Source: a virus
IMG/VR virus record: IMGVR_UViG_3300042374_000326
Location: 1 to 37,042 of that record
DNA: 37,042 bases
Reading direction: 5' to 3' (one strand)
The position numbers were made by a program, and so were the translations under genes. Below the pieces are notes generated by a model. That model was not told the DNA's origin. It searched no databases and saw only the letters and a list, made by a program, of their open reading frames with translations. Positions 1 to 37,042 of this stretch are shown piece after piece. The first letter of the stretch is position 1; each line of letters starts with the position of its first letter.

Positions 1-126
1 AACAACAATTTCGTTGTGATGTTGGCCGACATGATTGGTGAAGGTTTGGCCTGCACGATCAACAGCGCCACGTCCATCACAGTTACCAAAGTAGCGCACG
101 GCTTCACGGCCACAAATGTCGGGCAA
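1..126. repeat. Terminal direct repeat, left copy (assembly overlap of a circular genome)
   Basis: These 126 bases are identical to 36917-37042. The reading frame of the gene starting at 36311 runs without interruption from position 36916 into position 1 (606 bases, 202 codons). The repeat is therefore best read as the overlap of a circularly closed contig, as expected for a circularly permuted, headful-packaged genome. It lies inside a coding region, which argues against a functional cos site or true terminal repeat here. Confidence 0.93.
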
Positions 127-1107
127 TTCATGTTTGTGGGCGCCATCAATGGCGCAGCGGGCGTGCCTACGCGTGCTGCTATCGCTTCGATCCCGAGCGT
201 GAATACGATTACCTTCACAGTCGCGGGTTGGCCTGCTTCCGGTTCTTGCACGGTGGACCTGTTCGGCTGGAATTGGATACGCACCTATTATGCGGGGACT
301 TCGGCTACTGTTGCAAACATAGACGCGCAACGGCGGGGATGGAATAACGGCGACACGGCAGCCACCATCAACACAACCGCTTCGACCGGCCATGTGATGA
401 ACGTGGCGGCGGACGGACGCAATATCTATTGGTCTGACGTTTTGGTCGCATCCGCCACAGTGCCAACTGTCACCACACGCGCCAGCCGGGTTGAAAACAT
501 CCCCGATGATGATGTCGAATTGTATCTGTATGTCTGGTCGTTCAATGGCACCACGGCGCCAGCATCTAGCACGACTTGGACGATTGGCTTCCTGAGCGTT
601 GAAGATAACGCCAACGTCCCGACCTATATCGCGGGCGCGCGCCCGACTGGCGCGGCGGCGCCGCTCCCGGTATCCGTGCAGGGAACAGCGACCGTAACCT
701 TTACGCAGCCCGCGCTTGTGGCAGGCACGGCGGCTATTGGTGATGTCGGCCAGCAATACCGCGCCAACGCTACCGGCGCGGCGTCTGGCGCGCATATCGT
801 ATCGGCGGCATCCACCAATGCCACGGTGGTCAAGGCAGGCGCAGGCCGTGTGTTGGGCTGGTGCCTGGCCAACACGAATGCGGCATATCGGTATGTGAAA
901 TTGCACAATCAAACGACAACGCCGACCGCCGGTTCTGGTGTGGTGCGCACCATTGCGTTGCCGCCAAACAATTCAGTGACGTTTACAATTGAGGGTGGCA
1001 TCGCCTTTGCCACGGGCATCGGCCTGACCATTGTGACCGGCGCGGCGGATGCTGACGCAACGGCGGTGGGGGTTAACGATGTTGTCGGCGATTTGTTTTT
1101 CGCGTGA
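1..1107 (+). CDS. Virion structural protein, C-terminal part (gene continues from 36311)
   Basis: This is the 3' part of a gene cut by the window ends; joined with 36311-36916 it encodes 570 residues. The frame is open from base 1, so a GTG at 16 is not the real start. This part is rich in Thr, Ala, Val and Gly with short alternating hydrophobic stretches, as in beta-sandwich virion proteins, and it has no membrane segment. The last 90 residues or so look like a separate small beta domain. The gene lies between portal and scaffold/coat, a place where P22 has no such gene. A head fibre, decoration or neck-associated protein is likely, but I do not recognise a specific family. The stop TGA is at 1105-1107. 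Confidence 0.85.
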   Translation, partial: NNNFVVMLADMIGEGLACTINSATSITVTKVAHGFTATNVGQFMFVGAINGAAGVPTRAAIASIPSVNTITFTVAGWPASGSCTVDLFGWNWIRTYYAGTSATVANIDAQRRGWNNGDTAATINTTASTGHVMNVAADGRNIYWSDVLVASATVPTVTTRASRVENIPDDDVELYLYVWSFNGTTAPASSTTWTIGFLSVEDNANVPTYIAGARPTGAAAPLPVSVQGTATVTFTQPALVAGTAAIGDVGQQYRANATGAASGAHIVSAASTNATVVKAGAGRVLGWCLANTNAAYRYVKLHNQTTTPTAGSGVVRTIALPPNNSVTFTIEGGIAFATGIGLTIVTGAADADATAVGVNDVVGDLFFA

Positions 1108-1117
1108 GGGGGTTTGA

Positions 1118-1282
1118 ATGAGCGATTTATCTGAACACATCCGGCTGCAAGAAAACCGCATCGCCACCTTACGCGGGCAGATAGCAAGCGCCGAAAGTGC
1201 TGGCGATGTGGCAATGGTGGCGAGCCTGACGTTGAAGATCGCCGAGGCCGAGGCGGTCTTGGTAAGGCTGCAAGCGGCCTAA
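1118..1282 (+). CDS. Small helical protein, unknown function (54 aa)
   Basis: An ATG at 1118 follows the previous stop by 10 bases, with a G-rich GAGGGGG stretch at about 1106-1112 as ribosome binding site. The 54-residue product is predicted from its heptad-like spacing (leucines, alanines and charged residues) to be one or two amphipathic helices, possibly a short coiled coil. It sits in a run of small genes between the head-associated structural gene and scaffold, all on the plus strand and closely packed. No family was recognised. A small head-assembly factor is possible from position only. Confidence 0.7.
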   Translation: MSDLSEHIRLQENRIATLRGQIASAESAGDVAMVASLTLKIAEAEAVLVRLQAA

Positions 1283-1285
1283 ACC

Positions 1286-1741
1286 GTGACGCTGCTGACG
1301 CTTCTTCAATCGCAAGGGGCGCCCCCGCCACCGCCCCAGCTTATCGGCGGTGGCGGACCTGGCAACGCGCAACGCGGGCGCAAGCGCGCGGTTTATATGG
1401 TGGATGGTAAGGTCTTTGACCGGGCAGAGGACGCTGCGCGATACCTTGCCAGCGTCACCTTGCCCGAGGCGGAAGATGAAGCGCAACCCGCCCCGCGCCC
1501 GCGCCGCGCTGTCCCGGTGGCAGAGGTGGAGATTGAAGGCGAGCGCATGGCCCTGGAGCCTATCGCGCTGCCCGTGAGCGCTACGCCCGAGTTCGTGGCC
1601 GATATGGTCCGCGGCGAATTGCAGGCCGCCCGCCGCAAGCTACAGCGCCGGCAGGAAGCGCTTGAGCGCGAGGAAATGGCGGCTGTCATGGCGGCAATGC
1701 AACTGCTGATGGATGACGGCGAAGAGATTGTTTTCCATTGA
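1286..1741 (+). CDS. Hypothetical protein with Pro-rich start and helical C-terminus (151 aa)
   Basis: The likely start is GTG at 1286, three bases after the preceding stop, so translation is probably coupled. The N-terminus has a run of five prolines (about residues 13-17) and a glycine cluster. Residues 33-55 form a basic segment followed by a short helical part. The C-terminal 60 residues are strongly helical and charged, with many Arg and Glu, and look like a coiled coil. An in-frame ATG lies near 1397, so a shorter product is possible. No family was recognised. Its place in the head module suggests a structural or assembly role, by inference only. Confidence 0.6.
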   Translation: MTLLTLLQSQGAPPPPPQLIGGGGPGNAQRGRKRAVYMVDGKVFDRAEDAARYLASVTLPEAEDEAQPAPRPRRAVPVAEVEIEGERMALEPIALPVSATPEFVADMVRGELQAARRKLQRRQEALEREEMAAVMAAMQLLMDDGEEIVFH

Positions 1742-1751
1742 GGGGCATCGC

Positions 1752-2054
1752 ATGAAATCGCCAGCTTGGACCCGGAAGGCCGGGAAGAACGCGAAAGGTG
1801 GCCTGAATGAAGCCGGGCGCCGATCCTATGAAAAGGCCAATCCGGGTTCGGACTTGAAGGCGCCCGTGAAGGCTGGCGATAACCCGCGCCGGGCTTCATT
1901 TTTGGCGCGAATGGGCAACATGCCCGGCCCGGAGCGTGACGCGGAAGGCAAGCCCACGCGCCTTCTGAAATCCCTGCAAGCCTGGGGCGCGTCCAGCAAA
2001 GCCGACGCCAAGGCCAAGGCCAAGGCCATCAGCAACAGGAACAAGGCAAAATGA
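1752..2054 (+). CDS. DUF6321-like small basic phage protein (100 aa)
   Basis: The open frame begins at 1713, but ATG 1752 is preferred because it has GAGGGG about 10 bases upstream and starts with the family's typical beginning (MKSPAWTRKAGKN). The pattern KGGLNEAGRRSYEKANPGS, then a KAGDNPRRASFLARM block and a Lys/Ala-rich tail match the DUF6321 family as I know it from tailed-phage head modules; its function is unknown. The protein is very basic and probably binds nucleic acid or acidic partners. Its stop overlaps the next ATG (ATGA at 2051-2054), so the two small basic proteins are translationally coupled. Confidence 0.78.
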   Translation: MKSPAWTRKAGKNAKGGLNEAGRRSYEKANPGSDLKAPVKAGDNPRRASFLARMGNMPGPERDAEGKPTRLLKSLQAWGASSKADAKAKAKAISNRNKAK

Positions 2055-2206
2055 AAAAGCCCGTCTGGAATACCAAAGACCCTACCAAGGGCGACAAGAA
2101 GCTGGCGCCCAAGCAGAAGGCGGCGGCGAAAGCCATGGCCAAGGAAGCCGGGCGCCCGTATCCAAACCTCGTGGATAACATGCGGGCCGCGCGCAAGAAG
2201 AAGTGA
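2051..2206 (+). CDS. Small Lys-rich phage protein (51 aa)
   Basis: This ORF starts at an ATGA overlap with the gene before it. It encodes 51 residues, about a third of them Lys or Arg, with a central Lys/Ala-rich helix and a conserved-looking GRPYPNLVDNM segment (residues 34-44) near the end. Similar short proteins often sit next to DUF6321 genes upstream of scaffold and coat genes in phages. Function is unknown. The overlap, composition and context support a real gene even though it is shorter than common gene-calling thresholds. Confidence 0.72.
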   Translation: MKKPVWNTKDPTKGDKKLAPKQKAAAKAMAKEAGRPYPNLVDNMRAARKKK

Positions 2207-2251
2207 CTACGGCACCCGCCCTGCCGATGAAGGGCGAGACAGGAACCCCGA

Positions 2252-3103
2252 ATGAGCGAAACGCAAACACAAGAGCCTGACCTCGTTATTGAGGATCAGA
2301 CTTCCCCGCTTGACACGCCAGCACCGGAAGCAGATGCCCCGGCGCCGGAACCTGAAGAGGTAGTCGTCACCATTGGCGATGAACCCGCCCCGGAGCCTCA
2401 AGAAACAACCCCTGCCCCGGAATGGGTCCGGGAATTGCGCCGCGTCAACCGAGAGCGAGAGCGCGAGATCAAGGAATTGCGGGATAAGCTGGCGGCAAAG
2501 GAAGCCGCCCCGCCGCCCGCAACCGATCCCGGCAAAAAGCCAACGCTGGAAGATCACGACTATGACACCGATGCCTATGAGAAGGAATTAACGGCTTGGT
2601 ATGAGCGCAAGCGCAAGGCGGATGAGGAAGTGACCCGCCAGCTGCAAGCCGAGCAAGATCAGCAAAAGGCCTGGCAAGCCAAGCTTGAAGGCTATGCCAA
2701 GGCCAAAACTGAATTGCGCGTGCCGGATTACGAAGATGCCGAGGCGGTAGCGCAAGAAACCTTTAGCGTTCCCCAGCAAAGCATCATCGTGGCTGGCGCC
2801 GAAAACCCCGCGCTGCTGATTTACGCCATGGGCCGCAATCCGGCCAAGGCCAAGGAATTGGCTGCCATCACCGATCCCGTGAAATTCACCTTTGCCGTTG
2901 CCAAATTGGAGGCTCAATTGAAAGTTACCCCCCGCAAGGCGCCGCCGGCGCCCGAAAAGCCTATTCGTTCAATTGGTGGCGTGTCCGTATCCGGCGCCGT
3001 CGATGGCACCCTGGAACGGTTGCGCGAGGAAGCTTCCCGCACTGGCGATATGACTAAGGTTATCGCTTACAAACGGCAGAAAGCCGCCGCCGCAAGAAAA
3101 TAA
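2252..3103 (+). CDS. Scaffolding protein, P22 gp8-like (283 aa)
   Basis: The product should act as the internal scaffold that directs coat protein into a procapsid and then leaves. It lies directly upstream of the coat gene, and its length is close to P22 gp8 (303 aa). Residues 1-60 are acidic and Pro/Glu-rich. Residues 62-150 are a highly charged helical, coiled-coil region. The C-terminal 30 residues carry a basic helix pair ending in a Lys/Arg-rich tail, matching the basic C-terminal coat-binding element of P22 scaffold. Sequence identity with P22 is not visible, so the call rests on composition, architecture and position. The ribosome site is weak (GGGCGAGACAGGAA upstream of ATG 2252). 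Confidence 0.85.
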   Translation: MSETQTQEPDLVIEDQTSPLDTPAPEADAPAPEPEEVVVTIGDEPAPEPQETTPAPEWVRELRRVNREREREIKELRDKLAAKEAAPPPATDPGKKPTLEDHDYDTDAYEKELTAWYERKRKADEEVTRQLQAEQDQQKAWQAKLEGYAKAKTELRVPDYEDAEAVAQETFSVPQQSIIVAGAENPALLIYAMGRNPAKAKELAAITDPVKFTFAVAKLEAQLKVTPRKAPPAPEKPIRSIGGVSVSGAVDGTLERLREEASRTGDMTKVIAYKRQKAAAARK

Positions 3104-3133
3104 TTGACGGCAAGCCGGGCGCTGGCGTAATCT
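3104..3133 (+). promoter_or_regulatory. Candidate sigma70-type promoter ahead of the coat gene
   Basis: TTGACG at 3104-3109 and TAATCT at 3128-3133 are separated by 18 bases. They begin right after the scaffold stop codon and lie in the only sizeable gap (148 bp) of the head module, about 120 bp upstream of the coat start. This could give extra coat mRNA. The -10 falls in the loop of the hairpin at 3117-3143, so the two signals may compete or the match may be chance. Confidence 0.4.
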
Positions 3134-3143
3134 GCCGGCGCCC
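3117..3143 (+). other. Stable RNA hairpin in the scaffold-coat gap
   Basis: GGGCGCTGGC (3117-3126) and GCCGGCGCCC (3134-3143) pair over 10 bp in RNA with one G-U pair, closing a 7-base loop. No T-run follows, so it is not a classical intrinsic terminator. It could protect the 5' end of a processed coat mRNA, mark an RNase cut site, or tune the scaffold to coat ratio. Confidence 0.55.
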
Positions 3144-3251
3144 AGGTGTCGCGAGCCGTAAATCGCAGAGGGCATTGAACGGCAGCCGCCCGGCCTTATG
3201 GGTGAGACATGGCAACAATTCTTCCATCTCTCAACCCAGAGGCTTTGAAAC

Positions 3252-4526
3252 ATGGCGAACAGTTTCAGCAAAGAAGAGCGCATCGCGTTTGAAAACATCC
3301 TGGAAGGCTTCCAGGACGCGCTTGTGCTTTCCAGCAACGTGGCGATCTACAACACCGATCAGGTGATGATGGAGCGCACTAACAACATCATTTGGCGCCC
3401 GCAACCCTATATCGCGACCAGCTATGCTGGCACCGATATGACCGCCAATTTCGATGACTACACCCAGCTTACCGTCCCGGCGACGATTGGCTTTCAGCGT
3501 TCCGTGCCATGGGTGATGACCGGCACCGAATTGCGTGATGCTTTGCAGGAAAATCGCCTTGGCGATGCTGCCAAGCAAAAGCTGGCGTCTGACATCAACG
3601 TGGCGATCATGAACGTGGCCGCGCTGCAAGGCACGCTTTTCGTGAAGCGCGCTTCCGGCGCTTCCGGTTTTGATGACGTTGCCCAGTGCGAAGCCATCAT
3701 GAACGAGCAAGGCGTGATGATGGATGACCGCTATCTGGCGCTTTCCACCCGCGACTATAACGGCATGGCCAGCAACCTTCAGGCCGTGACCCGTTCTTTC
3801 GGCAATCAGACCAGTGAAAACGCGCTGCGCCGCGCCCTTGTTGGCACGGTGGCCAGCTTCGAAACCTACAAGCTGGATTATGCGCTTCGCAAGACTGCCG
3901 CTGCTGGTGGTGCTGGCCTGACCATGGACACCCGCGCATCTGCTGGCAATTACTATGTGCCGAAGGCGACCTCCGTGGCGGCTACCGGCGAAGTCAGCAA
4001 CGTTGACAACCGCTATCAGACCATCACGATTTCCAGCACGACTTCCGTTGCGGCTGGCGATGCCTTCACGGTTGCGGGCATTGAAGCGGTCCATCATATC
4101 ACCAAGCAAAGCACGGGGCAGCTTAAAACCTTCCGCGTGATCAGCGTGCCGAGCGCGACGACGCTGGTGATTTCCCCGCCGATGATCACGGCGCAGGGTG
4201 CCACGGATGCGGAAGTGCAGTATCAGAATTGCACTGCTGCTAGCACATCGGCCACGGCTTCTATCGTGTTCCTGAATACTGTGACCAACTTCATGAACCC
4301 CTTCTGGCATCGTGATTCGCTGGAAATCCTGCCTGGCCGCTTGGCGATCCCGAGCGATGCCGGCGCCGCTGTCATGCGCGCTTCGACTGACCAAGGCATC
4401 GAATTGGTGATGTCCAAGCAGTATGACATCAACACGCAAAAGACCAAGTATCGCTTGGATACTCTCTACGGCGTGGTGAATAAGCAGCCGGAAATGTCCG
4501 GCATTATGATGTTTTCCCAGACCTGA
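3252..4526 (+). CDS. Major coat protein, P22 gp5-like (424 aa)
   Basis: This is the main capsid subunit of the P22 coat family (HK97 fold with an inserted domain). The length of 424 residues is close to P22 gp5 (430). The N-terminal region has a helix followed by a segment with a TNNIIWRP motif (about residues 42-49), equivalent to the RSSNTIWMP segment of P22 coat, then a conserved-looking domain with VPATIGFQRSVPWVMTG (about 74-90). The middle is rich in Thr and Val and fits the inserted beta domain. GAGG nine bases upstream supports ATG 3252. It follows the scaffold gene as in P22. A long ORF on the other strand is a shadow. Confidence 0.95.
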   Translation: MANSFSKEERIAFENILEGFQDALVLSSNVAIYNTDQVMMERTNNIIWRPQPYIATSYAGTDMTANFDDYTQLTVPATIGFQRSVPWVMTGTELRDALQENRLGDAAKQKLASDINVAIMNVAALQGTLFVKRASGASGFDDVAQCEAIMNEQGVMMDDRYLALSTRDYNGMASNLQAVTRSFGNQTSENALRRALVGTVASFETYKLDYALRKTAAAGGAGLTMDTRASAGNYYVPKATSVAATGEVSNVDNRYQTITISSTTSVAAGDAFTVAGIEAVHHITKQSTGQLKTFRVISVPSATTLVISPPMITAQGATDAEVQYQNCTAASTSATASIVFLNTVTNFMNPFWHRDSLEILPGRLAIPSDAGAAVMRASTDQGIELVMSKQYDINTQKTKYRLDTLYGVVNKQPEMSGIMMFSQT

Positions 4527-4550
4527 GCATAGCAAAAGGAGATCAAGAGT

Positions 4551-5171
4551 ATGTCGAGTTTTGTTCTGCCCCAGGGCAATTCTGGTGATATCACCATCCC
4601 CGCGAATGAAAGCATCGCGGTATTCTGTCAAGGTTCGGCGCAGGTCTATCGCAAGATTGGCTATCCGAATTACCCGGATCAGGTGACGCTGATTGGCACC
4701 GTGAATAATGGCCAGACTGTGTTTGGCCCGTATTCTTCCGGCGCGACCATCATCGTTGAAGCTTCTGGTGGCGTGACTGCCTTCTATGAGGTTGGCACTG
4801 ATCCGGTGGTTCAGCAGGGCCGCTTGAACGTCCAGGTGCAAGTGACGCCTGCCGTGATTGCCGATGGCGGTTCCATGGCTTTCACGGCTGCCAATCTGTT
4901 GACTGGGCTGGTGACTGCCACCCCGACAACTGGCCGGAATATCCAGCTTCCGACCGGCGCCGCGATGGACCTTGCCACCAATATGGCGGTTGATGAATCC
5001 TTCGATTGGTCACTGATTACGCTTGCGGCTTTCGCGCTTACCGTGACGGCGGGCGCTTCCGGTCACACGATTGTAGGGGCGGCTGCTACTGCGGCGACTT
5101 CCGGCTCTGCCGCGCGGTTCCGGACCCGCAAGACGGCGGCGGATACCTTCGTCACTTATCGCCTTGCGTGA
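4551..5171 (+). CDS. Probable head decoration protein (206 aa)
   Basis: The gene follows the coat gene by 24 bases with a strong AAGGAG site. The product is almost entirely beta-type sequence, low in charge, without membrane segments. The first 90 residues look like one beta domain. The last 110 residues (ADGGSMAFTAANLLTG onward) look like the small beta domain that recurs in many phage and giant-virus capsid-associated proteins, with the VDESFDWSLITLAAFALTVTAG type of pattern. Position and composition suggest a capsid-surface decoration or stabilising protein. This is an inference; no P22 counterpart exists at this place. Confidence 0.7.
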   Translation: MSSFVLPQGNSGDITIPANESIAVFCQGSAQVYRKIGYPNYPDQVTLIGTVNNGQTVFGPYSSGATIIVEASGGVTAFYEVGTDPVVQQGRLNVQVQVTPAVIADGGSMAFTAANLLTGLVTATPTTGRNIQLPTGAAMDLATNMAVDESFDWSLITLAAFALTVTAGASGHTIVGAAATAATSGSAARFRTRKTAADTFVTYRLA

Positions 5172-5177
5172 TGACTT

Positions 5178-5199
5178 GGGCGGGCTTCACGGCCCGCCC
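5178..5199 (+). terminator. GC-rich hairpin after the coat/decoration genes
   Basis: GGGCGGGC (5178-5185) and GCCCGCCC (5192-5199) form a perfect 8-bp stem with a 6-base loop, beginning 7 bases after the decoration stop codon. The following sequence (TAACCCTTT) has only a poor T-tract, so termination would be partial at most. It could instead stabilise the upstream, highly expressed coat mRNA. A ribosome site for the next gene (AGGAGG) lies just downstream. Confidence 0.5.
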
Positions 5200-5223
5200 T
5201 AACCCTTTGCAGGAGGCTTTCCT

Positions 5224-5391
5224 ATGCCGTTAAAGAAAGGCTATTCCAAGGCTTCCATTTCCAGCAACATCCGCAAGGAAATGAAGGCTGGCAAGCCGCA
5301 AAAGCAGGCGGTTGCCATTTCGTTGAATACCGCCCGCACTGCGGCCATGAAAGCGGGCAAGCCCGGTAAAGCGCCGAAAGGTGCAAAATGA
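5224..5391 (+). CDS. Small basic phage head-module protein (55 aa)
   Basis: An excellent AGGAGG site lies 8 bases before ATG 5224. The 55-residue product is very basic, with the pattern MPLKKGYSKASISSNIRKEM, then KAGKPQKQAVAISLNTART, and a KAGKPGKAPKG tail. Very similar short proteins are frequent near coat genes in podoviruses, with no established function. Nucleic-acid contact inside the head is a reasonable guess. Its stop overlaps the next start (ATGA at 5388-5391). Confidence 0.75.
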   Translation: MPLKKGYSKASISSNIRKEMKAGKPQKQAVAISLNTARTAAMKAGKPGKAPKGAK

Positions 5392-5696
5392 GACTTCTTC
5401 CAACTATTCTTTACCGTGTGCCTGGCGCGCATTTTGGCCCGCCGGGTGTTACCTATGATTATCTCGGCGTTGACACGGACGAGGCGCTAGAAGCCGCATT
5501 AGCGGAAGGCTGGCATGAAAGCTTGGACAGCGCAATTGCGCCGCCCGATGCGCCGTCCGCGCCTGCCGATGATGCGCCAGTGACGCGCGCCGAATTGGAA
5601 CAGAAGGCCGATCAGCTTGGAATTAAGGTAGATGGCCGATGGTCAGACAAGCGACTGATTTCCGAAATTGAAGCCAAGATGGCGGCGCCGGCATGA
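5388..5696 (+). CDS. Hypothetical protein with C-terminal HeH/LEM-like helical segment (102 aa)
   Basis: The first 48 residues look like a compact beta/alpha unit of the kind seen in short head-completion or neck-associated phage proteins. Residues 49-64 form a Pro/Ala-rich linker. Residues 66-98 contain ELEQKADQLGIKVDGRWSDK and an amphipathic helix, resembling the HeH/LEM or SAP-like helix-extended-helix fold that often binds DNA or proteins. It overlaps its neighbours by 4 bases on each side and lies just before the gp4-like gene, so a role in head completion is plausible but not shown. Confidence 0.65.
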   Translation: MRLLPTILYRVPGAHFGPPGVTYDYLGVDTDEALEAALAEGWHESLDSAIAPPDAPSAPADDAPVTRAELEQKADQLGIKVDGRWSDKRLISEIEAKMAAPA

Positions 5697-6169
5697 GTTA
5701 CACCAAGCGCCAGCTGATCAATGCCGCGTTTGAGGAAGTGGGCCTTGCGGCCTATGTTTTTGACCTGACGCCGGAACAGATGGAAGCGGCGCTGCGCCGG
5801 ATGGATTCCATGGTGGCAACATGGAACAGCAAGGGCATTCGCATTGCGTATCCATTGCCGCGCAACCCGCAGGATAGCAGCCTTGATGAAGAAACTTCAA
5901 TTCCAGATCGAGCGATTGAAGCTATCGTTTCAAATCTGGCGATTAGGCTTGCGCCTTCGTATGGCAAGGCCGTGGCGGTGGAAGTGAAAACATCGGCCCG
6001 CCAGGCCTATGAGGCGCTGCTGGCGCGGGCTGCTATGCCTTCCGAAATGCAATTCCCCAAAACCATGCCGGCGGGTGCTGGCAATAGGCCTTGGGTGTCT
6101 GACAATCCATTCATGCCGGGGCCGGTTGATCCTGTCTTGGTGGGGCCTGATGGCCCGCTTGAACCTTAA
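5693..6169 (+). CDS. Tail accessory factor / head completion protein, P22 gp4-like (158 aa)
   Basis: The product belongs with P22 gp4, which binds under the portal ring and starts assembly of the tail after packaging. The length of 158 fits gp4 (166 aa). The N-terminus KRQLINAAFEEVGLA, the helical RRMDSMVATWNSKGIRIAYP segment (about 51-70) and the SIPDRAIEAIVSNLAIRLAP segment (about 82-101) are the family's recognisable blocks. It precedes the gp10-like gene, with two genes between, while in P22 the two are adjacent. The start overlaps the upstream stop (ATGA at 5693-5696). Confidence 0.88.
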   Translation: MSYTKRQLINAAFEEVGLAAYVFDLTPEQMEAALRRMDSMVATWNSKGIRIAYPLPRNPQDSSLDEETSIPDRAIEAIVSNLAIRLAPSYGKAVAVEVKTSARQAYEALLARAAMPSEMQFPKTMPAGAGNRPWVSDNPFMPGPVDPVLVGPDGPLEP

Positions 6170-6184
6170 CCCGGACGGGACGCC

Positions 6185-7450
6185 ATGCCGAAGATCAACC
6201 AGCTTTCCGCGATCAACAGCCTAAGCGCAGGCGATAACATCTTGGTTTATGCGCCGGGCGAGGGTGACACGCGCCGCGCGAGCCTTTCGACGCTGCTGGA
6301 CTTCTTTGAGTCGTATTTTGCCGATCCGGATTACACCACGCAAATCAACGCGCCGACTTCAAGCGGCTTCAATTTGCAGCTTGGCGCGCAAACGCAAAGC
6401 CTGTTCCTGATCATCAATCCCACTGGCGCTTTTGCGGCTGGCACCATTACCTTGCCGCCTGTGGCATCCTGCTTTGATGGGCAAGAAATTCTTGTGGTTT
6501 CATCGCAAAGCATCGCGGCGCTTACCGTAAACGGGAATGGCGCCACGTTGCTTGGGGTTCCTGGTGCGCTTGGCATTGGCGGGTTTTTCACCATCCGCTT
6601 CAATCTGCTGCAATCGACTTGGTATACGCTATCAAGCAATACGGCGGGCAGTTTTTCGATCTTGTCGCTTTCCACTTCGATCAATGACGTGAACGGCAAC
6701 GAATTGTTGCGTGTTTCTGCCACGGCTTCAGCGGTGAATGAAGTGACGTTGACCAATGCGGCGGCTGGCAATGCGCCAAGCCTTAGCGCAACGGGCAGTG
6801 ATACAAACATTGGCTTGAACCTCATTCCCAAAGGAACGGGGACCGTTCAGGCAAATGGCGTGCCTGTGGTGACAACGACTGGCGCGCAAACCCTGACGAA
6901 CAAGACGTTGACGGCGCCGGTGATCAGCACGATCAGCAATACCGGAACCCTGACGCTTCCGACTTCAAGCGATACTCTTGTCGGGCGTGCCACAACCGAT
7001 ACATTGACCAATAAGACGCTGACGGCGCCTGTTATTGCGACAATTTCCAATTCCGGCACACTTACGCTGCCAACTGGGACAGACACGCTTATTGGCCGGG
7101 CGACAACCGACACGCTGACCAATAAGACGTTGACCGCACCGATCACAACTGGGCTGCGCCGATCCGCGCCCGTGACAAAGACCGCTGATTTTAGCCTTGC
7201 CGCAACCGAAGATTACGTCATCAACAATAAATCCGGTTCGGCTTGTGTGGTGACGCTGCCGGCCGCGTCGTCAAATTCGGGGCGCGTGGTGGTGCTGAAA
7301 ACCATTCAGGCTCAGGCCATCAATAGTGCATCGGCTGACGTAGTGCCGCTTGCTGGTGGCGCGGCGGGAACGGCGATTGTTGCCGGCGTTGCTGGCAACT
7401 GGGCCGAGATTGTTTCCGATGGCACTAACTGGATCATCATGAAGGCGTAA
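6185..7450 (+). CDS. Tail fibre-like protein with TLTNKTLTAP repeats (421 aa)
   Basis: A virion fibre or appendage protein is likely. The N-terminus (residues 1-45) resembles the short adaptor start of phage fibre proteins (INQLSAINSLSAGDNILVY). Residues 48-160 are a beta domain. Residues 236-319 carry three copies of TLTNKTLTAP spaced 37 residues apart, a repeat well known in tail fibres and thought to form a shaft. The last 90 residues form a module also found at the end of the tailspike at 16056 (KTIQAQA and SDGTNW blocks). The gene lies between gp4- and gp10-like genes, where P22 has no gene. It might attach at the neck. Function beyond that is inferred. Confidence 0.78.
   Translation: MPKINQLSAINSLSAGDNILVYAPGEGDTRRASLSTLLDFFESYFADPDYTTQINAPTSSGFNLQLGAQTQSLFLIINPTGAFAAGTITLPPVASCFDGQEILVVSSQSIAALTVNGNGATLLGVPGALGIGGFFTIRFNLLQSTWYTLSSNTAGSFSILSLSTSINDVNGNELLRVSATASAVNEVTLTNAAAGNAPSLSATGSDTNIGLNLIPKGTGTVQANGVPVVTTTGAQTLTNKTLTAPVISTISNTGTLTLPTSSDTLVGRATTDTLTNKTLTAPVIATISNSGTLTLPTGTDTLIGRATTDTLTNKTLTAPITTGLRRSAPVTKTADFSLAATEDYVINNKSGSACVVTLPAASSNSGRVVVLKTIQAQAINSASADVVPLAGGAAGTAIVAGVAGNWAEIVSDGTNWIIMKA
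6890..7141 (+). repeat. Three 111-bp tandem coding repeats in the fibre-like gene
   Basis: The codons for TLTNKTLTAP begin at 6890, 7001 and 7112, an exact 111-base (37-codon) period. Between them lies a second conserved block (SNSGTLTLP type). The copies differ at many third positions, so the duplication is old and kept by selection on protein sequence. Repeat number can change by recombination and would alter shaft length. Confidence 0.8.
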
Positions 7451-7460
7451 GGACAAAGAC

Positions 7461-7760
7461 ATGACCATTCGGGCACCTTTCTATCCCAAACGCGGCGCTA
7501 ATCAGGTTGTTTCGCCTGCCGTTGCATCGGCAGAGATCACGATTGACCCGATCTCCAAAAGCGTGCGGCTGGTGAATAGCGGTTCCAATATCTGCCATGT
7601 GCGGATTGGCATTGGAACGCAAACTGCCACAACCGCCGATCTGCCGGTTCGGGCTAATTCCGAAGTGATCGTTTCCAAAGGCGAGGGTGAGGGCAATGTT
7701 GCCTTTATCAGCGCAGCGGGAACCACGCTTCATGTGCAGCCGGGCGAAGGTGGTGTTTGA
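7461..7760 (+). CDS. Small beta-rich structural protein, unknown (99 aa)
   Basis: ATG 7461 has AAGGACAAAG upstream. The product has alternating hydrophobic residues throughout and the pattern VRLVNSGSNICHVRIGIG and TTADLPVRANSEVIVSKGEG, which looks like a small beta-sandwich. Such short proteins are common in phage tail and neck modules. The stop (7758-7760) is followed at once by the GTG start of the gp10-like gene, implying coupled translation. No specific family recognised. Confidence 0.65.
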   Translation: MTIRAPFYPKRGANQVVSPAVASAEITIDPISKSVRLVNSGSNICHVRIGIGTQTATTADLPVRANSEVIVSKGEGEGNVAFISAAGTTLHVQPGEGGV

Positions 7761-9164
7761 GTGCAAATCCCGATCCTGACCGGCGTTTTCACCGATAGCA
7801 GTCCGGATTTCAGGACTGCCTATCCGGTCAATATGGTGCCGGTGCCAATGCCGCAGGGTATTTCCAATGGCTATCTTAGGCCAGCGGATGGACTTGTGAG
7901 CCAAGGAACGGGCCCAGGCGTGGATAGGGGCGGGATTGAATGGCGCGGGCAATGCTACCGCGTCATGGGTTCTAGGCTGGTGCGAATTGCCGCCGATGGC
8001 AGCCTCACGGATATTGGTGGCGTTGGGGATGACGGCAAGCTGGCAACCTTCGATTATTCTTTCGACTATCTAGCCATCGCATCTGCTGGCGCGCTTTACC
8101 TTTACAATGGAACCACGCTTCAGCCGGTGACAGATGCAGACCTGGGCACTGTGCTGGATGTGGTTTGGGTAGATGGTTATTTCATGACTACGGACGGCGA
8201 GTTTCTGGTGGTCACGGAATTGAATAATCCATTCGCCGTTGACCCGTTGAAGTATGGCAGCGCAGAAGCCGATCCTGATCCGGTTGTGGCATTGCTGAAA
8301 TTGCGCAATGAGGTTTACGCCTTAAACCGCCATACCATCGAAGTGTTTGACAACGTGGGCGGCGATAATTTCCCCTTTGCCCGGATTGAGAGCGCGCAAA
8401 TTCAGAAGGGATGCGTGGGCACTAGGGCGTGTTGCGTTTTTCAGGAAACGATTGCCTTCCTTGGTTCAGGCCGCAATCAGGCGCCTGGCATTTACCTTGG
8501 CACCAATTCAAACGCGCGCAAGATCAGCACGGCAGAAATTGACCGCGTGCTTGCCGGATATTCAGAGGATCAGCTTTCGGAGGTTTTGCTTGAAGCGAGG
8601 AATGACCGCGCGCATCAATACCTTTACGTTCATTTGCCGGATCAAACGATTGTATTCGATGCGGCGGCATCGGAAGCGTTGCAGCAGCCGATATGGTTTA
8701 TTCTGACATCTTCGATTGAAGGTTTGGCGCAATACAGGGCGCGCAATTTCGTGTGGTGCTATGACAAATGGCTTTGCGGCGATCCTGCAAGCAATGGCTA
8801 TGGCTACCTGACCACGGCGCGCGCGGATCATTACGGCGCCAAAGTGCGGTGGCAGTTTCAAACCCCGATCCTTTACAATGAAAGCCGCGGCGCGGTGGTG
8901 CATAGCCTCGAATTGGTTTGCCTTCCAGGTTATGCGGTGTTTGGCGTTGATCCGGTTGTGACCACTTCCTACAGCGTTGACGGGCAGAATTGGAGCCAAG
9001 ACCGGCGATTGTCGTTGAATGGCTTTGGCGCCTTGAATAAGCGCGCTGTGTGGCACCAACAGGGCATGATGAGGAATTGGCGCATTCAACGGTTCCAGGG
9101 CACCAGTGACGCGCTATTGCCCATTGCGCGGCTTGAGGCGAGCGTGGAGCCGCTTGCCGTATGA
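7761..9164 (+). CDS. Packaged DNA stabilisation / tail hub protein, P22 gp10-like (467 aa)
   Basis: P22 gp10 forms the tail hub below gp4 and keeps packaged DNA in place. The length here (467) nearly equals gp10 (472). The N-terminal YPVNMVPVPMPQGISNGYLRP segment (about residues 21-40), repeated blade-like units with GGIEWRGQCYRVMG and DGYFMTT patterns, and the NRHTIEVFDNVGG motif (about 192-204) are typical. The central and C-terminal parts look beta-propeller-like. The start is GTG directly after the previous stop. The end overlaps the next gene by 4 bases. Two adjacent cysteines (VGTRACCVF, near 220) are a small oddity. Confidence 0.92.
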   Translation: MQIPILTGVFTDSSPDFRTAYPVNMVPVPMPQGISNGYLRPADGLVSQGTGPGVDRGGIEWRGQCYRVMGSRLVRIAADGSLTDIGGVGDDGKLATFDYSFDYLAIASAGALYLYNGTTLQPVTDADLGTVLDVVWVDGYFMTTDGEFLVVTELNNPFAVDPLKYGSAEADPDPVVALLKLRNEVYALNRHTIEVFDNVGGDNFPFARIESAQIQKGCVGTRACCVFQETIAFLGSGRNQAPGIYLGTNSNARKISTAEIDRVLAGYSEDQLSEVLLEARNDRAHQYLYVHLPDQTIVFDAAASEALQQPIWFILTSSIEGLAQYRARNFVWCYDKWLCGDPASNGYGYLTTARADHYGAKVRWQFQTPILYNESRGAVVHSLELVCLPGYAVFGVDPVVTTSYSVDGQNWSQDRRLSLNGFGALNKRAVWHQQGMMRNWRIQRFQGTSDALLPIARLEASVEPLAV

Positions 9165-9916
9165 CGCGCATTAAACTGAACCGCGATCAGCTTTCGGCAT
9201 TTCTGCCCGATGATGACAGTGTTCGGAAGGTGGAGGCGCTTTTCAAGCAAGCAACCGAATTGACGCCGGCAGAAATCGCGGCCCTGACGATTTTGGTGCA
9301 AGAGGCATCGATCGACGCTGGCACGGCTGACGCCAAGGCTACGCAAGCCAATGGTGCGCTTGAACGCATTGCCGATAGCCTGGAATTGCTAGCGTATGCG
9401 CCGCCGAGTTTGCCGGTGGTGCTGCCCGATGACGTGACACCGCCGATCACGCCACCAAAGCGGGCCAGGTTCGGATCGTTTTATGACACCACAAACCAAA
9501 CGGCGGCGGTGATCAATACGGCCTATGCCGTCACTTTTGACACAACAGACCTGAGCGAAGGCGTTTATCGTGGCAGTCCAACGTCCCGCATTTATGTGGA
9601 CGAGCCTGGGGTCTATAATTTCCAGTTTTCAGCCCAGCTTGACAAAACCTCTGGCGGTGTTGGAATTTTTGATTTCTGGATCAGGGTAAACGGCGTTGAT
9701 ATTTCCAATTCCGCCGGGCGCGTGCGGATACAGGGCAACAATTCCGAATTGGTGACTGCATGGAATTTCCTAACCCGACTGAAGGCTGGCGACTATTTTG
9801 AGCTTATGTGGGCGGTGGATGACATCACTTGCCAGATCACGGCATTCCCCGCTGTGGCGCCGATCCCCGGCATTCCATCGGTCATTCTGACCGTTTCAAA
9901 CAACATCGGAGCCTGA
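9161..9916 (+). CDS. Probable tail needle / receptor-binding protein with TNF-like C-terminal domain (251 aa)
   Basis: Position directly after gp10 equals that of the P22 tail needle gene 26, and the length (251) is near gp26 (233). Residues 15-78 are helical with a coiled-coil look (many Ala, Leu, Glu). Residues 84-100 are a Pro-rich hinge. Residues 103-251 contain a jelly-roll of the TNF/C1q type: FGSFYDTTNQTAAVINTAY, then GVYNFQFSAQLDKTSGG, then VRIQGNNSELVTAWNF and a C-terminal VILTV strand. Phage Sf6 needle also ends in a TNF-like knob. The helical part is shorter than in gp26, so a different fibre is possible. Confidence 0.7.
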   Translation: MTRIKLNRDQLSAFLPDDDSVRKVEALFKQATELTPAEIAALTILVQEASIDAGTADAKATQANGALERIADSLELLAYAPPSLPVVLPDDVTPPITPPKRARFGSFYDTTNQTAAVINTAYAVTFDTTDLSEGVYRGSPTSRIYVDEPGVYNFQFSAQLDKTSGGVGIFDFWIRVNGVDISNSAGRVRIQGNNSELVTAWNFLTRLKAGDYFELMWAVDDITCQITAFPAVAPIPGIPSVILTVSNNIGA

Positions 9917-9919
9917 CCC

Positions 9920-10255
9920 ATGGCTGTAACCGTTAAAAATATCATTCCGGCAAAGCAGGCCGAAAACACGCAAACGACGCAATACACGGCGACGGGCTGC
10001 AAGGCGATAATTGACAAGTTCACCGTCACCAATACCAGCGCCGCCAATGTGACCTTTGCGGTCAATCTGGTGGCGTCAGGCGGTTCGGCTGGGGCTTCCA
10101 ATTTGGTGCTGGATGATAAGAACATCGTGCCTGGGGAGACTTACCTTTGCCCTGAATTGGTGGGGCAGGTATTGGAGCCGGGCGGGTTTATCAGCACTTT
10201 GGCCGGCGCGGCCACAAGCCTGACCATTCGCGCAAGCGGGCGGGAAATCACTTAA
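9920..10255 (+). CDS. Small beta-type virion protein, conserved in phages (111 aa)
   Basis: The start is ATG 9920, three bases after the upstream stop. The 111 residues are beta-rich and low in charge: TQYTATGCKAIIDKFTVTN, then ASNLVLDDKNIVPGETYLC and a C-terminal strand pair. Similar short proteins are often encoded next to jelly-roll tail genes, but no function is established. It probably forms part of the tail or head vertex complex. Confidence 0.68.
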   Translation: MAVTVKNIIPAKQAENTQTTQYTATGCKAIIDKFTVTNTSAANVTFAVNLVASGGSAGASNLVLDDKNIVPGETYLCPELVGQVLEPGGFISTLAGAATSLTIRASGREIT

Positions 10256-10292
10256 TGCTTGCAACCGTGGCAGGTTTGAGGATAATTGGGGC

Positions 10293-10348
10293 GCTGAGAC
10301 ATCCGGCGGCCAGCGGCCATCCTTTAAGGGGTTCCGATGTCTGACAGC
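10293..10348 (+). other. Potential RNA hairpin covering the start codon of the 10337 gene
   Basis: GCTG (10293-10296) plus AGACATC (10297-10303) can pair with GATGTCT (10336-10342) and CAGC (10345-10348), with a 2-base bulge. The ATG at 10337-10339 is inside the right arm, and the AAGGGG ribosome site is in the loop. This could reduce translation of the gene. The large loop (32 bases) makes stability uncertain. Confidence 0.35.
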
Positions 10349-10780
10349 TTGCAACGCCTTTTGCCGGACCTTGGGCTTCCCCGCGATGCGGTGGATTGGC
10401 TTGTCATGCTTTACGATATGACGCAAGTTTTCGATGACGTTGCCGATGGTGATGCGCCGACGCGGGCTGACTTGGATAAGTGCATTTGGAGTGCGCTTGT
10501 AGGGCAGTATTGCAATCCATTTTTTCAGGCGCATCACGCCAGCCTTTTGCCTGGCGTCGCAACAATGATCCTTAAATGGCAAGCATCCGACAGAGTAGAA
10601 CGTGAAGGCAAGCCCTGCGCTATGTCCTACGCATGGCGCGCTGGCTATTACGATGTTGTTTTGCTGGTTTGCCAGATTTGTTTTGGAGTGGTGCGAGCGA
10701 CTGAATTGAGCGCTACCGTAATGCGCCTTTATGGCGAGAGGTTCGAAGATTATCAGCGGGAGTTCAATTTCCATGCCTGA
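10337..10780 (+). CDS. Hypothetical protein at the gp14 position (147 aa)
   Basis: The ribosome site is AAGGGG, 7 bases before ATG 10337. The protein is mostly helical, with many aromatic residues and cysteines and with a hydrophobic stretch at about residues 103-120 (GYYDVVLLVCQICFGVV). P22 places gene 14, linked to head assembly and infectivity, immediately before gene 7, which is the position held here, but I cannot see sequence similarity. The gene overlaps the next by 8 bases. A possible hairpin masks its start codon (10293-10348). Confidence 0.65.
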   Translation: MSDSLQRLLPDLGLPRDAVDWLVMLYDMTQVFDDVADGDAPTRADLDKCIWSALVGQYCNPFFQAHHASLLPGVATMILKWQASDRVEREGKPCAMSYAWRAGYYDVVLLVCQICFGVVRATELSATVMRLYGERFEDYQREFNFHA

Positions 10781-11525
10781 TCCGATCACAGGAGTTATTG
10801 CTGGGGCCACTGTTATTGGTGGTGGACTTCTTCAAGCATCTGCAGCCGAAAGGGCAGCTGACGCACAAATTGACGCGTCTCGCGCTGGTATTGCGGAACA
10901 GAGATCTGCACGAGATGAGGTTTCTAGGCTTTTAGAACCATATCGGCAGGCAGGCTTGCCAGCAGTGCAAGGTTTGCAACCTTTCGCGGAAGCTGGGGCG
11001 CCTGCTTTGCAAAGGCAGCAGGCTTTAGCTGGTTTGCAGGGGCCGCAAGCACAACGAGATGCAATTTCTCAGATTGAACGTAGCCCGCTTTTTCAGGCAC
11101 AAGTGCGAAGCGGCGAAGAGGCTCTTTTGCAAAACGCATCGGCAACCGGCGGTTTGCGTGGGGGCAACACTGCCGCTGCACTAGCAAGATTTCGCCCGGC
11201 GATGCTGAATGCTGAGATCGAGCGCCAATATGGACGGCTTGGAGGCTTCACTGCGCTTGGCGTTGGAACGCAACAAAACCTAGCCCAGTTGGGCCAAGCA
11301 TCGGCGGCTGGAACAGGCGCTGCAACCATGCAAGCGGGACAAAATATCGCCAATCTGCAAGGCAATGTTGGCGCTGCTAGCGCCGCTGGTATTCTTGGAG
11401 AGGCGCGCGGTTATGGGCAAATCTTGAACGCGCCTATGCAGGCGTTTGGGATGGAGTCTGGTTTGCGGGCAAGTGGTTACACCGGCCAATCTCCATTTGG
11501 CAATTTGTTCGGTTTTACTAGGTAG
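10773..11525 (+). CDS. DNA ejection (transfer) protein, P22 gp7-like (250 aa)
   Basis: ATG 10773 with GGGAG upstream is chosen over an earlier in-frame codon at 10731, because the family starts with MPDPI and a Gly-rich hydrophobic helix (GVIAGATVIGGGLLQ). Then come the typical features: a helical AADAQIDASRAGI segment, LLEPYRQAGLPAV (about 51-63), the GGLRGGNTAAALARF block (about 124-138) and Gly/Ala-rich repeats up to GILGEARGYGQ. P22 gp7 (229 aa) leaves the head with the DNA and helps build the channel across the cell envelope. It is followed by the other two ejection proteins, as in P22. Confidence 0.88.
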   Translation: MPDPITGVIAGATVIGGGLLQASAAERAADAQIDASRAGIAEQRSARDEVSRLLEPYRQAGLPAVQGLQPFAEAGAPALQRQQALAGLQGPQAQRDAISQIERSPLFQAQVRSGEEALLQNASATGGLRGGNTAAALARFRPAMLNAEIERQYGRLGGFTALGVGTQQNLAQLGQASAAGTGAATMQAGQNIANLQGNVGAASAAGILGEARGYGQILNAPMQAFGMESGLRASGYTGQSPFGNLFGFTR

Positions 11526-11536
11526 GGTTTCAAATC

Positions 11537-12835
11537 ATGGCAATTCTTCCCCTACAGCAACCGCCGCAATATCTGACAGGAATGCAATCGCCATTAGCTG
11601 CAGCATCGGAAGGATTGCAGCTTGGTGCTGGTTTGGCGCAAACCCGCCTTGCAGGGGAAGCGCAGCAACAAGCGCGGCAGCAAAGAACGCAACAACAGGC
11701 CGCTTTGCAGCAATATATGCAAAACCCAACAATGCAAGGCCTTTTGCAGATTGCGCCAATGCTTCCACCCGAAATGGTGAAAAACATTGCCGAAGCCAAC
11801 AAGATGCTTTCAGAAGAGCAGCGCACAAATTCATTGCAGTTTGGCGGTAGTGTTTTGGGGTTTTTGGAAGCTGGCCGCACTGATGATGCGATTGGATTGT
11901 TGCGTGATAGAGCCACCGCATATCGCAATTCTGGTGATCAAGTAAACGCAACTGCGCTTGATAGGCTTATCCGCGTTGTTGAGATTGATCCAAATGCAGC
12001 CAAGGCTATTGTGGGCCTTAATATGGCGGCTTCGCCTGGCGGTGAAACCTTTATTCGCGGTATTTCTGGCCTTGGCGGCGAGCAACGCGCGCGCGAATTG
12101 CAGCCTTCTGCGGTTCGCACCGCACAGGCTGGCGCGACTACAGCAGAAGCAACGGCAGGCGTATCGCCCGAGGCAGCCGCCGCTGATGTTGAAAAGAAAA
12201 TGGCGGATATTGAGAAAATCCGCGCTGAGATTGCTGACAAGCAAGGCGAAATCCCTGAAAGCGCCCGCACTATTGTCAATCAATCGGCGGATGCCGTTTT
12301 GGCGGCTAGGCAGCGTGCAGATCGTGCTACTTCCTTGGCGGAGAAATTTACTAATTCCTGGCAAAGTGGCGTTTTCACGCGCGCGACTGACGCTCTTGGA
12401 GACGCCGTTGGCAGCCAATCAGAACAGCGTCGTTTCCGGCAGGAGTTTGAACGCCTCCGCAGTAGCGAAATTGTGAAATCCCTACCTCCAGGACCAGCAA
12501 CAGATCGAGATATTCAGCTTTTTTCGCGCGGTTTTCCGCCGCCTGAGTCTGATGCTGAGACAATCAAGCAATTCTTGCAAAGCGTGGCGCGTGTGGCCCG
12601 TTATGAAGAGGCGTTTTCCGATGTTCGTGGCCAATGGGCAGCGGCCAATGGCCAGCTTGGCCCGGCCCGGCGCGAATTTACTATTGACGGAATACAAATC
12701 CCGCGTGGCACCACATTCACGAATTTTGCCAAACAGTATTTGGGTTTGGCTGCAAACCGAACTGCCGCCCAAGAGGCTGAAGCCTTGGCGCGGTCCCGTA
12801 GTTATGGGCGCGTCTTAGAAGGTCCGGGCCAGTAG
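11537..12835 (+). CDS. DNA ejection protein, P22 gp20-like (432 aa)
   Basis: The protein follows the gp7-like gene as gp20 does in P22, and its size (432) is close to gp20 (471). The first 80 residues are Gln/Ala-rich, helical and polar. Residues 95-150 form helical hairpins. Residues 200-290 form a long helical, probably coiled-coil region (VEKKMADIEKIRAEIADKQ). The C-terminal third is more mixed. There is no signal peptide or clear membrane helix. It is expected to be carried inside the virion and ejected to assist DNA transfer. Family identity is inferred from synteny and composition, not clear motifs. Confidence 0.75.
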   Translation: MAILPLQQPPQYLTGMQSPLAAASEGLQLGAGLAQTRLAGEAQQQARQQRTQQQAALQQYMQNPTMQGLLQIAPMLPPEMVKNIAEANKMLSEEQRTNSLQFGGSVLGFLEAGRTDDAIGLLRDRATAYRNSGDQVNATALDRLIRVVEIDPNAAKAIVGLNMAASPGGETFIRGISGLGGEQRARELQPSAVRTAQAGATTAEATAGVSPEAAAADVEKKMADIEKIRAEIADKQGEIPESARTIVNQSADAVLAARQRADRATSLAEKFTNSWQSGVFTRATDALGDAVGSQSEQRRFRQEFERLRSSEIVKSLPPGPATDRDIQLFSRGFPPPESDAETIKQFLQSVARVARYEEAFSDVRGQWAAANGQLGPARREFTIDGIQIPRGTTFTNFAKQYLGLAANRTAAQEAEALARSRSYGRVLEGPGQ

Positions 12836-12837
12836 CC

Positions 12838-15800
12838 ATGTCGGAAACGCGCCAAGCCCCGCCGAATGATTACCGAGATCCATTTTGGCAAGACTTGATT
12901 GCCGGGACCGAGCAGCGGTTAGGCTTGCCCAATGGCTTGCTTGCAAGCGTAGTCACAAATGGCGAGCGCACGCCGAATAACCGAGTTTCCAGTGCTGGCG
13001 CCCGGACGGTTTTTCAGATCATTCCTGAAACCCGCGATGCCATTCAGCGCAAATACGGAATTGATGCTTACCTAAGCCCTGAAAATGCGGCAGAGGCGGC
13101 GGGCCTGCTTTTGCAAGAAAGCTTGCAGCGCAATCGTGGCGATGTTAGCGCAGCCGTAGCTGAATACCATGGCGGCACCAACCGCGCGAATTGGGGGCCG
13201 ATCACGCGGTCTTATACCAACCGCGTCATGGCGGGGATGCAAACTGATCAAGAGCCCGTTGCATCGCAACAAAGCCGCGCCGCTTTGCAAGGGTTTATAG
13301 CGCAGCGCCAGCAAGAGGAGCAGCAGCGCAACCCCTTGACGCGCGTGTATCAGGCATATCGCGCGGGCGAGCTTACACCGGAAGAGCAGAAACAATTTGA
13401 GGATGATGTTCGCAGTAACCGCGTAATGCTTCCGCCTGGCGGCGCGCTTTTGGGCGAATTGCCGCGCGGCTTAACGGCGCCGAGCAGGGCATTTGAAGCG
13501 CCGCAACAATTGCTTGACGCTTACACGTCCGGACGCCTTTCCCGGAACGAAAAGATTGAGTTCGAGCGCGATGTTGAAAAGGGCATCGTCAAGGTTCCCG
13601 AAGGGTTCCAGCTTGAAAAGACAGAAGATCTTGGCTTGCTTGGCCGGGTGCGCGAGGCCGTAACCGGCGAGGAACGCCGCGTTGCTGCGACTGAGGCGCT
13701 ACCTGATTGGGCAACTATGCCCGAATTAAACCAAGCCAGCTTTGCAAGCTTCCGCGCTGGCCTTGGCACCATGGCGTCATCGCCGGAAGAAACAGTGCGC
13801 CTTATCCAGGCACAATTCCCCGGCGTGCAAGTTCGGCAAGATGACCGGGGCAATTACATTCTGCGATCATCGGTAAATGGGCAGGAATATGCCATTAAGC
13901 CGGGTGTGCGGATAAGCGATATTCCCCGCGCCGTTGGCACTGCGCTTGCCTTTACGCCAGCGGCTAGGGCGCCCGGCGTGGTTGGAGGCGCATTGGCTAC
14001 CGGCGCCACGCAAGCGGGCATTGAAGGCACGCAAGCCTTAACGGGGGGAAGCTTTGACGCTGGCGATGTTGGCATGGCGGCGGCACTTGGCGGCGCTATC
14101 CCGGCGGCGATCAATGTCACGCAAATGGCCCGCCCCTTGGCGCAGCGCACATTGGACCGCCTGCGCGGTGGTGCGGCGGCAGCGCCAGAAGTGCCGCCTG
14201 GTGGTGCTGCGCCGGCGGCGCCCGGTATGGCCGCGCAAGCCGCGCCAGAACCGCCCCCGACAGCAGCGCCAAGGGTAGCACCGCAAGCGGCACCGGAACC
14301 GCCAGCAGCCGCCCCCAGGGCAGCAGCGGCCATGCCTGAAGCGCCACCGGCAGGCGCCCCGCAATACCGCCCCGTTGCGCCGGATGAGGTGTTGCAGCCG
14401 GGCGTGAATGTCCGGATGAACCTGCAAACCGGAATCCCGGAGGTGCAAGTTACGCCAAGCCCGGCGGCGGCGCGGCCCGTTGCGCCTGCAGTCTCGGCTA
14501 TGACCGGCCCGGAATTGGCGCAAACTGCCCGGACGGCGGCGCAGGGTGGCATCTTCCGCGCTGGCGCGGCGCGTGAGGCGCTAGCGCGTGAGGCGGCGCC
14601 AAACCCCGAAACGGTGGCAGCAGCGCAGCGCCTTGGCATTATGGATTTCCTGCAACCGGACCATGTGACCACAAGCCAAGCTTACCGGGAATTGGCGCAG
14701 GCGATCAAATCCGTGCCGAGTTCGCAAACCCGCGCGGCGGAGATGGAAGGCTTGCAGCGTGTGGGAGAGCGCGCGCAACAAATCCTCGATAGCGCAGGAC
14801 GGACGCCGCGCAGCGAATTGGACGCCACTTTGCGGGCGCGGTTCCAGAATGACATTAAGCTTTTGAGCGATGCCTCAGATCGGCTTTACACCCGTATGCG
14901 GGAGATTGTCCCCGCCCGCGCCGAAGCCAACGCGGATGAATCGCTACGCATTGTCAATCGCAGGCTTGAGGATTTGGGTGGCGAGAAAAGCAGCCTGACG
15001 CGGCTTGAGCGTTCAATCCTACAAAAGCTTGGCCCGCGCGAAAATGCCCCTGCCCCGACCTATGCGCTTTTGGATGACGTGCGCCGTGAGGTGGGCCGGG
15101 CAGCCCGGCAACAGGGGCCCTTTGCTGACGCGGATACTGGTTTGGCCAAGCGGCTTTATGCAGCACTTACGGATGACGCCGCCGCAGTAGCGGAACGCTA
15201 TGGCGCCAAGGAAATGTCCGATTTGGCGCGCGCCAGCGTGAAAATGCGGAAAGGCATTGAAGATGATTTCGCTTCCCTGTTCGGGCGCGAATTGTCTGGT
15301 TCGATGCTCAATCGCATGGATCAGGCAATTCAAGCGATTTCGAAAGGCGACATTTCCAAGCTTTCCGAATTGCTGAAAGCCGTGCCTCCTGACATGCGGC
15401 AGGAAGTGGTGGCGAATGGCTTGGCCACCGCCTTTGGCCGCGCTGCTAAAAATGGCGAATTGAATTTCACCACGTTCACGAAATGGTTTGACGGCTTGCA
15501 GAAAGAGCCGCGCGCAATGACGTTTCTTATGAGCAATTTACCCAAGGAAACCGTAGCGCAACTGAAAGACCTTTATCAGGTTTCCAAAGGCATCAGCATG
15601 GCAACGCGGGAGTTTGTGACGACCGGGCGCCTGCAGGCCGTGGCCGATCAATTGAAACCTGCCGACACGCTTATGGGTAAGGTTATGGAGTTCGCTCAGC
15701 GCAGCGCCATCAGCGCGCCGCTTGAGGGAGCTACCAGCATGATTGGCTTGCCTGGCGCGGGCTTGGCGGCGGGAATTGCCAGCACGTTGCGCGCGGGCAA

Positions 15801-16059
15801 AACCACGCCAATGCAAGCCGCCGATGCGCTTATCGCATCGCCAGAGTTCCGCGCGGTGGCAATTGATGCGGTCAAAACCCAAGGACAGCCCAGCGCAAGC
15901 GCAGTGCGGCGCATGGCCGTTTCGCAGTCCTTCCGCAAGTTTGCCGAGCAGATGAACCTGCCGCGCGATGTTTCCGGGCGCGAAGCTTGGATCAGAAACG
16001 CAATTCAAACCGAGCGCCAATATACCAATGGCAATGGCAACGGAGCCAGAATGCAATGA
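12838..16059 (+). CDS. DNA ejection protein with N-terminal lytic transglycosylase domain, gp16-like (1073 aa)
   Basis: Residues 13-134 match a lytic transglycosylase (SLT-type) domain: likely catalytic Glu43 in TNGER, the SSAGARTVFQIIPETRD block (51-65), and AEYHGGTNRANWGP, which corresponds to the usual A-Y-N-A-G motif. It would open peptidoglycan during DNA entry. Residues around 370-425 are Gly/Ala-rich and hydrophobic (GGALATGATQAG) and could enter the membrane. Residues 440-520 are a Pro/Ala-rich linker. The rest is helical. At 1073 residues it is much longer than P22 gp16 (609), more like the internal-core proteins of other podoviruses. It overlaps the tailspike start by 4 bases. Confidence 0.87.
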   Translation: MSETRQAPPNDYRDPFWQDLIAGTEQRLGLPNGLLASVVTNGERTPNNRVSSAGARTVFQIIPETRDAIQRKYGIDAYLSPENAAEAAGLLLQESLQRNRGDVSAAVAEYHGGTNRANWGPITRSYTNRVMAGMQTDQEPVASQQSRAALQGFIAQRQQEEQQRNPLTRVYQAYRAGELTPEEQKQFEDDVRSNRVMLPPGGALLGELPRGLTAPSRAFEAPQQLLDAYTSGRLSRNEKIEFERDVEKGIVKVPEGFQLEKTEDLGLLGRVREAVTGEERRVAATEALPDWATMPELNQASFASFRAGLGTMASSPEETVRLIQAQFPGVQVRQDDRGNYILRSSVNGQEYAIKPGVRISDIPRAVGTALAFTPAARAPGVVGGALATGATQAGIEGTQALTGGSFDAGDVGMAAALGGAIPAAINVTQMARPLAQRTLDRLRGGAAAAPEVPPGGAAPAAPGMAAQAAPEPPPTAAPRVAPQAAPEPPAAAPRAAAAMPEAPPAGAPQYRPVAPDEVLQPGVNVRMNLQTGIPEVQVTPSPAAARPVAPAVSAMTGPELAQTARTAAQGGIFRAGAAREALAREAAPNPETVAAAQRLGIMDFLQPDHVTTSQAYRELAQAIKSVPSSQTRAAEMEGLQRVGERAQQILDSAGRTPRSELDATLRARFQNDIKLLSDASDRLYTRMREIVPARAEANADESLRIVNRRLEDLGGEKSSLTRLERSILQKLGPRENAPAPTYALLDDVRREVGRAARQQGPFADADTGLAKRLYAALTDDAAAVAERYGAKEMSDLARASVKMRKGIEDDFASLFGRELSGSMLNRMDQAIQAISKGDISKLSELLKAVPPDMRQEVVANGLATAFGRAAKNGELNFTTFTKWFDGLQKEPRAMTFLMSNLPKETVAQLKDLYQVSKGISMATREFVTTGRLQAVADQLKPADTLMGKVMEFAQRSAISAPLEGATSMIGLPGAGLAAGIASTLRAGKTTPMQAADALIASPEFRAVAIDAVKTQGQPSASAVRRMAVSQSFRKFAEQMNLPRDVSGREAWIRNAIQTERQYTNGNGNGARMQ

Positions 16060-18290
16060 CCGAGATCGTCAGCCCCTTCGCGCAATTCTTTGATGTAAGC
16101 GGCGCGCCGTTGAACAATGGCGCAATCTATATCGGCACAGGTTCCCTTGACGCGCAAAGCAATCCGATCCCGGTCTATTGGGATAATTCCCTGACCATTC
16201 CGGCATTGCAGCCCATTCGCACATTGAACGGATATATTGTCCGGAACGGAACTCCCGCGCGCGTTTTCTGCAATGCTGATAATTTTAGCATGACGGTAAA
16301 AACCAACACAGGGCGCACGGTTTGGTCAATTCAGGATGCGACTTCCGATAAGAGCTTGCTTGAAATCTTGAGCCAGCCAGACGGCGCTTCGCTTATTGGC
16401 TTCACGCAAGCCAACACAGGAACGCCTGCGCGCACTGTTCAAGATAAGCTGCGCGATATTGTTTTCTTGAAAGATTTCGGCGCCGTAGGCGACGGCGTGA
16501 CGAATGACGCTGCGGCTGTGCTGACGGCATTGAACAGCGGCGCCAAGGTGATTGACGGGCAAGGGCTGACGTATCGTCTGTCGTCAAACATTGCGCCAAC
16601 GTGCGAAAACATCGTTATCCAAAACGCAACCTTTGACATTTCGCAGATCACCACTGGCGGTTCGGCTTTGGCTTTCGCGGGAACGCAAGGCACCGGCGCG
16701 TTATTGACCGCCAATACGCTGACCGGCAGCAACGCCATTGCTATAGGCAGCACCACCAGCTTTGCGGCAGATGATTATGCTTGGCTTACCAGCACGGCAA
16801 TTTTTGATGTCGGAGCGGGCGTCGTCTTAGGCCAAATCGTCAAAGTCAAATCGGTTGACTCTGCTACCGCAATGACGCTTTACAACGATGTTCTTTACGA
16901 TTTCACAACTGCGGCAAGCGCGTCGATTGCCAAATTATCACCAAAACAACATATAACTTTGAGCAACGTGAAGTTTATCGGTGCGGGAACAGGCATTCAA
17001 ACTGCGGTAGATTTTAACAAATGCTCCGATGTTTTGGTTGATAATTGCAGCTTCGATTATGTGGACTATGTGTCCATTTTATTTGACCGGTGCGTCAACG
17101 CTACGGTCACAAATACCTCAATGCGATACGCAAGGTCTGTGGGGTTATCATATGGCGTAACGGTTGCCAATGGCTGCTACAACGTCAAAGTAGCGAATAG
17201 CTACGGCGAAGATCAGCGGCATTTTGTGACGGTTGGGGATAACAACGGCGTCAATCTGTTTGTGAGTGTTACAAATTGCCACGCGGCGATGCAGCGCGAT
17301 GCTGGCCTTGACTCCCACGCGGCGGGCGATTTCATTTTGTTTGACGGCAACACGATTGAATGCACGGAAGGCCAAAAGGACGGGATTATTTGCCAAGGTT
17401 TGAACGCTGTTATCACAAACAACATCGTTGTTGGGAATATCTCAACCGGTATTCGGCACCAAATTCTCCCCTCTATAGGCACGGCGTCTTGCGTTATCTC
17501 GGGAAATAACATCCGCAATTTTGGCACTCCGCTTGCTACAAGTACGGGCGTCCAAATAGAACAAAATAGCGGCGGCGCGCCTGTCAACGGCGTGAATATC
17601 AGCAACAATGTTATCAGCGGCACTCTTGATTACGGAGTGTTTGTTTACGCTGAAACCGGAAACATAAAAAATGTCACTATTGCCAACAACGTAACGGCCG
17701 ACATCGCAACGGCGGCGTCCTGTTTTTTGCGCGCTTTGGCCGGCTATACGCTCGAAGATTTCACAATTACGGGCAACGTGTTCAAAGCATCAGGTGCTCA
17801 AAATGTATATTTACTCGGAACCACGGCGCCAAACATTCTAAACGGCACAATCAGCGGCAACACCATCAAGGGTGGCACCAACGGCATTCGCATGATCCAG
17901 ACGCAAAACGTCATGGAGACAGGCAACTATAACACTGGCGTCACTCGCAAGGTGTTTGTTGATACGGGCTCTAGCGTTGTTTGGCTTGACCGCAGGCAGT
18001 CGTCAATCGTGACGATGACAAACAGCACTTATGTTGTGCTGGACCAAGACGAACAGCTTATTGCCAATCGGGTAACGACGATCACTGTGACGTTACCTAC
18101 CGCTGCAAGCTGGCCGGGCCGGGTGCTGCGGTTCAAGACAATTCAGGCGCAAGCGGTTGATAGTAACGCATCAAACGTGGTTCCGATCGGGGATAGCGCG
18201 GCGGGCACGTCAATCTTGCCGGCAACCGATGGCGCCTGGGCATGGCTACAATCTGACGGCACCAACTGGGTAATCACGGCAAGGGGCTGA
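16056..18290 (+). CDS. Tailspike, P22-type head-binding domain and pectate-lyase beta-helix (744 aa)
   Basis: The frame is open from 15987, but ATG 16056 (ATGA overlap with the preceding stop) gives the correct N-terminus. Residues 1-105 match the P22 tailspike head-binding domain: NNGAIYIGTGSLDAQSNPIPVY and RTLNGYIVRNGTPARVF. Then KDFGAVGDGVTNDAAAVLTA (about 140-159) is the classic opening of the pectate-lyase-like beta-helix. Residues 300-640 show the Asn/Gly-rich coil pattern of a right-handed beta-helix. The last 90 residues share a module with the fibre-like protein at 6185. It likely binds and may cleave surface polysaccharide. Active-site acids cannot be assigned from sequence alone. 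The middle is AT-richer than its neighbours. Confidence 0.92.
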   Translation: MTEIVSPFAQFFDVSGAPLNNGAIYIGTGSLDAQSNPIPVYWDNSLTIPALQPIRTLNGYIVRNGTPARVFCNADNFSMTVKTNTGRTVWSIQDATSDKSLLEILSQPDGASLIGFTQANTGTPARTVQDKLRDIVFLKDFGAVGDGVTNDAAAVLTALNSGAKVIDGQGLTYRLSSNIAPTCENIVIQNATFDISQITTGGSALAFAGTQGTGALLTANTLTGSNAIAIGSTTSFAADDYAWLTSTAIFDVGAGVVLGQIVKVKSVDSATAMTLYNDVLYDFTTAASASIAKLSPKQHITLSNVKFIGAGTGIQTAVDFNKCSDVLVDNCSFDYVDYVSILFDRCVNATVTNTSMRYARSVGLSYGVTVANGCYNVKVANSYGEDQRHFVTVGDNNGVNLFVSVTNCHAAMQRDAGLDSHAAGDFILFDGNTIECTEGQKDGIICQGLNAVITNNIVVGNISTGIRHQILPSIGTASCVISGNNIRNFGTPLATSTGVQIEQNSGGAPVNGVNISNNVISGTLDYGVFVYAETGNIKNVTIANNVTADIATAASCFLRALAGYTLEDFTITGNVFKASGAQNVYLLGTTAPNILNGTISGNTIKGGTNGIRMIQTQNVMETGNYNTGVTRKVFVDTGSSVVWLDRRQSSIVTMTNSTYVVLDQDEQLIANRVTTITVTLPTAASWPGRVLRFKTIQAQAVDSNASNVVPIGDSAAGTSILPATDGAWAWLQSDGTNWVITARG

Positions 18291-18292
18291 TA

Positions 18293-18508
18293 ATGGCACC
18301 GATTGATCCCCGAGATTTCGGCAAGCTTGAGGCCGAGGTCGCCATTTTGCGTGACCAGGTTTCAGCCATGGCGACAGATATGAAGTCTCTATTGGCTTTG
18401 GTGGAGCGTGGCAAAGGCGGTTGGTTCGTGATTGTTCTGGCTAGCACAATAAGCGGCGCCATTACCGCGCTTGCGATCAAGCTGCTGCCTGTTTGGCCAT
18501 TCCGATGA
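18293..18508 (+). CDS. Small membrane protein of the lysis cassette, coiled coil plus TM (71 aa)
   Basis: ATG 18293 lies 2 bases after the tailspike stop. Residues 9-40 are a heptad-like coiled coil (FGKLEAEVAILRDQV) and residues 44-66 are one transmembrane helix. This XhlA-like layout (soluble helix then membrane anchor) is common next to phage holins. It probably assists membrane lesion formation or lysis timing. It is the first of three membrane proteins before the endolysin. The stop overlaps the next start (ATGA at 18505-18508). Confidence 0.75.
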   Translation: MAPIDPRDFGKLEAEVAILRDQVSAMATDMKSLLALVERGKGGWFVIVLASTISGAITALAIKLLPVWPFR

Positions 18509-18792
18509 AACTCGATGATATGGCTTTAACCATGATCCTTGCGGCGGGTGGGGCTTGGATTGGGAGCATTGCGCGGCGGCTGCGCAATGAAAGGCGCAGG
18601 CCATCTTGGCAGATGGTTTTGCTTGAATTGCCTGGCGCACTTGTTTGTGGCCTTGGGGCGGGCGGCTTAGTGGTGGCAATGGGTTTTGATAACCCCCTGA
18701 CCATTGCGGGCGCGGCGGCGGTTGCTGGCCACATTGGCGCAGCGGCTTTCGTGCAAATCTTGCTTGCCATCGTGAAAAAACGGATAGATTGA
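18505..18792 (+). CDS. Holin, LydA / superfamily III-like (95 aa)
   Basis: ATG 18505 is chosen over an earlier TTG because of the ATGA overlap. The 95 residues have three hydrophobic segments (about 4-22, 37-60 and 64-88). The AGAAAVAGHIGAAAFVQIL block resembles the AGxAGHLG motif of LydA-type holins. A basic loop (RRLRNERRRP) follows the first helix, in keeping with a cytoplasmic position. It would permeabilise the inner membrane and release the M15 endolysin encoded downstream. Confidence 0.7.
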   Translation: MKLDDMALTMILAAGGAWIGSIARRLRNERRRPSWQMVLLELPGALVCGLGAGGLVVAMGFDNPLTIAGAAAVAGHIGAAAFVQILLAIVKKRID

Positions 18793-18794
18793 CC

Positions 18795-19220
18795 ATGCCT
18801 ATTCCTGCGATTGTCACCGCCCTTCTGCCCGCGCTGGGCACATTGATAGACCGGCTAATCCCTGACCGCGCGGCGGCTGAGAAAGCCAAGGCCGAAATGG
18901 AAGCCGAATTGATCAGGGCCAGCAATGAGGCTGCGCTGGCACAGGTGGAAGTGAACAAGATTGAGGCCGGGCATTCCAGCGTGTTTGTTGCCGGGTGGCG
19001 GCCGGCGATTGGTTGGGTTTGCGCGGGGGCCATGGCGCTTTATTACATCCCGATGGCGTTGGTGGGGACCGGCCTATGGGCATGGGCCTGCATTCAAGCT
19101 GGGGCCATTGTTCCGCGCCCGGAAATGGGCATAGTTGAAATTATCGGCTTGGTAACGTCTTTGCTTGGTATGGGCACTCTCCGCACCACTGAAAAGCTAA
19201 ACGGGGTAGCCCGGCAATGA
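18795..19220 (+). CDS. Holin of the 3TM gene-transfer-agent type (141 aa)
   Basis: ATG 18795 follows the previous stop by 2 bases. The sequence matches the GTA_holin_3TM family: an N-terminal hydrophobic helix (IVTALLPALGTLIDRLIP), a charged helical segment with EVNKIEAGHSSVFVAGWRPAIGW (about 56-78), then two membrane helices and a GMGTLRTTEKLNGV tail. The family is typical of alphaproteobacterial phages and gene transfer agents. Two holin-like genes side by side suggest a holin pair or holin with a regulator. The stop overlaps the endolysin start by 4 bases. Confidence 0.87.
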   Translation: MPIPAIVTALLPALGTLIDRLIPDRAAAEKAKAEMEAELIRASNEAALAQVEVNKIEAGHSSVFVAGWRPAIGWVCAGAMALYYIPMALVGTGLWAWACIQAGAIVPRPEMGIVEIIGLVTSLLGMGTLRTTEKLNGVARQ

Positions 19221-19675
19221 TCTCCGCCCGGTGTGAATTGCGCCTAGCTGGCGTGCATCCTGACCTGGTGCGGGTGGTGCGGCGCGCGGCTGAAGGCGGC
19301 GCGGTGTTCCGGGTGGTGGAAGGGCTGCGCTCACAAGAGCGTCAACGCGATCTAGTGGCGTCTGGCGCATCGCAAACCATGGCCAGCCGGCACCTGACCG
19401 GGCACGCGGTGGATCTGGCGCCTTTTGTAGATGGCGCCGTTTCCTGGGATTGGAAACATTTCTTCGCGCTTGCCGATGCGGTGGCCGATGCGGCGCGCAA
19501 GGAAGGCGTGCCGATCATCTGGGGCGGCGCATGGGGACGGCTGGTGCAGGATTGGCCGAAAGGCGGCGCTAAGTCTGCACAGGACGCCTATGCGGCAGAG
19601 CGCAAGGCGGCGGGCCGTAAACCATTCCTGGACGGCCCGCACTTTGAATTGCCGGCGGCTGATTATCCAGCTTGA
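19217..19675 (+). CDS. Endolysin, peptidase M15 (L-Ala-D-Glu endopeptidase type) (152 aa)
   Basis: The enzyme should cut peptide cross-bridges of peptidoglycan. The zinc-site pattern SxHxxGxAxD is present as SRHLTGHAVD (His59, Asp66) and the third ligand His142 lies in DGPHFELP. VEGLRSQERQRDLVASGASQT (about 34-54) is the usual conserved region. There is no signal peptide, so export depends on the holins just upstream. The gene ends with TGA at 19673-19675 and overlaps the 3' end of the leftward operon by 13 bases, tail to tail, without a visible terminator between them. Confidence 0.95.
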   Translation: MISARCELRLAGVHPDLVRVVRRAAEGGAVFRVVEGLRSQERQRDLVASGASQTMASRHLTGHAVDLAPFVDGAVSWDWKHFFALADAVADAARKEGVPIIWGGAWGRLVQDWPKGGAKSAQDAYAAERKAAGRKPFLDGPHFELPAADYPA

Positions 19676-20127
19676 TTGTTTGGTGACGTCAAAAGATCAA
19701 GCATTTTGTCTGAGAGTTTTAATCCCTTTGCAAGTGCCCCTTTTGCGGCTGCCACTTGAAGCGCCTCATTAAGCTTATGATTTTTTGCTGGAATTTGCCC
19801 GCGCGCCATAGCAATTTGGATAGATTTTCGCGATCTCCCCAAAATTTCCCCAACTTGCGTGTATGAAGCGCCATTATCAAGCAATGTCGCAGCCTTATGG
19901 CAATCTTCACTAGTCCATCTTTTCCGGGACATATCCACAATATTTTTAGACCGGATTGGCATGATTTCAGTCGGCGCGGATTGGATTACAGCTTTTGCTT
20001 GTAATGGTGCGGGTGGCGCCTTTTCTTCCTGCACAAATGCCACCATATCGCGCGCCAATGCCAATGCTTCCTTAGCATCTTTGCTGGCACCAATTGCCAG
20101 CTTTAAGATTTCCATACGATCCATCAT
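19663..20127 (-). CDS. HTH DNA-binding protein, SANT/GcrA-like helix pattern (154 aa)
   Basis: The leftward frame is open to 20160, but ATG 20127 (or 20124) has AGGGAG just upstream. Residues 1-35 are helical. Residues 68-106 contain KRWTSEDCHKAATLLDNGAS followed by YTQVGEILGRSRKSIQIAM, a three-helix motif that resembles Myb/SANT- or GcrA-type DNA-binding domains (Trp at the start, then a recognition helix). The C-terminus is helical and Ala/Lys-rich. It is the last gene of the leftward operon. A role in transcription control is likely; the target is unknown. Confidence 0.7.
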   Translation of the reverse strand: MMDRMEILKLAIGASKDAKEALALARDMVAFVQEEKAPPAPLQAKAVIQSAPTEIMPIRSKNIVDMSRKRWTSEDCHKAATLLDNGASYTQVGEILGRSRKSIQIAMARGQIPAKNHKLNEALQVAAAKGALAKGLKLSDKMLDLLTSPNNQAG

Positions 20128-20135
20128 CTTTCTCC

Positions 20136-20369
20136 CTAAGACATCCGTTCCACAACGCAAGCCGCTTCTGACACGACTTTGCAGCTAAAACGCCAGCCTT
20201 CGCGCTGTTTATGCAACACGGAAAGCAACGGCGCGATGCTTTTGCGCGGGCGGGCTATATGCAGCCTGTCACCCGGCGCCATGTCCCGGAAAGGGTATTT
20301 GTAACCCTTTGGGCCGGGCTTTTTCTTGATGCGCTTTGGCGCTTCAGACGCCTGGAAATCCTCACTCAT
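20136..20369 (-). CDS. Small basic protein, unknown (77 aa)
   Basis: The start overlaps the RecT-like stop (ATGA at 20369-20366 on the minus strand). The first third is Lys/Pro-rich (RIKKKPGPKGYKYPF), followed by the pattern RDMAPGDRLHIARP and a helical part with EGWRFSCKVVSEAACVV. Such small proteins are common in phage replication or recombination operons, where they may bind DNA, but no family is recognised here. The next gene begins 8 bases after its stop. Confidence 0.65.
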   Translation of the reverse strand: MSEDFQASEAPKRIKKKPGPKGYKYPFRDMAPGDRLHIARPRKSIAPLLSVLHKQREGWRFSCKVVSEAACVVERMS

Positions 20370-21208
20370 TCGCTGGTTCCTTCTGATTGTTCGGCCATTT
20401 CCGCAACGCGATCCGTAATGGCCGCGCGCATTTCTTCCACCATGGCAGGATGGTGCATCTCCACGGATTCAAACGCCGCCGCGTTGGCGTTTGCCCATTC
20501 GCGCAAGGCTTCCGGGCTTTCCATGGTGCCCATGGCTTTCAGGGCTGCCTTCTGCCAAGCGGCAGGCGAGCGGATGAAGTATTCCTTTGCATCCGGTCCA
20601 ATCAGCGGCAAGGCAGGCGCTTCAGGTTCCGGCGCGGGCGCGACGGGCGCGCTGGGGGCCAGGTTTTCAACGTGGCGCGGTTCGGCGGGCAGGTCTTGGG
20701 CTTCCTCGCCCGTAATCAAGCCGCGCAGCGCATCCGGAAACACGTCACGGATAGCAAAGCCGCGCGCACGCATTTGCAACATACGATCCGGGTATTGCGT
20801 CCATGGGCCAGACTTTCCCCACAGCCCGGCGCGCTTGGCATCGGCAATCGAGAACGTGCGGCGCTGTGGTTTTTCGCCCCGGCGCGTGACTTCGCACCAT
20901 CCATGCCGGGCTTCGCCTTCACCGTCCACGCCTTCCTGGATGCTGGCGCAATCTGGATGGGCCCGGACTAGGGCAATCGCGCTATCGCCCCAGATCGAAG
21001 GCCGGCCATTGATAACGGCGATGTTCTGCAGGGCTTGCAGCGGGCCAAGGCCGACTTCCCGCCCCCATTGCAGGGCGACAAGCACATTGGCGGGCTTGCC
21101 CTGGAAATCGCGCGGGACCATCGTTGAACCGGCCAGCACTTCGGCAAAGCGCATGGCTTCCGATAGCGTGGCAGGTTCCAGCGCGGTTTTATGTAGCGTC
21201 ATGCTCAT
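20366..21208 (-). CDS. RecT-family single-strand annealing recombinase (280 aa)
   Basis: The protein should coat and anneal single-stranded DNA in phage recombination. The family blocks are clear: TLSEAMRFAEVLAGSTMVPRD, then KPANVLVALQWGREVGLGPL and QALQNIAVINGRPSIWGDSA (about residues 38-78), then the RRTFSIADAKRAGLWGKSGP segment and MLQMRARGFAIRDVFPDAL. Length (280) is close to E. coli RecT (269). Residues 180-215 are a Pro/Ala-rich linker and the C-terminus is acidic. AAGGAAG upstream supports ATG 21208. No RecE-like exonuclease is next to it; the VRR-NUC at 28952 is the only nuclease candidate seen besides terminase. Confidence 0.88.
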   Translation of the reverse strand: MSMTLHKTALEPATLSEAMRFAEVLAGSTMVPRDFQGKPANVLVALQWGREVGLGPLQALQNIAVINGRPSIWGDSAIALVRAHPDCASIQEGVDGEGEARHGWCEVTRRGEKPQRRTFSIADAKRAGLWGKSGPWTQYPDRMLQMRARGFAIRDVFPDALRGLITGEEAQDLPAEPRHVENLAPSAPVAPAPEPEAPALPLIGPDAKEYFIRSPAAWQKAALKAMGTMESPEALREWANANAAAFESVEMHHPAMVEEMRAAITDRVAEMAEQSEGTSE

Positions 21209-21211
21209 GGT

Positions 21212-21754
21212 TCAGGCTTCCTTTGCCGTGATAAAAAGGGAAGGCGCGCTTTCTTCAATCACCGCGCCAGGTATGGTTTCGCCCTGCTTAATGCGGGCGT
21301 TGATCAGGGCCTTGTTCACTTCATATTTGACCCGCCAAACATCGGCGGGCAGGGCTTTCTCATCTGTCACGACAACGCGATCAGACCCGCGCCGTAGCGT
21401 GGCGGTATGATGCAGCGATTCGGCGGTAGCCGCGCCAGGATCACCACATTCAGCCAAGGCGGCGCGCAAGGCTTCCCGCGCCGCGCTGGCGGTGAAATCC
21501 AATTCCTTTTGCATCCGCGCCAGGGTTTGCACCAAGGCGGATATTTCATTGCGGGCGGCTTCGATTGCCGTCACCGCGCCAAGCGCGCCGCCAAGGACGC
21601 CTTCAAGGCTATTGGCGCCGATCCGGCGCGCATAAGACGCCGCCATAAGCGCGCCTTCAATTCGGGCGAGCCAATTGCCAGGCAGCGGATTGGCTGGAAC
21701 ATCCAGCGCCGCAACGCGCTGGCGTATGGTTTCAGTGATGCTATCGGCGGTCAT
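21212..21754 (-). CDS. Gp157-like phage protein (180 aa)
   Basis: The long upstream frame is not coding; ATG 21754 overlaps the stop of the gene before it (ATGA). Residues 1-100 are helical. The C-terminal part has the pattern RVVVTDEKALPADVWRVKYE, then NKALINARIKQGETIPGAVI and a final SLFI strand, which matches the end of the Siphovirus Gp157 family. Members are found beside RecT-type or other annealing proteins, as here (RecT starts 3 bases after its stop). The precise role is not established; protection or recombination helper functions have been suggested for relatives. Confidence 0.75.
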   Translation of the reverse strand: MTADSITETIRQRVAALDVPANPLPGNWLARIEGALMAASYARRIGANSLEGVLGGALGAVTAIEAARNEISALVQTLARMQKELDFTASAAREALRAALAECGDPGAATAESLHHTATLRRGSDRVVVTDEKALPADVWRVKYEVNKALINARIKQGETIPGAVIEESAPSLFITAKEA

Positions 21755-22002
21755 TGGGTGCCATCTCCAAAAAGTGAAAGCTGCCCCGGTTCGGGGATCA
21801 GCACATCGGCGCCAAGCCCGGCCAGGGCATCGGCAATCGCAGCGGCCTCCTGCCGCAGCTCTGCCGCCATATCGGCGGTCAATTCGGCGCGATCGATCTC
21901 GCCGGCATCGTGCATCCGGCGCCCGGAAGCTTCCATCTGCCGGGCATCCAGCACCAGGCGCGCATGAAGCGCGACAAGGCGGGCAATGGTTTCGGCGCGC
22001 AT
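21751..22002 (-). CDS. Helical protein with C-terminal sliding-clamp-binding motif (83 aa)
   Basis: Residues 1-62 are helical and Ala/Glu/Arg-rich. The C-terminus after a Pro-rich turn reads EPGQLSLFGDGTQ, where QLSLF (residues 74-78) is exactly the consensus bacterial beta-clamp-binding pentapeptide (QL[S/D]LF). A C-terminal, exposed position is typical of real clamp ligands. The gene overlaps the Gp157-like gene by 4 bases. It may tether the recombination proteins to the replication fork or block host polymerase access. No wider family was recognised. The start is ATG 22002 with only a modest ribosome site. Confidence 0.78.
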   Translation of the reverse strand: MRAETIARLVALHARLVLDARQMEASGRRMHDAGEIDRAELTADMAAELRQEAAAIADALAGLGADVLIPEPGQLSLFGDGTQ

Positions 22003-22004
22003 GA

Positions 22005-22181
22005 TCAGAAATTCCAGGCAACGGCGCCAAGATCAGCGCAAACGCGGCGGGCTTCACGGCGCCCGGAAACGGGCACGCGCTGGCCCGCGCCGTAGTCTTG
22101 GCCAGCATTTACGATAGTCAGGAACCAGCCAGCTTTGCCGCCGTTGGTGAGATATGCGCGTTTTGCAGGAAGGCTATTCAT
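22005..22181 (-). CDS. Small hypothetical protein (58 aa)
   Basis: The frame is open to 22241, but ATG 22181 has a perfect GGAGG 8 bases upstream and is preferred. The 58 residues are mixed alpha/beta with the pattern AYLTNGGKAGWFLTIVNAGQ and a basic GRREARRVCADLG helix near the end. No family was recognised. It is the first gene after the small gap at 22182-22248 in the leftward operon. Confidence 0.72.
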   Translation of the reverse strand: MNSLPAKRAYLTNGGKAGWFLTIVNAGQDYGAGQRVPVSGRREARRVCADLGAVAWNF

Positions 22182-22212
22182 CGGTTTATCCTCCGTTTGA
22201 GTGTGCCCAATG

Positions 22213-22250
22213 GTTATTGCATAACATGGCGCGCGGCGCAATAACTTTTT
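22213..22250 (+). other. Inverted repeat with T-run in the 22.2 kb gap
   Basis: GTTATTGC (22213-22220) and GCAATAAC (22238-22245) are perfect 8-base arms with a 17-base loop, followed on the plus strand by TTTTT. The left half also forms the shorter palindrome GTTAT-TGC-ATAAC (22213-22225). It lies in the only gap of the leftward operon. It may be an operator, an mRNA processing hairpin, or a weak terminator for rightward antisense transcription. Confidence 0.4.
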
Positions 22251-22371
22251 ACGCTATGGAGCGAAAAATTATCAGGCCGCTTGCCACCATACCGGAAAGC
22301 CACGCGCCGCAAAGCAGGGCAAGAGGCAACGCATGGCGAGGCGCCGGGCGCGCAAGGAATGCGCCAATCAT
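22249..22371 (-). CDS. Very small membrane protein (40 aa)
   Basis: An ATGA overlap at 22371-22368 joins this frame to the membrane protein before it. The 40-residue product has a basic N-terminal part (FLARPAPRHALP) and one hydrophobic helix of about 20 residues (ALLCGAWLSGMVASGLIIF). The overlap and membrane character make a real gene more likely than its size alone would. Function is unknown; a membrane-acting early protein such as an exclusion or depolarising factor is only a guess. Confidence 0.5.
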   Translation of the reverse strand: MIGAFLARPAPRHALPLALLCGAWLSGMVASGLIIFRSIA

Positions 22372-22538
22372 ATCAACCCCAACAGCGCCAGCCATACCGC
22401 CACAACCCAGGCAATGCCCCGGAATAATGCTTCGAACGCTGCTGCGATCCAAGCCAAGCCAAACAAGGCAGCGATACCGGCAAAAGCAAGTAGCGGCCCG
22501 AGGACCGCTACCCAGAAGTCATGATTATCGCGCCGCAT
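22368..22538 (-). CDS. Small membrane protein (56 aa)
   Basis: ATG 22538 starts just 1 base after the stop of the first gene of the operon; a longer frame to 22595 is less likely. After a short polar start (MRRDNHDFW) nearly the whole chain is hydrophobic and forms two helices (about residues 9-32 and 36-56), rich in Ala, Trp and Phe. It is translationally coupled with another small membrane protein downstream. Function unknown. Confidence 0.6.
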   Translation of the reverse strand: MRRDNHDFWVAVLGPLLAFAGIAALFGLAWIAAAFEALFRGIAWVVAVWLALLGLI

Positions 22539-22539
22539 G

Positions 22540-22869
22540 TTACACCCGCACCGGCAATGATGGGAAATAATTTTCGCGGCGATAGGGCGGCGCATCAGCT
22601 TCAGCGCGTTCTAGAGCCTTGCCGACAATATCTGAAAGAGCATCGTTCAGATGTTCCGGCAACATCTTGTAATCTTCCGCGATTTTATCCGTGGAGCAGT
22701 GCGCCGCATCCTTGCGTAGCTTTTCCATGGTGGCCATCAAAGATTCCACCGCGTAAAGCGCAAGGAATGCGCGTGTTACGTCAGGATGTTCGTCACCGCG
22801 CCGATCCGTTGGCGCAAGGTCCAATTGCTCTTTCCAACGGATGATATCCATTTCAATGCCATTTTCCAT
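22540..22869 (-). CDS. First gene of the leftward operon, hypothetical (109 aa)
   Basis: ATG 22869 with AAGGAAG upstream is preferred over a further ATG at 22902, which would lie almost at the -10 of the promoter. The product is mainly helical and acidic, with an N-terminal IIRWKEQLDLAPTDRR segment and helices with ESLMATMEKLRKDAAHC. No family was recognised. As the first gene downstream of the leftward promoter (22903-22930) it is probably made very early. Confidence 0.72.
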   Translation of the reverse strand: MENGIEMDIIRWKEQLDLAPTDRRGDEHPDVTRAFLALYAVESLMATMEKLRKDAAHCSTDKIAEDYKMLPEHLNDALSDIVGKALERAEADAPPYRRENYFPSLPVRV

Positions 22870-22902
22870 CGGTCTATCTTCCTTGTGTTTTCCGATAGGC
22901 AA

Positions 22903-22930
22903 ACCCTACCACAAGAAAATTTAACGTCAA
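22903..22930 (-). promoter_or_regulatory. Leftward early promoter candidate
   Basis: Read on the minus strand, TTGACG (22930-22925) and TAGGGT (22908-22903) are 16 bases apart, with a T-rich spacer. Transcription would begin near 22896, some 27 bases before ATG 22869. Two CAAGAAAA copies on the plus strand (22912-22919 and 22928-22935), 16 bases apart, overlap the spacer and the -35 and could be binding sites for a regulator. Confidence 0.6.
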
Positions 22931-22943
22931 GAAAAAAATTCGC

Positions 22944-22971
22944 TTGACCCTGAAATTTTTTCAGGTATTGT
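22944..22971 (+). promoter_or_regulatory. Rightward early promoter candidate (leaderless start)
   Basis: TTGACC (22944-22949) and TATTGT (22966-22971) are 16 bases apart. The expected start of transcription, 6-8 bases after the -10, falls at or next to the ATG at 22979, and no ribosome binding site is present before it. The mRNA may therefore be leaderless. The -35 elements of the two divergent promoters are only 13 bases apart. Confidence 0.65.
22949..22965. promoter_or_regulatory. Operator-like perfect inverted repeat inside the rightward promoter
   Basis: CCTGAAA (22949-22955) and TTTCAGG (22959-22965) form a perfect 7-bp inverted repeat with a 3-base centre. It fills the spacer between -35 and -10 exactly, so a bound dimer would block RNA polymerase. 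The Cro-like protein encoded directly downstream is the obvious candidate ligand (autorepression). No second copy was noticed nearby. Confidence 0.65.
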
Positions 22972-22978
22972 GCCAAGC

Positions 22979-23182
22979 ATGATTGAGAACCCTAAACAAC
23001 TGATTGACAAGCTCGGCGGCGCTACGAAGTTGGCGCTGGCCATTGGTTCAACCGCTGGCGCCGTAGGGAAATGGCCCATTCATGGCATTCCATTCAGGCA
23101 CCACGCCATGCTGCGCCAGGTGGCACGGCGCCGGGTAAGCCGGGCCGAATTGGACGCCGTGCTGGCATGGGGCCGCAAGTGA
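22979..23182 (+). CDS. Cro/YdaS-like HTH regulator (67 aa)
   Basis: A small DNA-binding protein at the head of the rightward operon. Residues 6-47 contain the helix-turn-helix: QLIDKLGGATKLALAIGST then AGAVGKWPIHGIPFRHHAML, the usual form of Cro/YdaS proteins. ATG 22979 is chosen over an in-frame GTG at 22970, which overlaps the -10. No ribosome site is seen, in line with a leaderless mRNA. It likely binds the inverted repeat at 22949-22965. No partner CI repressor gene is visible in the window. The end overlaps the next start. Confidence 0.78.
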   Translation: MIENPKQLIDKLGGATKLALAIGSTAGAVGKWPIHGIPFRHHAMLRQVARRRVSRAELDAVLAWGRK

Positions 23183-23418
23183 CGCTGTGGGCCAATATCG
23201 CCGCCGGCACAGTGCGGTTGACGCCAGATCAGGACGCCGCGCTTTGGCGCTTGCGGGCCGAGGGAAAGGGCTGGAACGCCATTGAACGGACCCTACGCGG
23301 CATGGTGCGGCGGCTTGAAGTGCGGGCCAGGCCGTGCCTGGAATGTGGGAAGATATACGCCAGCCATGACCGGCGGCGGAAGTTTTGTGCATCCTGTGGA
23401 GGAAGAAATGAGAAATAA
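23179..23418 (+). CDS. HTH plus zinc-ribbon protein (79 aa)
   Basis: The start is probably GTG 23179 (GTGA overlap with the Cro stop, GGGG upstream); an in-frame ATG at 23167 is possible. Residues 14-45 have a SANT-like helix pattern (LTPDQDAALWRLRAEGKGWN then AIERTL). Residues 52-75 hold CLECGK and, after 13 residues, CASCG, a CxxC-CxxC zinc ribbon. It likely binds DNA or RNA polymerase. Together with its neighbours it makes three small regulators in a row at the start of the operon. No exact family recognised. Confidence 0.68.
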   Translation: MTLWANIAAGTVRLTPDQDAALWRLRAEGKGWNAIERTLRGMVRRLEVRARPCLECGKIYASHDRRRKFCASCGGRNEK

Positions 23419-24103
23419 TAGATATGTAAACCCTTGGACGCCCGAGAGGGATGCCCAGCTGCGCGCGCATTGGGCTTCCGGGCTGTCAACGCGCCGGATT
23501 GGCGATGCGATGGGATTGAGTAAAAACAGCATCGTGGGCAGGGCGCATCGGTTGGGGCTTGCGGCGCGCGAAAACCCGGCGAGCATCCCGGTGGCACCGA
23601 TTACGGAACATCAGCGTGAGGTGGTGCAGCGCATGTGGTATAGCGCCGGGAACGCTGAGATTATGCGCGCCGCCGGGATGGGCTGGAAGCGCATCCTGCG
23701 AGTTGCGGCGGAATTGCAGTTACCGCCAAGGAATGCGATTCGTGCCATGGTGGCACGGACGCAGGCGGCGCGCATCAATACCCCCCCGATGCGTGCCGCC
23801 TTTTTCTCCCGCGCGACTTTCTCACGCGCGGTTGAGGCCAGGCCTTCCTCCCTCCCGGCAGCTAACTTGCCGGGCGCTGCGCCGCGCTTGCCGTTGACGC
23901 AGCGCCCGGTCTTTTCCAGCCATCCGTGCCGCTTTCCTTTGTGGGGAGACAAAGAACGCCCCACGCATTGTTATTGTGAGGCGCCAGCCGTTGCACTGAT
24001 CAATGGCCGGCCATCCCGTTATTGTGTGGCCCATTATGAAGCCTGTTATTACATGCCGATGGCGGAAGCCGGGATGCCCAAGCCGTTCAAGTGGAGGGAT
24101 TGA
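23408..24103 (+). CDS. GcrA-family cell-cycle regulator homologue (231 aa)
   Basis: GcrA is an alphaproteobacterial transcription factor that works with sigma70 at promoters methylated by CcrM. ATG 23408 has a strong GGAGGAAG site. Residues 10-51 match the GcrA HTH: WTPERDAQLRAHWASGLSTR then RIGDAMGLSKNSIVGRAHRL. Residues 60-115 look like a second, degenerate HTH. The C-terminal CRFPLWGDKERPTHCYCEAP, then YCVAHYEACY (about 174-214) corresponds to the Cys-rich sigma-interacting end of GcrA. It is longer than usual GcrA (about 170 aa) because of the middle part. It lies upstream of a DNA methyltransferase in the same operon. Confidence 0.85.
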   Translation: MRNNRYVNPWTPERDAQLRAHWASGLSTRRIGDAMGLSKNSIVGRAHRLGLAARENPASIPVAPITEHQREVVQRMWYSAGNAEIMRAAGMGWKRILRVAAELQLPPRNAIRAMVARTQAARINTPPMRAAFFSRATFSRAVEARPSSLPAANLPGAAPRLPLTQRPVFSSHPCRFPLWGDKERPTHCYCEAPAVALINGRPSRYCVAHYEACYYMPMAEAGMPKPFKWRD

Positions 24104-24104
24104 G

Positions 24105-24293
24105 ATGAGCGATTTTATCGGCGGCTGGCCTTGGCTTGAAATGCCTGAAGTGCCCCGCGTTGTGGTGGTGCAGATTGCGCGCGAAGTGCTGCCCGTGCTT
24201 TTGGTGCGGGATATCGCGCCATCTCCCACTACTGCGGCAGATTTGGCGTTTCAATATGCCGAGGCTTTTGTGAAAAAGGCGCAACGGGCATGA
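24105..24293 (+). CDS. Small hypothetical protein (62 aa)
   Basis: ATG 24105 has GGAGGG upstream and follows the GcrA-like stop by one base. The sequence begins MSDFIGGWPWLEMPEVPRVV and goes on with a hydrophobic strand or helix and a helical end. No family was recognised. The stop overlaps the helicase start (ATGA at 24290-24293), so it is coupled to the helicase gene. Confidence 0.65.
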   Translation: MSDFIGGWPWLEMPEVPRVVVVQIAREVLPVLLVRDIAPSPTTAADLAFQYAEAFVKKAQRA

Positions 24294-25657
24294 ATGAAGA
24301 ATATCTCGCGTTTCTCGCCGCAAAGCGACCTGCATCGCATTCAACCGGGCTTGCATCAGTTCCAGACCTTCACCCGGCATTGAAGCCGCACCAGCGCGAT
24401 TGCGTTGCTTTCGGGCTGCGCCAGGGCCGCTTTGGATTGTTCCTTGACACTGGCATGGGTAAGACCTTTGCCCAGCTTGAATGGGCCAATCATGCGCTTG
24501 AGGCCAGCAATGGCAAGGCGCTGATCCTGGCGCCATTAGCGGTGGCCGCGCAGATCGTGCGCGAAGGCAAGGCGCGCGGCTATGAGGTGCAGCAAATCCG
24601 CGATCAGGCCGATGCCCGCGACGGCATTAACGTGTGCAACTATGACCGCCTAGATAGGCTGGACTTTGACGCTTTCGGCGCCGTGTCCCTGGATGAAAGC
24701 AGCATCCTGAAAAGCTTCACCGGAAAGACAACGCGCGCCTTGATTGATGCTTTCCGTGATCATCGCTTTCGCTGCGCTGCAACCGCAACGCCCGCACCAA
24801 ATGATCACATGGAATTAGGGCAGCATTCAGAGTTTCTCAGCATCATGAATGGTAATGAGATGTTGTCGCGGTTTTTCATCAACGACACGTCGCAGGCTTC
24901 GCAGCAATGGCGCCTGAAAAAGCACGCTGAAGGCGCGTTTTGGGATTGGATGGCATCATGGTGCCGGATGGCTGAAACCCCGGCTGATTTCGGATATGAT
25001 GCCAGCGAGTATGTCCTGCCGCCGCTGAACGTGCATCGCCACAAAGCCGCTGGCGATGTTCGCGCGCCTGCTGGATTGCTTTTTATGGGCGATCTATCGG
25101 CAACCACGCTGCACGAAACCAAGCGTCAGACCGCGCAAGCACGCGCGCAAGCCATCGCGGCAATCATGCCGGCCAATGATGCTTGCGTGGTTTGGTGCGA
25201 CACGGACTATGAAGCCGATGCCATCCGCGCCGAAATTCCTGAAATCCAGGAAGTTCGCGGTTCGCATCCGATCGAACGCAAAGAAGCAACCCTTGAAGCC
25301 TTTGCGTCTGGCGAGGTGAAGTGGCTTTTGACCAAACCAAGCGTTGCCGGGTTTGGCATGAATTGGCAACACTGCGCGACGATGATCTTCGCCGGGCGGT
25401 CATTCAGCTATGAGGCGTGGTATCAGGCAGTTCGCCGTTGCTGGCGATATGGGCAACAGCGCCCGGTTGATTGCCATCTGATTGTTGCCGAAGGTGAGGA
25501 TCAAATTGGCCGCGTGATTGACCGCAAGAGCGCCGATCATACCAAGATGAAGCAAGCCATGTCATCCGCAATGCGCCGCGCCATGGCGCAGGATGCTGGC
25601 GTGCGCGTTCCATATCAACCGACACACAAAGGGGAGTTTGCATCGTGGATTTCGTGA
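24290..25657 (+). CDS. SNF2-like superfamily 2 helicase (455 aa)
   Basis: An ATP-dependent DNA translocase or helicase. LKPHQ (31-35) is the Q-like motif, LDTGMGKT (52-59) is Walker A, DESS (135-138) replaces DEAH, ATATPAPN (164-171) is motif III, and the second RecA-like domain ends with WYQAVRRCWRYGQQRPV, the arginine-finger motif VI. Phage enzymes of this type are often paired with a DNA methyltransferase, as here: the next gene overlaps by 13 bases. It may help in replication initiation or remodelling. The DESS variant is usual for this phage subgroup. No nuclease domain is attached. Confidence 0.9.
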   Translation: MNEEYLAFLAAKRPASHSTGLASVPDLHPALKPHQRDCVAFGLRQGRFGLFLDTGMGKTFAQLEWANHALEASNGKALILAPLAVAAQIVREGKARGYEVQQIRDQADARDGINVCNYDRLDRLDFDAFGAVSLDESSILKSFTGKTTRALIDAFRDHRFRCAATATPAPNDHMELGQHSEFLSIMNGNEMLSRFFINDTSQASQQWRLKKHAEGAFWDWMASWCRMAETPADFGYDASEYVLPPLNVHRHKAAGDVRAPAGLLFMGDLSATTLHETKRQTAQARAQAIAAIMPANDACVVWCDTDYEADAIRAEIPEIQEVRGSHPIERKEATLEAFASGEVKWLLTKPSVAGFGMNWQHCATMIFAGRSFSYEAWYQAVRRCWRYGQQRPVDCHLIVAEGEDQIGRVIDRKSADHTKMKQAMSSAMRRAMAQDAGVRVPYQPTHKGEFASWIS

Positions 25658-26586
25658 GTTTGGGAAGCAACCAAGGCGATAACTGGCAAGCCATCCATGG
25701 CGATTGCGTGGATGTAGTGCGCCAGATGCCTGATGAAAGCGTTGGGTTTTCGGTCTATTCGCCGCCTTTTGGATCGCTTTTCGTGTATTCTGAAAGCGAG
25801 TGCGATATGGGAAATTCATCGTCCGATGGCGAGTTTGATCGCCATTATCAATACATGGTAAAAGAGAAATTCCGCGTTACAAAGCCGGGCCGATTGACTG
25901 CCGTGCATTGCACCGATCTGCCAATGACTAAATGGCGCGATGGGCATGTGGGATTGAAAGATTTTCCCGGCCAGATCATCAGAGTGCATGAAGATGCCGG
26001 ATGGATTTACCATGCACGGGTGACAATCTGGAAATGCCCGGTGGTGGAAATGACCAGGACGAAGGCAGTCGGGCTAGTGTATGGCCAACTTGTGAAGGAT
26101 AGCAGCAAGTCGCGCGTTGGCCTTCCTGACTATCTGCTAATCTTCCGCAAGCCAGGCGACAATGCTGAATCGATCATCCACGATATGGGTGAGGATACAG
26201 CACGCAATTTGCAGCGACCGCGCAAAAACATAGGAGCCAGCGAGATCCCATTGGACAAATGGCAAGAATGGGCTTCGCCGGTTTGGATGACGATTGACCA
26301 GACAAATGTCTTGAATGTGAAGGCTGCCAAGGATCAGCACGATGAAAAGCATCTTTGCCCCTTGCAGCTTGACGTGATTGAGCGCAGTTTGATCCTTTGG
26401 AGCAACCCCGGCGATACGGTTTTGAGCCCGTTCATGGGTATTGGCAGCGAGGGGTTTTGCGCGTTAAAACTGAAGCGGCGGTTTGTCGGAGTGGAATTGA
26501 AAGAAAGCTATTTCCGGCAAGCATCCCGCAACTTGGCAGCGGCGGAGCGTTCCGCTGAGAGCCTTTTCGATTGGGCAGCCGCATGA
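25645..26586 (+). CDS. DNA methyltransferase, N6-adenine/N4-cytosine type, beta-class order (313 aa)
   Basis: The start is GTG 25645 with GGGGAG upstream, inside the helicase end. The catalytic motif IV is SPPFG (residues 39-43) and the SAM-binding motif I is FMGIGSEG (263-270). Motif IV before motif I is the beta-class order also used by CcrM and HinfI enzymes. SPPF is more typical of N4-cytosine enzymes, so the methylated base is open. No restriction enzyme is next to it. It may protect the phage genome or change host methylation. It shares an operon with the GcrA homologue. Confidence 0.9.
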   Translation: MDFVSLGSNQGDNWQAIHGDCVDVVRQMPDESVGFSVYSPPFGSLFVYSESECDMGNSSSDGEFDRHYQYMVKEKFRVTKPGRLTAVHCTDLPMTKWRDGHVGLKDFPGQIIRVHEDAGWIYHARVTIWKCPVVEMTRTKAVGLVYGQLVKDSSKSRVGLPDYLLIFRKPGDNAESIIHDMGEDTARNLQRPRKNIGASEIPLDKWQEWASPVWMTIDQTNVLNVKAAKDQHDEKHLCPLQLDVIERSLILWSNPGDTVLSPFMGIGSEGFCALKLKRRFVGVELKESYFRQASRNLAAAERSAESLFDWAAA

Positions 26587-26726
26587 CTGACCGGACACGC
26601 GATGAACGCATTGCCGCGAATATCCGCGCGGCGCTGCGATTGATCAAACAGGGCTTTGCCGCACATGCGGAGGGCCTGCTACGCGAAACCCTAGAGATGA
26701 TGGAGAATGACAATGGAAATTCGTGA
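26583..26726 (+). CDS. Small helical protein (47 aa)
   Basis: The ORF begins at an ATGA overlap with the methyltransferase stop. It encodes 47 residues, nearly all in helices (RDERIAANIRAALRLIKQGF, then AEGLLRETLEMMEND). The end overlaps the start of the next gene by 14 bases. No family recognised. Overlap at both ends supports it as a real gene. Confidence 0.6.
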   Translation: MTDRTRDERIAANIRAALRLIKQGFAAHAEGLLRETLEMMENDNGNS

Positions 26727-27228
26727 AGGCGCCTATTATCGGACGCGGGAAGGGCGCGTTATTGGGCCGATGAGGCATTCAGATTATAGCGAAAATTACC
26801 CTTGGACAGACGGAAACGCCGAGTGGGGCGAGGATGGAACGTATCGCAAGAACGGTTACACCAATGCGTTCAATGACCTAATCTCCGAAGTCTATGTCAG
26901 CGACACGCCGCCTGCCGTGAAGGAAGGTGAAAATGTGTCCTCTAAAGAATTAACGGATGTTCCGACAAAAGCGCTCGAAAGGTTTGAGCGATTGGCAAGC
27001 ACTATGGTTTCCGCTGAATATGCAAATGGATACCGAGAAGCTTGCTGGCATATAATTCATGACACGCCGCCTGCCAATGCACCCGCGCCGGAAACCAAAA
27101 CCCTGCGCGATGAATTTGCGATGGAAGCGATGAAGATACTGATACCAAGGCAAGAACAGAAAGACGAAACATTTGCTGAGCTTGCATATATACAAGCTGA
27201 CGCAATGATGGAGGCGCGGAAGAAATGA
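26713..27228 (+). CDS. Hypothetical early protein with two joined modules (171 aa)
   Basis: ATG 26713 is favoured over ATG 26707 because GGAG is then 7 bases upstream. Residues 1-58 are an aromatic, Gly-rich module (GAYYRTREGRVIGPMRHSDY) known from small phage proteins of unknown role. A DTPPA segment follows. Residues 80-112 are helical, then a second DTPPA and a C-terminal helix LRDEFAMEAMKIL to QADAMMEARKK, which resembles the end of other short phage proteins. The two DTPPA segments are encoded by identical 15-base stretches (26902-26916 and 27061-27075), suggesting fusion by recombination. Confidence 0.68.
   Translation: MEIREGAYYRTREGRVIGPMRHSDYSENYPWTDGNAEWGEDGTYRKNGYTNAFNDLISEVYVSDTPPAVKEGENVSSKELTDVPTKALERFERLASTMVSAEYANGYREACWHIIHDTPPANAPAPETKTLRDEFAMEAMKILIPRQEQKDETFAELAYIQADAMMEARKK
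27192..27228 (+). repeat. Gene-junction direct repeat A, copy 1
   Basis: This 37-base stretch recurs at 27833-27869 with a single difference; the last 30 bases (27199-27228) are identical. It holds the end of one gene, a GGAGG/GGAAG ribosome site and the ATGA start-stop overlap of the next. It therefore works as a portable junction between small genes. Confidence 0.85.
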
Positions 27229-27446
27229 GCGACGAACAACGAGAGCGCGCGGAGATGCTGCGCGCCCTTATAGAAGGCGACAGGCCAAAACCAAGGCTCG
27301 AAGCGCGGGTGGAATGGCTGGAGGATGACGGATCGGCCCAGCGCACGGCTATCCTGCGGCTGGAGCGGGAGTTGCGTTGGAATCGCTTGGCGCTTTGTGG
27401 GCTTGCCGCTTACTTCACTGCTTTGGCGTTGGTGAGGCTGATATGA
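27225..27446 (+). CDS. Small protein with C-terminal membrane helix (73 aa)
   Basis: The start is in the ATGA overlap at 27225-27228, with GGAGG upstream (in the repeated junction). Residues 1-50 are charged and helical, with a heptad-like region (RTAILRLERELRW). Residues 53-72 are one membrane helix (ALCGLAAYFTALALVRLI). It is likely an inner membrane protein with a cytoplasmic coiled coil. No family recognised. Confidence 0.68.
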   Translation: MSDEQRERAEMLRALIEGDRPKPRLEARVEWLEDDGSAQRTAILRLERELRWNRLALCGLAAYFTALALVRLI

Positions 27447-27739
27447 CCATCACCACGGAAGATGCCCTCCGCATGGCGGGCGGCTGCGACATCGACAACT
27501 TCCCCGTTCGTGCCGCCGCCCTCCGATCCCTCGCCGCCGAGCGTGACGCGCTGCGGGCAGAGAGCGAAAAGCTGCGGGCGGCGCTGCAATCCGTGCTGAA
27601 TGCCTGTGATCAAGGGCGTATGCTTGAACGCGGCGCAGGCGGCATGACTATTGACGCGCAAATAAGCCGGTCTTTTTACTACGGTGTCCCCGCTTGGCCC
27701 ATTGAAGAAGCCCGCGCGGCGCTGGGAGAAAAGGAATGA
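27443..27739 (+). CDS. Coiled-coil early protein (98 aa)
   Basis: ATG 27443 overlaps the previous stop. The N-terminus (MTITTEDALRMAGGCDIDNF) looks like a short folded part, then residues 27-50 are the coiled-coil block AAERDALRAESEKLRAAL, which returns in nearby genes at 27866 and 28255. The C-terminus ends with PIEEARAALGEKE. A family of related small proteins of unknown function appears to have been shuffled in this part of the genome. Confidence 0.68.
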   Translation: MTITTEDALRMAGGCDIDNFPVRAAALRSLAAERDALRAESEKLRAALQSVLNACDQGRMLERGAGGMTIDAQISRSFYYGVPAWPIEEARAALGEKE

Positions 27740-27743
27740 GCGA
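27721..27743 (+). repeat. Gene-junction direct repeat B, copy 1
   Basis: These 23 bases recur at 28240-28262 with one difference. They encode the end LGEK of the upstream protein, contain the GGGAG and AAGGA ribosome sites, and end with the start MSD of the next gene. Confidence 0.8.
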
Positions 27744-27849
27744 TATCGTGGAACGGCTGCGCATATGCGCTAAGTTTGATCCTGACCAAGCAGACGCAAT
27801 TATTGAAATTGAAAAGCTGCGGAAGCGTGGCGACAAGCCGACGCAATGA
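27736..27849 (+). CDS. Very short protein, possible remnant (37 aa)
   Basis: The ORF begins at an ATGA overlap and runs 37 codons into the copy of repeat A. In the repeat's original frame (as at 27192) the same bases would read KAAEAWRQADAMMEARKK, so this gene probably lost its true 3' part by a recombination that joined it out of frame. It could still be translated (RBS GGGAG, AAGGA). No family recognised. Confidence 0.42.
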   Translation: MSDIVERLRICAKFDPDQADAIIEIEKLRKRGDKPTQ

Positions 27850-27869
27850 TGGAGGCGCGGAAGAAATGA
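27833..27869 (+). repeat. Gene-junction direct repeat A, copy 2
   Basis: The second copy of the stretch at 27192-27228 (36 of 37 bases the same). Again it ends at the start codon of the next gene (ATG 27866) and supplies its GGAGG ribosome site. Confidence 0.85.
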
Positions 27870-28258
27870 CCCCGTGGGATGACGCCGAATTAATCTCCGC
27901 CGAACGTGATGCGCTGCGGGCGGAACGTGATGACCTAGCCAAGCGCCTCAAGGACGCCGAGCGCGAGCGAAATCACCAGCACGGCAGGGCCGATAGGAAT
28001 GCCAAGCTACATGCGGTGGAACAGAAGAAGCGCGAGCAGCTACAGGCCGAGAACGAAAAACTGCGGGCGGCGCTGCGCCCGTTCATCTACACAGGGAACG
28101 TCGTGCAGGGCTATCGGGTGGGGCAAAACCCACCACCCCCTACAACCAGTGAAGAAGAAGCGTGGGCGCATTATGGAGGGAGCGAGTTTCATTATCAGCA
28201 ATGGCTCCAATGGCGCGCTGTTCAGATAGGCCGAGAATTGCTGGGAGAAAAGAAATGA
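27866..28258 (+). CDS. Coiled-coil early protein (130 aa)
   Basis: A longer upstream frame exists, but ATG 27866 is directly downstream of the duplicated GGAGG junction. Residues 8-68 form a long, highly charged coiled coil: AERDALRAERDDLAKRLKDA to AENEKLRAAL, with the same block as in the gene at 27443. Residues 69-95 are Pro-rich (four to five prolines in NPPPPTTSEE) and the end is aromatic (HYGGSEFHYQQWLQW), closing with LLGEKK. No known function. Confidence 0.65.
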   Translation: MTPWDDAELISAERDALRAERDDLAKRLKDAERERNHQHGRADRNAKLHAVEQKKREQLQAENEKLRAALRPFIYTGNVVQGYRVGQNPPPPTTSEEEAWAHYGGSEFHYQQWLQWRAVQIGRELLGEKK

Positions 28259-28262
28259 GCGA
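28240..28262 (+). repeat. Gene-junction direct repeat B, copy 2
   Basis: The second copy of the junction at 27721-27743 (22 of 23 bases the same), again spanning the end of a LGEK-type protein, the ribosome site and an MSD start. Confidence 0.8.
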
Positions 28263-28599
28263 CACAAGCACAAAGCGCGCGGAAGAAATAGCGTATAACC
28301 TCCATCTATCCGGGGTCAGCGGGTCAACTTGGAGGGCGACTGAGGGAAACGCTTCGAATATGTTAAGAGCTTTAGCAGCAGAGCGTGATGCGCGGCGGGC
28401 GGCGCTGCAAACCGCACGGCGCGATGCGCTGGAAGAGGCGGCGCGGTGGCATCATGAACAGGGAAGGTTCTGGATGGAAAAAGGGCGCGAGGTAAGTGCG
28501 CTAGATTCTCAGTCAGGTTTGAATTTACTCGCCAAAGCGGCAGAACACCGCAAACACGCCGCCGCCATCCGCGCCCTGAAAGGGGAAGGCGATGAGTGA
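28255..28599 (+). CDS. Helical early protein of the same small family (114 aa)
   Basis: ATG 28255 lies in the overlap with the previous stop, inside junction repeat B. Residues 1-38 form a small N-terminal domain; residues 39-60 carry the ALAAERDARRAALQTARRDA coiled coil, related to the block in the genes at 27443 and 27866. A helical HHEQGRFWMEKGREVSALDS part and an AAIRALKGEGDE tail follow. The function is unknown. The end overlaps the next start by 8 bases. Confidence 0.68.
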   Translation: MSDTSTKRAEEIAYNLHLSGVSGSTWRATEGNASNMLRALAAERDARRAALQTARRDALEEAARWHHEQGRFWMEKGREVSALDSQSGLNLLAKAAEHRKHAAAIRALKGEGDE

Positions 28600-28864
28600 C
28601 CCCATCCGCACCGCGTTGGAGAAGGCGGCAGAAGCGGTGCGTGTATCGCTTATCAAAGATGGTTCGTGTTTGGATGGTGAAGCTTGCCGCACCTTGCCCT
28701 GCAAATGCGCCAGCGATGCAACGACCTACGCTGTCGCCGCGTTTCTTCGCTCACTGCCTGTGGATTTTGAAATTGAATATGAGATTGTTGGCAAGCACCG
28801 AACAGAGTTTGACGCCCTTGCCGATGCCGTGCTTGCCGCTGCGAAGGATCAGCCCAATGAGTGA
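28592..28864 (+). CDS. Small Cys-containing protein (90 aa)
   Basis: ATG 28592 has AGGGGAAGG upstream and overlaps the previous stop. Residues 1-20 are a helix (MSDPIRTALEKAAEAVRVSL). Four cysteines occur at about residues 26-39 (CLDGEACRTLPCKC) and could bind a metal. The second half is alpha/beta. The first 18 bases of the gene are repeated at the start of the gene at 28857. No family recognised. Confidence 0.65.
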   Translation: MSDPIRTALEKAAEAVRVSLIKDGSCLDGEACRTLPCKCASDATTYAVAAFLRSLPVDFEIEYEIVGKHRTEFDALADAVLAAAKDQPNE

Positions 28865-28955
28865 CCCCATCCGCGCCATCGCATTCCTTGGCTTCCTCTT
28901 TGGCTTGGCCGCAGGCTTATTGCTTGCGCCCATCCTGCAAAGGCTACGCCCATGA
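28857..28955 (+). CDS. Tiny membrane protein (32 aa)
   Basis: This starts 8 bases before the end of the preceding gene, the same geometry as at 28592, and with the same first 18 bases (MSDPIR). One hydrophobic helix (AIAFLGFLFGLAAGLLLAP) is followed by a basic end. The stop overlaps the nuclease start (ATGA at 28952-28955). Coupling and repeats support it; function unknown. Confidence 0.55.
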   Translation: MSDPIRAIAFLGFLFGLAAGLLLAPILQRLRP

Positions 28956-29296
28956 CCCGCGCCGCGCCAGAGCGTGCCATTCAAATCGCCATTAAGCGCC
29001 GCTTGGCCCTGTCTGGCGTGGTCTGCCACCACTCACCCAATGCCGGAAAGCGCAGTGTCATCGCCGGCAGAATGCTGAAGGCGGAAGGCATGATCACCGG
29101 CTGGCCAGACCTGACGCTGGTCGGCCCTGACAAGCGCATCGCGTTCCTTGAAGTGAAGGCCGAGAAAGGCCGCACGAGCGCCGCGCAAGACGAGTGCCTC
29201 GCGATGCTGCGCCGCATGGGCCACGACGTTGCGGTGGTGCGCTCACAAGATGACGCGGTGACGCTGCTGCAAGAATGGGGATGGGCGGTGAAATGA
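28952..29296 (+). CDS. VRR-NUC domain nuclease (114 aa)
   Basis: A stand-alone nuclease of the PD-(D/E)xK fold. GWPDL (Asp53), EVK (Glu67, Lys69) and Gln79 in the RTSAAQ block form the active site pattern of the VRR-NUC family. Length (114 aa) is usual for phage members. These enzymes may cut branched DNA or flaps during phage replication and recombination. It is followed by the genes leading to the VapE-type ATPase. The start overlaps the preceding stop. Confidence 0.88.
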   Translation: MTRAAPERAIQIAIKRRLALSGVVCHHSPNAGKRSVIAGRMLKAEGMITGWPDLTLVGPDKRIAFLEVKAEKGRTSAAQDECLAMLRRMGHDVAVVRSQDDAVTLLQEWGWAVK

Positions 29297-29499
29297 ACCG
29301 CGCCACCGCCGAAGAAATCGACGCCTGGGTGGCCAAGTGCCACCACAACCTGCGATCACGCGCGCCAGATCCGGTGGAAGCATCCGAGCGAAACGCACAC
29401 TTCAAGGCGCCGCTATCGCCCGATCTTCCGCCTGACAAAACCGCCAAGGCGCTTTATGATGCGTATTACATCCACATGAAAAAACCCCAAGCGCGCTAA
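29293..29499 (+). CDS. Small hypothetical protein (68 aa)
   Basis: ATG 29293 overlaps the nuclease stop. The sequence is helical and has a His/Cys pair (WVAKCHHNLRS) near residue 16. No family recognised. The TAA stop codon (29497-29499) lies within the loop of the strong hairpin at 29485-29508. Confidence 0.65.
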   Translation: MNRATAEEIDAWVAKCHHNLRSRAPDPVEASERNAHFKAPLSPDLPPDKTAKALYDAYYIHMKKPQAR

Positions 29500-29508
29500 C
29501 GCTTGGGG
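29479..29508 (-). terminator. Strong intrinsic terminator facing leftward
   Basis: A perfect 9-bp stem, CCCCAAGCG (29485-29493) with CGCTTGGGG (29500-29508), encloses a 6-base loop. On the minus strand it is followed by six T (29484-29479). All genes around it run rightward, and no T-run follows on the plus strand, so it should mostly stop leftward (antisense) transcription. It may also act as an mRNA hairpin on the plus strand. Confidence 0.78.
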
Positions 29509-29538
29509 CCAAGTTCGCACAAAGGGAGGATAAACCCA

Positions 29539-29751
29539 ATGGCCGATATATACACCCTTTTCCCGCCGCCGCAAGAGGTCCAGGATAAAGCCTGGCGCCG
29601 AGGCTACAGCCTCATCACCACATGGCGCCAATGCGTGCCCCGTGATCAATTCGAACGCATCGCATGGGCCGTAGCGCGCGGGCCGCACATGATCACATTC
29701 CAGAACATCGCAGACATCAACCGCCTATGGGGCCAAATCGTCCTACCATGA
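29539..29751 (+). CDS. Small hypothetical protein (70 aa)
   Basis: ATG 29539 has GGGAGG 8-9 bases upstream; an earlier codon at 29503 lies inside the hairpin and is rejected. The protein starts MADIYTLFPPPQEVQDKAWR and is mostly helical, with RDQFERIAWAVARGPHMITF and NIADINRLWGQI segments. No family recognised. This is the first gene after the hairpin; the next overlaps by 4 bases. Confidence 0.7.
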   Translation: MADIYTLFPPPQEVQDKAWRRGYSLITTWRQCVPRDQFERIAWAVARGPHMITFQNIADINRLWGQIVLP

Positions 29752-30134
29752 AAAGCCCATTCGCCATTCCAGACGCCGCCGCGCATCGCGGGGAGCGTTA
29801 CAGCCGGCGCCGCGCCATCTGGCGATCCGGGCCGCAACGATATTACCCGCGCCATGCCAGCATAGAACCCCACGCGGCCAAGCTGCTGCCAATGATGTTC
29901 GACACCGCCCTCCTTGAGGTTGGCGCCAGCTATGCCTTGCGCGCCGAAGAATTAGCCGAAACCGTGAAGCTGAACGCCGATAACTGGCAATGGCACACAA
30001 TACGCGGCACCGCCGAAGGCCGAGGCCTATACGAGCTTTACGCCTGGCGCTTTGACGTCCCGGTAGAAACCGCCGCAATCGAAATCCTTAATATCCTGTT
30101 TTCCGAAGCCATAGAGGAAAGCCGCCGTGACTGA
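29748..30134 (+). CDS. Hypothetical protein before the VapE gene (128 aa)
   Basis: ATG 29748 overlaps the previous stop. The N-terminus is basic (RGERYSRRRAIWRSGPQRYY). The rest is helical: ALLEVGASYALRAEELAETV and then LYAWRFDVPVETAAIEILNI. It ends 8 bases inside the VapE gene, so it is probably co-translated with it and may act in replication. Family not recognised. Confidence 0.68.
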   Translation: MKSPFAIPDAAAHRGERYSRRRAIWRSGPQRYYPRHASIEPHAAKLLPMMFDTALLEVGASYALRAEELAETVKLNADNWQWHTIRGTAEGRGLYELYAWRFDVPVETAAIEILNILFSEAIEESRRD

Positions 30135-31383
30135 CCCTATCATCGCCGCATTCCGCCAGCGCGACCGCAGCGCCACCCGTCACCGCAAGCGCATAGCCTC
30201 CATGGAAGGCCTATTAACCCTGGACGATAGGGGCCAGCCCGTCCCCAGCCTTGCCAATGCCATCGCCCTTTTCGCCGCCGATGAAAACCTACGCGACCTG
30301 GCCGGATATGACGAATTCCGAGATCAAGCCTATCTGTTGCGCCCGCCGCCGCTTGCCCAGGAAGGCGACACCCCAGCGCCCGGCCCATACCCCCGCGCAT
30401 GGCTGCGCAGCGACGTGGCCCTAATCACCGCTTACCTACAGCGCACCGCTATGCCGCGCATCAAGCGCGATATCGTGGAAGATGCCATGGAGGCGGAAGC
30501 ATCCAGGAGCCGTTTCCACCCCATCAGGGCATATCTGGACGCACTAGAATGGGATGGCCTATCCCGAATAGACACATGGCTTCATAGCGCCTTCGGAACG
30601 CCCCTGACGCCATATACGCAAGCCATAGGCGCCAAGTTCCTGATAGCCGCCGTGCGCCGCGTGCGCCGCCCTGGCGTGAAGTTTGACCATGCCCCGGTGG
30701 CACAAGGCCCGCAAGGCGCCGGCAAGTCATCCACCCTCGCTGCCCTATTCGGAGAATGGTTCTCAGATGCCCTGCCCGATAACCTAGGCGACAAAGACGC
30801 CGCCATGGCTTTGCGTGGCGTGTGGGGCCTAGAGATGGCCGAGCTTACCCAAATCCTCGCCACCGAGGCGGAAGCCGTCAAAGCCTTCCTAACCCGCACC
30901 GTTGACCGATACCGCCCGCCCTATGGCCGGCAGATCATCGAGATACCCCGGCAAGGCGTCCTTTTCGGCACCACCAATGCCCAAGAATGGCTACGCGATG
31001 CCACCGGAAACCGCCGCTGGTGGCCATTCGATTGCATAGCCTGCAACCCGGAATGGGTGGCAGCAAACCGAAATCAGCTTTGGGCAGAAGCCGCCGCGCG
31101 CGAAAAAGCAGGTGAAACGCATTGGCTTGACGATCAGGAAGCCAAAGAGGAAGCACAACAAAACCAAGAAGATAGGATGATCGAAGATCCATGGCACGGC
31201 AAAATTTCCGACTACATTGAAGGCTTGGCAAAAATAACTGTTCCATCAATCCTGGAAAATGCTATAAGCATGCCCGTCGCTATGCAAAACAGGGCGGCAC
31301 AAATGCGCGTGGCCAGCATCCTCACCCGGATGGGCTGGCAATCCAAGCGCAGCGGCACGTCCCGCTTTTGGTTGCCACCCTGA
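30127..31383 (+). CDS. VapE-type (virulence-associated E) replication ATPase/helicase (418 aa)
   Basis: The start is GTG 30127, 8 bases inside the preceding gene. Residues 130-180 carry the usual VapE lead (HPIRAYLDALEWDGLSRIDT). GPQGAGKSS (194-202) is Walker A. DNLGDKDAAMALRGVWGLEM contains the Walker B-like strand, and the LFGTTNAQEWLRDATGNRRWWP block (about 278-299) is the sensor and arginine region. The C-terminal 60 residues look like a winged helix (AAQMRVASILTRMGWQSKRS). Relatives act as helicases at origins in phages and phage satellites. The iteron array begins 1 base after the stop, which fits an origin next to its initiator. Confidence 0.9.
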   Translation: MTDPIIAAFRQRDRSATRHRKRIASMEGLLTLDDRGQPVPSLANAIALFAADENLRDLAGYDEFRDQAYLLRPPPLAQEGDTPAPGPYPRAWLRSDVALITAYLQRTAMPRIKRDIVEDAMEAEASRSRFHPIRAYLDALEWDGLSRIDTWLHSAFGTPLTPYTQAIGAKFLIAAVRRVRRPGVKFDHAPVAQGPQGAGKSSTLAALFGEWFSDALPDNLGDKDAAMALRGVWGLEMAELTQILATEAEAVKAFLTRTVDRYRPPYGRQIIEIPRQGVLFGTTNAQEWLRDATGNRRWWPFDCIACNPEWVAANRNQLWAEAAAREKAGETHWLDDQEAKEEAQQNQEDRMIEDPWHGKISDYIEGLAKITVPSILENAISMPVAMQNRAAQMRVASILTRMGWQSKRSGTSRFWLPP

Positions 31384-31611
31384 GTGACAACCTGTGACAA
31401 CCTGTGACATCTTCTGTGACAACCTCAACCCTTTGAAAAAAAAGGAAATGACATCCATGACATCAAAAACCGCGCCAACATTCCTACCCCCGCACGTATA
31501 TAGAATGTTGGAAAAGGTTGTCATAGGTTGTCATGGTTGTCATCTATCTATATATTCCAAGGGGTTACATAGTGACAACCTACTGTGACAACCTCAGAAA
31601 AATGACAACCT
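31384..31611. other. Candidate replication origin with 10-bp iterons
   Basis: GTGACAACCT occurs exactly at 31384, 31394, 31416, 31572 and 31585. ATGACAACCT is at 31602, and a degenerate copy GTGACATCTT is at 31404. The reverse orientation, AGGTTGTCAT, is at 31515 and 31525, with GGTTGTCAT at 31535. Two ATGACATC copies are at 31448 and 31457. Between the inverted and the right-hand copies lies an AT-rich segment (31543-31560) that could open. The 10-base spacing places the sites on one face of the helix. Genes of the VapE/Rep type in phage satellites often have their origin right downstream. Confidence 0.78.
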
Positions 31612-31886
31612 CAAAAAGCCAGCTAAACCTATTCGCAGAACCGCCAAAACAAGCGCAAGCCCTTGATCCCGCTGCAAATTACCCCACAAAAGCCAGCCGA
31701 AAGGCAGCATTCGACGCATGGGATAAAGAGTGGCAAAAATGGGCCGAAAATGGCATGATTGGCGAATATCCACACCCGCCCGCCGGGCTTGCATCCGCCA
31801 TCGCAGATTGCCTGATGAAAAACCCTTCCCGTCCCGCCCATCCCTATGCTAAAACCCCCAAACCGATCAGGAGCCGCCGCGCATGA
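31602..31886 (+). CDS. Small protein with N-terminal sliding-clamp-binding motif (94 aa)
   Basis: ATG 31602 is itself the first base triplet of the last iteron and lacks a clear ribosome site, so initiator binding at the origin could affect this gene. Residues 7-11 are QLNLF, close to the beta-clamp-binding consensus QL[S/D]LF, in a disordered N-terminus. The next part (YPTKASRKAAFDAWDKEWQK) is helical and the end is basic and Pro-rich. It could connect replication at the origin with the host clamp or divert it. Family not recognised. It overlaps the next gene by 4 bases. Confidence 0.65.
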   Translation: MTTSKSQLNLFAEPPKQAQALDPAANYPTKASRKAAFDAWDKEWQKWAENGMIGEYPHPPAGLASAIADCLMKNPSRPAHPYAKTPKPIRSRRA

Positions 31887-32044
31887 TGCGACAACTGAAA
31901 GACCCATTCACCTGGATCAGCCTTGGCCTAGGCTGCGTGATGATCCACCTCGCCCAAGAAGGCCATTTGCTTTCCGTGCTGGCGCTGGTCGCGCTCATGC
32001 TCTGGGGCGATCATGAACGCGCAAAAGGAAAAGCGCGATGGTAG
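31883..32044 (+). CDS. Small membrane protein (53 aa)
   Basis: An ATGA overlap joins it to the previous gene. Two hydrophobic stretches (WISLGLGCVMIHLA and LLSVLALVALMLWG) make one hairpin or two short helices, followed by a basic C-terminus. No family recognised. Its stop overlaps the start of the probable small terminase by 7 bases. Confidence 0.62.
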   Translation: MMRQLKDPFTWISLGLGCVMIHLAQEGHLLSVLALVALMLWGDHERAKGKARW

Positions 32045-32433
32045 AAAAGACGCGCGACATGGTAGAAACCCCCCGCGCGCGGAAATTAGGCACCGGTATC
32101 CCTGCGCGTGGTGCCGGAACAGGTGGCCCGGCCAGAGGAGAACCCGCCCGCGCGGCCTTTGGCGTGGCGCCACAGCCGCCCGCTTGGACAAAGAGCGAAG
32201 GCAGGGCCGTAGCGGCAGAAATCCGCCGCAGCATCGCAGAAAGGCGCCAGGCGTTGCTAGAGGCCCAGATGGCCCGCGCGCTTGATCCTGCCCATCCGCA
32301 AGGCCATGCAGCGGCGGTAAACCTGCTGGACCGGATTATGCCGCCCGAGAGCAAGGCGACATTGGCCGGCGATGATGACGCGCCATTGATTACCAAGATT
32401 GAGCGCGTGATAGTGGATAAAGATGCCCCTTAA
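32038..32433 (+). CDS. Probable terminase small subunit (131 aa)
   Basis: Position just upstream of the large terminase and the C-terminal pattern support this call. The first 50 residues are basic and Gly/Pro-rich. Residues 52-82 are a long helix (SEGRAVAAEIRRSIAERRQA). The end HPQGHAAAVNLLDRIMPPES, then KATLAGDDDAPLITKIERVI, resembles the small terminase or similar proteins found directly before TerL in related podoviruses. It would recognise the packaging start site. A clear HTH is not obvious, so it is not certain. Confidence 0.62.
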   Translation: MVEKTRDMVETPRARKLGTGIPARGAGTGGPARGEPARAAFGVAPQPPAWTKSEGRAVAAEIRRSIAERRQALLEAQMARALDPAHPQGHAAAVNLLDRIMPPESKATLAGDDDAPLITKIERVIVDKDAP

Positions 32434-32542
32434 CTTCTTCAACGCTTGGCCCGGCTGGCGTATCGCTTCAATCAGCGCGAGAGCGTGAACACGGCGTTAA
32501 GGGGTGGAAGTCTGCCGTGATGATTGGAACCGGGAATTTTTG

Positions 32543-32707
32543 ATGCTGATGATCCTGACCTTCCTGATATGCGCGCCCGGCCAAGGCTGCGAGCCGGGCT
32601 ATCTGGCGCATCGCAGCTGCGTGGCAGGGCAAGCCTATATCCGCGCCAGGATGCACCCTGACCACGAATTGCGCGACCTGATCTGCCAGCCGGCGGAGCG
32701 CAAGTGA
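32543..32707 (+). CDS. Small Cys-rich, possibly exported protein (54 aa)
   Basis: ATG 32543 has GGGAA 7 bases before it; a GTG at 32504 would extend it by 13 residues. The product starts with a short hydrophobic segment (MLMILTFLICAPGQGCE) and has four cysteines (about residues 10, 16, 26 and 48), as in small exported disulfide proteins of phages and bacteria. The pattern is not a clean lipobox. Function unknown. The stop overlaps the large terminase GTG start. Confidence 0.55.
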   Translation: MLMILTFLICAPGQGCEPGYLAHRSCVAGQAYIRARMHPDHELRDLICQPAERK

Positions 32708-33930
32708 CAGCCCTGCAAATCCAAACCCCAGCATGGGCAAGGCCGCTGCTGGCGCCTTCCCGTTACAAGGGCGCTTGGGGCGGGCGCGGGTCCGGCAAAT
32801 CCCATTTCTTTGCCGAGGCGATGATTGAAGCCCATATCCTGGACCCAAACACCTATTCCGTTTGCGTGCGTGAGAACCAGAAGAGCCTTGCCCAATCCGT
32901 CAAACGCCTGCTGGAAACCAAGATTGAAGCCCTAGGCGCCGGGGATTACTTCGAAGTCCAGGAAGCCGTGATCAAAAACCGGCGCGGCGATGGCCGAATC
33001 ATCTTCCAAGGCATGAAAACCCACACCGCCGATAGCATCAAATCGCTTGAAGGCTATGACCGGGCATGGGTGGAAGAGGCGCAAAGCCTAAGCCAAACCA
33101 GCCTAGATATGCTGCGCCCGACGATCCGCAAGCCTGGCAGCGAGTTATGGTTTACCTGGAACCCGCGCGAAAAATCGGACCCGGTTGATCACCTGCTAAG
33201 GGGCGATACGCCGCCCAAGGACGCCGTGGTTCTAGGCGTTAACTATGATCAGAACCCTTGGTTTCCGGACGTTTTGCGGGATGAAATGGAGTATGACCGC
33301 CGCCGCGATCCGGACAAATACAATCACGTTTGGCTTGGCGGATACCTTGCCAACAGCGAGGCGCGCGTGTTCCGCAACTGGCGGATTGAGGAGTTTGAAG
33401 CCCCGCGCGATGCAATCCACCGGCTAGGCGCTGACTGGGGATTCAGTGTTGACCCGACCGTGCTGGTCAGGTGCCATATCATAGGACGGACGCTTTACGT
33501 TGACTTCGAAGCCTATCAGGTGGGATGCGAAATCGTGAACATCCCCGAGTTGTTCATGACGGTGCCAGAGGCCGAGAAATGGCCGATGACCGCCGATAGC
33601 GCCAGGCCCGAGACTATCTCGCACATGCGAAAGCATGGCTTCCCGCGCATCTTCCCAGCGGTTAAAGGGCCGCGATCCCTGGAAGAGGGGGTGGAATGGT
33701 TGAAGTCCTTTGATATCGTGGTTCACCCGCGATGCGTGCATACGATCGACGAATTGACCCTCTATTCCTACAAGCGCGATCCGCTAACTGACCGCATCTT
33801 GCCGGTGTTAGAGGATAAAAAGAACCACGTCATTGATGCCCTGCGCTACGCCTGCGAGGGGGTCCGGCGGGCCAAGGTAGAAAGCCGCCCCGCAATTATA
33901 CCCTTGCCATCGGCCCATCGCTGGGGCTAA
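32704..33930 (+). CDS. terL: Terminase large subunit, PBSX-like (408 aa)
   Basis: The packaging motor ATPase and nuclease. The start is GTG 32704 (GTGA overlap). GGRGSGKS (residues 26-33) is Walker A. WVEEAQ (122-127) is Walker B with the catalytic glutamate, and LWFTWNP is the coupling motif. The C-terminal nuclease has GADWGFSVDPT, an Asp-rich ADSARPETISHM part and a last acidic cluster in KNHVIDALRYACEG. The length (408) is nearer to the PBSX-type enzymes than to P22 gp2 (499). Headful cutting is expected and agrees with the circular assembly. The portal gene follows after 11 bases. Confidence 0.95.
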   Translation: MTALQIQTPAWARPLLAPSRYKGAWGGRGSGKSHFFAEAMIEAHILDPNTYSVCVRENQKSLAQSVKRLLETKIEALGAGDYFEVQEAVIKNRRGDGRIIFQGMKTHTADSIKSLEGYDRAWVEEAQSLSQTSLDMLRPTIRKPGSELWFTWNPREKSDPVDHLLRGDTPPKDAVVLGVNYDQNPWFPDVLRDEMEYDRRRDPDKYNHVWLGGYLANSEARVFRNWRIEEFEAPRDAIHRLGADWGFSVDPTVLVRCHIIGRTLYVDFEAYQVGCEIVNIPELFMTVPEAEKWPMTADSARPETISHMRKHGFPRIFPAVKGPRSLEEGVEWLKSFDIVVHPRCVHTIDELTLYSYKRDPLTDRILPVLEDKKNHVIDALRYACEGVRRAKVESRPAIIPLPSAHRWG

Positions 33931-33941
33931 TATGCCGCCCC

Positions 33942-36311
33942 ATGGCGCGCATATCCCGAGAGCAGGCATGGGCAAACCTCCACCAGGAGGCAACAGCCGA
34001 GTTTGACCGCATCCAATCCGCCTTGCGCGATGAGCGGCTGCAATGCCTCAAAGATCGGCGATTTTACAGCATTGCCGGCGCCCAATGGGAAGGCCCGCTT
34101 TCGGAGCAGTTTGAAAACAAGCCCAAGTTTGAGGTGAATAAGGTTCACCTGTCCGTCATTCGCATCTTCAATGAGTTTCGGAACAACCGCATCTCCGTGG
34201 CGTTTGTGTCCAAGGAAGGCCGGGAAGATGATGCGCTTGCGGAAACCTGCAACGATCTTTACCGCGCCGATGAGCAAGACAGCGTAGCCGAGGAAGCCTA
34301 TGACAACGCTTTCGAAGAGGCGGTTGGCGGCGGCTTTGGCGCCTGGCGGCTGCGGACGGAATACGTCAACGAGGAAGATGAGGATGACGATAAGCAGCGC
34401 ATCCGCATTGAACCGATCTTTGACGCCGATAGTTCGGTTTGGTTCGACCTAGACGCCAAGCGGCAAGATAAGGCCGATGCCAAGTGTTGCTTTGTACTAA
34501 CCGCCATGACGCCACAGGCTTATGAGCGCGAATGGAATGATAGCCCGGCAAGCTGGCCAAAGGAAGTGCAGCAGCTTGAGTTTGATTGGGCAACGCCAGA
34601 TGTTGTTTATGTTGCGGAATATTACAAGCTGGAAGAGGTTTCCGAAACTATCCGGATATTCCGGATGCTTGACGGAAAAGAGGAAAAGCATTCTCAATCC
34701 GAGTTTGATGAGGATGAAGAGTTAGAGGACCGTCTTGCCGCGATTGGCGCGCGAGAGATGCGCCGCAAGAAAGTGAAGCGGCGCAAGGTTCGCAAATACA
34801 TCCTGAGTGGCGCCAAGGTTCTTGAGGATTGCGGATACATTGCCGGGCGGCATATCCCGATTGTGCCGGTATATGGCAAGCGATGGTTTGTGGATAACGT
34901 CGAGCGGTGCATGGGCCATGTGCGGCTGGCCAAGGATGCGCAGCGCTTGAAGAATATGCAGCTTTCGAAGCTGGGCGAGATTGCGGCGCTGTCCAGCGTG
35001 GAAAAACCGATCCTGACGCCGGAGCAGGTTATTGGCCACCAGCAGATGTGGGCCGATGATAACCTGAAGAATTACCCTTACCTGTTATTGAACCCGATCA
35101 CGGACGCCAGTGGCAATCAGCAGGCCGGTGGCCCGGTTGCCTATACCAAGCCGCCGGTAATCCCACCTGCGCTGGCCGGCATGTTGCAGGTAACTGAAAC
35201 GGATATGCAGGAAATCCTTGGTTCGGCGCAGCAGGCCGATAAGATGGTTTCCAACATTTCCGGCAAAGCCGTGGAGATGATCCAGCAACGCCTGGACATG
35301 CAGGCTTTCATTTACATGTCCAACATGGCGAAGGCCGTGAAGCGTTGCGGCGAGATTTGGCTTTCCATGGCCAAGGATGTTTTTGTTGAACCTGGCCGCA
35401 AAATGAAGGGCATTGGCGCGCAAGGCGAGGTTTCCACCGTTGAGCTGATGCGCCCGGTGATGGGCGAAGAGGGCGAAGTGGAACATGAGAACGATTTATC
35501 TGATGCCGAGTTTGACGTTGCGGTAACGGTTGGGCCATCCAGTTCCAGCAAGCGCGCGGCTACTGTGCGCGCCCTGACCGGCATGATGGCCATTACGCCC
35601 GATCCGGAAACTCAAAAGGTGCTGCAAGCCATGGCCATGATGAACATGGAAGGCGAGGGCATTGAGGAAGTGCGGGAGTATTTCCGCAAGCAATTGGTTC
35701 AGGCTGGCGTATTGAAACCGACTGAGGAAGAGGCGAAAGCGATGGCGGAAGCCGCGCAACAGCCGCCGCCGCCTACGCCGGAGCAGCAATACTTGATTGC
35801 CCAGGCCGAAAAGGCATTGGCCGATGCCGAGAAGATCAAGACGGAAGCGCAGAAGATCGCGGCGGAGTTTTCGCCCGAGATGATCCAGGCCAAGCAGGCC
35901 GGCGAGGCGGCGAAGATCGAGGCCGATGTTGAAAAGGCCCGGATGCAGGCCGAAGTGGCGCGCGTGAATGCCGAAGTGGCGCGGATTAAGGCGATGGCCG
36001 ATGTTGAGATGGAGCGCGAAAAGGCCCGCGCCGTGGTGGAAGCGCCGCAACGCGAGACCAACAGCAATCCGCCATTGATTGTGGTGGATCAGAACGGCGG
36101 CATTCAGAAGGTAATGGCGCCGGCCATTGAGGCTATGAGCATGGCGCTTGCTGATGCTGGCGCTGCCATTGAAAGCCTAGCGCAAAGCCAGGGCCAGATG
36201 GTGGAGAAGTTGGACGCCAATCACGCGCAATCGGAGAAATCCCGCAAGGCTAAGGTTGTGGTGCGGAAGGCCGCCGATGGTTCCTACGTTGGCGAAAGGA
36301 TTGAGGACTGA
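33942..36311 (+). CDS. Portal protein, P22 gp1-like (789 aa)
   Basis: The 12-subunit ring at the capsid vertex through which DNA moves. The start has RQWEGPL-type features of the family: FYSIAGAQWEGPLSEQFENK and FEVNKVHLSVIRIFNEFRNN (about residues 43-86). The middle has the wing and stem regions. Residues about 605-705 are a very long charged helix (LIAQAEKALADAEKIKTEAQ and on), corresponding to the barrel of the P22 portal, which senses the filled head. The length is somewhat larger than P22 (725). The stop shares a base with the next start. Confidence 0.94.
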   Translation: MARISREQAWANLHQEATAEFDRIQSALRDERLQCLKDRRFYSIAGAQWEGPLSEQFENKPKFEVNKVHLSVIRIFNEFRNNRISVAFVSKEGREDDALAETCNDLYRADEQDSVAEEAYDNAFEEAVGGGFGAWRLRTEYVNEEDEDDDKQRIRIEPIFDADSSVWFDLDAKRQDKADAKCCFVLTAMTPQAYEREWNDSPASWPKEVQQLEFDWATPDVVYVAEYYKLEEVSETIRIFRMLDGKEEKHSQSEFDEDEELEDRLAAIGAREMRRKKVKRRKVRKYILSGAKVLEDCGYIAGRHIPIVPVYGKRWFVDNVERCMGHVRLAKDAQRLKNMQLSKLGEIAALSSVEKPILTPEQVIGHQQMWADDNLKNYPYLLLNPITDASGNQQAGGPVAYTKPPVIPPALAGMLQVTETDMQEILGSAQQADKMVSNISGKAVEMIQQRLDMQAFIYMSNMAKAVKRCGEIWLSMAKDVFVEPGRKMKGIGAQGEVSTVELMRPVMGEEGEVEHENDLSDAEFDVAVTVGPSSSSKRAATVRALTGMMAITPDPETQKVLQAMAMMNMEGEGIEEVREYFRKQLVQAGVLKPTEEEAKAMAEAAQQPPPPTPEQQYLIAQAEKALADAEKIKTEAQKIAAEFSPEMIQAKQAGEAAKIEADVEKARMQAEVARVNAEVARIKAMADVEMEREKARAVVEAPQRETNSNPPLIVVDQNGGIQKVMAPAIEAMSMALADAGAAIESLAQSQGQMVEKLDANHAQSEKSRKAKVVVRKAADGSYVGERIED

Positions 36312-37042
36312 TGGCGGACAATGTAGGCTATACGCCCGGCACTGGCGCCACCATTGCGGCTGATGATATCGGCGGCGTTCTTCATCAGCGGGTAAAGCTT
36401 GGCGTCGGCGGTGATGGCGTTGCGGTTGATGTAAGCGCGGCCAATCCGATGCCGGTAACGGCGCCCGGCGGCATTGCGGTAACAGGCGCCCTGACCGATG
36501 CGGAGCTTCGCGCGGCAGCGGTGCCGGTATCTGGCCCGTTGACGGATGCCGAATTACGGGCGACTGCGGTACCGGTTTCGGCGGCTTCCCTGCCGTTGCC
36601 TTCGGGCGCCGCAACGGCCGCCAATCAGCCGGACGTGCGGACCTCGCATCCCCTCTATGGCGACCGCGGCGCGGTGGTGCGGCAGGCGCCGGCGGATATC
36701 TGGAGCGTGGGTTTCGCGGCATCCGGTTCTGGCTTGCTGGCGCCCGAGTTGACGCAACGGCGCCTGGGCACGGGTATTACGGTCTCACAGTCATCCAGCA
36801 ACCTCGTGGTCGCGGCAGGCACTACGGCCAATAGCGAGTTTTTGGCGCGGTCGGTGACGAGCTTCCGAGGCGCGGTCATTCAACGGCACAAGACAATCCT
36901 CTCGCAGCGCATCGCAAACAACAATTTCGTTGTGATGTTGGCCGACATGATTGGTGAAGGTTTGGCCTGCACGATCAACAGCGCCACGTCCATCACAGTT
37001 ACCAAAGTAGCGCACGGCTTCACGGCCACAAATGTCGGGCAA
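36311..37042 (+). CDS. Virion structural protein, N-terminal part (gene continues at 1-1107)
   Basis: ATG 36311 shares its A with the portal stop. The first 75 residues are followed by short repeats GPLTDAELRATAVPVS (at about residues 58-92), an adhesin-like repeat that occurs in phage fibre and head proteins. A beta-rich body begins near residue 100. The full protein is 570 residues (36311-36916 joined to 1-1107). It stands between portal and scaffold in place of nothing known in P22. A head fibre or vertex protein is likely. Confidence 0.82.
   Translation, partial: MADNVGYTPGTGATIAADDIGGVLHQRVKLGVGGDGVAVDVSAANPMPVTAPGGIAVTGALTDAELRAAAVPVSGPLTDAELRATAVPVSAASLPLPSGAATAANQPDVRTSHPLYGDRGAVVRQAPADIWSVGFAASGSGLLAPELTQRRLGTGITVSQSSSNLVVAAGTTANSEFLARSVTSFRGAVIQRHKTILSQRIANNNFVVMLADMIGEGLACTINSATSITVTKVAHGFTATNVGQ
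36917..37042. repeat. Terminal direct repeat, right copy
   Basis: This is identical to bases 1-126. See the left copy: it most likely reflects overlap of a circularly closed assembly and should be counted once. Confidence 0.93.

Follow-up and report, generated by a model that had tools for sequence, protein, structure and literature searches.

Directly after a VapE-type gene, a P22-like phage carries a 228-bp array of iterons that is very probably its replication origin, and the VapE protein encoded upstream would act there as both initiator and self-loading ring helicase. Comparison with related phages makes it most likely that VapE reads the iterons and, by analogy with the SaPI/PICI satellites, that it loads itself as two hexamers. 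The DNA analyzed in full, called the window here, is a complete virus record; it is 37,042 bp long and carries a terminal direct repeat of 126 bp. The features concerned, in order of position, are the following.

30127–31383, + strand: VapE-type (SF3/D5-like) putative initiator helicase, 418 aa (PF05272, E = 2e-72; phrog_256, phrog_1313)
31292–31383, + strand: part of the VapE gene coding for the recognition helix (residues 389–401) and wing (405–409, 412–416), from the secondary structure of the model
31384–31425, + strand: outer left iteron cluster, with sites at 31384, 31394, 31404 (degenerate) and 31416
31430–31471, no strand: AT-rich stretch (70%), left of the core and entering it
31448–31466, + strand: inner left iteron pair, degenerate, at 31448 and 31457 (PWM scan)
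31467–31514, no strand: core, the presumed opening site, placed as in the cores of relatives
31497–31556, no strand: stretch with 70% AT, one of the genome's most AT-rich 60-bp windows
31515–31543, − strand: inner right iteron triplet, inverted, at 31515, 31525 and 31534
31572–31611, + strand: outer right iteron triplet, at 31572, 31585 and 31602
31602–31886, + strand: next ORF, 94 aa, with its ATG inside the last iteron; the origin model does not need this ORF

Iterons and candidate initiator in the window

The word GACAACCT is expected 0.45 times in the whole window and reached at most three copies in 100 shuffles, yet it occurs eight times, and all eight copies lie at 31386–31611. The array that the original prediction had placed at 31384–31611 is therefore real and its coordinates are right, and the exact word is absent from the rest of the window. 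Exact matches to the ten-base site RTGACAACCT comprise five copies of GTGACAACCT (31384, 31394, 31416, 31572 and 31585), one of ATGACAACCT (31602) and two inverted copies (31515 and 31525), and degenerate forward iterons were found at 31404 (GTGACATCTT), 31448 (ATGACATCCA) and 31457 (ATGACATCAA). All the forward copies predicted earlier, five exact, one variant and several degenerate, were thus located, and so were the three inverted ones, although that at 31534 has one mismatch. The predicted 10-base tandem spacing is seen at 31384/31394/31404, and the inverted sites at 31515/31525/31534 follow at pitches of 10 and 9. Altogether the array holds 12 ten-base sites, six on either side of a 48-bp core, a count that includes the three degenerate sites. 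Its first base directly follows the VapE stop codon, such that the candidate origin lies immediately 3′ of the putative initiator gene, as had been noted from the sequence.

An AT-rich core had also been predicted between the clusters, and this holds for the flanks of the core but not for the core itself. The flanks at 31430–31470 and 31497–31556 are both 70% AT, a level reached by 0.014% of the 60-bp windows of the genome, whereas the core (31467–31514) is 52% AT against 42% for the genome. The two iteron sets flank a core that has 70%-AT stretches at its edges; the outer right cluster is unmirrored (mirror p 0.18). Within the core, 12 nt alternate between purine and pyrimidine (CGCACGTATATA); CCAACATTC (31475–31483) and GAATGTTGG (31503–31511) form a 9-bp inverted repeat there, possibly a hairpin. 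The detrended GC skew reaches its minimum at 34.2 kb, and the dip leading there from 28.7 kb is local only and does not mark the array.

The AlphaFold2 model of the window VapE (mean pLDDT 93.5) aligns over residues 24–418 with the SaPI PriRep1–dsDNA structure 7pds at Z 34.7, the next best match being 14.4, and the 7pds profile matches the protein at E = 7.6e-83. Based on the PF05272 match, this profile and the structural Z, the protein belongs to the SaPI Rep (VapE/PriRep) family of helicases. The 7pds alignment takes in a C-terminal winged helix, modeled at about residues 355–417 with helices at 355–364, 372–379 and 389–401 and wing strands at 405–409 and 412–416. An N-terminal primase domain was not detected in the 418-aa protein. 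Domain searches found no Rep_3/RepA-type initiator domain in the genes neighboring the iterons, and an iteron plasmid of the RepA/Rep_3 kind was rejected for this reason.

The remainder of the window is that of a P22-like phage, with family matches to P22 coat, P22 portal and TerL. A PICI satellite as the whole element was rejected, given that satellites depend on a helper and do not carry the structural and packaging genes present here; among relatives, a large terminase was likewise found in 18 of the 20 records searched. The early region also encodes a Mu Gam-like end-protection match (21212–22108, − strand), a DEAD-type helicase (24290–25657), an N6/N4 DNA methylase (25645–26586) and a VRR-NUC nuclease (28952–29296), and a tail protein at 16008–18290 matches the N-terminal extension of phage endosialidase (PF12218).

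Arrays and dyad layout beside VapE in relatives

In the first four VapE relatives compared (35–38% identity), an array lies just 3′ of VapE in all four, and the word or the arrangement differs from one to the next. A wider set was reduced at 80% identity to 54 non-redundant loci, and an array was called where some 7-mer had five or more copies inside a 350-bp span no farther than 700 bp from the VapE stop. Clustered arrays follow VapE in 36 of these 54 loci; the same criterion picked out 1 of 3240 dinucleotide-shuffled sequences and 2 of 322 windows taken upstream in these loci. Several further loci have the array 1.3–3.3 kb downstream, behind inserted genes, and in about one-fifth of the 54 it is weak or lacking. 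Distant relatives (35–45% identical) retain the array with a different repeat word per phage, and an iteron origin beside a VapE-type initiator is the best reading, as originally suggested.

Such arrays are not peculiar to a P22-like alphaproteobacterial phage, as had been supposed, for they were found in many proteobacterial phages and in three Gram-positive ones. In the latter (L174, Lachnospiraceae; L175, Streptococcus Javan405; L176, Paenibacillus Bob), repeats lie just after VapE with the words GGTTTCCC, GGCAACC and CTGCAAC (10 copies), respectively; in the Bacteroides phage examined, no repeats follow VapE. The predicted post-VapE iteron origin is general in this VapE family across many proteobacterial phages. 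One of these, Marinobacter phage PS3 (L011), has a plain iteron array, and the paper describing it is silent on an origin and classes the VapE domain as an auxiliary metabolic gene (PMC8424206). In L010 alone, the array lies within the VapE reading frame itself (~776–1081, minus-strand gene), where it forms a translated C-terminal tail immediately behind the winged helix.

Mostly opposite-strand cargo genes stand between VapE and the array in L017, L027, L028, L038, L044, L050 and L062; judged by eye, they include amidohydrolase-like, HSP90-like ATPase, thiazole-kinase-like and other types, and the VapE–origin junction looks like a cargo hotspot. A different array with GTTTCCA or GTTACCA words lies 2.5–3.2 kb after VapE in L044/L210, L052/L207, L204, L205 and L222. 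It coexists with a VapE-type array in L044, which suggests a second initiator system.

Could the array instead be an operator or enhancer for late or downstream genes, bound by VapE as an autoregulator or by another phage protein, with replication starting elsewhere? It does sit between the early and the packaging genes, and its last iteron (31602–31611) contains the start codon of the next ORF, which encodes a 94-aa protein for which profile searches returned no family match. However, the gene downstream varies by phage, and in some loci it is opposite-strand cargo, such that VapE is the constant neighbor; moreover, a dyad with a core would be unusual for an operator. We regard the operator reading as improbable.

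A terminase-recognized packaging site (a pac site or cos enhancer) is very improbable. TerL starts 1.1 kb downstream of the array in the window, and a terminase lies 1–2.5 kb off in several relatives, a proximity that such a site would explain. Across loci, however, TerL lies anywhere from ~1 kb to ~7 kb (L011, L079), 11 kb (L025) or 12 kb (L034) from an array that itself stays after VapE, and the terminases come from different families. With both distance and terminase type varying, a pac site was rejected as the main reading.

The origin reading also accounts for a layout that outlasts its words. Within each array the repeat word is uniform, and between phages it changes (GGTTGTCAC, GGTGTCACA, GGTTGTCTT, GGTGGGACA, GGTTGGCAA and others) around a common theme of GGT followed by variable bases. 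The arrays follow a dyad plan: two or three direct copies at a pitch of 8–10 bp come first, then, some 20 bp further, an inverted copy; another two or three direct copies precede the core, beyond which the plan is mirrored. L103, for example, has spacings of 9-20-36-9-9-[53]-9-9-36-20-9, and L104 shares its spacings on both sides (9, 20, 36, 9, 9) with a core of different length. The mean share of sites with a mirror partner is 75%, as compared with 45% when spacings and orientations are permuted. In the left half, six sites are seen most often (17 of 42 arrays), and on the right three, four and six tie for the top at 10 of 42 each, so six per side is common and not universal.

Many relatives have a core of alternating purine–pyrimidine sequence instead of an AT-rich one: the longest alternating run is at least 20 nt in 31% of arrays and in 0 of 753 control windows. 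Alternating, Z-DNA-prone tracts of 20–48 nt were seen in the array cores of L060, L006, L103, L130 and others.

The retention of spacing and orientation while words change also bears on the possibility that the repeats act as RNA (a structured leader or an attenuator) or are a neutral, satellite-like expansion, and it argues against both. Inverted copies could indeed pair as RNA; still, the best Rfam hit has an E value of 0.89, far below the gathering score, and an RNA element was rejected on the lack of a match. We consider this pair of explanations extremely improbable.

Winged-helix residues covary with iteron bases

A question for the origin reading is which part of VapE would recognize words that differ from phage to phage. 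The original prediction had tentatively pointed to its winged-helix end. Over 42 loci, no universal residue-to-base code was found across distant VapE subfamilies, the C-terminal domain (partial r 0.15) being only a slightly better predictor of the motif than the helicase part (0.10); for this reason, a code was tested only inside subfamilies. In a Pseudomonas set, the wing residue two past a conserved Trp (W+2) reads K where the iteron is GTAGGACA and R where it is GTGGGACA, a pairing of K/R with the iteron base A/G that holds in 75 of 76 loci; W+2 is the top column of 443. Because about two independent changes on the tree suffice for this K/R switch despite the 75 of 76, it is used as support only.

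A Bradyrhizobium-type set offers two such positions. In the recognition helix, residue V+1 tracks the choice between GTTGG and GTGG; in the wing, residue W+4 tracks that between TGAC and GAC. Each of the four residue/base combinations was found. The residues were first picked by eye, and the rule was written down before 80 further loci were fetched. Held-out counts refer to new loci with less than 97% identity to the first set. At W+4, R or K went with GAC in 35 of 35 and Q with TGAC in 21 of 25; at V+1, S or T went with GTTGG in 19 of 22 and G with GTGG in 22 of 31, where eight of the nine misses have the VGAFF context that had been named beforehand as an exception. An A at V+1 accompanied iteron T in all seven new loci of this kind. 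In the window VapE, V+1, W+2 and W+4 correspond to A396, S406 and R408, and A396 agrees with the T of the window's iteron.

Several of the loci with GTTTCCA/GTTACCA arrays are among the exceptions in the held-out test. The iterons are GTAGGAC in L232, L250 and L251 and GTTGGAC in L233 and L245–L247, with identical tested residues (VGAFF, WVKYR); therefore, another residue must also specify that base.

To what extent might shared ancestry explain these pairings? On trees built from the helicase only, with the winged helix left out, independent pairs were concordant in 5.7 of 7 cases for V+1 and 4 of 4 for W+4, with none opposing, and crossed residue–base pairings showed no association; these tree counts take in every new locus with a clear array. 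The sign tests are modest (p ~0.03 for V+1 and ~0.125 for W+4) because the independent pairs are few. In all, the covariation rests on about 12 independent switches, namely about six at V+1 with a concordant base change, four at W+4 and about two at W+2. Taken together, the covariation, the held-out test and the concordant trees make it most likely that VapE reads the iterons, and they favor the winged-helix end as the reader. That iteron bases track VapE residues also counts against the operator, packaging and RNA or neutral readings.

Model for initiation and comparison with known replicons

Iteron binding, hexamer loading, core melting and a bidirectional start would proceed in the window phage as in its SaPI and SCCmec relatives. 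The C-terminal winged helix would read a 9–10 bp iteron, with V+1, W+2 and W+4 each matching particular bases. On either side of the core, six iterons would gather six subunits into a hexamer, giving two hexamers that face each other, and the window's twelve sites in two halves fit this number. The two VapE hexamers would then open the core and depart in both directions, with priming and synthesis carried out by host enzymes or by another phage primase. A broader proposal, which we put forward tentatively and with some doubt, is that VapE phages share a two-hexamer dyad origin with six iterons per half; that iterons and winged helix co-diversify by a residue-to-base code that is readable and in part modular, so that many mutually orthogonal replicons result; and that the core opens through an alternating purine–pyrimidine (Z-DNA-prone) tract, not a classical AT-rich element.

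In lambda, the O initiator adjoins its iterons, and the iteron type varies between phages with the DNA-binding domain of the initiator. The adjacency is shared with the window; however, the lambda iterons are embedded in the O gene and O is not itself a helicase, whereas the putative initiator here is itself a ring helicase by family and fold and the array lies 3′ of its gene. A lambda O-type origin was rejected on these grounds. Streptococcus thermophilus Sfi21-type phages reportedly have a non-coding origin beside a primase/helicase gene of D5/VapE type, which is likewise an origin of this kind in a complete phage, though a Gram-positive one.

The closest likeness is to the pri-rep-ori of SaPI/PICI elements (SaPI5 PriRep1, SaPIbov1 Rep; Fillol-Salom 2018, PMC6092414; Ubeda 2007, as cited in PMC7581432), which has a helicase of the same family (7pds), an origin 3′ of the initiator gene and two iteron sets around an opening region, with the C-terminal domain as reader, a role that comparison of relatives makes likely for it here. 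SaPI Rep binds iterons directly downstream of its own gene via this domain, apparently as two hexamers (PMC7581432), and in E. coli a plasmid can replicate from a PICI rep-ori (PMC6092414). The SCCmec protein Cch2, a D5-family helicase, also binds repeats directly downstream of its gene via its C-terminal domain (PMC7581432). Its putative origin shares the placement seen here but has three 5-nt iterons in 23 bp, as compared with 12 iterons of 9–10 bp in 228 bp in the window. The phage system differs from SaPI/PICI in that it belongs to a complete phage with P22-type coat, portal and terminase, in that the dyad is often 6+6 and the core often alternating purine–pyrimidine, and in that no fused primase was detected in the putative initiator of the window phage.

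The SaPI/PICI origin layout was stated in 2018 to occur in no other known replicon (Fillol-Salom 2018, PMC6092414). Contrary to that statement, the predicted dyad VapE origin is widespread in terminase-bearing phages, and a layout described as unique to satellites would be a replication module that ordinary temperate phages commonly carry. Their VapE genes are often annotated merely as "virulence-associated protein E" or "primase". The arrangement gives a rule for locating origins in uncultured phages, and its natural initiator–iteron pairs make the specificity of the helicase testable per single residue and base. Because the symmetrical arrays count sites, placement of two hexamers by a self-loading helicase is directly testable as well. 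The finding further bears on the origin of satellite replicons and on the competition between phage and satellite replicons.
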